64,000 nt of DNA. It comes from Polytrichum commune (Eukaryota; Streptophyta; Polytrichopsida; Polytrichales; Polytrichaceae). The notes beneath the pieces were generated by a model that saw only the letters and a program-made list of their open reading frames with translations, did not search any database and was not told the origin of the DNA. The position numbers were made by a program, and so were the translations under genes. Numbering within the stretch: position 1 is the first letter of the stretch; each line of letters starts with the position of its first letter. The stretch spans positions 59,984,533-60,048,532 of the forward strand of contig OX485804.1 of NCBI GenBank assembly GCA_950295325.1, given 5' to 3'. This document shows, in pieces, positions 1 through 64,000 of the stretch.

Positions 1-430
1 CAAATACATATAAATCACACAAAACAAATAATCATCAACACTAAATGAATACATTAAGTCTAAATGATTTGAGGTAGATTTGATGATGGTGCAGTGGATG
101 ATTTGTTGACTTTTGAACACAACTACAATATACTCACACCCCATCATTCTTCAAAAGCACAAAATCATACGTTGCATAATATATGTGAACATGATGGCGC
201 ACATCTTAAGATTTTGGTACTAACAAAAGAATGAATGCATCTTCATGAAGGAAAGAAAAAACAAGCCCAAAGATAGCCTTAACCTCATGCTCATGGTTCC
301 AATTCCAAACCGGAATGGGGGAGGGAATGAAGAAATCCCATACCCCGGACCCAAGGAGCTCACTACATTTGTCAAGTGCAAGACCACGCGAGGAAAAAAT
401 AAAAGCAATACTTCTAAGGCACGTTAGCAA

Positions 431-490
431 AATATTATATATATATATATATATGTGTATGTATGCATATATATATATAGATATAGATAT
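431..490 (+). repeat. AT-rich microsatellite
   Basis: TA repeats with interspersed TATG and TAGA units over about 60 bp. Confidence 0.95.
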
Positions 491-499
491 TTGTTCTTA

Positions 500-735
500 T
501 TGAGTAGATATACATGGAATCTATTACGTAGGAAAAATTGTAACCAAATTTGGTGACTTCGTCAATGCATAAAACATGGCGTTGCTAACTATAATGGTGC
601 TTAATTTAACTAAGACAATTATTGAAAAAATACACAAAGTATGTCATCGATGTTTTGATATCTTTGGTAAAATAATAATAATAATAATAATAATAATAGC
701 ATTTAATATAGGGGTAGCAAACTTTGACCGCATGT
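500..735 (+). repeat. Dispersed repeat family H, copy 1
   Basis: GAGTAGATATACATGGAATC, AAAAATTGTAACCAAATTTG, ATAAAACAT, TGTAATATA or TTTAATATAGGGGTAGCAAA are shared in order with 13768-14040. It contains an AAT microsatellite (669-698) that the other copy lacks. Confidence 0.65.
669..698 (+). repeat. (AAT)10 microsatellite
   Basis: Uninterrupted trinucleotide run inside a family H repeat copy. Confidence 0.95.
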
Positions 736-3059
736 AGTATGCTAATGTGCACTAAGTAACCTCTTGGGGACCCTGGAAGACCTTCAAGCTTATCCACAAT
801 GAGCAAGTCAAATCCCAGATGTGGGCTATAGTCTCTCAAACCTCGTCTTTCAAGCACTATCAAGCTACAATAACCAATTAAACAAACAATGGTATTAGTT
901 AGAGTTATGATGAAATATTTGTATTGAAACAAATAAGGTTATGAATTCTAAGATTGTTTACTTATTTCACAAACTCATTAATCATCACCAACAATGGATA
1001 AGGCCGATTATTTATAATATTAAGTATGGATGTGTTCTCCAACATAACCCCCACCCTTGTTGAAAACATGCGTTGTTGAACCAAGTTAGAAACATGTTGC
1101 GAGAGAGAAGAGTCATTGGGTGTCTCGAACTTTATAGAGACATTTAGAGTGTTTGTTGCATCACTAGAAGCTTTCTTAGGTGTCGGAGTTGTTGCCACAA
1201 CAATTGTACCACTTTTTGTACTCTTACCAAGTTGGGATGACACCGTAAGGTGGAAGATCAGTTGGGGTGAAACAACCTGTACATTGGTTCCTTGAGGCAA
1301 GGGTTTAGGCATCCAACAAGGAACGAGTGTATGGGTTGGTTCGGCCAAATTGTGAAAGATCCTCAACACAATCTACATTCATAATTGCCTCCTCCTTGTA
1401 TTCCTTTGCTTCCTCAAAATGGCAGAATCCACGAGGGACAACTCAAAATCCAAGGACAATCTTGCAACCCTTGAATTGCAATGCTCAAAGCTAATTAAGA
1501 ATGCACATACCGTACATGGCTCCTTGTTTCATCTTAGAAGTGTTGGAGTGTTGAGGCTTGGCCTAGGATGTTCTACGAACAAACACTTTATTCACTCCGG
1601 CCCCCTCCGGAGGCCGGAGTTCTTCTTCTTCTGTTGGAGTGTAGGATACAAGTGGGTCATGGCAAATGTGAGCATGACACATGACAAATTTTGAAGGTGA
1701 AATAATTATTTTGTGTTAAAACAGAGAGCCATGTATAGTACACAAATTCCTCAAATATTGTAACCAAGCATAAAAGGAAGTTGTTTCACAGCCAATGGCT
1801 TTCTTGGTGGGCAACTCCTTGATGACATATCTAGTAAAGTTAGTCAAACAAACGATGAAAGCAACAATATCATTTGAAAAGAAACCAATAATATTTTATC
1901 ACAAAATATAGTGTAACCCTGATAATACCACATCTCAATTATATGATGCATTTCCCATCAACCGAACTTTCTAGTGTCAATTTACCGTGATAATACGACT
2001 TTGGCGCTCATAATTACAACATTTTTTAGGCCCGATTTGTCATATAATAGAGGTGATTAATGTGTGTGTGTCGTGGGATCCACACTAGGATTTGCATTGG
2101 GATCGAGGAGTACATGATGGATTCATCAATGGCTTAGTTGAAGGTAACTCAAGTTAATTGTTTAAATCCTTGGTTTCAAAACAATTGTTGGTTTTGAGTC
2201 TTTGGGTTTGGGTGGAGGTTGAAGGGTGTTGGGATTGCTAGATATGCATACTAGAATTATGAAGTTGTTGATTTCTCTTCTTGATTCAAAGTTTATCCTC
2301 ACACTTGAATCTCACATCTCTTTAGATTGGAATTTTTAGTCATTGCCAACTTATGATCCTAGATTTGCCCATGCCACTCTTTAATTTTTTGCCACCATAG
2401 CTTATATTAGTGTTGAGTGGCGGATGTTTTTCATTTCGGTTTTTATGTTCAATAATTTTAGTTTTGATGACCATGTCTCTGCACAAAACAACTTGCACAC
2501 AATTTGGATGAGACTGGTTAATTTTATCGTGCCCAACCAAACAAGACACTAAGTGCAAGGAAAATTTCGTGGGTGCAAAATTTAGAAGGACCGTCTCGCT
2601 TGCTCTTGTTGTAAACACAATACGCATTGATAAGTTGAAACTTGTGATTATTTATAAATCTCTACACCCAAGATGCTTTGAAAGGTAGTTGCCAACATGT
2701 TATATGTGGTGGTTTGCAAATGAAACGGTTAGATGACATCATATGTATATGATAGTTGGATGAAGAACCTCAATTGTACACTTCAAATCTCAAAAGTGGA
2801 AGGTACTTGGAGTTATGGACGATTCTATTACTCATCCTTTAAGCACGTTGGTAGGGGTGAATCATTTGGTTTTTCAACCCTGCAATTGAGCAATATTACT
2901 AACATTTTCTACCACCTAATGTTACAAGTATGGTGCAACCCTTGGATTAGGGAATAATTGCTACATTCAAGGTTTAGTGTAAGGAGAAACTTTGGAATGG
3001 GTTCTCTCTTGGTTTGATTCTTCTACTATTCACTAGGAGTTTAGAGGAATAATGCCTAA

Positions 3060-3500
3060 TGTAAGGCAAGCTATTATGTGACGCTAGAGAGAGTGGAAAG
3101 AGGTGAATCCCCAAATCATACAAAACAATTGTAGGATGTCCAAGATTCTACTTGTAGATCGGAGTGGTGATTTTGCCATGGATGGTGAACTTGAGAAAAT
3201 TAGAACGAAAGAAACAACAAATGAATTGGAAAGTCTCATTTCCTCTTTGAATCTTGGAAGTGAAGAATTACGTTTGAAGAATATGTGCAATTGGCTAGAG
3301 AAACAAATGTTGATGCATAGTACAATATGGTTGAGTTGGTGGAATTGGCATGGGGTGGAAAAATCCAACTGGGTTTACATTTGAACGAAGAGCCCATGGA
3401 GGGGAATGACGTGGATGACCAATCAACAAGCCCGCCAATGCCCAATTACTATCAAATTTTGCAATAAAGCATCCTTTAGAGTTTTCCATTATAGAAGTGA
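3060..3500 (+). pseudogene. Unidentified coding-like fragment, probably a transposon remnant
   Basis: A plus-strand ORF (ATG 3103 to TGA 3384, 93 codons) has ordinary protein composition with an amphipathic Glu/Leu-rich middle (ELESLISSLNLGSEELRL). Protein-like words continue beyond the stop in a shifted frame around 3340-3480. I do not recognise the family. A gag-like or transposase-related remnant is possible but unproven. Confidence 0.22.
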
Positions 3501-4094
3501 TGAACATGCAATCTTTTATGAATAAATTGGGCAAGATGTCAATTTCCAACATCAACAAACATCATCATAAGACAATAGATTATTACTTCATAGTGTGTGA
3601 TATGGTGAAGACATCATCACAAGACAATTTTTTCTTAACCCCATATTGTGTGGGAGTGTGAGAATATTTCCTCAATAGAAACTGTCTTTCATACTTGTGT
3701 ATCTTCATTGTGTATACACAATGACATCTTGCATTGAAATAGGTCATTTCTTTCGAAAACCTTGATAGTACAACATTTGAGACCAAAATGTCATGTTCTG
3801 CAAAATATGACATTTCGATAAGATGACACTTTCTTGCGCTACCAAACGTGCAATATTAGAGGGGGAGAACAATACTCTTAAATTTGATTTCTCCACATAT
3901 GAATTTCCGGAACTTGGATTTCTTAGCAAATGAAGGAACCACATGATTCAAAAGATAGAATGCCTTATCCCAAAGCAATGTATGTCACTTCTCAACATAT
4001 TTGAAAGGTGAAGGCAAATCCGCTCATTTGGTAATCTCACACATTAACGTAATCGTTCATACCAACAAGGTCATCAATTATGGCCTCCAAGGGA

Positions 4095-4470
4095 GATGGG
4101 TCTTAAGTGGCTTGTTTTCTTAGTCGGATTCCTATATTTTGATTGGCACGTGGTTCTGTGGGGATCAAAGAGTAGACATCGTAAAAGACACATGTTAAAA
4201 AGAGATTGGATTGCGTCTTCAAATAACTACTCTACATTCAACAATGAACACAACTGAAAGGACCTATGTATCCAATTAAAAAACCAACAAACACGCACTT
4301 CCGATAATCATAACTAAATTATGGAAGGTCTGATTTTCAATCCGGGTTTTGCATATTTTGCTTCGTAGATTTGCTAATGCAACATGAGTATCGTTGTTGT
4401 AAAATTCAATTGGTAGAAGTTGGAGAACATGAAAAACGAACCACACAATAACATACCCTCGTACCGTAAG
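4095..4470 (+). mobile_element. Dispersed element family E, copy 1
   Basis: About 370 bp shared with copies at 15.2, 22.0 and 49.4 kb in the same orientation. Shared words include CCTATATTTTGATTGG or variants, GATCAAAGAG, ATCGTAAAAGACACATG, CACTTCCGATAATCATAACT, TTCGTAGATTTGCTAATGCA and GAAGTTGGAGAACATGAAAA. Ends in other copies show AAGGTA-TGGGT at the left and ACCCACATACCTTA at the right, so it is probably a MITE with CTTAAGGTA-type inverted ends. Confidence 0.75.
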
Positions 4471-4682
4471 AAGCTACAAGGAAGACGTCAATGACGTTGG
4501 GTCTTTTGGGTGTTTCTTTTTGAGGATTTTGAGCAAGTCACGCCATAGGAGGTCTTCAATGCTTCTTCCTCGTTTCCGGGGATCGAGTCGGTTTTTGGGA
4601 TCCTTGGGACTCACGGAAGTTGGGGAGTGAGCTAAGTCGACCGATCCTTTTGGGGACCAATGCCGTTGCTTGGACATTGGAA

Positions 4683-4990
4683 ACCATGCGCTCGGTCCCT
4701 TCCTTTGGGCCCAACCTCGAATGTAGGTCCCGGTAGTGATTCCTCGTCTTATTACCAAGACCTATTAAGGGCTGGGTTACACCGAAGTTGGACCAAGGAA
4801 GATGGCCATTTTCCATGGTCTGGTTTCTTAAAAAAACCATGCGCTCGGTCCCTTCCTTTGGGCCCAACCTCGAATGTAGGTCCCGGTAGTGATTCTTCGT
4901 CTTATTACCAGGACTTATTAAGGGTTGGGTTACACCGAAGTTGGACCAAGGAAGATGGTCCTTTTCCATGGTCCGGTTTCTTAAAAAAAA
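4683..4990 (+). repeat. 153-bp tandem duplication
   Basis: Unit 1 (4683-4835) and unit 2 (4836-4988) both begin ACCATGCGCTCGGTCCC and end in GGTTTCTTAAAAAA. They differ at only about a dozen positions, so the duplication is fairly recent. Both strands are open across it by chance of the repeat. No known protein is encoded. Confidence 0.9.
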
Positions 4991-5504
4991 ACCGGTTTAC
5001 AAAGTCTTTGGGCCCCTCATTTGGTGTTAACCGAATGTGGACCAAGAGGATTCATCATGCACCAAAAAAGTGAATGTGTTGGTTTTTTTTATAAATATGT
5101 CCAAAAAGGGCGGTTTTCAGAAAGAAAGAAAGTTTGACCATTCTTTTGTCTTCTATTTTCTTCATCTTCTCTTCTTCAAAAAAATTAATATATATTTATA
5201 TATTTATAACTTTTTTTATAACATCATTGAAGAGAAATGTTTTTATAACATTTCTACTAGAGCACCTCTTTTGCCTCTCCCACCGCAATTCCCGTTCAAC
5301 CATGTAGGACCATGTTGGGTAATGTAGGCCTTAAATAAAATATGTCTTTTGGGGACCTCGAACTCCACAATTTCTATGACATTTTTTTGCTTGTGTAGAC
5401 CGAAGTGGTCCTAAGCCAAGTTCAAGAGCCAATCACAAATTTTGGAGGACCTTGGGACGATCTCATGATCCATGATGTAAATAACCCTAAGGGTGGGTGG
5501 GTTT

Positions 5505-5830
5505 ACGCCGATGTTAGTCCGGTATAGAGGTGAATCATGGTGTCAATAATCAACATCAATAATGGTATCAAAAAATCTACCCATGCGTATCAAAATTGTA
5601 AACCAGCCATAAATCGCATCCTCCAATATTTGTCAAGGTGAGAGAATTTGTATGGTACTTGAGTTGTTATTTAGACTAGTATTATTATATACCATATTTG
5701 ATACTAGGGTAAATATTGTCTAGGCATGAAAGTTCTTACATGGTATACAAACCCTAATGATCTAAAAATAGGAACGTACTATGAAAAACCCATATCCTAC
5801 CCGTATTAAAAATAACGATATTGCCAAATG
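5505..5830 (+). mobile_element. Family I MITE, second copy
   Basis: It starts near GATGTTAGTCCGGTATAGAG and is collinear with the reverse complement of 24492-24836 (ATCAACATCAATAATGG, CTACCCATGCGTATC, ATACAAACCCTAATG, CCTACCCGTATTAAAA). Its right end is more diverged, so terminal inverted repeats are no longer clear. Confidence 0.6.
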
Positions 5831-6939
5831 ATATTAAGGGAAACAATACTTACCAACAATGGTTTACGCTTAGAGTTCACGACCAAAGGAAACTCTAGTA
5901 TTGAGCAATGGTAATGATCAAGAGCATATCTTTTGACATGGCAAGGATGATTTTTGACATGTGCATGAGTTAAAATCATGAAAGAAATGAAACGACGTTG
6001 ATGTGGCACCACTTTATGCCAATTCTCACATCCCAACTCATGAAAATATTTATAGTTTGAAACCCAATGTTCGAGTTGGAATTCACTCCATAATCCAAAA
6101 CTATGGTCAACTATAACGGGTCTTTTTGGACCTTGAGTTTCTTGAATCTAGACCCTAATGGACTCTTACCCTAGTGTGAAGTGTATGCATATGCACCCAA
6201 TGCATGTGGCAAAATGTTCTAGTTCATTTCCATCCATGCTTGGTGAAGTTATACTTTCTCATATATATATATACACACACACACATTGTGATATGAATAA
6301 TGGATTAATAGTTATTTGTAGTGTTTTCTAAAAACTATATTTAGATTTATATATATATATATATATCCATATCTCAACAACAAAAGGAGGTATCCTTCAC
6401 TCTCAATGTTTTTCTTTACATAAAACTCATATTTAAGTAAAAAAGGGGACATTATTTTAGAACGTGTAGTTTTGGGTAACGCAAATGCATGGCTGGATTT
6501 GTCAATACACTTTCTATGAATCTAAATCTCGTTGAATGGTTCATGTGAATCTTTTGTGATAAGTTAAATGATGTTTTTATAAATACCACAAAAACTCTAA
6601 GATATCACCTATTCATTTTTACATTAATTTCAATGAATCAAACAAATACTCTAATACTATCATAACTATGTTTTGCATTGTACCATTATATCATGCCATC
6701 TTACTAGTGCCTTGTAATACAACTCAAGCCAGTTGTAAGTTAGTTGTGGATTAGGGTTTGGGTCCAATTTCACTTGAATAGTTGGTATGTGCCGTATTCA
6801 TTGTGGTCTAGTTTTACAAGAGGACTAAATATACTCGAAACTAGAAGAAGTTGCACATGAAAATGTGTAAGTCCAACCTTGGAAAATGCACTCAAGGTCG
6901 TAGAGGTCATGTAAAGTGTGGGTTTTCCCCTTCTCCCAA

Positions 6940-7340
6940 GGTGGACTCATGTAGCGAGGAACTTGGGTTGTTGTCTACACTAAATATGATATTTAAAGTA
7001 GTGTCGCCAAATCTAAATGTCTTGCTCAATAGTAATTGTAAACTACGGTATAAGGTCACCAACACTAAATGTTGACCCAACATGTTGTGTCACTCCTTGA
7101 AATTTTATTTGGGGTTTATAGATATACAATGGTGCAAGTACTACCACTTACCAAGTGGATTTTCATCCAAATTTTAATCATCCACAACAACATTTCATCA
7201 CAAGTTGCTGACAAGAGAAGGCATGGTTTTGGCCAATGGATGAACTCATCCACCATCCATGACAATATTTGTTCACTTATTCATAAGAAGTGTCATCCGA
7301 AAAGTTACCATAGTGACATTAAATTCCATAGGTAGTGTAG
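6940..7340 (+). repeat. Dispersed repeat family G, copy 1
   Basis: About 400 bp is collinear with 56940-57365: ACACTAAATATGATATTT, CCACTTACCAAGTGGATTTT, CATCACAAGTTGCTGACAAG, CATCCACCATCCATGACA, AAGTGTCATC and GAAAAGTTACCATAGTGACA. No significant ORF is conserved between copies. Confidence 0.78.
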
Positions 7341-8597
7341 TTTCCTTTCATCAAGAAGTAGGTAGTCGAGGTATTTTATGGTTGTTTTGTGCATGCATTC
7401 CATTGGGTTGTTAATGCTATATATATATATTTTACTATTTACATAGTTTTTTTTAACCAAAGAGATATGTGAACGTTATATAATGTCTACACAACCAATT
7501 TGAACTTCGTTGGTAAGATACACAAAAAATATCTACAACATTGTGTAATTCCAAATAGTAAGTGATACTAAACCCCATTATTTAGCATACTTATTCCCTA
7601 AGAAGGGATTTCGAGGTGTCATATTTTTTAAGTCAATGTCCATGGCTTGATGATCCTCATACTCACAATGGCTCTCCCCTCGATTTCGCGTTGGTTCTCC
7701 CAAGCTGGTTGTATTTTGGCTCCGTTCTTGCAATTGAATTCTCAATTTGTGCCCAAACAAATAACAACAAAAACATACTCACATTGACTTCGAATACAGA
7801 TACCAAAAACACATGTGTTTAGTAGAGAGCAAACTACGCGCTCAAAATACGATATCCATTCTAGGTTCAGAGAGTCGATATAATTGGACGAACCTAGAAT
7901 TCGACCCTTTAACGAGCACGAGAATCTTCACTTTAAAAACGCACACAACACTCACATTAGCTTCGAACGTAACGAAGAAAGTGGCTACGGCCTCGACTCG
8001 AGCTCGCTAACCACCTCGTAAGTCGTACTAATCGCGTGTTCCACACCTTGGGAGAAGTGGCCTAGCTAACTTAGTTGGAAAGAGTACCCGTTGAAGAAAA
8101 CCAAACCAAAACCCATCTTACAAGACCTTATCTTAGAACGGATGATCAATATAAACGCTTCATCATCTTAGAAGATTTGACCACCGTGCATTGGGTGTCA
8201 AGAATGACCCACCCCCCCCCCCCCAAACACATTCCTCATTGCTTCAAAATGATAGAGAACATGGGTAAAATCGCACGAGGGCAAAAGCAAAAGTGGCGAA
8301 GGAGGCGACCCACCCACCCAAACCAAGTAAGCTTCTTCGAGCCACAAACACAAGGCCGAATTCTTCGCCCCGATCGTTCAAAGTCGCCTCCCGCTTGCAC
8401 GTGTTTTGGGGCGGTCATCGCCTCGTAACGAGGACCGTTTCTTTCGAGGTTAGAGCATCGCGTGGAATGTCCGACCTCGCACTTGGTTTTTAGTATTTCT
8501 ATTGTTGTGTGTTGTTTGTGTGTGTGTGTGCGCGCGCGTTCGTTTGTTCGTTTGTTTGTTTTTTTGGGTGAGCTCCGAGCCTCAAAGGTAGCGATAT

Positions 8598-8850
8598 CTT
8601 CTTAACCCTTAAAGGACATATGCTTTCCCGATACCACACCCAAAATATCTTTTAAAATTCATTTTAAGCATGATTAAGCAATTAATTTACATAGGCTCTA
8701 TTCTAAAGAAGTATAGATCTTGCTAAGGTGCTCGATTTGGCAGTCTAAAAACCCCATTTGGTGCAATGGAGTAGAAGTTTTGAACAAGATTCTCCCAAAA
8801 TAATACCAAGCCCGTGGGGTAGCATTGTCCTTTAAGGGTTAAGGAGGCTT
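8598..8850. mobile_element. Small foldback element with CTTAACCCTTAAAGGACA ends
   Basis: CTTAACCCTTAAAGGACA near 8602 is matched in reverse complement by TGTCCTTTAAGGGTTAAG ending near 8842. About 240 bp overall. No ORF and no clear target duplication. Single TTTAAGGGTTAAGG words also occur in intron 11 (34460). Confidence 0.6.
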
Positions 8851-9168
8851 GCGTTGGAAACCCTCCCCAAATCTTGGGTAGTTTTGGAACTTTGCATCTA
8901 AGGACCTCGGGACTTTTGAAACTTTCTTTGGGTACGGGTAAAGTGTGGCCCCGGGTAATCGGGCTCAAAGTACTTGGGTACGGTTCATTCGTGGTGTCAG
9001 CTCCTCATTTGCCCCAAGGACTTGGTCCCAAGGAAGCTCGTGACGGCCTTATCGTAACCCTCCAATACTCCAAATCGTGGACGTTTTTCCTCCCGTTTTT
9101 GTGGGCCGTCCTCATCCTCGTAGGAATAGGTTTCCATGAATTTTGGATGGTCATGAATTGGTTAATGG

Positions 9169-9170
<2 letters not shown>

Positions 9171-9217
<47 letters not shown>
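9171..9217 (+). repeat. (TC)23 microsatellite
   Basis: An uninterrupted TC dinucleotide run of 47 bp. Confidence 0.98.
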
Positions 9218-9219
<2 letters not shown>

Positions 9220-9381
9220 GTATATGCATCGTTCGCCTACTCATTGGATTTTCATAACCTTCAACCCTTCAAATCTTGAGAGATTTTCGCTCAAGATTTT
9301 TCCCATTTTTGCGGGTTCTTCTCGTACCCATTCATATGCTATTGATCTCGATCGGTTTATTCAAACTCAACTTGGCTCCTC

Positions 9382-9412
9382 GATGATGATGATGACGATG
9401 ATGATGATGATA
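9382..9412 (+). repeat. (GAT)n microsatellite
   Basis: Ten GAT units with one GAC interruption. Confidence 0.93.
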
Positions 9413-12410
9413 CATACACGTACCATTTCAAATTTTACTTTTGTGTTGATGTTGAAAAGAAGTGTGTGAATGATTCAACTAATGGAACAAACAACATTGT
9501 TTCTTGGATTTCACTCGGGTTGCGTTCGTTCGCCGAGGTTGGTTGTATTTTGGGTTCCTTCTTGCAATTGATTGTCCAATTTGTGTCAAAAAAACAGACA
9601 CAAAAAAACCTAACCTAAACTAAACTAAACTAAAGGAACAAGCAAGTTGTATAGAGGATCCACTTTTAGGGGTTTGTTGTAAAGAAAGCAGAAAGAAAGA
9701 AACATATAGTGAGGTTTATAACTAGGAATGTTCACATGGCAAGTAGCTCCAATGAATCTTGGTAGTAAGGTCCCATACATTATTCAATTGTATATGTATG
9801 TTGGGTTGGGAATAAGCCAAACTCTATTCGGAATTATACTATGTTTTGAACATATTCATCTTGATAAACTCAGGTGAAGTAATGTTTCTAATATCATTAT
9901 ATTGGAACGGCTAATAACATTTGAATAATGTTATGTCGTAGTAGGCTTATTAAAGATACAACAAATGATGTTGGAATTGTATAAGAAGGTGAATTCATTA
10001 GGACATGTTAGATAAAGACAAATATAGAGAGGTACTTCACCTTGACCAAGTCGCAAGCTCATATGCAAACCTGAAGTGGGTTTATGGAGCATGGGCATGG
10101 GACAAGTGCTACTGCCACCTCTCGAACGTTGGGAAAATTTACTTTAAATTTGATTGGATCAACAAAAATGAAATGTTTATTTATTTTTAAATAAATCCAC
10201 ATGGCGTTAGCACATTGAGGCACATTGGTTGGGACCAATAGAATCCCACACATGTTGAGATAAAAAACGGTCAACAAAAGAGCACGATAGGCACTTATCG
10301 CGGGTGAGTTGTATGATCCATGGGTTCGAACCTTGCATTGATAACGTAGTAAGTTTCTAAAGATTTTTAGGAGTAATGGACACGACGATCGTGGAACGGT
10401 TGACATTGTGCCATGATAGGTAAAGTTGTTGAACGTCAAAGAGTTGCACGATTGTGATTGCGTGGTAAAAGGTAGATGGATCTTACCGAAAGGCCAAAGC
10501 AAAATCACCCCAAAATTGCCTAAAACAATTTAATGCAATTCATAAATTCATTGAAGAAAATCAACAACTCTTATGGTATAATTTATTGTACATATCAAAG
10601 ATTTATAAAGGTTTTCAAATATCCTTCTTCTTTTTGTTTGCATTTAACCACTAAACCCTAAATGTAGTGTAATTTGTTTTGTTTGCATGTTTTGAGAAAA
10701 GTATCAAAGTTATGGACATCGATATTGCAGCTTTCCCATCAATTTATGGTTCTTTTCCCAACTGAATAAAAGAATGAATTGAGTTCAATCAATCTTAGGG
10801 CTGGTGCACATGGGTCCCAAGTCCTAAGTCCCAAATCATTTGAGGTCAATTCATGCAATTTGAACCGTTGAAATCATGGAAGTCGGGACTTACCACTTCG
10901 CATGGGTCCCAAGTCTTAAGTCCCGAGCATGACATGGATGCCTACATGGTAACATTTTTTTGGAGGTGTGACTTTGGAATTGTGTTGAGAGTTGGAATTG
11001 TTCCTATGTATACTGACATGAAATAATGTGAGCAAGTTGATAATCGAGAACAATTGTGACTTTGTTGTTTTAGAGCACTAAATTTCAATTGAAAGAAAGT
11101 TTTGTTGCAAACAAACAAGATAACACAAGGTAGCCATGGCACCAAATTGTGACCCTTACCCAAAATTGACCCTCCATATATTCTTGCATGAACCCATGAT
11201 TTGCATGAACATGACAACCTAGGGTCGGTTTTGTGGACACATCCATAATGAACACTATGCAATTCATAGTTTTTTCATACGGTGTCCACAAATAACCTAA
11301 TATGTGTTGGGATTCCCTCCCAACTACCAAAAAACAAATGGCATATTAATAATAACAATCATGGTGAATGCTTAACATGGAAAAATTATTGGTGATGTTA
11401 TCATAGTGAACATATACATACCCTTTTCCTAGGATCGCTAAACTTGCAATTAGTAAACATGATATGCAAATCTAGATCGAGACCATAGCTCTTTTGCTCA
11501 TAAAATTTGGAGCCCGCATGAATTAAATTCATTGTTAGCACAAAATAATCTCTTTCTTTGTTCAATGATCATGTGCCCCCCCCCCCCCCTCCTCCTCTTC
11601 GCCCATTTTATCGACTATTGAACCACGAATGATATATGCAAACGTTTAGCACTTACTCCACTCTCTTTGACACACAGGTCTTATCGACATTCATTCTTCA
11701 AGTCACAATTAACTACACACCACTTATAAGGTGCTCGATGAAAAACAAGTAACCCGTTTAGGCCCTTTTGGTATTCCATGTGACAAAATCGAGCTTTCCC
11801 TATCCTTTCAAAGTTTTGGCCTATTGCCTTTGGTCACAAGTGATGGTGCTCTCACGACGTTTTTGCATTGGATTTTGCAATTAGGGCGGCGACCTCCCTA
11901 CGAAATATGGTAATGGTCGGCCAAGTAAAGTGCTCAACTTTCAAACTAAATCCTCGTTTCCAACCTTCGCCCTCAACACGTTTCACTTTGATACTCCTTC
12001 TTCTTCGCCCTCCGCTTCTCCTTGGCACCAATCTTTGTATAAACTCGGTGTACATGAAATCACCCAACCTATCATCTAGAGCTAGTGTTCCCTCATAATA
12101 AGGTCACGTTGGCGGTGGTCTCAACACAACTCTTTTTGGGTGAGCTAAAGACCGACGAAGGTTTGGGGAATGTGGGTGACCGGCCGACTCAAGAGATGTT
12201 GAATACTTCAACATGAGCTTCGCATGAGTTTGCCGGCGGATGATACTTGGATGAAAAAATGAATGACACCCATACCTCCCCCCCCTCTCTCTCTCTCTCT
12301 CTAAACCTCGTGTGGGCCACATGAGCTATTGTATACGAGAGCTTGTACAAGCAATGACCTTGTGACAACCACCAAGGCCACATACAAAGTGCGGTACTTG
12401 AATTCATATG

Positions 12411-12446
<36 letters not shown>

Positions 12447-12447
12447 G
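12411..12447 (+). repeat. Compound (AT)n(GA)n microsatellite
   Basis: A short AT run at 12411-12421 is followed by GA repeats at 12424-12447. Confidence 0.95.
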
Positions 12448-13767
12448 ATAAAAACTCACATTTTAAAATGAATACTAGCACTGCAAGCATGCGAGTTGTG
12501 GACAATTATTTTGTGTCACTGGAAAATTTGTCCTACGTCACTGGAAACTTTGTAAATCTATCATGGCAGTAGATTTGCAGATTCTCTCACCAACATGTGA
12601 CGATTGATCTAAGAATCACATGTCGTTGGTGCATACATGGTTTTATCTATTTGACAACACCAATTGATTCATAGTTTTAAAAAATAAGGATTTGTTCAAG
12701 CCACAACACAACTCGCACAATCTCTCAATACAATAATGATGTCCATTTGTGTGTAAATAGCCTCGTTCCATGGCACGGTCACGTCAATCACTCGCCGAGA
12801 TTGTCGTAAAGCTAAGGAACTACACTCAAAGACCCTAGTTCTTCTTCTTCCTCGGTGGAATCCCACGTAAGACCTATGCACAACAAACATCATGAAGATT
12901 TTAATATTTACCACATCCCGACAAAGTCCCCAATGATTGGTAAAGTCGGAACCCTACTTTCTCATACTACGTTTCTTTATTACTATTAATCTCGAGATGA
13001 AAAATAATGTGGGACTTCCGAAATCCTTGGGTTCGATGTACTCTTCTACCTTACTCAAAGAGGAAAGTGCGTTGTACCTTAACCGGTCGGTGGGGACTTG
13101 GGAGAGTGCAACGCCGGAACAATTGTGCTACATTTCCCTATTCCTATTTGTAACGGCCTCGTGGTGGGCCGGGCATAGAGGTAATTGCTCTAACTTAATG
13201 CTTTGTAGTTCTCCCACCAAAACACATACACCCATCATGTGTTATTATTAATAACATTATTGTATACCTTATTTTAGCCTCTCTAAAGGGACCCAAGGCT
13301 CAAGTAACTAACAAATTGCACATAAGGTAGAGGTGTCTAATCATGTCAATGACTCCAATCTGAACACGTGTTTTTTCTCCAAAGTGGATAACTACGTACT
13401 TGAGCGTGAACATTTCAATGGAGAATGCTATGTAGTCGTGTTATTGTAAGGACTGAAAAACACATTGGTTGGAAGTAGACAAAATGTCAACGATGAATGT
13501 TGTCATTAGGGGGAGGGGGCTATGTAGCTCGTAAGGGTTGAATGACACTTTGAACATTACTATAAAAATTAGGCGTGCTCTAAATCGCACGATTGTAATG
13601 TCTTTGTGCTCATGACGTAATTGCTAACACAAATAAAACATTGCATATTTGTGTGGGTTACACGGGGGGTGCACTTCATTGTCAAGTTGAACACCACGTG
13701 CGATAAAACAAAATCTACTTTTTACATAAAGCATCACCAAAATGGTTCAAAAGTTTATGATTTTTTT

Positions 13768-14040
13768 TCATGAGTAGATATACATAGTATCTATTACATA
13801 GTAAAAATTGGTAACCAAATTTGATGATTTGTTTTTTTTTATAAAACATACCGTTTCTAACTAGAATGACGCAACATTGAACTAAACAAATTACTACAAA
13901 AATGAAGATGACTAAAAATTTCAAAAAAATATACAAAAGATATTATCAATGGTTATGTGTATGTAGAAAAAATATCATAATTTTAAAAATTATCTATGGC
14001 ATGTAATATAAGGTAGCAAAATTTTATCGCACGTGGTTAT
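13768..14040 (+). repeat. Dispersed repeat family H, copy 2
   Basis: Collinear with 500-735 (GAGTAGATATACATAGTATC, AAAATTGGTAACCAAATTTG, GTAATATAAGGTAGCAAA). The surrounding DNA is not shared. Confidence 0.65.
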
Positions 14041-14370
14041 GAAATGTAAGGGGGTGTGATCCCCCCGTGGTGGGTTAGAGAAGGGACTGTGGTGCTCAAT
14101 GTGTATGAATATGCGCGTCTACCTTAAAAGTGCCCCACATCCCCCTTCCCCCATCATCAACCCTTAATGGACGAATCAACCATGAAATGATACGCATGTG
14201 TCAAGTTTTTGAAGTCATCGTGGAGGATTCAAAAAGATTATTCTAAATCGAGTTTCTTTCTTACTTGTGGTTGTTGAAGCTTCACACCAACTCTACCAAA
14301 CGTGTATTATCATAAGTTATTACCATTATTTTACATGGTTGTTTTTTGAAGTGTTGAGATGTCAAGTAAT

Positions 14371-14520
14371 TTTGGTCTAAGATGACCCTAAACTACCAGG
14401 TGATAGTACTAGAGAGGTACCCAAACCAAACGGAGTGGTTGGCGGTTCGATTCTCAGCCATAAAATCATCTCTATTTGATGGAAAACTAGTCAGGTGATC
14501 AAGCGCCGCTTGTATTCTTT
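14371..14520 (+). repeat. SINE-like dispersed repeat, copy 1
   Basis: About 150 bp is shared with two minus-strand copies at 21.1 and 21.6 kb. It carries GGTTCGATTCTC (14446-14457), close to the polymerase III B box GGTTCGANNCC, but no clear A box upstream. Size, copy number and B-box-like word suggest a tRNA-related SINE; this is not proven. Confidence 0.5.
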
Positions 14521-15154
14521 CCAAAAACAAACATCAAGTCCTTTTCTTTCAATTTACGAAAAATGATGTTGTTTGAAAGGAGCGAGCTTCGATCCACCCT
14601 CCAAATCTATCACTACATCTTATCACCCTTCACAACTTTCTTTTGAAATGCCAACTCCAAATATGATACCCGCATCATACTTTATAATAACACATCTATA
14701 GAACTTCGGTTAGGGCCCCACCAACCCCCCCCCCCCCCACCATATCCACATCGTCAATTAAACGGTTGATGAAATCCGAAAGGACAATTTTCTTTTGGGG
14801 GAAGAGGGGGGGGGGGGTACAAATTGATTGACCGGTAGTTGGGCTTGGATCGTGTAAGTTAAAAAGTGCAACTCAACGACTTATTGAGTGGAGTGGGAAT
14901 CGGACTCAAAGGGGGTGAGCCCCGCTTATTTATTATTTAGGGTTCACTTGGCCGTGCATGGCCCGTAATTTCCGCTACCCAAGGGCCCGTCCGAGTGATT
15001 GATGGGATGGGTTCGGGTCACCCCCAAACTTATTGTCAACCAAGGAAATTTTGTTTTTTTGGAAGTTGCAAAGGTGATTGCGGTCCTTGTAGACACAAAG
15101 TACTTTCCTTCGCCTTGGGCCATTAGCTAGCACGCACGCACACACAAACGTAGG

Positions 15155-15520
15155 TGAGGTACATGGGTGTTATTCGGGTTGCCTTTCTTAATCGGGCGCC
15201 TATATTTGATCGGTGTGTGATTAGGTGAAGATCAAAGAACTAACATCATAAAAGACACATGCTTCAAAGAGATTGAATCACATCTCCAAATGTTATGAAC
15301 TATTTCACACTTATCAGTGAACATAATCGGAAGAGCATGTGTGTTCAGACACACACTTCTGATGATCATGATTAAATCCAGGGAGGTTTGATTTTCGATC
15401 CAATGTTTGTAGATGCTTCGTCGTAGACTCACTAGTGCAACACAAGTTTCGTGATGTAAATCTAATCGGTAGAAGTTGGAGAACATGAAAAACAAAGTGA
15501 ATGATCAGTACCTTATGTCT
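15155..15520 (+). mobile_element. Dispersed element family E, copy 2
   Basis: It is collinear with copy 1 (CCTATATTTGATCGGTGTGT, ACATCATAAAAGACACATGC, GAAGTTGGAGAACATGAAAA). The left flank GAGGTACATGGGTGTTATTC agrees with the inferred terminal repeat. Confidence 0.75.
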
Positions 15521-16084
15521 TTGATCAAATTGTAGATTACAAAAGTGTAATGTGGGGAGTGGATTTTAGTGGTTTGAAACGATTTTATACCCAAAGGAAT
15601 ACCCAACAAGAAGAGCTTTGATTAGTGGATCGATAAGATGTAAGTAATCATGAGACCATCTCTGACAAGAGCCCGTAGCACTTGTCCCATAGCCATGCTC
15701 AGTAAACTTGTCTTAGATTTGCACACGAGCTTGTGGTATGATCAAGGTGAAGCGTCCCTCATTCACACCAATACTAGTGGTTGGCGTCGTCTCTTTCTCT
15801 CTCTTAGTCAACTCATTGACAATAATAACAACCCTAATTGTTGGTTACCTTATTTTATTGTACGTTATTGACCTTTTCTAGATTCATCAGGTTGTTTCGA
15901 ATTCCTTGATATTTATTTAGGTTATATTCTAGACTTGACAAATCAAGCTCAAATTAAGTAAAATAGACAAATGTCAATAAGGTTAGATGATTAGAATACG
16001 TCTTGTGATGTTATTCTAAGGTCATTAGTCTACGACCTTAGACCCAAAACATGCGTGCTCTACGTGCATTCATGTTGATTTTTT

Positions 16085-16285
16085 TTATAAGAATACTTAG
16101 GTCCATCACTCATGTTGACTATTGGATGTGGAGTAGTTGATAACTTTGAGGTCATAGTCCAATTTTATTTTAAAACATGATTTTTGTGTCCATTCTTAAA
16201 TCCACGTATAACCGCAAATCACTCAAATCTATGTGTTTGATAGAGTAAGGTGATTGATAAGGCATGCATACCTTACAATGCTTAT
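16085..16285 (+). repeat. Dispersed repeat family D, diverged copy
   Basis: Matching words are CTCATGTTGACTATTG, CATAGTCCAATTTTATTT, AAACATGATTTTTGTGTCC, AAATCACTCAAATCTA and GCATACCTTA, in the same order as in intron 17. The upstream 100 bp of the family is not recognisable here. Confidence 0.45.
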
Positions 16286-19200
16286 CGGTCAATGCATCCA
16301 TTTCACAAAATACAACATGACATGACACATGAGATTTTGTCGAGGTTTTGACTTATAACAAAGTGACCCATTTCATATTTCCTCATATTTTGAACAATTT
16401 TGTGTCAAACATGCCTATCATTTATTGTAGCCTTTCACTTGCTAGGTGCATGCCAATGAACTTGCAAATAGTAGCCCACCTTTGTGATGTTGAGAGCCAT
16501 TCTACCCACTTCTACCAACATTCTTCAGTTCAATTTTGATAGGTAGTGTGCACATAACTAAAGGTTCACATCTTATCTAGGTGTGATCACATCAATACAT
16601 TTGTGTACAATCAAAATCTTCAAACGTAGTCAGTAGTGTCTCAATCAATCGGTCTCAATAAGTTATCATCCACAACAAACTTTCATCAATACCTAAAAAT
16701 TGTCTTGGTACGTAGTCCCTATCCAAAAGTAGGTTGTTGCATCCCATAAGTCATGTATAGTAACTACACCTATACCTAATTGCCCTTTTGAACATTTAAA
16801 CATGTTTACCATATATATATAGGTATATACATAGGTATATATGTATATGATTCTTATGTGTCTTTTTGGTAATTAAAAGAGAATCATAAAACATGTTGAC
16901 ATTTCATTTCTAGGCACTTTACAAGTAAATAGATGTTTTCATTCTAGGGAAGAATACATATGGATTGTTTCTTAATAAGTGTCACAACTGAGTGTAGTTA
17001 CCATAATTTGTCATCTCATTCATCACTGATCACGGATTCACAATTCATTGATTATTAATTTATAAGATATTGTGATTATCATTTCCTTACATATTTTCAT
17101 CCATAGATCCATCATATGCATCTAGCCTTTGTGACCATGTTATGTCCAATGGCTTGGTCGGAGAAGATGAAGATCAATGTTATGCTCCCACGATTCTCCA
17201 TCGATTGAGTGTATATTCTCACAACCTACTTTCAAAGAACACAACTCCTTTGCACTTTTTGTTCCCTTTTTGTTTCAAAGTCACGTCATGTGATACAACA
17301 TATGAGCTAAGATAAGGTGGTAAAAACCCAAGGATACCTAAAGAGGAACAACAACATCAATGCAATATAGAAAAATGAAAGGAAACGTAGACTTTGAGGA
17401 AGTAGATGATAAACTTTGATCCTAAGAAATGGGGGTATTGCCTCTGTGATCAAAACCAAGCTTCGTCAACATGCTTACATATGAGCTTTTACTCATTATA
17501 ATATTTAGTTGTTAGAAATGAAAATTGAAGAAAATTAAAATCACACCTTCTCAGCCTTCGACATACCATGTATGTAGAGGCCATTCATTAACAAATGGCC
17601 AAAGAGATAAAATTATATTGTGACGTGATTTTATAGCATAAAGTATTCATCGTTGTTTCTAGGGAGTTGTTTATAGACATTACCTAACTATACTAGAGGA
17701 AAACTCACACTCTTTATGGCTCCTTTGACATGAGTTTAGTGTCTTCTCTCATAATAGAATTTAAATGTTTATGATTTATGAAGCATTTTTAATGTTGTAA
17801 AGTAGATAAGACTAACTTTGATGATTTGACAGTTGTGCAAGTTGTTCACCACGGCATGCAACAAAATAAATTATGTTGGGAATTTGTTTATTGTGGTTTA
17901 CTCCTTGCTTGATTGTTGTAAATTTTTGTGTGACATAAGTAATGTTAAAATATTAGTTCGAACCTTTTTTGTACATCAACTAACTTCATTTATCGATGTT
18001 GGGTGATGTGGGTACAAGCAAGGCACCCCACAAAGACTCAAATATGAAAGCATGAATACTGAGTCACTCTATCTACATACAGTTATCTATAATTATTTTT
18101 GGTAATAGTTTTGAATGAAGTTTGTGCTTATGAAGCAAATGTCTTTACATTTTCTCCCTCCCACCCAATGTGAAGACCACAATTGCCATCATTTTGTACT
18201 TTATATGTTTGTCATGGGCATCTCTCTCTCTTTAAATGCTTCTCTTTGTATAAATATCCTACAATTTTGATTCGTATACGGAGACTTTAGTAAAATAAAC
18301 ACACTTATATATTTATGCATACAATATACCCAAACAAGCCTTTTGTATACCAAATTATTACAAAGTATCAAAGTTCTGGTTTAACATGGGTTAGGTAGAT
18401 TTCATACGATTGTAGATGCGACTCTTAGTGCTTGTATGTGAACTTTTAGAAGGATAAAGAACAATAGGATTCCAATGGTTTCATCTTGCCTCTTACCTCA
18501 TGGCACCAAAAAAGATGCAATAAACAACATTCACTTTACTCATAGATAGAGGATTGTAAACAAATATGACCATGTGCATAGTTGTTGAAGTAAACTAGGT
18601 TTGTACTTGTTGTGATTGCAATAACAAGTTGTGTTCCTCTAAAGAGATCTCGTGTATGCTTCACAACAAATTTATAATTATGTTGGATAGCACATGTGAG
18701 GATGAAGCCCCTCTTAATAAATATATTAGCTTCTACATATAATTGCTCTTGCTTGTTTTTCCTATGCATGGACATGTGTTTTATGTAAATGACATTGAGT
18801 TCTTGCTAAGATAATTTCATATTTATAGAATGCCTTTGATTTGTGTATTCTGTCTGGCTGGTAGTGGTTGGTTTTAAAGACACGAGCAAGAAAAGACTAC
18901 ACTCACATGTGTGTGTGGCCTTGAAATATCCCTTCTCAAATGGCAACATTATGCAAATGATTATATTTGCTCAACTTACTTCATTTGATCAAATTTGACT
19001 CGAGGCGGCAAACCTTTTACATTTCTCTCTTTGCTTTTGTTCTTCTTTTATATATTTTTATAAATATGTCCCATACGTGTATATTGCTCCTTGATAGAAC
19101 TCGAATTAAGTACATGACATTGATGCATACATTAAGTTTTATAGCTCATTATACGATGGGCATATGATGTACCATGTTACAACCAATATATGTTGAATTA

Positions 19201-21054
19201 AGTTGACGCATGCATATCGAACACGTTTATGACATGTAATACCTTCATTAACCATAGTTTGATAAAATCACGGTTTCAGATAAATGGCGGCCTCAACGCC
19301 TAGGTGAAGGCTATAGACCCTAGACTCGAAAGACCTATAAGTGGAGGCTCTTTGCAAGCTCCTTTCTTGCAAGAGACCCTTTGCTTTGTTTATGCATTGG
19401 CAACTCATTATATACGTCCAGATTGTGAGAATCGTAGAACAATTTCTCAGGTTATACTATGAACGGAACTCTTAATGTTGAGCTCATGATGGAATTTGTT
19501 AGCAATGATCGACTAAAAGCCAATTTTAGACAGTTCTCGCATGAAATTGGCATGTTTAATCTATTGGTTAGAGAGAAATCATAATTGGTAGGCATACCAA
19601 AACCATAGAGTTTCTTTGGCAACGAAGTTTAGGGTAAGGACAATAGGTGAGGGACCTAATGGAACGCTGAGATATATTTTAATACCACCATCTTGCCGAG
19701 GTCGAGTGAGAGTTATTATGGCCTATGATAGGTGAACAATAGACAATACACATATATAGACTATGACCATCATTTTGGATTAAAGATATTTTGAATGCAA
19801 AAGCGTTATTATTTTGAATGATATTGCAGTGACATCAAATGATCATCTTGAAGGAAGAAGAACCGTACCCCATTAGGATGAAAATCCTTTGGAAGACTAT
19901 GATCACATGTGACAAAGACTATTTCCTAAGCTAAAAGAGCGTCACGGCAAGCTTAATAGCATGTCATTGGAGTTATATGAGTCTTCACATGAACAACTCG
20001 CTCACAACTCAAACAAACATAATGAATCTTAAGAGGGAAAATAATGAGTAATGAACCTTGTCAAATGGATATTTAAAGGAAAGAAGCTAATATTGTTATA
20101 GAATTCCTTTAAACCAACGTGACATTAATCCTTATAAACACTAGGCCGATTTTTCTTAAGACTTAGTACCTTAAGTTTTGTTGTCAATCATAATACATAC
20201 CTAGCTATGAGAACAATGACATAATCACAAGAATTTTCTACGACGAAGTCACATAAATTGAGAAATGAGTTGGTCAACATGCTCTTGAATTTCTATTGAA
20301 TTTTGTTGTTTTATTGCATTTTAATGTACTATGGAAGTGGAATGGACATGCAAGATGGACATCGATATGAGTAACTATTGGCCCTTACTTAACACACATC
20401 ACATATGCCTTTCCAACACAACAACGGTCTATTTGAGTGCAAGTGAGATAAGCTCTTCCCACATTGAGCACCACCAATAATATATCACTCATACTTCAAC
20501 TTTATTCTACATTTGGAGGTTGTAAATTACGTAAAATTTACTATAGTAACTTGTGTATAGAAGAAGGTGGAAAACATGATGCACTAACCGAGATCAATTG
20601 AGGTTCTTCGCTTGGTAAGATGTATTATACCCCCTCCTCTATTGGATACTAAGAGGTTATACTTTGAGCTCCCATGGCATAAGCACGAGGTTATGGCAAA
20701 TTGAAGCATGAGCAATATCTCGTGAGTGACATCTTAGAAATTTTACCCAAAGCCCAAAATCTTTGTAATCTTGTAATTTTGTACATACTACCCACAACCC
20801 AAATTTTGCACAAAACCTTGGTTTGGCCCATCAAGGTTCCATACAAAGCTTTCTATTCCATCTTTATTAGTGCTAGAATGTCATTTTCACACATGATTCA
20901 AGATGGTCTCAACCAATGTAGGATTGACACATGGCAAAAACTTGATCGAAATATGATTACTTTTTGGTCAAAAGAGAGAGCCCTCTACGGACAAGTTCTT
21001 GATTGAAGTTGTTGTTGCATAAGATCAAGCAAAGTAGAATATATACATATATGA

Positions 21055-21199
21055 AAACACATGAGGCGCTTGACCACCTGGCTAGTTTTCCCTCAAGTAG
21101 AGAGACGATTTCACGGCCGGAAATCAAGCTGCCAACCACTCCATTCGGTTTGGGTACCTCTCCACTGTCACCCGATAGTTTAAGGTCATCTTAGACCAC
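21055..21199 (-). repeat. SINE-like dispersed repeat, copy 2
   Basis: The reverse complement matches 14371-14520 along its whole length (GGTCTAAGATGACC, GAGAGGTACCCAAACC, GGAGTGGTTGGCAG, AAAACTAGCCAGGTGGTCAA). Confidence 0.6.
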
Positions 21200-21378
21200 G
21201 AATAAGGTAGAAAATAAGTGCAACAGTCTTGAGATTTTAAACAGTTTTGTGCTTTATGCACAAAGTTATGGTGAGTTGTGCTTCATTTTGCTCATAACTT
21301 TGTAAGGGGTTACACAATGTTGGACTTGTAGATTGATGAAAATGGTGAAAATTGTGTTTGATTCTTGACCGATCAGAA

Positions 21379-21410
21379 CCCCCCCCCCCCCCCCCCAAAA
21401 AAAAAAAAAA
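21379..21410 (+). repeat. C18-A14 homopolymer junction
   Basis: Eighteen C followed directly by fourteen A, the longest of nine C or G runs of at least 11 in the window. Confidence 0.95.
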
Positions 21411-21599
21411 CACTCGACGTTCTGTAACTCCTCAAAGTGCAGAATCCAAATTCCTGAAACTTGGGGCAGAAATTTGAAATATGTTGTGAGCTGGTGGGTG
21501 GTCGACCACCTGTCAAAGCAAGAAGATAACCCAAAACTCAAGATATGGGAGAAAATCATGCTCTCTTTATAGACTTTTTTTTGTTTTTTGTATTTTGAA

Positions 21600-21745
21600 A
21601 CACATGAGGTGTGTGGTCACCTGGCTGGTTTTTTTGTAAAGTAGAGAGAAGAAGATTTCATGGTCGGGAATTGAATTGTCAGCCCCTCCATTTGATTTTG
21701 GATACCTCTACACTGTCATCTGATAGTTTTCGGTCATCTCTGACC
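21600..21745 (-). repeat. SINE-like dispersed repeat, copy 3
   Basis: Same orientation as copy 2 and 400 bp after it, with CACATGAGG at the start of both. The DNA between the copies is unique in the window. Confidence 0.6.
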
Positions 21746-21944
21746 TTCTTTCTAGACTTTTTAGAACTTGGAAATTTGGTTTCAACCTTAACACCTCTTG
21801 TTGCCCCACGTTTCCCACCAAAACCCCCCAATTGATGCAAAACTTGGGGTTTGAACCCTGTGGGTTTAAAGCTTGAAACCCTTAGTTGATGTTGGGCGTA
21901 AGAACGTCTAGGGGAGGAAATATGGTGTGAGGAGCTAAGAAACT

Positions 21945-22325
21945 TGAGGTAAGGTAGGTAGGTGCTATCTCTTAATCAAACACCTATATTTGGTTGGTGT
22001 GTGGCTCAATGAGGATCAAAGAACAAACACCATAAAGACATAGTTTGCGAAGAATTTGGACTACGTCTTCAGTTTTTATTTGACTACTCCACACTCAATT
22101 ATGTGCATAGTTGGGGGGGACATATGTATTCAATTCAAGGAATCAACAACACATGCACTTCCCATAATCATAACTAAACAAGGGGAGTTTCGATTTTTGA
22201 TACGGGTTTGGTTGTCCATGTTTCAACACTGATTTACTAACCCAACACAAACTTTAACTCCCTGACCAATAGAAGACGGAGAACAAGAAATGCCAACCAA
22301 ATAACACCCACACACCTTAACCCAA
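21945..22325 (+). mobile_element. Dispersed element family E, copy 3
   Basis: It shares CCTATATTTGGTTGGTGTGT, GAGGATCAAAGAACAAACAC, ACATGCACTTCCCATAATCA and GAAGACGGAGAACAAGAAA. It starts after GGTAAGGTAGGTAGGTGC and ends in CACCCACACACCTTAACC, giving inverted ends. Confidence 0.75.
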
Positions 22326-22754
22326 GCTCCGGGCTGGAGGGTGGGGTAAAAAAATCCCATAAGTTCATTATTATTTTTAGGTTTAGAAAGATAACTCGGG
22401 GAAAACATAGTAGGTATAGTAGAGAAGGAGGGCTAGGGTGAGCAACTAACCCCTTATATCATGTTTATGGTCAATTTCATTCAAAGTGAACCCCACCATG
22501 TTTTTGCAAATGAGCGTACTTCTCATTCATCCAACATAAAAACCTTGAAATAATACGATCCAACCCAACAAGTGTGGTTTTTTTCACATACATGGCACTG
22601 AAATCAACTTTAGAAGACCCCAAATTGATCTAGTCTAAGTCATTAGAGATGAATGGACCACAAGCCTATTATATAGGGTGTCAAGTTTCTATACCGGACG
22701 GACGAGAGGTACACTCGAATACATACGATAATTCCCTCTCTTCGAGAAGAGGGG

Positions 22755-23030
22755 TGAGCAACTAACCTAAGGTAAACCCAAGGGTAACCTAATCCAAGGT
22801 GAAAACCCAAGGGTAACCTAACCTAAGGTTAAAACCCAAGGGTAATGTAACCTAAGGTAAAAAAAAGGGTAACTCAACCTAAGGTACAAACGCAAGGGTC
22901 ATCTAACCTAGGGTACAAACCTAACCGACGGTGACCCAGCCTAAGGTCAGTACCCGGCCTAGGGTAGACTTAACCTAAGGTCAGAACCCAGCCTAGGGTA
23001 GACTTAACCTAAGGTAAACTACGGGCCTGG
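22755..23030 (+). repeat. Decayed minisatellite with a CTAAGGT core
   Basis: About ten imperfect units of roughly 23-34 bp built on TAACCTAAGGT plus AAAACCCAAGGG. In the second half they change into AACCTAAGGTCAGAACCCAG. The core is almost palindromic. The array lies directly upstream of the GC-rich leader-like stretch of the glycine-rich protein gene. Confidence 0.85.
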
Positions 23031-23039
23031 GCTAGGGGC

Positions 23040-23543
23040 TAGAGGACTAGAGGCTACAGGGCTAGGGCCTAGAGGGCGGCAGTGGCAGCACAGCAGCAAC
23101 GGTTAACGGAAGGAGAAAAAGAAAATGGCAAAAAACACGAAACAAAAGAAAACTCACCAACACATGGCACTCACGGACTCTTCTTCTCCTTCGCATGCAC
23201 CTCCAGTTGTTGCTGCTGCCGCCGCTGCTGCTCCTGCTGTTGTTGTTCTTGGTCGCGTTGCCTTTGGAATTGCCTCAAATGGTGCACTAGCCACTTCAAC
23301 AGACCTCTTCGTTCATTCCGTCTGTTGGGTTTCTCCAGTTCCGAGGGCTTGGTCGAAGGAATACGAGAAACTCGAAGCTCCCAAGCAGGCTTTCGTGGAA
23401 GCAATCGAAGGGTGGTAGTAGTCGAGAGCCAACCAGAAGTGGAGGGGAGTTAGTGGGGGAAGGAAGAAAGAAATCGGTCGGTGGTTGTGGTCTTTTGTAA
23501 GTATCCATCCATCCAGCCATCCGTTTTGTGGATTTCTTCTGAA
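23040..23543 (+). promoter_or_regulatory. GC-rich, CT-rich leader-like stretch; possible non-coding 5' exon or small ORF
   Basis: This is the only strongly GC-rich block upstream of the gene. It contains GCN/CTN triplet runs and, at 23537-23549, a near-consensus donor (AAG followed by GTGAGT at 23544). It is on the same strand as the gene, 3.9 kb upstream of its start codon. A plus-strand ORF (23164-23418, 84 codons) runs through an alanine/valine-rich stretch (about residues 13-28) to a TAG, and I recognise no domain in it. The minus strand reads the same triplets as poly-Gln. My best guess is the first leader exon of the downstream gene, with a long 5'UTR intron. An unrelated small gene is the alternative. 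Confidence 0.3.
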
Positions 23544-24491
23544 GGTGAGTGGTTTGAGTTTTGGTCGGGGATTTGTTTCTGGGGGCTTGGGAAGCGATCT
23601 CCCCCCCCCCCCCAAACATGGCGGTGAAACCGTGGGTTGAGGGATTATGGGAATAAGGGAATATGGGGTTAAGTGGTGAAGTGGTTTATGTGCTTGGGGA
23701 ATTGACAGCGAGAAGAAGGAGGAGGGCATCAAATTTGGAGCAAGTTTGATTGGGGCAAGTTGAGAAATTGCTTGGCAGTCGGTTTGGGCGTTCTTGGTCA
23801 ATTGTAGCTTCTGAGCTCAATCCCGCTTTGGTGCGTTCCTTGTTGGGTGTGAAGGTGATTAGCAACCGGAAATTGGGTTGACCACTTGTTCGGGGGGAGA
23901 AAGGGAGTTGGGGTGGACTTTCGGTTGTTTTTGGGTTTGGGAGCTCCCCAAGATCGAATTTATATTTATATTGTTAGTTTTCGAATTCTGTTGAAGTTTT
24001 TCTTTTGTCATTGAAAACGGCAGGGTAGAGGTGGAGAAGAAGAAGAAGAAGTGGGTGATTCTTGGCCCTCGCACATTACGAAAAAACAATTAACAATAGC
24101 CCAAGTGGAAGCTTGATCTGGAAGATGTAGGGTGGTTGGTCACAAGTTCAGTAGTGAGAGAGGAGTAGGTATTTTGCTTTAAGCTAAGATCACCACTCAG
24201 AATTTCTCATGTCACTTGGAGGAAATTGAAGGAGAGAATCAAAGGTTAGGCATTTTTTTTAGATATGTGAGTCCCGAGCCGACTTTGCAATATGCTTTAA
24301 GGGCTCAACCCCGACAGGTAGGGCTAATCAATTTCTGTATTTCTCTTATTGAAGAATGCAACTCGCTCACTGTGGTTCAGAGTTCTTGCAATGATAATAG
24401 TGGCGACGGCGGCAATTCTAAGGAACTACTTTATGTTTTGTTCTTTATTGATTGTGGCAATGCATGATCATTTTTGAAGTGGCTTGGGATC

Positions 24492-24836
24492 AGTGTTGGT
24501 CTGGTATCGTCTTTTTTCGATATCATTCGGGTATCTATAATGAGTATTTTACATTTCTTGATACCAATAGGGTATGGGTATTTGACGGTATTTTAGTTTT
24601 GGATACCATTGGGGTCTATATACCATGCAAAATCGCCCAAGTATCAATATGGTTTAGAATGGGATCGACTCAAATAATAACTCAGGTATAGAAAGATTCT
24701 TACCTTGACATACCGACCAATTCTCAACGTTTGAGTGGTAATGCAATTTTGATACCCACGGGTAGGTTCTTTGGTTCCATTATTGATGTTGATGATTAGT
24801 GATACCATGCATTCACCTATATACCAGACCAACATT
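24492..24836 (-). mobile_element. Foldback MITE, family I copy with 16-bp terminal inverted repeats
   Basis: The left end AGTGTTGGTCTGGTAT (24492-24507) is the exact reverse complement of ATACCAGACCAACATT (24821-24836). The interior is rich in GGTAT/ATACC words. Read on the minus strand it matches 5505-5830 over most of its length (AACATCAATAATGG, GTATCAAAATTG, GTCAAGGTAAGA/GTCAAGGTGAGA). No matching target-site duplication was recognised. Confidence 0.7.
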
Positions 24837-25188
24837 GGTAGAGATGTGTGCTGATCCATGGTGTCGGCCATGTGTTAATGGTTGCAGTGAGACCAACGAG
24901 AAGCGAGTGAAGAGTTGAACAAGAGAAGATAGCATCCCAAGCACATAGACCACCAACAGGTATTGCAATTTTTTTAAGAGCCTATTAAGGTATTATGGTT
25001 GCCTAATGAGCTGGTAAACTAGAACTAATGGGAGATGTAGATAAGTGTGTAGTTCAAGAAGAATAAAATATATATAGAATTGAATCTCCACTTGCTATTC
25101 TGAAAGAACGAGGTTGGTTGGTCATCAGCAATTGTTCATGTCAAACAAGAGCCAAGGCTGGGTGTGGATCTTAGAATCTGGATTAGGG

Positions 25189-26508
25189 GGATTTTTGAAA
25201 TAGTTTTGAGCCCTTGGGGTTAAGGGTGACCTGTTAGACCTCTCCTAGTTGAGGTGCTCTCGAAGGTAGCCACATAGATAGAATAGGAGTATCATGGAAT
25301 GAATTGGTGGATATGAAGATATTTGAAATGCTGTCGTCCATTCTTCATAGAGAACATTCAGCCAATAGGTGAATTGTTTCAGATATGAATTGAATCTCCT
25401 ATTTATTATCTGCTCATCAGAAGATGATGGCGGATCAGTCTTGGTACTCAGGAAATTTGCGATAGGTTACAGAAGAAATAGCTTGCTGCTCTGTTGATTG
25501 CTTGTGGAGAAGTAAGCATCATGTTTTCAAACATTGAGATATGTGTGATGAAGTCAATTTTGTAGAAGGGACATCGAACCGTAATCAGGTTGTGAGATTT
25601 TTGAAATAATTTGAGCCCTTGGGGTTTAGGGTGACTGTCAGAGCTCTTCTAGTTGAGGTGCTCTTGAAGTTAGCCACACAGGTAGTATCAAGGACTAGTA
25701 GTATCAAGGAATGGATTGGCGGATTATGAAGATTTTTGAAATGCTGTCATCAATCTTCGTAGAGAACATTCAGCCAATAGGTGAACCGTTTGGGATATGA
25801 ATTGAATGCTTTGTTTATCTGCTCATTAGAAGATCATGGCTGATCAGTCTTGGTACTCCGAAAAAATTGCGATAGGTTACAGAAGAAATAGCCTGCTGCT
25901 CTTTCCATTGGTTGTGGCCATTGAGTTCCCAAACATTGATATATGGTGAGGAAGTCAATTTTGTAGAAGGGATCAGGTCTCGTGTGTCATTATTCTTTGG
26001 GTGATGTATCATCTGGAATAGGTCTTGTGAATCCTATGATCTGCCATATGAGGTGGGGCAATGGAAGCTTGTATAAATGCAGTAGTCACATTTTATCGAG
26101 GTACTCAAGAAGGTAGTCACATAGATAGAATAGGTATATCATGGAATGAATTGGGGGATATGAAGATATTTGAAATGCTGTCGTCATTCTTCGTAGAGAA
26201 CATTCAGCCAGTAGTGGAATTGTTTGAGATGTGAAATGGGCCCCTTGTTTATCTTCTCATTAGAAGATCATGGCTGATCAGTCTTGGTGTGCGAAAAACT
26301 TGCGATAGGTTACAGATGAAATAGCTTGCTGCTGTTTTCATTGCTTTGTGGTCAAGTAAGCATCGAGTTCTCAAATATTGATATATGTATGATGAAGTCA
26401 AATGCTGCTCCATCATCTGGAATATGTCTTGTAAATCCTACAATCTGCCATATAAGTTGAGGCATTGGAAGCCTGTATAAATGCAGAAGTCACATTTTAT
26501 TGTGGTGT
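25189..26508 (+). repeat. Three degenerate tandem copies of a 410-430 bp unit upstream of the gene
   Basis: Landmarks recur in order. GCGATAGGTTACAGA lies at about 25459, 25869 and 26302. GAACATTCAGCCA lies at about 25353, 25763 and 26197. GCCCTTGGGGTT occurs in units 1 and 2. CTGTATAAATGCAG or TTGTATAAATGCAG occurs at the ends of units 2 and 3. Units 1-3 are about 25189-25586, 25587-26099 and 26100-26508. No unit keeps a reading frame, so this is non-coding DNA, probably in a 5'UTR intron or the promoter. Confidence 0.8.
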
Positions 26509-27430
26509 GTCAAAAATCAGTTGGTTCCATGTGAGTGTCACCCTTGTCGAGTAGATGTCCAATCTTGGGCCGGAGATCCAAATTCAGTTCTTGGCTTTGC
26601 CTTTGTTTGACTTTACTGATGGAGTTATGTATATGTAGGTTAACTGGACTCCCTCTAAGGACAGTGTGATATCGAATTCTCATTGATTTCAATGGAGTAC
26701 AAAGTGATTTTTGTGCCTCTAAAGTCCATGTTGTTTAAACTGAAAGCTACTAATCACTCAGAGGTTCTCATGTCACTTGAATTGCAGATTCTCCGTTCTC
26801 TTGTCAAAAAGTGAGAAGCAACGAGGCACTTAGGCAGCGCATGTGATCAAGAATTGGCTATAAAGAGATTACTGGAACTCATTTGCTGAGAAGCAAAGAG
26901 AATAGTGAGTCTTGTGTAAGAACAATCTTGAACACAGCAATGCTCTTTCCTTGCAAGGCGAACTTTACATAATTTCCCGCACCTTAAACCGAGCTTGCCT
27001 GATGCATTGGCTGAGAAAGGTGGGCAAAGTTAAGTGGCCGTAAAGGTCCGCATGCAAAAATTTCTCTGGTGCACTGGGATAAAATAGAACATATCGTTTC
27101 TGGCTGTCTAACCTGATTGCCAGCGATTGAGCCTATCTATTTTTGCCCTGAAACAACAGCATTTGAACGATTCAAATGACTGTATTGAGGAGAATTCATT
27201 GCTGGTGCTAATTGGCGGCGAGTGTTCTTCTTTGCGGTTATTGGAGCAATGGTTGATCAAAATTGATAGCCAAGAAGCTCAAGTCGACATTACTCGTTTG
27301 GACGGGGTTTATTGTGGTCTGCTCTGAGGGGTTTTGAGGTTTTTCCAGGATGCATAACAATCAGTAACCTGGATGGACCAGCAATGGTGATTCCGCGATT
27401 CTTATCGAGGTTCGAACTTCAGAGGATTTG

Positions 27431-27573
27431 ATGATCAGGAAACCGGAGGGGGAGTTGTGACTATGAGGAAGACAGGACATAATGAAGCGCCCCATTCCAC
27501 AAGGATCACTGCAATGGTGTTGTTGTCTTTACCTTCTGGTTTTCGTCCCACTGGTATGCTGCATCGCTCTTGA
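27431..27573 (+). promoter_or_regulatory. Two upstream AUGs/uORFs in the 5' leader, one overlapping the main start
   Basis: uORF1 is 27431-27460 (9 codons plus TGA). uORF2 starts at ATG 27463 and ends at TGA 27571-27573 (36 codons plus stop), overlapping the main ORF by 92 nt in another frame. Both the uORF2 ATG and the main ATG (27482) have A at -3, so leaky scanning would be needed to reach the main start. This holds only if 27430-27481 is in the mature leader, which the sequence alone does not prove. A splice acceptor or transcription start between 27431 and 27481 would remove one or both. Confidence 0.45.
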
Positions 27574-30500
27574 TGAAACCCTAATCGTTCAATCGGCACC
27601 AAAAACAGGCCTCTCCAGCTCCGGCATTGAGAAATTCTCCTGGGTGCCACCTCTAGAGTCCACGAAATGCGACCTATCAAAACCTCGCATCGACGGCCGC
27701 TGTTACGAACAACTGATCAACCGATCACTCGAATGCGAGTCAGATTTGAAAGGAGTCGGCTCCTTAGACACGCTATGCCGCCTCGAGTCATCCGTAACCC
27801 TGAGTGACGCGAAATCCATCATTGCAGGTGCAGGAGACCTCGAAATTGTTAACAATGCTACACTCGCGTGCCCTCGCAATGGCTGCGAAATTCTCATCCT
27901 CCTAGCGGGAAGTTTGTTTATAAGTTCGCATTCCTCAATCCGAGGCGGGACTTTGACGGTTCAAGCTGCTAATGTGACGATAAGTGAGAACGCGTGTCTC
28001 AATACGAGTGCGTTAGCGGGAAGTCCACCACCGCAGACGAGCGGCACCCCGCGCGGTTTGGAAGCAGCAGGAGGCGGGCATGGCGGCCGAGGTGCGTCCT
28101 GTGAGCACAACGAAGACGTCGACCAAGGGGGTGATGTCTACGAATGGGATACACTCACCGAGCCATGGAGCTATGGCAGCCGAGGTGGCACCAGCGACAA
28201 GGAGCGGGACCTTGGGGGTGGCGGAGGTGGCCGAGTCGCGATTACTGTGAGCGATACTTTGCTTTTGAACGGAATTGTTGAGGCGAACGGAGGGTCGGTT
28301 GGAGAGCAAGGTGGTGGCGGATCCGGTGGCAGTGTAACAATCAAAGCCGTGGAAATGTGAGTCGTCGCTCTAACCTGCTTTGATTGAATATCAAAACCGT
28401 TGCCACATTGTTGGCACGATGGTGGTTCCATTCAGTCATCCTGGTATTGTGTTCTACTGGGCGATGAAGCATGATAGCATGGAGGGGTTTAGTTGTGGTG
28501 GAAATGGGGCACCCTTTTGAAGATGCTGGGTACGAACAAGCGAATTATGGAATAACAACATCGTGACCCCATATTTCTTTTGAATCATGGAGGGGCCAAA
28601 TCTGCTAAACGAAATCAGTGTCTCAAATTTATTTTAAAGAATATAGCAGCCCTAGTGTGGGCTTTCATTCTGACCATGGACGAAGTGACCAATCATCATG
28701 TGGTGCATTGGGATCTCTCGCCATCGAACATGGCCTTCCATGAATAGTGCTTGTCGAACATCTCAGTGACATGTCTGTCACAGTGTAGCAAAGGTTGTGT
28801 ATTGGTCTCAAAATTTATATCAAACCTGATTGGGTGCCACTTCCATGAGCAATGCACTTCTTGAGTAATGGTTGATTCTTGAGCTTTCCGGCAATAATCT
28901 CTGCATCGTCTTCTTCCAGGGATGTTGCGTTTGTTCAGGGGATTGATAGTGCTTGCTTACAAAATGCATCTTGATGGGGTTGCAGATTAGGGGAGGGAGG
29001 AAAGATCTCAGCCTCTGGAGGGACAGGGCGTGGTGGTGGTGGAGGAGGTCGGATAGCCATTGATTATGAGCGCTTCGCTGATGTAGAAAGTTTCAGTCAC
29101 GGTTTGGACTTTTCTCAGCTGCTTTTTATCCATTCTGAAACAAACATTCCCGTGAAGACTTGACAAAACATTGATGATACCTGTCTTACAAACAGAGAGA
29201 TGTTCATTTTTTCTATTTTGAAGCTGATGCATAAATCACCACTCATCATGGTCTTGGTGTTTCTTGAGTTCAAACTTAAGAGAGACCAGCTGTTCTAATG
29301 CTTGTGTGTCATTTTTATGTTTACTGTCTATTTTGATTCACCTATTTTGGACCAAATGCCTGATGACATGAAGGCTTGTCCTGTGAAAGTTGAACATCAA
29401 GGTTCTTGTATGTGTGGAATCTAATGCCGTTAACTTATGCACATTTCTGGAACACCTGTGGCCTGGTTGCAGGTGGAGATAGCTTAGGGTGCCTGCAAAA
29501 TGCAGGGGCAGCTGGCACTCAGTTTGACGTGTCGTCAAGAACCTTGCTTATTTCAAATAATGATAAGCAAACCAAGACTGACACTGACCTTCTAGCATTT
29601 CCTGTCCGACCTCTTTGGGGGAACGTACTTATTGAACGGTCTGCAAGGATCGTAGTTCGTATGGTATGGACCAGAATTCAGGTGTGTAACCACTTACTCT
29701 ATTTTGATTTCAATATCATTATTGGCACTCATCTTGACTTTGTTGTAGTATGACATGGTCCCTTTTGTTGGTCTATTTTGATACGTTGTGGATTTCATTG
29801 AAAGTTTTATAGACTCAGACTACACAAGGTAACAAGCTTATAGAAATAATTAGTTCAAGTACAATTTTTCTTGTCAAACAGGAGTACATTTCTACTTGTG
29901 CACTTTGTGTTGTAAGTCCATAGTGATGATATGTCAGACACCTCTTCCATCTTGAGATTGGGTGGATACCAGTCACAGTAAAAAATCTGATATTTACATG
30001 ATGTGGAAATCATCACAGGTGGGGGGGATGGTGAGAATGTTGTCTGGGAGCTCTCTTACCTTAGGAGATCCAGACCGTCCCAGTTCAACATTTGAGCTCG
30101 TATCAGAGGACTTTGTGATGGAGAACTCCACCCTTACGGTTTGTCAAATTTTATCTCGTCTCTTTTTTGATACAACGTTTGGATTTACCCTTACTTATCC
30201 ATCATCGTGGAGATTTCCCATTGAAAGTGACGAGTACTAGTAACCAAAACTGATTGTGTTTATAGGTTTATGGAGCACTCCGACTTATGTCAAAGATGCT
30301 CGTGATGAACAACTCTAAAATTGATATAATAGCAGCCCAAGATGATTGGATGGTTGCAACTTCTACTGTGGAGGCAAGCAACTTTGCATACATACTGGTA
30401 AGTGCATATTGCATTACCATGAACTGACCTACTTCAGCTTCTTAATCAGTTTATTCTGCCATGTGGCAGGCATGTCAACTACAATCTTCAATAATTGTTG

Positions 30501-33500
30501 CTGAACTCTAACAAACAAAGGTTTGTTGTTTGTTTGTAATTGGGCTTGTTGGTCAGGAAGAGTCAGAAATCAGGTCGAATGTGAATCTGGGGGTGCATGG
30601 GCAGGGGTTACTAGAATTAAGAGGTCGTGGGGATTCCATCAAAGCTCAGCGCCTCTTTCTCTCATTATTCTACAATGTCATTGTAAGCTTCCCAAAGTCT
30701 TGTGCATGAGTTTCTTTTTCTAGGAATTCTTTTCGCTCCAACTAGATTCAGGGAGTTCACACGCTGGGTTCAAGATAGATGTGCCAAAATTGACTCCAAT
30801 CATAAAAGTCGTGAGTTTTTTAGTATTAAACATGGATTTTGGATGTGTCTTTTCCTAATGTGTTATATTAAGATATTGCTCAATGCTTAAATTACTAGGC
30901 AGCCCAGTTTATTGTTTAGTATCAGTTGCATCATATTGACAGGAGTTATTTTGCAGGTTCGGCATGGTGCTCTCTTGCAGGCACCACTAGAAGCAGACTC
31001 TTTGATTAAAGACGAGTAAGCTTCATGTCTTTACTTTTACTTGCTACAATTTTCTCATTTCCCTGTACAATCAAGGACTGCCACCTTATTGTGGAATTCT
31101 TCATCAAGGGCAAATTGTGTCAGTTTGAAGCAATAACAACCAATAATGTCATTTTGGTGATTTTGCTTTATTAGCAAAACAGATGAGAACAAACCTTATT
31201 AGAAAATCTGATTTGAGATACCATGAAAACTCCCCAAACAAATTTATATTGCTTGTGTGTCGTTTAACATTGTGTAGCTCTATTGTGACGCATTGTGTAG
31301 CTCTATTGTGTAGCTCTATTGTAGCTCAATAAAAAGTGTAGCTCTATTGTGTGCATTTCTTGTTGGAGCTTTTGAGTAGTCGCCTCGATTACCTAGAGAT
31401 GGTTGCTATTTATGTATCCTTCTTGCTGGCATAGTATAAAGTATAATCACAACATTTCTTTTACTTTCTATATGGTTGCTCACAGGATCACAAAATTGTT
31501 TTGTGACAAAAATATCTGTCCTGCGGAGGTGCTTAGACCATCAGAGGATTGCAATGTGAATGTCTCATCGCCATTTTCTCTCCAGGTGGGATATTATCAT
31601 TAGTTATATCATACAAGATTTTGATTCTGATATTTTCCGTATTGTAATATTGTATATATCGATGTGTCTTTAAGTTCAAGTAGATGGCCACATTCAAATT
31701 TCTCTTTGAGGCTGTATATCTGCAGAGAAATAACTTTCAGTGGGAAACTTTTCATACTATAGATAACATCACTGTTATGATTGCGATTGAACATCAATGA
31801 AGGTGAGATCAATCTGTTCCTTATTTTGCATCTAAATCTGGTGTATGAGTTACATGATGATTTACACATCGGTTGTCCTGAGAAATATCTATTCTGGATG
31901 GAAACAGATTTGCAGAGTGGAAGAAATAAATATCTCTGGCAGTGTATTAGGGAGTGTTGTCCACATACAACGGGCTCGGAGTATTACCATTGACACTGTT
32001 GGTGTCCTCTCTGCGTCTGCATTGGGTGGGGCTTACTAACTCCTGCATCTACATCTTGCATGAGTATTTTTGATAGGTAGCAGATTACGAGATAGGTTAT
32101 TTTGTGTGATTGAGATTTTCTGCTGACCACATGTAAAATAGGGAGAGGTAGGCAAAGAGATGACTCCAATGTTGCCACTGGTGTGAATTATGGTGTTGCT
32201 TCATCTTCAAGTTAGTTTGATTCTATATGCAATTCTTAAAACGGGCATCACAAGAATTAGAGGCATCACAAGACTACTGCCTCCTTCAAAGGTGAGCATC
32301 TTGAGTGAGCGTGAACAAGCTGGCCCGCATCTAATCTTTCAGCAAGGGCAAGCCCCTGGGTTCCCACATGGTTGCTTGAAATTATCCGGTTAACCCAGAC
32401 ACTACCACTAGAGTGATTGGGTGGATTATACTGGTAGGGTGCAGCAGAAATCAAGTGCTAGGAGGGTCACTTATCTGAGCACTATTCTGCCCTTTGGCGG
32501 CTTAACCTCTCAGAGTTCCCATTGGATTTGGGTTAAGGCCTTGGGTTTAAGCCACTCTTTGAAGCAGCTAACTATCTGTTCTATGTGACCCTGTTGCTTT
32601 CAGGATGCAATGGAGGCATAGGAAAAGGGATTGATACCAAAAGTGGAGCAGGAGGGGGAGGGGGCCATGGGGGTGGAGGTGGTTCTGGAGTTTTAGATGA
32701 AATAAAGACGCAGGGAGGTATTGCTTATGGAAGTGTTGAGCTGCCTTGTGAACTTGGTAGTGGTGGTGGTATTGCTGGCTATGGCAATGCAACTGCGGGT
32801 GGTGGAATGATTGGTGAGCCATACTACATTCAAGTGCGACCTATTTTTTTGTGGTTTCAAAGTGCATCCAATGTACGTCTCCATATTAGGAGACATAAAT
32901 GAAACTATACTTCACCAGAGTTATCCTGTAACTCAACATGAGTTTGGGTTGGGAGTTGGTTGATTTGCATACAATACCTTCCATGTCTGGAAAGTTTGCG
33001 ATGCATGCTTGGAGGTGGTGGTGTGGAGGTTTGAATGAAGAACACTCTGTATTGGTTCATTGAGAATCAAACTCATTGGGGCATGTCAAGAGGTGTTAAA
33101 GTGAGTTTGCCAATCAACCGACATAGGTTGCTCTTCACTCAAATTCAAACACCACCTCCAAGCATGCACCACAAGTGGAAATAAAATGATTGATATTTTA
33201 CACAAAGTAACCAATGGAAAATCATAGGGGACCAACTCCCAACGTGAAGTCCCATTGTGAAAAATGATAGTCCTATTGTGGAATTTTTATATGGAGCTGA
33301 CATTGTTGGTGATGGTTTGTAACACTCCAGTTCTAGGTTCAATAGAGCATCCAGTTGCCACTTTGAATGTCAGTGGAGTCCTGGCTGCCGATGGAGAAAG
33401 TTCTGCTATTGTTGAGCCCGACACTGTCCAAGCTCAGGTGGGAGGGTCAGGGGGAGGCTCAGGTGGAAGCCTCCTATTTTTCTTGCGAACCCTTGTTCTT

Positions 33501-36500
33501 GGCAACGAGTCACTTTTGTCAATTGCGGGTGGCAGTGGTGGTGCAGTTGGTGGTGGTGGAGGGGGAGGTGGGAGGATTCATTTCCACTGGTCTGATATTC
33601 CCACCGGCGAGGCCTATTATCCCATCGCGTCTGGTGAAGGCCGCATCATTGCCAGGTAAATATTTCACTGCAAGTCTATGTATTGTTGTCGGTCTTATGA
33701 TGGTGACCTGTTTTACCTAAGGTAAATGGCCCTTAAATGGGCTCTTTTAGCTCTGCACCCGCTTCTTGTGGGATATGAAACATGCAAGTAGCGAGAGATG
33801 ATTAGCAAATCCATATCGTGCCTGTAGCCGTGTTCCTCATAATTTCTGAAGCTCACATGAATATCTTCTTCATTGTCAAAGTGAAGATTCTCTTATTGAA
33901 TGATCACATAGGTCCCCCCATTAATGTTGGCTATTAACAAATTTTGAGCATGTGGTCCAATCTCTTCTAAAAATAATTTCTTTCTGTGTGTCTGTTCTTA
34001 GATCTGCACCTAACCACACACCACTGAAATGTAGGTGTGTTCAAGATAAGTAACCCAATTAGGCCTGCTTACCTTATTTAACACTTGAGGATCGGAGGTG
34101 TGTTTATCCAGGATACATGATGATTTGTGCAAACACCAACAAGTACAGAAATAATATATTATTTGGTCTATGATATTGAGTCCATATTTAGCACAACCTG
34201 TTACAAAGAGGATGTGAAAATAAAATAATATGTGAAAACGGTGATTTTATATACGTGGTTTGTATTCAAGTCTAGATCATTTGTACAAGCTCAAATCTCC
34301 CTAGAAATCCTTTTACATGTATATACACTCCAATCGGAATAATGCCTGTGATAAAGGGGCTATGATAGGGTCACTATTGACACTTTTAGCTAACAATATT
34401 AAGGAGCAATCTCAAATCCCTCGGGACACCTTGAGGCCCGTAATGGGCGTCTCGGACCTTTAAGGGTTAAGGTGTAAAGGGATGGTTTAATTTTTTTGTT
34501 TTACTAAAAGGGTCTGGCCATGGGTAATATTGATCTCCAGTGGTAGTTTCCTGTGAGCAAGCATGAATGATATATTGTCAATGATTTCAATTTGTTGCGT
34601 GAAGGCTAGGCTTGGCTGGTGTGTTGTCTGATGGATTCCGGAATATGTGTCCATACTTGGTGGTAGGTGTAGGTTTTCTGGGATCTAGATTTGTCAAGAT
34701 TTGAAATGATCTTGTAGCTCTTAAATTTAGATGGTAGCATAATTGCTAGCATATGCTCATGACATCATGCTTAAGAGGGTATATAACAGGTATGAAGTTC
34801 GTATAACTCAATAGCCATCTGAGGACCTTAGGAAGGAAAGGATATCTCATGAACATCCAAAGGGTGGTGTATAATGTAATATTCCTAGAATACATGTATT
34901 TATCTTATGTAGCAAGTTGCTTCAGAGCAGTATAATGTAGCACACAAATAAAGAGGAAAACAAAGTAATGACATTGTCATGCCATTATTTGAGCCTATGA
35001 TGGTATTTCAAAATTTCAAAATTTTAATCTATCGGTTTTGCCTCTGGAAGTTTGTGATGTCAAGGTACAGTAATTTTGTGATTGTTATCAGTTCTGGTCT
35101 CATGGTGAAAACATGTTGTGATACAGTGGGGGAATAGGAAGCGATGAAGGATTGAAGGGCGATAATGGTACTGTCAGTGGACAACAGTGTCCACGTGGCC
35201 TGTATGGGCTTTTTTGTGAGGTGAGAGTTAACAAGATTTCTGTTACTTTTACTCGTGCTCAATCATCTGCTTTTCCTCTCTTTCTAGGTCTTCCTGAAAT
35301 AAATAACAAACTATACCAAGGCAGCCATTTGCTGATCAGCAGCAGTCGTTAGGGTGACAGTTTCGAGAACCTTATATATATAAATATATATACATATATA
35401 TTATGCTTGTTCTGAAGTCACTAAAGTGATGCAACATCATGTGGCTTTTTTCCAGATCTGTGTGAAAAATCTTTTTGCCAGCAATGCTCCTCATGTTAAA
35501 ATTTTGGGTATTTCGATTTTCTGAAAGTCATCCTTGCGCATGAATTGGGACAGGAATGTCCTGTTGGGTCATACAAAAATGATATGGGTTCTTCGAAAGA
35601 CCTCTGCAAGCCATGTCCATCTGAGAAGCTGCCACATCGGGCAATTTACATATATGTTCATGGTAAGCATTGCTGGATCTTGCCTTGAATCATCGGCGCA
35701 TGTCACCAAACTTTTGTACTGATGCGTTTGAAGCTTTATCTAGTACAGTATCTTATGTTAAGGAGAAAATTAAAAGTGCATCATATGTGACATTGGATTT
35801 ATCATCTCACTCTACATGACTTTTGGTTGTGAGTTGGTTTGTTTTGCATACAGTTCCTTCCATGTTTGGGAAGTTTTCGGTGCATGCTTGGAGGTAGTGT
35901 GGAGGTTTGGATGAAGAACATTCTATATCGGTTCATTGAAGGTCAAATACATTTTGGCATGCCACAATGAGTTTGGCCCTGAATGAACCAAAATAGGTTG
36001 CAATACCTCCAAGCACGCACCACAAGTGGAAAGAATTTATTGATACTGTATGCAAGAAAACTAATGGAAAATCATAGGGGACTAGCTCTTGATGAAAAGC
36101 CTCATTGAGTTAAAGGACTGCTCTATTGCTGATCAAATTATCAAGTACGTATCTGCATCCTAGGGCACATGAAGGTGTCCAACCAATTTGAGAAGTGCAC
36201 TTGAAGAATGAGTTAATTTTTAGATAGGTCACTTTTGACACAGTTAGCTCAAAATGGATGTCTGTAGATCAAATACACGTTTTTGTGCATGGGGAGGGGC
36301 CCATATTGGGCCTCTAGGATGATTAGGGGTTAAGATGTGTTGCATGCAACACCCCTAGCAATCTTGGAGAGTACACACTTAGTGAGATTCTTTCTGGCAA
36401 GGTCTTTAAGTTGAATGCTTGGTAGATGTGAGAAGACTTTGTTTGAAGATAGGTAGCAATGAGGTGCCCACTTACGAGAGCTTGCCACTTGACTTTGCTT

Positions 36501-39500
36501 GGCATTTATGCATGTAACCAAGGACCTTGATTCGTGGATTCAATGTTGAACCTAGAATAGAAGTGCTTGTTCTTACACATGCTTAAGAATGCTATGCCTG
36601 TAGCACTAAATGAATATTTTGGAAATCATATAATGAGGTTATTAACAAGTTGGCAATGGGATGTCACAGGTGGTGTTTCGGAACCAACTTGTCCATATCA
36701 GTGCATGTCTGATAAATACCGAATGCCCCATTGCTATACTGTGCTGGAGGATTTGATGTACAAGCTTGGAGGCCCCTATTTATTTACACTCCTGCTCTTC
36801 TGTATGATGGTGACTTTGGCTTTGGTGTTGAGCCTGGCACGGATGAAACTTGTTGGCAACGAGGACTTCTCCGTTCCCATTTCAATTCCCCATGGGCGTC
36901 ATCATAATGATCATTCCTTTCCGTTCTTGGAGTCTTTGAATGAGGTATGCCCTTGAATAATGGAGGTGAGATCAAAATTGTACATGACAAAGAATTTTTT
37001 TGAAAGGGATAATCTTGCACTTAAGATGTGAGTAATATTTCACACTAGAGGGCATTACGTGAGGTGGTCAAGAAAATTAAGAACTATATTTAAATAATCA
37101 AAAGCTCCCTGGGCTTCAAAGGTGCAAAATTTCAGAAGTTTTCACTTAACTAGCAGAGTAGGATGGGTAGAATAGTGCTATTGCATCAGTTTGTGTTCTC
37201 ATTAGGGAACGGAGGTGAGAAGGGAGTTTGTGCTACATTTGTCATTTGGTTTCAGGAAATTGGTTTTTGAGGGGGATTTTTACGGCTTGGATGCAGGTGC
37301 TTGAAACAAATCGAGTGGAGGAATCACATTCTCATATTCATCGCATGTACTTCATGGGATCCAACTCATTTGGAGAGCCTTGGCATCTTCCTCACTCTCC
37401 TCCCGATGAGATTGTTGATTTTGTGTAAGTTTTTTTCTTTGCTCTGAGCTATTAAACATGTGTGCACACAGTGTGAATTGGTAGCTGTCCATGTTATCAT
37501 ACATAGTTTTCTCATGCAATGGTTGGTTATGCCATTATGTCAGGCACATCTGGAGCCTTTTCTTGTGCATTCTGAGTAAAAGAATTGCACTATGTGTTCT
37601 AAGGTGCATGCTGCAAATTGTAGAGCTTAACCTAAAAGGTCTGAGTGGCTCATTGTGGACCTCAAGATATCATACAGAGGGATTCTGGTCCCTTCTTGAT
37701 ACTTAACTAAAAGTGTCATAAGGGATAATATCTCAAATTAGCCCCCTTATCATATGCATCTTTTTAAACGGAGCATACATATATGTAAAATGAATTATTT
37801 GGAGATTTGAGCTCGTATAAATAACCTAGACTCAAATACATACCATGTATACCTAGTCACTGTTATGACATATAACTTCATTTTCTCTTCCTCTTTTTAA
37901 CAGTTTGTGATAAATGGGGATAGAACATCATAGACCAAATAATATGTTATGTCAATCCTTGTTGGGGGTTTGTATAAATTTTCATATCCCACATAAACAC
38001 ACCCCTGGTCCTCCAAGGGATGAGCTATAGAGAGACAATTTCTTTACTGTGCTGTTTGATGAATCTGGTACCATAGTATCTTCTACTGCTCCTTACAGTG
38101 TTGCAAATTATTGTACCTGCAGGTATGAGGATGCTTTTAACAGGTTTGTGGAAGAAGTGAATAGCTTGGCAGCTTATCAATGGTGGGAAGGCTCAGTTCA
38201 TAGCATTTTGACAGTGCTTGCATACCCATTTGCCTGGTCATGGCAGCAATGGCGAAGGCGGGAAAAATTGCAGCGGTTGCGAGAATATGTGCGCTCTCAG
38301 TATGACCATGCCTGCTTACGTTCTTGTCGATCTCGAGCTCTCTACGAGGGTTTGAAAGTTGCGGCGACACCAGATCTGATGCTTGCCTACATAGATGTTT
38401 TTCTGGGAGGTGATGAAAAGCGATCCGACTTACCACCAAATTTGATGCAAAGGTTACCAATGTCAATCATTTTTGGAGGCGATGGAAGTTACTTGTCTAT
38501 GTACAGCCTCCATAGTGACAACCTTCTTACAAGCCTTCTAAACCAGGTACATAATTAATCAAGAACCCATCATACTAAAAGGACTGGGAAAAGAGCTTTC
38601 TATACAAAGCTGTAAAGACTGTATCAACGCTGGTAGTGTTTCATTGGCTATTACTCTTTCAATTAGTAATAGAGTTATTCTTTCACTCAATGGGACTTTT
38701 CATCGGGAGTCCCCTATGATTTCCTATCGGTTGTTTTGCATACAAAATCAATAATCCTTTCCACTTCTGGTGCATGCTTGGAGGTAGTGCTTGAATCTGA
38801 ATGAAGAGTAACCTAGTTCTTTTCATTGAGAGTCAAATTCATTTTAGCACCTCTTGATATGCCAAAACGAGTTTGACCCTCAATGAACTGATGGAAATTC
38901 TTTGTTCAAACTTCCTCAGTGCTACCTCCAAGCTTGCACCAAAAAACTTTCCGAACTTGGAAGGTATTGAATGCAAATCAACCAACTCCCAACTAAACGC
39001 CCCATTAGAAAAACTCTAATGGACAAATGCATCCTCAGAGCATGAGGATTTAGGTTGGAAAGATTCTCCCCAACATGGAGTATCATTGAAAAACAGGACT
39101 CCATGACGACCTTAGACTTTTCAAATTATTGGTAATTGTCAATGTCAACACATTCTTGTTAGCAACAATGGCTAACAATATACTTGGGGTAAGCAGGCAG
39201 TGCCAGCAACAATGTGGTACAGGTTGGTAGCTGGAGTAAATGCACAGCTACGCACCGTAAGGAAGGGGTCGAAGAGCACCACGTTGATGCCAGTTATTAT
39301 GTGGCTCGAAACTCATGCAAATCCATGGTTGTTTGATCATAATGTACGGGTCGACTTGGCTTGGTGTCAATCCACAGCATCAGGTTATTACCAATTAGGT
39401 CTGGTATTAAATAGCTCCGATGAGGTCCCTCAGTACTTTCAGCCCTCTGATATGCTGACCCTCCCTCGGTCTCCTGGAAGGTATGTACGCCCCTTTGAAT

Positions 39501-42240
39501 GGTTACTTCTTCTTATCAACCCACTTCAACTAGTATTTCTAAACACACGATTAGTACAAGATGATGAGCATGTCCAAATTGAGGCTGTAGCCATTTTTTT
39601 CATAATTTTTGGAACTCGTATGAATATCTTCTTCACTCATCAAAGTGAATATTCTCTTTCTTCTCGAATGATATTATAGGTGCCCCAATTAAGTTGATTA
39701 TTGAGCTTACATTGGTTAACAACATTTTGAGCACATAGTCCAATATTATTTAAACTCATGATGCCTTTTTGATGTCCAATATTAGATCCACATCTAACTA
39801 CACATCACTCAACTATAGCTGTCGTATCAAGATAATTAACCGAATTAGACCTGCTTACCTTAGACCTTTTTAGAGATATTTTGGAAGTTTTGGAAGAGCA
39901 ATCAATGTATTAAACTATTTTTGGACAAATCTCGCAGTGCAAGTTCAAGACGACGAGGGAGCTCTGGACACCTTGACGACATTTTAATTCGACGGCGTCA
40001 AAGTTGGCACCTGAGCCCAAGCTACTCCTCACTAGGATCGAGGCGAAGGATTGGAGGTGCTACACTAGATGCTGTTTCTGTAAAGTCATTGGAAGATCGA
40101 CACATCAACTGGTTTCCACTATCTTTTCTCCTCAGAAACATCCGACCAGTTGGTCATCAGGTCTTTATAATTCATTACTCAACTTATTTTGCAGCTTAGT
40201 GAATTGAAGAACTAGATTTTGGTCCTTAATACCTACTACTAGTATTAAGCAAATCTACTTGTGCATGTATTTTGGACATCATGAAATTGTGTACCTGTAG
40301 TTTTGGACAAAACTAGCCTTAGATTTGCAGTCTCTTGTTGTAAACACATTTTTGTTGCATGTACATAGTGTTTTTTTTCTTTTCTAAAATTTACACATTT
40401 AGTGTGGTGCTTCAAAGTATGTATAATCAGGGTTTCCATCATCTGTGTCTAGTTCTTTTCCCCTGAATAAGTTGGCTGAAATGTACATGTATAGGTGGCA
40501 CAAACAATACTGTCATATGCAATATTAGTTTATGGACAAGAATTTGTTTGTATTTATATCAATCCTCGTAGTTTATTTTGTGAAATACCGACCTTTGGTT
40601 CACAAATGGGATGGTTTTGGATCTGCAGGCATCTGTTGGGCTGGTAATATCGCTGCTGCTTCTAGCGGATTTAAGTTTAACTCTCCTTACTTTGCTGCAA
40701 TTTTACTCGATAGGCATGGAGGCAGTTCTTGTCATTGTTCTGGTGCTGCCATTAGCCTTGATCATACCCAGTGCTGCTGGCCTGAATGCCTTGTTCAGCC
40801 ACGGTTCACGAAGATCGGCTGGCCTTGCTCGTGTGTACGCCCTTTGGAATGTGACTTCCATTGTAAATATGGTAAGCTCTTTATTCATTTGGTCCTCATG
40901 AGAAATTTGTTCTGTAAGCTGGTCTCAGCCTTGTTTTTCCAGATCCAGATTCACAAGAAATTATCTCAACTTACCGATGCAATATACCCAGCCAATATTA
41001 AGATTCCACCCACACAAGCCTACAGCGCTTAACAAAGAACTATAACGGCTACAATCAGATTAGGTGTAGGATAAAAGAGTTATCCTTTTGCTCAATGCAA
41101 CTTTTTCATGGGGAGCTGGTCCTCTATGGTTTCCTCTGGTTGTTTTGTGTACGAAATTCACAATATCTTCCCACTTTTGGTGCATGCTTGGAGGTAGTAT
41201 TGTCTAAAATATGAAAGAGCAGCAACCCATTTCAGTCATCTGAGAGCCAAATTTATTTTAGCACCTCTTGGCATGCCAAAATAAGTTTGATTTTCAATGA
41301 ACTGATGTAGATTGTTCTTCCTTTAAATCTTCACACTGGTACCTCCAAGCATGCACCTAAAACGTACTGAACATGGAAGGTGTTGTGTGCAAAACAACCA
41401 ACTTCCAACTAAAAGTCATGCTGAGTTTGAGAATTCCAATGTGACGAGAAAGCTCTGGAAACTCCTCCAACACTTTGTTCACATATGTATATTTGCAGCT
41501 ATGTTGAATCTAAGTTTCTTGTGTTCCATATCCATGTGTCAAACATGATTGCTCAAATAGAACTATTTATATCCCTACGTTGCAATTTCTCATGGAAGCT
41601 CTTTGATTTTCTCACAGCTGATGGCATTAGTGGTTGGGTTTCTTCACTACAAGCTTGGGAAACTGGGTCCCGATACTAATGGTTTGGAGCACAGCACTAA
41701 CTACATGTACGTAACTTTTGCCTCTTTTTACAACTTTCTTCATGGCTAGCATAGTGCAGTTCATTTAACCTTTCACGAGGACAATGTCATTTTGCTAATA
41801 TGTTGATAGTTTTATATATTTGAGCAGATCTTATACTAGTGCTTGGTCGCAATGTCACATAATAGTTGGAATTATGCAATGCTTGACTATAAATTTCATT
41901 TTGGACCAACAAAGGTCAAAGTGGTTATTTGGATATTATACAACATCGACATTTTTGCTTGATTAAAAATTACATTTATAGTAAAAAGTTATGGCACTGC
42001 TCAACTCTGAATAGGAAGTAACTAAAAACCATAAACAGTGTACTCGTTGGGTTTTGATTTAGTCTGATTTACAGTCATTTTACTTTGTACAGGGAGGAAG
42101 ATAGCTGGTGGCTATTGCCTGCTTTACTATTGGTGATCAAGTGTGTTCAAGCCCGAATGATTGATTTCTACATTGCCAACCTTGAATGTAACGATCGCTC
42201 TGTTTTTGCAATTGATGCTTCCAAATTTTGGGAGCCATGA
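27482..42240 (+). CDS. Large glycine-rich multi-domain membrane protein (AT5G11700 / AT4G32920 / AT5G47020 family), 21 exons, 1,466 aa
   Basis: The spliced protein resembles the Arabidopsis AT5G11700-type glycine-rich proteins from about residue 85 to the C-terminus. The family's molecular function is unknown to me, so no role is assigned. Seen: a hydrophobic leader (about 12-29) like a signal peptide; a conserved AGSPPPQTSGTP block in exon 1; many Gly-rich clusters (about 185-790) typical of repetitive extracellular beta-structure; a Cys-rich module (C816, C825, C828, C844, C847, then C870, C874, C884); a membrane span at about 898-919; conserved cytosolic blocks (AYQWWEG, CRSRALYEGLKVAAT, GGDEKRSDLPP, IFGGDGSY); and C-terminal hydrophobic segments (about 1310-1332, 1339-1357, 1379-1398, 1423-1437). 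Length fits the family (about 1,400-1,480). An in-frame TGA at 27464-27466 supports this ATG. The stop is TGA at 42238-42240. The N-terminal 80 residues and the stretch near 1205-1285 are the most diverged parts. No frameshift or premature stop was found, so the gene looks functional. Confidence 0.93.
28545..28735 (+). pseudogene. Decayed protein-kinase (receptor-like kinase type) fragment inside intron 1
   Basis: Two kinase-like segments survive in different frames. At 28551-28598 the reading NNNIVTPYFF-stop-IMEGPNLL resembles the 'HxNIVxLxGF ... MExGxL' part of plant receptor-like kinases. At 28624-28735 the reading KNIAALVWAF ... VVHWDLSPSN resembles subdomain VIb, the catalytic loop HRDLxxxN. 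The Arg of HRD is Trp, which a CGG to TGG (CpG to TpG) change would explain. Asp and the downstream Asn remain. A frameshift lies between the parts, and a stop follows six codons after the Asn. The spacing between the two motifs is shorter than in intact kinases. It is not part of the host gene's protein. The similarity is short, so this call is moderate. Confidence 0.45.
31268..31353 (+). repeat. Short tandem array in intron 7
   Basis: The word TGTGTAGCTCTATTG or a one-to-few-base variant recurs about five times at irregular 12-24 bp spacing within 86 bp. Confidence 0.8.
32932..33260 (+). mobile_element. Intronic foldback MITE, family B copy 1 (intron 10)
   Basis: This is an imperfect palindrome of about 330 bp. 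Both arms contain the word GCATGCTTGGAGGT (forward near 33003, reverse-complement near 33156) and the outer word GGGAGTTGGT. The centre carries GGCATGTCAAGAGGTG, which sets the orientation; copies 3 and 4 have its reverse complement. It fills most of the 523-bp intron. The same element occurs in introns 13, 16 and 19. Ends are uncertain by about 20 bp because homology fades and no clear target-site duplication was found, so the superfamily is undetermined. Confidence 0.75.
33820..34080 (+). repeat. Dispersed repeat family D copy (intron 11)
   Basis: The segment shares with intron 17 (39570-39870) the words CTGTAGCC, ATGAATATCTTCTTCA, TTTTGAGCACAT/TTTTGAGCATGT and GACCTGCTTACCTTA or variants, in the same order. 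A weaker third copy lies at 16085-16285. It ends in GCTTACCTTA. Left homology may begin as early as 33716 (CTAAGGTAA), which would give inverted CTAAGGTA-type ends. It is non-coding. Confidence 0.6.
34085..34440 (+). mobile_element. Dispersed intronic element, family C copy 1 (intron 11)
   Basis: About 355 bp matches the reverse complement of a segment in intron 15. Shared words include GGTGTGTTTAT, TATTATTTGGTCTATGAT, GAGCTCAAATCTCC or a one-base variant, TTTTACATGTATAT (TTTTACATATATGT in the other) and GACACTTTTAG. It lies directly after a family D copy in the same intron. No coding capacity and no clear target-site duplication were seen. It is probably a MITE. Confidence 0.65.
35806..36109 (+). 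mobile_element. Intronic foldback MITE, family B copy 2 (intron 13)
   Basis: Same layout as the intron 10 element: a left arm with TTTGCATAC and TGCATGCTTGGAGGT, a centre with TTTGGCATGCCA, and a right arm with the reverse-complement CCAAGCACGCACC. It then reads ATGGAAAATCATAGGGGAC as in copy 1. Orientation matches copy 1. It is about 304 bp, slightly shortened in the centre. Confidence 0.72.
37655..38018 (-). mobile_element. Dispersed intronic element, family C copy 2 (intron 15), inverted
   Basis: Read on the minus strand it runs collinear with 34085-34440 over roughly 350 bp at perhaps 65-70% identity by eye. The best-conserved core is ATATTATTTGGTCTATGATG. It makes up most of the 698-bp intron 15. 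Together with the intron 11 copy it forms an inverted pair around exons 12-15. Confidence 0.65.
38686..39008 (-). mobile_element. Intronic foldback MITE, family B copy 3 (intron 16), inverted
   Basis: It starts CTCAATGGGACTTTTCATC and then GAGTCCCCTATGATTTCC, which is the reverse complement of the right end of copies 1 and 2. The central CACCTCTTGATATGCC is also reversed. It ends in ACCAACTCCCAACTAAACG. The first and last 20 bases form inverted repeats. It occupies half of intron 16. Confidence 0.72.
39570..39870 (+). repeat. Dispersed repeat family D copy (intron 17)
   Basis: Same order of shared words as in intron 11 and same orientation, ending CTGCTTACCTTAGACC. It fills most of intron 17 (39481-39937). 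Confidence 0.6.
41091..41425 (-). mobile_element. Intronic foldback MITE, family B copy 4 (intron 19), inverted
   Basis: It has the same orientation as the intron 16 copy: CTCAATGCAACTTTTTCATG at the left, GTCCTCTATGGTTTCC, GTGCATGCTTGGAGGTAG, CACCTCTTGGCATGCC in the centre, then TACCTCCAAGCATGCACC and ACCAACTTCCAACT at the right. It is about 335 bp. A common flank word (AGAGTTATCCTTT) precedes copies 1 and 4, and a close variant precedes copy 3, so the true terminus may be 15-20 bp further out. Confidence 0.72.
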
Positions 42241-42730
42241 AAATGCAATTACCAAGAGTTCCAGTAAGATGATGCTACACAAACATCTATACTTCTCACA
42301 GATGGGAAGCTTGGTGCTACCAAAGCCCCTTTGAGATCCTTAAAAAGGAGTACAGAATGAGAATACTGTTCAACGCGGGCTGAATGAAACACCCTACCCC
42401 TGCCTAACCTTTTGCGGGTTGGAGGTGCTGCCCCATGTTCAGATATTTAAACAAACAAGACACAGATAAGGTCACAACGATTTGTTACACAGGTAATAGA
42501 AATTACAGAGGTAGCAGCACAAGCTTGCAAGATTCTGGTCTTTCTGTAAGGTGGTCTTGCAGGATCCAGTGGGCTTTCTGCAAGTTCTTTGGCAGTTTCT
42601 GGTGCAGTTGTACATACTTTCCTGGGTCATATTTGATGACTTCTAATTCATGGGACTCACAAAAAATCAAATTGAGGTCTTATTCTGAATTGATCTCAAT
42701 CAAAGGCAGCTGTGTTTTGTAATTTCGGTT
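42241..42730 (+). other. Presumed 3' UTR and downstream flank of the glycine-rich protein gene
   Basis: Sequence directly after the stop codon keeps the same base composition for about 480 bp and ends in a T/G-rich stretch near 42705-42740 that could serve as a plant polyadenylation region. No canonical AATAAA was seen. The 3' border is a guess. Confidence 0.3.
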
Positions 42731-42809
42731 TTCAAGTTCCTCAAGTGGCTTGGATTGAAGTAATTTCCCGGACATAGGCTAGATTACTTCTTAAATGTAA
42801 TTGATTTCA

Positions 42810-42945
42810 AAGTCTAGGAAGCCAAAAGGCCTACAGGACTACAAGTACATCCATATGTCAAATGGGCTAAATCCTTAGAGTAACCGAGTGTAGTGGCCTC
42901 CGTGAGATAGCGGTGAGTATGAACTTGTTGATCCAGTTGGAAGAA
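42810..42945 (+). repeat. Dispersed repeat family K, copy 1
   Basis: TAGGAAGCCAAAAG, AGTACATC, CTTAGAGTAACCGAGTG and GATCCAGTTGGAAGAAAG are shared in order with 58415-58540 and, for the last word, with 58880-58900. Confidence 0.5.
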
Positions 42946-45900
42946 AGATCAAGAATCCCTAGACCTATATTTTGAAGTAGGGAATGAAACCTGACTCTAA
43001 TGGAGTTGTACAAGACACATTCCAGCACGACGTTTTGCTCTTACAATGGAGTAACAAAATGGGGCATGGCATGATCCGTTATCTCTGAGCGATGGCAGTA
43101 CAACTTCAACACCATGTGCTCTATGATTGTTCCAAACTAAAACATGTTCTACAGAATACCTCCCGTCATTGCGATTCTTGCTCCTTTTCGCACAATTGTC
43201 AGTCGATGAGTTCCAAGATTCTATCTTGCACCAATCTGTGCGCAAATCAACAGGTGCTCGACTCCCGAGTCCTGATCATTAGTCCAGATACACAGTTCAC
43301 GCATGACCCAATTCAATCGATGAGAGGAATCAAAATGACGAGACTTATGCGGGGCAAAAGGTTTGACTGTGAATTGAGGCAATTATTGGAGTTGGGATCC
43401 TCAATGCCCACCACTGCAATTGATTGAGCAAATATGGTGAGTCACGTGCCAAGGGGGGTATTGTCACCAAGATTGATTTCATAACCCTCTCATGGCACTT
43501 GTGTCACGTTGCGCTTGGACAAAAGGAGGGTCCATAGCCACATCTCATAGCCCTCCCTCCTTCCATAGGTCTCAAAGACCTAAGAATTCGAATTTGGATT
43601 CAGTATAAAGAAGAGAAATTGTGAACTACAAAAGAGTGATGGACAAGCTGCAATAGCAACGGTACATCCCTGTACTCAAGCCATTTATGGACAAAATATT
43701 GTATATGTGGATAGAAAAGCACAGAAAGAAGTGTTAGGAAGTGCTCTCCCCTTGGATGAGCGACGGATTATGGACATCAACTTGGACATATATATACATG
43801 GTAGATGTGCCTTAAATGGATACTTCTCTTTTGTATTCTTTGGTTTCAATAGCAAGGGGAACGGCTATAAGGACTTTGCATATCATAAAGGGTTGCCAAG
43901 CACCCATGTGGATACTCCATGCCCGCATTGTGGAAAGAGAAACAAATGAATGCACTTCAATGCCCAATTTCAAGAGCAAGAGATGCCATGGAGTTGATGA
44001 GAAAGAGGAGAGAATACTAGGTAGTGAGGAACTTGGGTGCACTTGGTGGGTTAGGTGGGTAGGAAGTGCCATTGCCATTTGGTGGGCCCTATCACCACAC
44101 AATAAGGTAGATGGGTCCTTAAATGGGCAATGATGTCTAAGGTATAGTTACCTATCTAAAGGCCTATCCCCACATGATTTTACCAAATAACCAAAGTCTT
44201 TTCTAGAAACTGGGTAAAGCTCTATTGGTTATAGCAAAGGCACCCGACTATCTTGGTGCACCTACGAGAACTTGCTCCGGAGATTTTCAAGTAGGTATTA
44301 GTTTACAGTAGCTTTCACACATGTTCATTGATTCATCTACCAAGCAAAGACATGTTGGATAGTTGTTGGCCCATCCCCGAATGCCTTACCACTCATCTAT
44401 CTTACCATCGGTTTTTGTTAATGAAGCTCCTCATGCCCTCATAGCTAAAACTAAAAGCAACCAATCATAAGGGCCGGAGGTGATACTTTTAAAAATCATA
44501 CATTCTTTGCCTCATCTCTAGGTTATGATGAGAGGGTCAGTGCTTGAGACTTAAAACCTCGTTTTTAAACCATGCCATGTCCTTTGCCAACTAGGCGTGG
44601 GGCTAGATAGCATTGATGGTCTGAAGGCCGTGTTTTTAGAACAAACTTTTAGACTAAGCTAAAGTCAAGTCCGAAGGGAGCATATTAAGTGTGAATGTAC
44701 ATATCATGAGAGCCAAACCTATGAGACCAACACTTTTAACAATATCCATCATCAAATCCAAGAAAAGCAAGCCGAACTCTCATGTTCGAAGCTTAAATTT
44801 GTGATATTGCGGTGCAATTCTTGTGTAAATTTTCCAATCCCTGGCATGTGGTGAAATGTTGGAAGTTTCCCATCAACAACAACACCTAGGTCTTACATGT
44901 ACTTCCTAGAATATGCAAAGAAAAAGTGTAGAAAGAAAATAACCAAAAAAAGAAGTGGGAAGTCATAACATAAACATCGTTACAATCATGTAGGAAGCCA
45001 TATACAATCCACTAACCTAAACCACAAAAAATTGAAAAATAAATAATTTTCATGCAAACTTGTAGTCCTTTTATGTTTCGTTTAACTAAAGTACTAGGTT
45101 TTACAACATTTGTGTTGTAAGAATCTGACATAAAACATCAAGCTTAATATGAAACCCTCCACCAAAAGGTGACAATGAGTCTTGTGTGCTAAGAGGCAAC
45201 TATGTTCTAAGTAAATCCAGATTTGTGCATGAGATTTGGACAAAATGAAATTTTATATGTGCACTTTTATTGACATACCCTATGATAGAAATTGCAAAAA
45301 ATATTCATAGGTGTGGAATGTATCTCTTGTTGTAGGAAGTGCTAGTTGCATGCACACTATGTCATTTATGAAAAAATACACATTCATAGGGAATATTTGA
45401 TCATATCGCTTCTCAAGGTATGTATAGTTGAGATTTTCATCGTATTCTTTTAGTTCCTTCCTTCAAATAACTTGTTGTGTAGTGTGCATATCTCAAATGC
45501 ATTATTAATTTTGTCCATAACTAACAAGGCTCATGATTTATGCTTTCTTCCTCATGAAGTCAACCTATTTGTATCCGTCCATCTATCTATTTAGACTTGA
45601 TGGCCTCTATATTGCAATGTGTACATATGAACTTTCTCATGCATGATTTATGTCACGGAAACCGGAAATGATAGGTAATCATGGGAATGATGTATTATGT
45701 GTAATACGGAGACTATGAGTCCCAATGAATGACGAAAGTCTCAAAAGATGATAGGTTTTGGATGCAATGTGGATGCTTTGATTGACGCATATTCATGAGA
45801 ATGCGAAAACATGGATGAAGAATGATTGGCATTGGATGAAATGTTGCATTGGCCTACATACCCCATAGATAACATATTGGGTGGTGATAGCATGCCTTCA

Positions 45901-47160
45901 AGGGTAAAGGTATGCCTTATCAAAGCTTTTGGGGTTAAAGGACTAAGGTACTACGAGCCCAAATCTTCCTATATTTCCTTTCACTTATTATTAGGCTCCG
46001 TTACGTAGAATGTAACCGATAAAGGCTCAATTTGAATGGGGATGTATTTTGCTATTTCATCTTAATGTAGCAATAAGTAAACTTAAACATATCCATGTGC
46101 ACGGGTAGATCACTTAGTGCATTTTAAAAAACGACGTGCGGCATAATATAGAGAGGATTAAAATCATTTGAAATAAAAATTATAAAGGAATTCCAAATAA
46201 TGAAGGGGCCATTAAATGTAGACAATCCCATTATAAGTAAGTTAGATGGACATAAAGCGTGGGCCATTTTTTTTTTGTAAAATTAATATAGGGGCTGAAG
46301 ATAAGGATCCTAGAAGGTATGTTTAGTATGGTATGTAAATGGGTTCAGGACTCACGGGGATGTTTGCACCCTTCTTTGTTTCCGTGCTTTCCCTCAACAC
46401 TCGTCAATTGCGTTAGGAAGTAGATTAGCTTTTATTCCTTAAAAGGAATATAGAGTACAAAAAATTACAGTGACTTGGACAATATAAGTAATGGAAGGGT
46501 GCAAACAAATGGGCCATTTTTGAAATTTAAGTAATTATAGGGAGGCTTTAATTCAGCCCTTGAAGGTAAATAGCCCCAAAACAAACAAAAAAAACCCCAA
46601 CCGCACGTGCTGCACAAAAATGCCTTAGAGTGATCTACCCGTGTCCATGTGGCATCTTAAGGCTCCCAAAATGTGGACTTCTTGGGCTCTTGAGGGTCGA
46701 GGCTCTTGAGGAGCCCATATATTATACATATTAGGGACGGCTACTCATCGGAGGCCTTGGTCAAGTTCATGTTCTCATGTTTTTCGTGGTCGAAGGCTTC
46801 AAAAAGAGGTCATTTATAACATACATAGTTGGACGCACATGAACAATTTTGCCTACTAATAAATGCAGGGATATGTACGCCACTGTACTTCAAGAAGTTC
46901 CAAAGTCAATGGTAGGAAAAAAAAACATTTGCTTGGTCTCTTGCAAAGGTTCTAAAATCACATCAAACTTAGGCAAGCACACACATAAGGATGTGTGACT
47001 CCTTTGTGGGCACCTCTAACTCCGTTGAATAATCGACTTTGAGGGAATAGTCTCGTGCATTCAACCACTCCAAAGTCACAAAGAGTGTGTCATTTAGAAA
47101 GAAAGAACAAATTCAACATTGAAGCATAGACTCATGTGAAAGAAGAAGTGTAAGATCAAT
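42946..47160. other. Gene-free DNA 3' of the gene
   Basis: Short ORFs at 43092-43427 (plus) and 42997-43245 (minus) overlap and show no domain. Isolated words such as AAGGTAGATGGGTCCTTAAATGGG (44106) resemble intron 11 near 33720. The family J element lies at 46.1-46.7 kb. Nothing else is supported. Confidence 0.45.
46088..46655. mobile_element. Element with long (about 55 bp) terminal inverted repeats, family J
   Basis: Left 46091-46144 and right 46600-46652 are inverted repeats sharing CCATG, CACGGGTAGATCACT, GCATTTT and CACGTGCGG-type words. The interior (about 450 bp) has no ORF of note. Long imperfect ends are typical of Mutator-like MITEs, but no 9-bp duplication could be assigned. Confidence 0.6.
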
Positions 47161-47302
47161 CTTTCACGTTCGAGCAGTTAGATTCGCCCTCCCAGCCGCT
47201 TACATTGTTGAACCCAAAACGATCATCAACATACATGACACACATCGTCCAAACCCCATCGTAACATGTATCTTCCTTCCATGTAGTGTCAATTCTTTCC
47301 TA

Positions 47303-47493
47303 CGTAACCGGTTGGCCGCTTTGTTTCGCCGAGGTGGCACTACACGATTGGCTCTGAGCACATAGGTTTGCAGACGAAAACCTCGACATCCCAGCCGGTT
47401 ATGATCATCTAAATCGGATATGTTGAAGAAGACGACATGTGACCCACTGTTTAGGTCACCTACGCGGCTCAACAAAGCGGCCAACCGGTTACG
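47303..47493. repeat. Perfect 23-bp inverted repeat pair beside the hairpin
   Basis: The sequence at 47303-47325, which starts CGTAACCGGTTGGCCGC, is repeated exactly in reverse complement at 47471-47493. The 145 bp between do not fold further. The right arm ends 3 bp before the 47-bp hairpin, so the two foldbacks together form one AACCGGTT-rich block. A long minus-strand reading frame crosses this block but shows no recognisable protein. Confidence 0.8.
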
Positions 47494-47496
47494 TCC

Positions 47497-47624
47497 GGTA
47501 ATCGTTTTATTGGAACCGGTCATCAGTGCAGAACAGGTTCTGTCCAGCTGGCTCGCCCTCGCGGGCTCGCCACCTCGACAGAACCGGTTCTGCACCGATA
47601 ACCGGTTCCAATAAAACGATTACC
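47497..47624. repeat. Near-perfect hairpin with 47-bp arms
   Basis: The left arm 47497-47543 and right arm 47578-47624 pair at 44 of 47 positions around a 34-nt loop (47544-47577) that is GC-rich. The arms are rich in ACCGGTT and GAACCGGTTC. Such perfection suggests a recent foldback insertion or a locus kept as a hairpin. If transcribed, the stem is long enough to be a small-RNA precursor. No 8-bp flank duplication is obvious. Confidence 0.85.
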
Positions 47625-48208
47625 TAATACATATACCACTCGAACACATAACGCCCACACAACACACCTCATAACACGGAGTAGGTGGAATCGAGAGAGA
47701 GTACACGAAGAAGAGATGCCCCGAAATGGTTCCTTGTGTCGAGACATGGATAGCCTTTTCCACGATCGACAATGCATTGTTGGCCCCATGATCGGGTGTG
47801 TTATTGAACTTGATGGGTTTTTCGTAGGATCATTCATACCCACACCAACTCATGCCTTCGCCCTTTCCTCCTTCATTACAAGTACGGGGACCCATATATG
47901 GCTGTGTACGTCCACATAGATTTGGCAGCATGGCAGGTGTATAAGGATTTGTAAATATCTTTCTATCTTTCTATCTCTCTCTCTCTCTCGATCTCGACCC
48001 CGAATTCAAGTTGTAACCTGAATCTACTTGTGGGTGGTTCTCGGGAGCTTCTAGAAACATCTAGTGGCTCCTGGTCAATGGACGGGAAGCACCGACAGGT
48101 GAACCGGTGGAAGTTCAAGACTTCACGACGAAGATTACCGGTGCGGTTAGAGGAATCTAGAGAATATGCCTTCGATTAAGAAAGGGGAACCGAAAGAGGT
48201 CACCGGTT

Positions 48209-48457
48209 CAGTGATCGGGGAGATTTTTGGGCATAAGAAAATCGGTTGAGATTATCCTAGTGTTTGCAAGTCCAACCGGTTACATGTTGTTGACATCCTC
48301 CAGTTTTCCTTTATTAAATTGAGGTATATTCTTCTATACATTCCTCGAAAATGATCGGTAATTTTCTTGTAGTCTTGATGAACTTCTTCGACCGGTTCTT
48401 ATTTCTCAAACTCAACCGGTTCATCTGTAACTAACTGCCGGTTCTCCCCGATCATTG
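48209..48457 (+). mobile_element. hAT-type MITE, family A copy 1 (249 bp), with perfect 8-bp target-site duplication
   Basis: It begins CAGTGATCGGGGAGA and ends TCTCCCCGATCATTG, so the terminal inverted repeats match at 14 of 15 positions and fit the hAT start rule YARNG. The 8 bp on each side are identical: CACCGGTT at 48201-48208 and 48458-48465. The interior is studded with AACCGGTT/ACCGGTT words, typical of transposase-binding subterminal repeats. It has no coding capacity and would need an hAT transposase supplied elsewhere. Confidence 0.9.
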
Positions 48458-48491
48458 CACCGGTTGGACTTGGAAACGCTAGGATCTCGAC

Positions 48492-48733
48492 CAGTGATTA
48501 GGGAGCTTTTTGGGCATACTAATCGGTTGGGATCCTAGTGTTTGCAAGTCCAACCGGTTACATGTTGACATCCTCCGGTTTTTCCTTTATTAAGTTGAGG
48601 TATATTCTTCTATAGATTCCTCTTAAATGATCGGTAATTTTCCTATAGTCTTGATGAACTACTTCGACCGGTTCTTATTTCTCAAACTCAACCGGTTCAT
48701 CTGTAACTAACTGCCGGTTCTCCCCGATCATTG
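48492..48733 (+). mobile_element. hAT-type MITE, family A copy 2 (242 bp), 8-bp target-site duplication with one C/T change
   Basis: It runs from CAGTGATTAGGGAGC to TCTCCCCGATCATTG and is nearly identical to copy 1 inside. The flanks are ATCTCGAC (48484-48491) and ATCTTGAC (48734-48741), differing by one C to T at a CpG, as expected from decay of methylated DNA. It sits 34 bp after copy 1, so the two look like a tandem repeat but are independent insertions. Confidence 0.88.
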
Positions 48734-49434
48734 ATCTTGACCAATTATAACCCACATTCCTCCCCAACAATGGTGGTGGTTCAATATTTTGCAATATATA
48801 AATATGTTCAGCCCTTCAATCCTTTTCAAAGGAATCTTTCACGAATAACGTAAAGAATATTATGGGGCCATCCTAGTTATTTTGGCTCTTCGAGTCTGAA
48901 TCTGATATGTAATGGCCCGAGGCGATTTTATTATTTGCGGTTTGAGATTTATCATACATGTCGACATGCACAATGATTTCACTTTTGACAAAAGATCAAC
49001 GGTACCATATTCTAACCATGTAACATAACGTTATTTAGTTGCTATTAGCCGATCCATTCTAATAATATTGGTATATTGTTTCACCCCGAGTTTTTCAGCA
49101 TGAACATGTCAGTGCAATGCTTTATTGTGAGAATAAATAGAGTAGAGTTTCGAATAAAATTTGGTTTATTCCCAATCTCACCTAGCGTACAAACTCAGCT
49201 ATATATTGTTATGTTAAAATTATGGAGGCTAGAGATTTTATTGAAATCCAAAAAGTGTTTTATTTTTTTTATTTTTTTCTTTTTTTCTTTTTTATAGAAG
49301 GTGCTCTATACCTATGTTCAACTTTTGGCAAAAACTTGGCAAAAAAACCCAACTAAATTAAGACCCCCATACAAAGAGGTCCGTGGCATTTGGGGTCTTT
49401 ATATGACCCAAAAATGCATTTAAGGGCGCCCTTA

Positions 49435-49825
49435 TGATAAATGGGTCTGAAGTGGTTCGTTTCCTTGATCGGACCCCTATATTGGATTGGTATTTAGTTT
49501 GTTGAGAATCAAAGAGCAAACATCATAAAGTCACATGTTTAAAAGAGATTAGACTCAAATTAGACGACGTCTTTAAATATGAAGAACTACTCTACAGTCA
49601 ATAGTGAACACAATTGAGAGGACCTATGTATCCAGTTAAGAAATCAACAAACATGTACTTTGGATAATCATAACTAAGTTGGGGGAGGTTTGATTTTCAA
49701 TCAGGTTTTTGCAATGTTTCATCGTAGATTTGCTAATGCAATGAGTTTTGTTATATAAATATGATTGGTGGAAGTTGGAGAACATAAAAGATGAACCAAA
49801 TATCACCCACATACCTTAAGGTAAG
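49435..49825 (+). mobile_element. Dispersed element family E, copy 4
   Basis: This is the best partner of copy 1 (GAGAGGACCTATGTATCCAG, ATAATCATAACTAAGTTG, CATCGTAGATTTGCTAATGC). It ends CACCCACATACCTTAAGG. Confidence 0.78.
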
Positions 49826-50285
49826 TCGAGAGTGTGAATTCCATCGCCTTTCAAAAAAAAGCACATAATGTATGCCTCCTAATCTAGTAACCATAGTGCA
49901 CCTTATACCATCTGAATTTCTCCGGCGCAAAGCGGGGCCAAATTTGGGTGAAAGATGGGACAATTATGAAAAAAATGTTGGGTTTGTTATGGATAAGTGT
50001 TGGGATGGTTTTGGCAACCGTTTAAATGGAAAAATGTTTGAAGTCTAGGGAGGGATTTAAGTACATAGCTAGGGGTAAGTTATTTTTTTAATTTTTTATA
50101 ACATGCAAATTTTGAAGTTTCTTTTTATCATGTCTCAGTGAATTTGTTAAGTCAATAATGCATACCACTAATCCATATGGACTCGAAAAATAGGCCAAAT
50201 CAGCCAAAAGGTTGGTTAAGCAACCTCTATCTTAAGTATTTTTAATTGATTACTATGCATCTTGCATATAAAGATGAGTTTACAA

Positions 50286-50511
50286 CAGTGATCAGGGAGA
50301 TTTCTGGGCATAATCGGTTGAGATCCTAGGGTTTGCAAGTCCAACCGGTTACATGTTGACATCCTCCGGTTTTCCTTTATTAAACTAGGGTATATTCTAT
50401 CAAATCCTCTAAAATTATCGGCAATTTTCCTACAGTCTTGAACTTCAACCAGTCATTTCTCAAACTCAACCGGTTCATTTGTAACTAACTGCCAATTCTC
50501 CCCGATCATTG
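50286..50511 (+). mobile_element. hAT-type MITE, family A copy 3 (226 bp), with perfect 8-bp target-site duplication
   Basis: It begins CAGTGATCAGGGAGA and ends TCTCCCCGATCATTG. The flanking 8 bp are identical: GTTTACAA at 50278-50285 and 50512-50519. The interior matches copies 1 and 2 with small deletions and several CCGG to CCAG/TCGG-like changes. The target lies in unrelated DNA, which proves mobility of the family as a unit. Confidence 0.92.
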
Positions 50512-50625
50512 GTTTACAATAGGGTCGTGTTCCAAGTAACTTGGGCTCCAAAACAACCCATGTGGACCTAACTTTCGGATTCAAGATTAGACTTAAGCTT
50601 GAAAATTGGTTTCTCAAATTCAGAG

Positions 50626-50678
50626 AAGAAATTTCTTAAGTAGATCAAGAAATTTCTCAAGTAGATCAAGAAAATTTG
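50626..50678 (+). repeat. Short 22-bp tandem duplication
   Basis: AGAAATTTCTNAAGTAGATC occurs twice in a row and is followed by a partial third unit. Confidence 0.85.
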
Positions 50679-50958
50679 ATAGGAAAATGATGCCACATGC
50701 ATCACTTCATTTTTTTAAATACCTTGGACCCATATCCTAGTGTATACTCCTTGGTTCCAAAAAAAATCTCTCTACCAATAGGATCTCTTGATTTTAAAAT
50801 TTCTTTGGTCTCGGACCCTTAGTGTAAAACCCACCTAAGTTCTATTGTGCATGCAACACCTAATTTCTTACCACCAAGGTCTTTGATCTGGTTAAGGAAT
50901 GAAATAAAGTGTGTGTTCAATGATAAGTTAGAGTACTTAATATTCCCTAGTCCTCTCA

Positions 50959-51340
50959 GGGTGAGTTTCCATGTAGGCCGCTCACCCACAAAATTCTAGT
51001 GTGAATAAGGACAAACCGCCCAAATATAGAGGGGATTTGGTGGGGTAGGGTTTGTATGTGCCAACTAGGTACTCCCATCTTCTCAAATCGGAGCCCACCT
51101 ACTAACCTCCTCCTCCTGCTAAAACTGGTCTTCAAAACCTTCAGTGACGGACACTTGTAGGTTAAAGATCCTTTAGTGGGCGCATGAAAGTCTAACGGCC
51201 AATGTCCACAACCCTCCATATTCTAGCGGACCACCAAAATGTGGTCGGATGGCGGCTTGCACTTAAGTTAATGCGCACACCTTCGACCGATTACTTTCTA
51301 GAGTCTAGTAGGCGAGTGGCCTACATGGAAATTCACCCTT
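50959..51340. mobile_element. Foldback element with 28-30 bp inverted ends
   Basis: GGGTGAGTTTCCATGTAGGC at 50959 is mirrored by GCCTACATGGAAATTCACCC ending at about 51338. The ends match at roughly 24 of 28 positions. The 3-bp flanks are TCA and TTA, one change from the TTA-like duplications of PIF/Harbinger (Tourist) elements, which is only suggestive. Confidence 0.6.
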
Positions 51341-51344
51341 ACAA

Positions 51345-52830
51345 CCTGATCTTGGTCATAATCCTTAAGCCCCATGCCGTTCTTGGCTTTGGCCCTACAC
51401 AACACTAAGGTATGTGGCCCTATTTGTGGGCACTCAATCCTTTGGATCAGATAGGTTAATTATTTCATCATGTGAGCAATTGCAAATCACACATACTATC
51501 ATTTCAAGGTTCAAGATTGGGTTACTTGTTAGGGTTTTCATTTAGGTTCTAGGTTTTTATAAGTTGGAGGCTCTTGGAACGCTAATGGGCTTCCTTGAGT
51601 CATGCTCTCCGGGTTGTGTACACTTGATATTCTCTATAAACTTCTCGTATGTAGGGAGTTTAATTTCATAGTGACCCACACACGTCATTTAGGTTTCCAA
51701 TAAAGAGTCCCGCCCCCAGGGACCTCCAAGACTTATCATGTAATAGCAAGTGTCCCATGCCACCTCCTTTGGTTGCCACCCACTGATTGCAAGAATCATT
51801 TACGAGAGTCAATGATGAACAGTGTGAGCCAAACCCTAAATCACATGTATAGTGTTATTTCAAGATCCACATAAACATCTTGCCAACTTCTTCCATAGTC
51901 CCAAGCAATAAAAGGAAAAAAAAAAGGAACAGGAAAAATAGTAACTATTAAAAAAATATGATTATTCCAAAGAACCAAGGAAACCAAGAAATGTGTTCGA
52001 TGTTTACTAAAAAGCGAACACATCTCTCAGAACAGTGAGCTAATAGCCCACCCACACTTAATGATGCGGGCCACCACTGAACGGTTCCTACCAACACTGG
52101 TTACATCCAGTGACTCTCACTCGCTAAACCAACTCTAAAACTAACCCCCACTGGTAGGTGTCATTCGTTGCTTGCCCATACCAGTAAGTGTGGGCATGCT
52201 ATAAGAAAACCAAGAAATTGATTTTCTATCCTTTTTCTTTTTCCGTAGCCCACGTGGCAAGTGACATTTTAGTCTTGGGTCGCATAGTTCCGGTCAATGG
52301 CAATGATCGGGATTAAATGTAAAGAAACGAAATCGTGTGGTAAGTTGGGTATTTTGACTCATAGGTTATTAGATGGAGACAAAGTAACTGACAATGGCTC
52401 TAATGAGCTCCAGCATTCACTGACAATTCCAGGGGTGTTACATCCATTGGGGCCAATGAGGAGGGAGTAGGGTGGACTTTCTTTAGTACACCTGCAAATT
52501 TACTTATTACTTTTCCTTCATTAATCAGCCTTGTAAGTTGTCCCTGAGGCTTTATTTGGCGTATAATTACAGTGTTGTCGATCTGTGGAAAAACAAACTC
52601 CCCCTCACTTAACTTAAAGTTAAAGCCCTCACACACACGCACACTGAGAGCGAGCGAGCGAGCTAGCAGGTGCTGCATGCATTACAATGTAGAATGTATT
52701 TATGAATGTATTGGGTGCTGCATCATTAGTATTTATAATGTGTCCTCGTCTTAAGTAGGGGTTATATATGTACCGGTGTTAGGTAGACTATCCTTTTTCC
52801 GGTTACTTTTTCTTATTTGTAGGACATCTA
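51345..52830. other. Gene-free DNA
   Basis: I see no gene, RNA or clear repeat here. The 92-codon minus-strand ORF at 52400-52678 has no recognised domain. Confidence 0.4.
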
Positions 52831-52836
52831 TCACAA

Positions 52837-53388
52837 TATAGTAATCTCCCACTTAAGTACGCACTTTGAACCGTAGCCGTTGGTGCGTACTCTGCAAATT
52901 TCCCATCGAACCAAAAGAAATGAGTGAGCGGATTGTTAAATGTCGATGATGCAAAACACCAAAAAAAGATTATGTTTGGAGGGCGTTGATGAAGTTTTGG
53001 AAACGATGCGAATTGAAGAAGAAGAAGAAGAAGAAGAGCCACCTATCGAGACATTTGCTAAATGTGAAAGTGCTACCGACTTCAAAGGTTTTGAAGCTCT
53101 ACACAACACTGTCCTCGACATCGACGACCCATTGCTTTGCTCCAATGTTCAAACAGAAACCGGACATATGTATGATGAAATGCGACGATCGTTTGAGACG
53201 TTTCAGCGAAACGTTAACAAACTGACATTGAATGTCGAGTGTAAAAGATTCATGCGCTCGCGGCTACGACTCTGCATGACATGTTCAAACAGTAAAGTGT
53301 GAACCCTAATATTTTTGTCAAAAAATATTGCGCACTTAACTGGGATGCGTACTTAAACATGTGTGTACTTAAGTGGGAGATTACTATA
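52837..53388 (+). mobile_element. pogo/Tigger-like DNA transposon deletion derivative with 28-bp terminal inverted repeats
   Basis: The left end 52837-52864 (TATAGTAATCTCCCACTTAA...) and right end 53361-53388 are inverted repeats with one mismatch. If TA is the target duplication (52839-52840 and 53385-53386), the element is 544 bp, as in Tc1/mariner-class elements. A subterminal word GTGCGTACT recurs inside the left end and as ATGCGTACT near 53345. The interior carries the 120-codon ORF described separately. It cannot be autonomous because no catalytic domain is present. Confidence 0.65.
52940..53302 (+). CDS. 120-aa ORF inside the TIR element; possible C-terminal tail of a pogo/Tigger transposase
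   Basis: The ORF starts at an ATG, has a run of eight Glu followed by PPIETF (about residues 27-40), a DIDDP motif and a basic C-terminus with two CxxC-like cysteines. An acidic run followed by PP and a helix just before the C-terminus is typical of the tail of DDE_1 (pogo/Tigger/jerky) transposases. No DDE catalytic or CENP-B-like DNA-binding part is present. The ORF fills most of the space between the two inverted ends. The family link is an inference from layout, not a firm match. It could instead be a captured host fragment. Confidence 0.4.
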   Translation: MSMMQNTKKRLCLEGVDEVLETMRIEEEEEEEEPPIETFAKCESATDFKGFEALHNTVLDIDDPLLCSNVQTETGHMYDEMRRSFETFQRNVNKLTLNVECKRFMRSRLRLCMTCSNSKV

Positions 53389-53929
53389 CTCATCAACAAA
53401 CTTTTGCACCAAATAAGTAGTGTGTTGATCGCCCGATTAGCCAAGAATGCTAGGGCATAATTTGACGATGAAAAATAATGCTAGGATGTTGGAGGGGGGT
53501 ATATGTTTTTCCTGGGATCATGAAGTGGTGGGCCTTATACGGGCACGAAATTGGAAGACGGTGGATCACTATCCATATTTCATTTGTTGTGGTCACCCTT
53601 CCTTTGAGTAGAGGATCATGGAGTTTATTCAAAGCCGTTGGAGTTGGCTTATCATTTGTATGCACTATGTTGGGATGTTGCAGTCATCCCATATAAGAAG
53701 CTTGACCTTGGATTCATGCCATTGTTTTTGTTGAACACCCTATTGTTACGCTCGTGCAAAGCGTAAAGCCATGAAGAAGGTGCCAGATCTTGATTTTCTT
53801 CACAAAATTCTTAGGAGTCTTCTTTAAAAGAGGATTTGTTACTAATGGAAGCTATCGTAGTTGCATGTCCTAACCCCACAAAGCTCGTGCATGATGAATG
53901 TCACCCACCTCCACACTCGTTGGGCTTGA

Positions 53930-54240
53930 ATACAGTCCCAAAACTTATGCTTGTTTGATTCACTACACTAAATAGGTTATTTAGTGTTGTTACTACCCTA
54001 CCTTGCTCAACACTGATTTTCAATTCCTTGATAATTAGTGTTAGACATAAATGTGATGCTACCTTCCCTATTGCCTCCTCCCTTATTATATCCTTTTTTT
54101 TCATATCCTTACTAACACTAATTTCAAACATGTAACTTCCACATATTACCATAGTTGATATTTAGTGTTTGAGTTTACATTTGATGTTACTTACTTTCAT
54201 AGGGTTATTAATATTTAGTGTATGCGTTCGTATTTAATGT
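53930..54240 (+). repeat. Dispersed repeat family G, diverged partial copy
   Basis: It opens with a small perfect hairpin (53965-53987, ACACTAAATA-GGT-TATTTAGTGT), then TTGCTCAACACTGATTTTCA, matching the start of the other two copies. Repeated TTTAGTGT words follow to 54240. Confidence 0.5.
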
Positions 54241-54244
54241 ATAC

Positions 54245-56935
54245 CATATAGCATTTCTCCGAGAAGGGCATGGAGAGGTGATGTCAGATTGTGTATGAGG
54301 GAGTAAATTCCAAGCACTGAAATACCAAGTCCGGGTCCTCCAGATCCTTCAATGTATAATCCCACCCATTGTTTGGGATAGGTGACAAAAGGTTCATGCT
54401 CCAACATGTGCCTCCAAAGGCCCATGATTTAGTGATAAGTAAGGTCCAATCATCCATGCCTACCGAGGTGAGGTTGAACCTTAGTCTGTGCCTCGTCCCA
54501 CGAGATGGAAGTCTGATTCTTGCCATCCCAAATGTCCCCAACATGTTGGATCCCTTTACAACAGAGTTCATGGACCCTAGCATAGGTAAAACCATTATGA
54601 ATGAGTTTGAGGCTTGCTGACCACCAAAGATTGATATTTGGTCGTCTACGTTGTCTGTGCTTGGTTTTTGAGTATGTGTTCGGTTGTCTATGTTGTCTTT
54701 GTTCAACGTTTGTTCACAAGGGTGTCGTTTGCTTTGTTTCTCTTAATTAGTTGTGTTGAAATGCCTCGCAAAATGCGAGTTGTAGTTTTGCTTGGTTGAA
54801 GGTTTATTAAAGAGCATTGTGAAGAAGGCATGGTGGAAAAGGAGATCGCATGGTGTGTCCAAGACATGAGTCAAGAATTCGTCCACGGGCGGCATTCAAA
54901 ATTCATTCCGAAGCATGTTGCATGCCATGGCTACATTAATTAACTAGGTGTCGGCATACTGGAATCGACTCAGATATATATTGACTTCTTGTGTTATTAT
55001 TTAACTAGCTTAGGCTATGATTAGCAACTCTGTCGATCGAGCTGTCTCCCCTGGACTGAGATTTGACCAACGGTGCAGTGAAATCTCTGCAAAAAAAAAA
55101 CAACAACAATGATCACTTAGAAGATTTGCATCAACTTTGGCCTTATTAGTTACCTTGCAAAGCTAATTAAGTGCATATTAATCGTTCATTCTTGCAATTT
55201 AATCTGAACAAACTGAAAATTCGAGATGGAATCCTGAACCCCCCCCCCCCCCTTCCCTTTTTAGAGTTAAGTAACAATTAATACCCATAATCGGGCTTTT
55301 GTTAGTTACGAGCAAGCATCAAAAGCATCAAGAATCGCATATTGAGCAATACCTGGAGCTTTGGCGTATGAGTAGGTATTCATACTTGCACCGTAGTCAT
55401 AAATGCAGTGTAGATAATGGTATGGCAATTTAGTGTGTGTATATGTACATGTACACACACTATATATACCAGTCTCTTGAGGGTTGGAAGAAAATTTTAG
55501 GTCATTGTTGATGTTGAGGGTCTTTCATCCCACATTATACATTTTTTTCTCAATTAGGTCCATGCACATATACGAGAGAGATAAAAAATAGCAATTGTGA
55601 TCAAATGAATTAAGATCTAATGGTTTTCGAAAAAGAAAACGAAAATATTTATGTAAGGTTGGTTAGTGAAAATGAGGACCATGGTTCTGGATGATCAGAT
55701 GGAATATGCTCGCGAGAGAGGCTCAAGGCAGGTGGGTGACACTAAACACGTCCATTGCTTGTTCTTGAACATGCATTTTGATTTAAAAAATAAAGAATTG
55801 ACTTGCATATACCTTTTGAAGAGGCCGTTCATACTAGAAGTTAGTTTCTCAAGAAAGCTTAGTTGTGGCAAACGTTGTTGATTCATGTATGATCATATTT
55901 GTAGCATCAACCACTGGATTGTCCAGTGTCTTTACTCTCGAGACAAAATAAACATTGAAGATGAGCCTTCTTGAAATCAGATAAAGAATAGGAATGTAGC
56001 ATTTCATGTAAAAGAGTTGTAGATCATTGACACTCAAGTTGATGCAATGTTAGAAAAACTGAAATTCCATAGAATTTTTGCAAAGTAAAACAAGAACCGC
56101 CCTCACATGCATCTACAAGAACCAATGCCAAATACATGGATTAGTACTCAAATGCGAGGTGAATATTAGGCTATGGTCAGCTATTATCCATGCCACTTAC
56201 AACTAGATAAAATTCCAGGGTGCATTAAAACATTGCATATCATGTCTCCTTTGATAGCGGCCGACCCATGTACATGGGAAGTTGCCATATGTACCCTACA
56301 TATACTCTCCTTTGTATCGTTCACTGTTTAGTATTTGCTATGAGACTCACACACAAGTACACTGGAAAAACAATACAAGAGTACAAAGCTCTTGTTTTTA
56401 TTGTGTCGATGGAGAGTTACTTAGGGCTTGGTAAACCTATATTAGGGTTTGATACCCCATTAGATTTTCATCTGTGATGAAGGGCACTCCCTTGTCTCTT
56501 AAATCCTCATGATCAAACTTTCTCAATGTTGTCAAGAAATGGAGAGAGAGAGAGAGAGAGATGTTTCGTATATTGGAGTTCATATGCGTACTTTGAGAGG
56601 GTGGTCAAATCAAACTTTCATATCATGTTTGGTTTGAGGTGTTGCCCAAATACTAAAGATATGTTATTCTTACCACATGCAATTATTACAAACAAGCAAT
56701 CTTGTGTCAATCCCCAAACCTTGGTGACCTTCTATGAGCTCCAATGAGACATTGGGAGATCGTTCTCCCTATTTTCAAAATATAATCTACATGAAACTTC
56801 CAACCATAATTTGTTGTTGGAAATCAAAGGAATGTCCGTCCGTTTCAAGGCAGATGCCACCTCAAGCCATGAGTTGTGTTTTCCTTGCAAAAGATGACTT
56901 GCAAAAAGCTACAACTAGATTCTAGAGTGGACCCA
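54245..56935. other. Gene-free DNA
   Basis: No supported gene. It contains a C14 tract (55239-55252) and a GA microsatellite near 56543-56562. The 140-codon minus-strand ORF at 54284-54706 shows no domain and is not conserved elsewhere in the window. Confidence 0.4.
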
Positions 56936-56939
56936 CCAA

Positions 56940-57365
56940 AAACATTAGCCACACTAAATATGCTATCTAGTGTCCCCAATTCTAATTGCCGTGCTCAACA
57001 CGAATTGTAAATTGAAGTATAGTGTCACTAACATTGAATGTTAACCCAACATTCTCTGTCATTCCTTGTAAATGTCTTGGGGGATTATAGATTTACAGTG
57101 TTGCAATTACTATCACTTACCAAGTGATTTTTCATCCAAATTTCAATCATCCATGACAATGTTTCATCACAAGTTGCTGACAAGAGAAGGTAGCGTTGTG
57201 GGCAAGGGATGAACTCCATCCACCATCCATGACAGTATTTGTTCACAAGTGTTCACAAAAAGTATTATTCATAAAAAGTGTCATCTGAAAAGTTACCATA
57301 GTGACACTAAATACCATAGTGACACTAAATACCATATGACATTAAATATCATATTTAGTGTAGAT
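56940..57365 (+). repeat. Dispersed repeat family G, copy 2
   Basis: Same words and order as at 6.9-7.3 kb. Near its end the word ACCATAGTGACACTAAAT is itself duplicated (57296-57331). It ends with ATATCATATTTAGTGTAG, the inverse of the motif ACACTAAATA seen near its start, so the element may have ACACTAAATA-type inverted ends. Confidence 0.78.
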
Positions 57366-57596
57366 ATATTCTACGGTAATTTTTTTTGCAAAATTGCAGT
57401 AGATAAGGGCATCTTAGAATTTGGAGACTCTTTCGTGACAATATGGAGAGCAATTCATGTAAAAAGTTAGATTAAAGGCCTTTGGACCCATACGTTTGTG
57501 TGCTCTTGAAAATAAATTTCAGGCACAAATACTTTAAAATTGAACCCAATCATACCTGAATTGGAGGGTTTTGGATCAACCATGAGTGAGATTCTC

Positions 57597-58165
57597 AGAG
57601 CGAGACCACGCTCCTTGCATGTGCATCCGCATTTGCACTTTATCATTTGCAATGCAGATGCAGGGAAGCTACCCACTCACTAATGTAAACATCAATCATG
57701 GATGAAATTTTATGCCAGAAGCCTCGAACTCCATGCATATGTGAGGGACATGTAGGAAGGGTTATATATAATAAGAGAATTTTTAAAAAAAAAACTTTCG
57801 GCTTACTGCTTTTCTCTAGTATGAGCTAGTTATAGATGATCCGGATGAGCTTGAAAAATAACCGGGTGAGGTTTGGGACTTCATGAAAATTACTAGTTAT
57901 ATATGATCTGGATGAGTTTGAGAGATAAGTGGTCGAGGTTTGAGGCTTCAAAAAATTAGCCATCGCAAATGAACCGGACGAGTTTGAGAAATAACCAGTT
58001 GAAGTTCATGACTTCAGAAAATCACCAATCATTTCAGAGGAAATTCAAAAGTTAGCATTGCAGGATGAGTGGCAGTTTTGCCAGGGTCTGCATTTGCATC
58101 ATGGATGGGGTCCACTTTTCATTCCCGGATGCAGATGCATATCTAGGAACGATCAAGCTTGCTCT
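57597..58165 (-). mobile_element. Foldback element with long inverted ends and a three-unit 67-bp tandem core derived from family A sequence
   Basis: The ends are imperfect inverted repeats of about 75-100 bp (left 57597-57670, right 58060-58165) sharing GCATCTGCATCC, TGCATTTGCA and CCACTCA-type words. The core holds three units with CCGGATGAG at 57841, CTGGATGAG at 57908 and CCGGACGAG at 57974 (periods 67 and 66 bp). Each unit aligns, in reverse orientation, to one internal segment of the family A hAT MITE (GAACCGG ... GAGTTTGAGAAAT ... GTTGAAGTTCA), and homology continues into the next MITE segment at about 58024-58050. The boundaries and the link between arms and core are approximate. Confidence 0.6.
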
Positions 58166-58414
58166 AAGTTAAGAGTTTTAGGGCCTGACTCTCTGGCAAT
58201 TAAGTGGCTCATGGCATTGCATTTGATATTCAACACACACAAAAGTTTCTATGTGGTGACCTAGAGTAGGGCATGTTCAATCCATAAATGTAGAGTGATG
58301 GCGCACCTCTAGAATCCACAAAATAAGACCATAGTGGCATTGCCTCTATAAACTTTGGTGGGCCAAGTTTATTGCAAATAAATATTGATTTTGTTATAAA
58401 ATGAAATTATTTTA

Positions 58415-58540
58415 AAGTTAGGAAGCCAAAAGACTTATGGGATTAGAAGTACATCAAGACGGTGTCAAAAAGGTTGATTCCCTAGAGTAACGGAGTGCAC
58501 TGCAATGGCCTTAGTAAGATCATAGGTTAATACTTGGGGG
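58415..58540 (+). repeat. Dispersed repeat family K, copy 2
   Basis: TTAGGAAGCCAAAAGAC, AGAAGTACATCAAG and CCTAGAGTAACGGAGTGCA match 42810-42945. It is followed by a G12 tract. Confidence 0.5.
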
Positions 58541-59411
58541 GGGGGGGTAGTCATTGGTTGGAGTAGCAATATACGTGCGAACAAATGATAGGGTATTTTA
58601 AAAACATGGGGGCAAAAAATTATAAATGGACTTAAGAGTAATACAGGGTATCAAAAATGGCACTGGACATCTTTAAAGTACTATAGGGTATGGAATAATA
58701 GGTAATTTGGAATTATAAGTAATGCAAGCCATTTTTCTATTAACCCAAAGTAGAAAATTACAAAATGATAGCATGTGAAAAAAAAATTGAAAGTAATACC
58801 CCCCTATAAAATAGTGGTTGTTCGCACCTATATCCTTAACTTTTTAACACATTGACCCCCCCGAGGGTTAATATCAACTTGATAGTGCAATTGGAAGAAA
58901 GTCTTAAAACTCTTTGGTAGTTATGAGAGAAAGGCTTGAGTCTTTAGGGGTCAAACCTCCACAACGATGAAGCTTGAGTCAAGAGCATGAGCTTGCAGTT
59001 TTTGATCTTGACAAGCTTTTATCCAAAGCTTCAACTATTGAGTGCTTGACCAATCATTAGGATCTCAATAGTTTGAGCAAGTGTATATCAAGGGGGAGAG
59101 GGGGGGGGGGTGAGCAAAGGTGAAGTTGTGACAAGTCAAAGAATGTTGGAAAGTCCATTGGGTTGAAGCCCACAAACCACACTCCTAAGCAATCTTTATG
59201 GGGGTAGCCTTGGAATTTTGACCACCAACTTTGTCGAGCATGACCAAAGTATGGTCATAGACATTTCACATTAAAGGTTTGGTTAAGGGTTCAAGCTCTC
59301 AAATTGAAATCTCAAGCGCAAAGTGGAGTTGAGTGAACGAACGTGAGCATTAGGCTCCTCTCCAATGAGAAGGCTCCTTTCTTCAACCTCTCAACCTTTC
59401 TAGTGTAAAGG

Positions 59412-59575
59412 CAACTTAAGGTATGTCCTCATGCACTCACTCCTCTCAATTGGACACCTATATTTCAATGGTACATGGCAAGTCTTGCAGTTAGTACGCA
59501 CACCAAAAGACATGTATCATGATATGAGATTGGACTATGTGCCTAGAATAGAGACACCACTATAGGTTCAATACA
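59412..59575 (+). mobile_element. Dispersed element family E, 5' fragment
   Basis: CTTAAGGTATGTCCTC, CACCTATATTTCAATGGTAC, CACCAAAAGACATGT and GAGATTGGACTATGTG follow the order of the first 160 bp of the family. The rest is absent. Confidence 0.5.
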
Positions 59576-59850
59576 TCAACACAACCTGAGGAGAGGGGAG
59601 AGAAGGACGACACAATATTTGGATAACTAGACGAAGGTAAAGTTGCACGACACCTACTAGGTGAGGGTGAAAACACAAAAACAAACAATCGTAAGTCCAA
59701 AAGTTTTTCTTTTGAGTCAATCGACCCTCAACTTGGGGTCAGAGACAGTTTGACCTCAAATAGATTGAATTAACAACACACTTAAGAGGAGCATCATTTT
59801 AGAAGAATCTATGGAATATATCTCACATTAACAAAGAAAAGTAAAAAAGT

Positions 59851-59917
59851 GTCAATATGTAACCGGTTGGACTTGGAAACACTAGAATCTCAACCGGTTA
59901 TGCCCAAAAATCTCTCA
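59851..59917 (-). mobile_element. Truncated hAT-type MITE fragment, family A
   Basis: About 67 bp match the 5' part of the family on the minus strand: GTAACCGGTTGGACTTGGAA, CTAGAATCTCAACCGGTTAT and GCCCAAAAATCTCT. The outermost bases and the rest of the element are missing. Confidence 0.75.
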
Positions 59918-60673
59918 CAATACTACTTAGCTCATATATACATGCTTGAGGCGCACACACGCCGGTAAATGATAGATAGTTATAATTACTCACCTCCCCA
60001 TGGATCGACATTTAAGACAAAAATCAGGAAAAAAAATAGAAATTATAAGAAATTCAACAATTGAAATGATGAAAAGCGTGTGGTAAAATTGATTGGATCA
60101 TTAAGATGAAGAAGCGAGGGTGGTAATTTATGAAATTGCATCATGACTTTGAGTCAATTGTTTGAGGCCATGCATGCGTAAGCTAAGTTCGATTCGGTAC
60201 TTACTTTTACTCTGCCGAGATCGATCTCACACAATTAAGTGCGGAATTTTTTTTAAAAGTTAGTTGGACCTTGCATCGAGTCCTCAAAACTTCTGCAATT
60301 GAAATTTAATTATGCTTTATTTATAATTACTACTTCTTACTGCATTGCTTGCATGCGAGGGTCGTCATGGTCCCATTGAATTTGAGCGGCCTCTTCGGCT
60401 TCCACCACCGACGCCACCTCAAATTTTGGGCCCAGCTTTTTCGTGCTTTGGGTCTCGAAGCATATGACATTATTGAGACTGCCTTCCCAACCTAACTTAC
60501 TGCCATTTCACATGGCCCTTTTGGGCAAATTTGGCCATTTCATAATTTAGCCCTTAAAGGACACGGGGTCTCACTATATATGAGCTTTACGGCCAAAGAC
60601 ACAAACTAATAAGTTTTACGGGCCTCATTGTGTTCATGAAACATGTTTTATATATATATGGGCTAGGAACCTT

Positions 60674-61187
60674 TAGGGCCACCTCTTCACACACAAGACT
60701 GAGAGCCCGTGGCCATTCCACGTCAAGCACTTTAATTGGTGGAAAAGGTGGAGCCGGTCCAAGTTCGCTACTTCACACTATGCTTGAGGGACCAATGGAG
60801 TATGTGAATGCAAGATGGATGTTAAGTCTACATGGATTCCTACGTGGCATGGAATGGACCATGTTTCATGGTCACTTGGACTATTTTTCAAAAACCATCT
60901 CTTGGAGGTAGGCCTAACACAGACCAAATGACCATGGCGCTCATAATGCTCACAACCATTGATTTTTTTAATTTTTTAATCATGTGTGAGGGCCCCGCAT
61001 TAATAGAAATTCATTGAAATAGCATTTGGTTGAGGGCCCGGTCACATATGCCTGCCCACTGCACTTGAGGACCCGTGACCACACTACATGATTTTGGAGG
61101 TGTGTTGGGACATCCTTTGGACACTTTCTTTTGGGCTCTCACAATTTCATAGTCACAGGTCTTGGCTCGTGTGTGAAGTAGCCCTTA
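60674..61187. mobile_element. Candidate foldback element with CACACAC-containing ends
   Basis: AGGGCCACCTCTTCACACAC at the left corresponds to GTGTGTGAAGTAGCCCT at the right (about 18 of 22 positions in inverted orientation). The interior repeats GAGGGCCCG/GAGAGCCCG words. An ORF of 93 codons inside shows no known domain. Confidence 0.45.
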
Positions 61188-63788
61188 TATTCATGTCAAG
61201 GAGAAGATAAAAATAACTTACTCGTACTTAACATTGATGATCAGATTACAACATACATAGTTACATCCGAGGTCATTCAAGCCATGTATTTGGATTTAAA
61301 GCTTCAATTACATCAAGGTGCTCAACCAAGTCGAAAAGGACATTCGACGGATGAGATGAATGCAAAAATGAATAGAGAGTTTGTGGTACTAAATATAGAT
61401 AACTATGAAGATTTTCTAGAGCTACAAGAAGACCTCAACCACTATTGTGCCCAAACTAAAAATCTTAAGTAATAAATCATCTTTTGAAAATCATCTTTCT
61501 ATCAAACTTATGATTGTCATGGAGTATAAAATCAAAACTACCCTCAAACGGTGGTTGTAGCTACAAGGTGAAGAAGCTCTAGAGTCACACCATGTCCAAC
61601 ACTAGCACTTTCGTGCCTTCCTTTAGCACTTGGCGTAGATGTCAACTCCGTTAAAAGTAGCTTCCAACCACATAATTTCACTATTTGTATACAAGTGTTT
61701 GTGGCCTTGTCAAGTAGGTTTGGCGTTTTTTTTGTCATCTAGTATATCAAGGTTCAACCCAAACAAATAAAGAGGCTCTCTTCAACACTCGTTAGCCTTC
61801 CTAGATATCTCTAAAATTTACTGCGACCTTTCAAAAAATATATCCTCCAAAGTCACAGATGCACCCAGCTTTAGAGCATAAACGACTTTCATGACGAAAT
61901 GGGACCAAATTTTTTGTTGTCGTCTAGTGCAGTATCTCACTTATGCAAAAACGGTCCAGTTCTTATGCGAGAATAAAAAGAAAAGACAAAAAACCAGAAT
62001 CATCAGTGTGTTTCTAATGATGTGTAATGTCCGTTCACCCTCTCGCAGAGCTGCACGGCTATTGGAGGGCACGTCTTACTCATATACCATCCAGCATGAC
62101 CATTCATGATCAAGTTATACATTGCAAACTCATCAACACCAAGAGTTGGTGGAGTGATCAATTCTCATCAATCATATGCCATGCACATCTCCTTCGCCAT
62201 GCAAGTTTGACCCATCATCATGTTCTCAAGACACCTAGATCCCACCCATTTAGACCTTGTTGGAGAGTGAGTGAGAAAGCGAGCGATCTTTGTGAAGTCG
62301 ATGTAGGTACAACCAAGCGATTGACAAACTTATGAATGGCTTTGGGCGGCCTTCTTGCGTCGCGAATCCCTTGACCTAAGATTCAATGGCACCCTTGAAG
62401 ACAAGAAAATGGGCGGAATTTGCAAAGAAAGGCCATCGAGCATGTGACGTAACCGTTTCATGATTACATGCATGCGAAGAAAAATAATAAAAGGGAGGTG
62501 CTTAACCCATGGCACCGTGTGTTTGTTTGCCTCCTAGTGGATTCCTTCTTTTCTTCCCTTGCAGCCTTTATAAAATGCTTTTTTGCCACTTGGCATCGAA
62601 GGGGGCCGTGCATGGGATGATTTGCAAAATGATTGACGGGCACTTGGCTTTAGACTCCCAAACCCTTTCGCTCAACACTACAACAACAACATACGACTTA
62701 CACTTTAAACTCTTTATATTGAGTGTTGAGTCGGAGTCTTTGGCCCGAAGGATACGTTAGCATTGAAAGCCGGCAAGTTAGACTCCTCCAAATGTGCAAT
62801 GCATGTCCAACCACGGCCCGATTTGGAGTGATTTGGCAACACTTAGCTCAATGATTTCACTAGGTAGTCCCATTCGATTTGACATTTGGAAGGCTACTCT
62901 TCTATCATCCATCCTATGTGGAGAGCACTCTTCGATAAAACTAGGATCTAAGAAAATACAAACAAAGGACTTGTCCAAAAATAATAATGCATATGAGGGT
63001 TCGTTTTTGCGTTGTCTAGACATGCACATCACGAAGAAGAAAAAAATTATTTAGGGGAAGAGATCCGAAGAACCTAACAAAAACCCTATTCATACATACT
63101 TTGAGAGACAATGCGGTCAAATCATCAGTCTTTATTTTATTCTTCATGTACCTAGCCATTTGAGTGCATTGAGCTTTCAAAATTCCAATCTTATGATGTT
63201 CATATATTGCTTGGTCTTTGTTGAAATAAGGAAACGAAGAGTCCATGTTGTGATTTGTTTCAAGATCTTTCCGACAATCTATCAATTATCACCTAATAAA
63301 ATTTGAACCGCAATGACCTTCAAAATTCTAATTATACATTGCCTTGGTTTTCATGTAATAAGAAATTCAACAAGTGGCATATTGCACACGGACAACCCAT
63401 TATATTACCACCCTAATTTCATCTCAAATACTCACCACCTTGGGACTGGATGTGATTATCTTGTAAGAGAATAGGTATGCACAACAAATAAAGTTCTAGA
63501 GTTGAGAATGCTAGTGTTAAGAAAATCTCGGGGTCTTCCCGATTATTAGTAGAATAACTTTGGAGAAATAACCATGGACACCCTGGGCTAAATAACATAT
63601 GTGTTCGGCTGGGCCCCGCCTCTACCACGCCTCTTTCCCTGCCCGGTCTTTCTGCCTGCATTTGCGTGAGACCTCTTCCTCGTTGGGAAGACAATACCTG
63701 GTCAATATTACAAATATTCAAGTTGACATCACTTTCGTTATTTCCAAATTAATTGATGGAGTTTCTTCACGTGCCAAAGGTGTTCCTT
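61188..63788. other. Gene-free DNA
   Basis: Only short ORFs without domains occur (for example 61284-61472, 62027-62335). No repeat partner was found within the window. Confidence 0.4.
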
Positions 63789-64000
63789 GAGCGTGGTTAG
63801 ATCGCTTAAGTGCTCAGGGGGGGCACTGGCGAAAAACGTAGGAACTACGTGCGATAAAATATAGGGTCTTGTATAAAAATTTGGCGTAAAATTTGTAAAA
63901 TTATTAGATGTAGTATAGGGTGCTCTGGGATTGTGAAACATGATTATATGTAATATAGCATTTGACATAACATGATTAAATTACCTAAGTGGTACATATA
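63789..64000 (+). mobile_element. Family J element, left end, running off the window
   Basis: GAGCGTGGTTAGATCGCTTA, AGTGCTC and ACGTGCGATAAAATATAGGG match in order the left end of the 46.1-kb element (GCACGGGTAGATCACTTAGT, GACGTGCGGCATAATATAG). The right part lies outside the window. Confidence 0.5.

Follow-up and report, generated by a model that had tools for sequence, protein, structure and literature searches.

Analysis of a window of 64,000 nucleotides of Polytrichum commune (contig OX485804.1) revealed a nest of related MITEs. The segment 48076-48772 very probably consists of one older, inverted element holding two later, independent insertions of the same non-autonomous hAT-type family. 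The original prediction had read three insertion events from this segment, and the inverted ends, the target duplications and the reverse alignment of the remaining host sequence all agree with it. The features of the nest are given below, the older element being referred to as the host.

48076-48208, minus strand: older host element, 3' part (read on the minus strand), ending in the left duplication of copy 1
48201-48208, no strand: target duplication of copy 1, left, CACCGGTT
48209-48457, plus strand: copy 1, hAT-type MITE, 249 bp
48458-48465, no strand: target duplication of copy 1, right, CACCGGTT
48466-48491, minus strand: older host element, middle piece of 26 bp separating the two inserts
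48484-48491, no strand: target duplication of copy 2, left, ATCTCGAC
48492-48733, plus strand: copy 2, hAT-type MITE, 242 bp
48734-48741, no strand: target duplication of copy 2, right, ATCTTGAC
48742-48772, minus strand: older host element, 5' end (read on the minus strand)

Ends and target duplications

The ends of hAT elements are short terminal inverted repeats starting with YARNG. Copy 1, copy 2 and a third intact copy at 50286-50511 read CAGTG / CAATG at their ends. Copies 1 and 2 both start with CAGTGAT and end with ATCATTG; the inverted ends of copy 1 (CAGTGATCGGGGAGA / CAATGATCGGGGAGA) are identical at 14 of 15 positions, those of copy 2 (CAGTGATTAGGGAGC / CAATGATCGGGGAGA) at only 11 of 15 and those of the third copy at 13 of 15. 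The 8-bp duplication is exact (8/8) for copy 1 and for the third copy, where GTTTACAA sits at 50278-50285 and 50512-50519. The flanks of copy 2 are alike at 7 of 8 positions, the mismatch being one C/T difference at a CpG. Random 8-mer pairs from the window agreed at 8/8 with a frequency of 5e-5 and at 7/8 or better with a frequency of 6.6e-4. These ends and duplications fit the assignment of the copies to hAT-type MITEs, and the earlier statement that each insert carries hAT-type ends and its own 8-bp duplication is borne out by agreements of 8/8 and 7/8.

The 64-kb window was scanned for elements with a YARNG start at both ends, a duplication of 7/8 or 8/8 and inverted ends of at least 10/14; the thresholds were chosen after the copies had been seen and no positions were supplied to the scan. 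Three matches were obtained, namely copy 1, copy 2 and 50286-50511, compared to two matches in total in 20 first-order Markov windows. A second scan, run without a null, accepted any start with an exact duplication and inverted ends of at least 11/14. It gave seven matches including copy 1 and 50286-50511 and did not include copy 2, whose duplication has one mismatch.

Two other elements, 46092-46651 and 13653-14077 (duplications included), have CACGGG inverted ends of 14/14 and 12/14 and exact 8-bp duplications, TCCATGTG and GTGGGTTA respectively. Of their four ends, three have CACGTG nearby and one has GACGTG. They perhaps represent a second family, with uncontrolled mutual alignment scores of 61 and 55.

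Further family copies in the window

The element sizes range from 190 to 249 bp, and five or six elements are present in the window, depending on whether two minus strand fragments are counted as one or two. The copies outside the nest are as follows.

50286-50511, plus strand: intact copy of 226 bp outside the nest, the third in the window, with exact GTTTACAA duplications
57824-58042, minus strand: fragment from the 3' part of a family element, three hits covering profile positions 119-211
59793-59920, minus strand: fragment from the 5' half of a family element, positions 6-133 of the 232-position profile

The copy at 50286-50511, which was absent from the original prediction, differs from copy 1 at 23 of 226 positions and from copy 2 at 22 of 226; as it lies outside the nest, it is usable as an independent yardstick. 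Copy 1, copy 2, the 50286 copy and the host remainder served as the training set of the profile model with which the window was searched. The E-values of this model are therefore circular for these copies, and reliance was placed on pairwise tests. Of its 12 matches, two above the inclusion threshold, 15172-15203 (E 1.8) and 17664-17704 (E 8.6), were dropped.

Taken together, the two minus strand pieces resemble a single family element interrupted by about 1.75 kb, with profile ranges overlapping by 15 positions. A stretch of 15 bp (13/15 alike) recurs at the junctions of this split element and may be the target duplication of the intruder. Within 57824-58022 an inner MITE stretch of about 66 bp occurs three times in tandem, a possible nascent MITE-derived minisatellite.

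The older inverted host

Both inserts, together with one copy of each duplication, were removed in silico, leaving a host remainder of 190 bp. This remainder aligned to the family in reverse orientation, as anticipated for a target that is a diverged, inverted family member. Against the 50286-50511 copy the score was 142 in reverse and 23 forward, with a maximum of 52 in 1000 dinucleotide-preserving shuffles; the corresponding reverse, forward and shuffle maximum scores were 127, 23 and 52 for copy 1 and 142, 16 and 65 for copy 2. A blastn search of the window with the remainder matched 50310-50453 with 72% identity over 147 columns (E 1.7e-18), and the larger host piece alone was weakly matched (E 0.004 for copy 1 and 0.001 for copy 2).

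The boundaries of the inserts were also examined by the alignment score. It went down to 97 when both copies of each duplication were removed, and it was lower in 10 of 10 trials (61-129) when the left edges of the inserts were shifted by 4 to 30 bases. Retaining both copies of each duplication gave 139 versus 142, a loss of only 3 points, so that alignment alone barely separates one duplication copy from two and the single-copy junction is not proven by it.

The host differs from the other three copies by 26-30% and is without part of the 3' half that they have. Its terminal sequences are CAATG / CATTG, with 9/15 identity and one of the two ends off YARNG. The flanking 8 bp, CTCCTGGT / GTGGTGGT, agree at 5 of 8 positions, at a random frequency of 0.035 for 5/8 or better; with ends decayed to 9/15 and such flanks, the host's own duplication is not established. 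The description of the inserts as young thus holds in a relative sense only, since 14 of 241 aligned bases (about 6%) separate them from each other and their divergence from the host is 26-27% over 190 bases.

Nesting versus tandem duplication

Copies 1 and 2 are both on the plus strand and are spaced 275-283 bp, the spacing that a 283-bp tandem duplication would leave. The spacer between them is 34 bp, made up of the 26-bp middle piece of the host and 48458-48465. Under such a duplication the spacer should resemble a flank one period away, but it matches the 34 bases before copy 1 at only 6 of 34 positions and those after copy 2 at 11 of 34, and each copy has its own, different target duplication. 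The local score between the spacer and the bases before copy 1 was 16, marginally more than the 15 that random 34-mers reach at their 95% point; CACCGGTT, the duplication of copy 1, is present in both sequences. An origin of the two copies by tandem duplication is extremely improbable and was rejected, the spacer being continuous with the host and unlike either flank. The apparent 283-bp tandem repeat is, as originally read, the product of nested insertions.

Proposed insertion history

The arrangement is very probably accounted for by a non-autonomous hAT-type MITE family of about 190-250 bp that was moved in trans. The mover would be a hAT transposase encoded elsewhere, its own element having matching, CAGTGATCGGGGAG-like ends. 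One family copy inserted at 48076-48772 on the minus strand and then decayed. Two family members were later pasted independently into the 5' subterminal part of this host, each creating an 8-bp duplication. Copy 1 landed at positions 58-65 of the remainder and copy 2 at positions 32-39, each running opposite to the host. The inserts probably landed in the ordinary way in a tolerated, element-rich stretch, with no special targeting rule.

Candidates for the mover were searched within the window. No transposase match was found with Pfam in the 124 open frames (minimum length 75 aa), a search that short exons and decayed genes would escape; four families other than transposases were matched, each through a single frame (E 0.0015-0.0044), and seven long open frames gave no Pfam family. 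There was no RNA family match at the gathering threshold. A 19-base family pattern had no match in viral contigs, and a 25-base family pattern had none in bacterial and archaeal genomes, which is what a eukaryotic, probably plant, window would lead one to expect.

The order of events had been described as readable. Nesting places the host first, and this part of the claim stands; the order of the two inserts does not follow, because they struck different places of the host and nesting does not fix which came earlier. That copy 2 is the older insert is weakly hinted at by the CpG C/T difference in its duplication and by its poorer inverted ends, one change being insufficient to settle it.

The independence of the two insertions has to be weighed against linked transposition, in which one insert came first and the other is its local re-insertion, followed perhaps by sequence exchange between the neighbours. 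Of the three intact copies, copies 1 and 2 are the most alike (14/241 versus 22/226 and 23/226), and no difference separates them over their last 72 aligned bases. For a recent local jump, however, 14 differences is a large number, and the closeness is judged on three copies. An identical run of at least 72 appeared in 8.6% of column shuffles of the copy 1/copy 2 alignment, and with this value (0.086) sequence exchange between the copies was rejected as not significant. Linked transposition is accordingly considered very unlikely, and two independent insertions into the host are preferred.

Target sites and self-insertion

At the target of copy 1 (remainder positions 58-65) the host reads AACCGGTG and the 50286 copy reads AACCGGTT; at the target of copy 2 (remainder positions 32-39) the 50286 copy reads GTTGAGAT. 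A preference for insertion into AACCGGTT had been suggested earlier, and it comes down to a single insertion, as ACCGGTT is found in one of the three clear duplications (copy 1) and the 50286 copy sits in GTTTACAA. AACCGGTT as a required target is unsupported at this count. The pattern nTnnnnAn, reported for the hAT transposase Hermes (PMC10368747), is fitted by two of the three clear duplications (ATCTCGAC and GTTTACAA), while CACCGGTT of copy 1 does not fit; T....A is present at 9.1% of window positions.

The hexamers CCGGTT or AACCGG gave six matches at four places in copy 1, compared to 0.14 on average and no more than 3 in any of 2000 shuffles. They lie at positions 66-68, 184, 206-208 and 230 of 249, not all near the ends. 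The transposase of maize Ac binds cooperatively to AAACGG hexamers that recur in the subterminal regions of the element (PMC3260210). By this analogy the AACCGGTT-like motifs may be putative subterminal transposase-binding repeats. The window contains 13 AACCGGTT, of which 8 are within family copies, 4 at 47306-47600 and 1 at 4990; the motif also occurs outside the family copies and is therefore not unique to the family.

The region 47302-47624 consists of neighbouring palindromes, one with 62-nt arms separated by 4 nt and one with 30-nt arms separated by 133 nt; they hold four AACCGGTT and were not recognised as the MITE family. At 4681-4989 there are two tandem copies of a 153-bp unit with 95% matches, and the AACCGGTT at 4990 follows directly.

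A preference of the family for its own copies, whereby the transposase on resident AACCGGTT-like subterminal repeats would keep an incoming copy near, was considered in view of the location of the inserts. Both lie in the 5' subterminal part of the host, 26 bp apart, the target of copy 1 is the AACCGGTT motif position itself, and 8 of the 13 AACCGGTT are inside family copies. When five elements are counted, with the two minus strand fragments merged into a single 220-bp element, uniform landing would be expected to give 0.035 nestings per 64 kb, and the probability of at least two was 5.9e-4. Within the 12-kb stretch that holds the elements, however, the expectation rose to 0.185 and the probability to 0.015 by local density alone, and the count is post hoc, the stretch having been picked because it was nested. 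Two of the three clear duplications are without ACCGGTT, and the four AACCGGTT of the 47306-47600 palindromes and the one at 4990 are without a family match. A self-insertion preference is thus unlikely. In its more specific form, the family transposase would bind AACCGGTT-like subterminal repeats and resident copies would act as landing pads, so that self-nesting would arise from hAT end recognition; this form is decidedly unlikely. If it were true, inverted and direct pairs of ends would be built that are able to undergo alternative transposition.

Comparison with known systems

In maize and rice, MITEs are described as commonly inserting into copies of their own family (Jiang and Wessler 2001, via PMC3695323); for carrot, PMC3695323 gives a probable DcSto-in-DcSto insertion and a DcSto2 inside a DcSto1. 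The present nest is like these nested plant MITEs of rice, maize and carrot in being made of small non-coding elements within other MITEs. It is unlike DcSto in that DcSto elements are Stowaway with TA duplications, whereas the copies in the window have hAT-type ends and 8-bp duplications, and in that one host copy is shared here by two inserts. As same-family nesting of MITEs has already been described, the present case is a well-preserved new example of a known phenomenon. Its distinctive point is the geometry: two copies in direct orientation, with a 34-bp spacer, lie within a copy that is inverted relative to both. No self-nesting of hAT MITEs was found among the papers listed by a literature search, judged by titles and the beginnings of abstracts, and the first 14 bases of copy 1 had no match in the main texts of the literature searched.

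Maize Ac/Ds (PMC3260210 and PMC8225341) is likewise hAT, with 8-bp duplications, repeated CGG-bearing subterminal hexamers and nested or closely linked copies. It differs in having AAACGG and 11-bp ends (PMC3260210), where AACCGG and ends of about 15 bp are seen here, and no Ac-like transposase was matched among the 124 open frames of the window. Mar of Drosophila is also described as a hAT MITE family (PMC3517528).

According to PMC8225341, the facing ends of two direct elements in maize are able to enter reversed-ends transposition, with breaks and rearrangements as the outcome. The authors of PMC3260210 suggested that nested Ds turn chromosome-breaking and are for this reason less frequent. 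Since such an arrangement is rearrangement-prone in maize Ac/Ds, the survival of the nest hints that the transposase is gone or dead, or that the decayed ends of the host are out of play.

The nest offers a clean, compact case of three transposition events legible within a single 700-bp stretch. It also cautions that what looks like a 283-bp tandem repeat may be due to nesting alone. Should self-targeting through subterminal repeats hold genome-wide, it would help to explain the clustering of MITEs.
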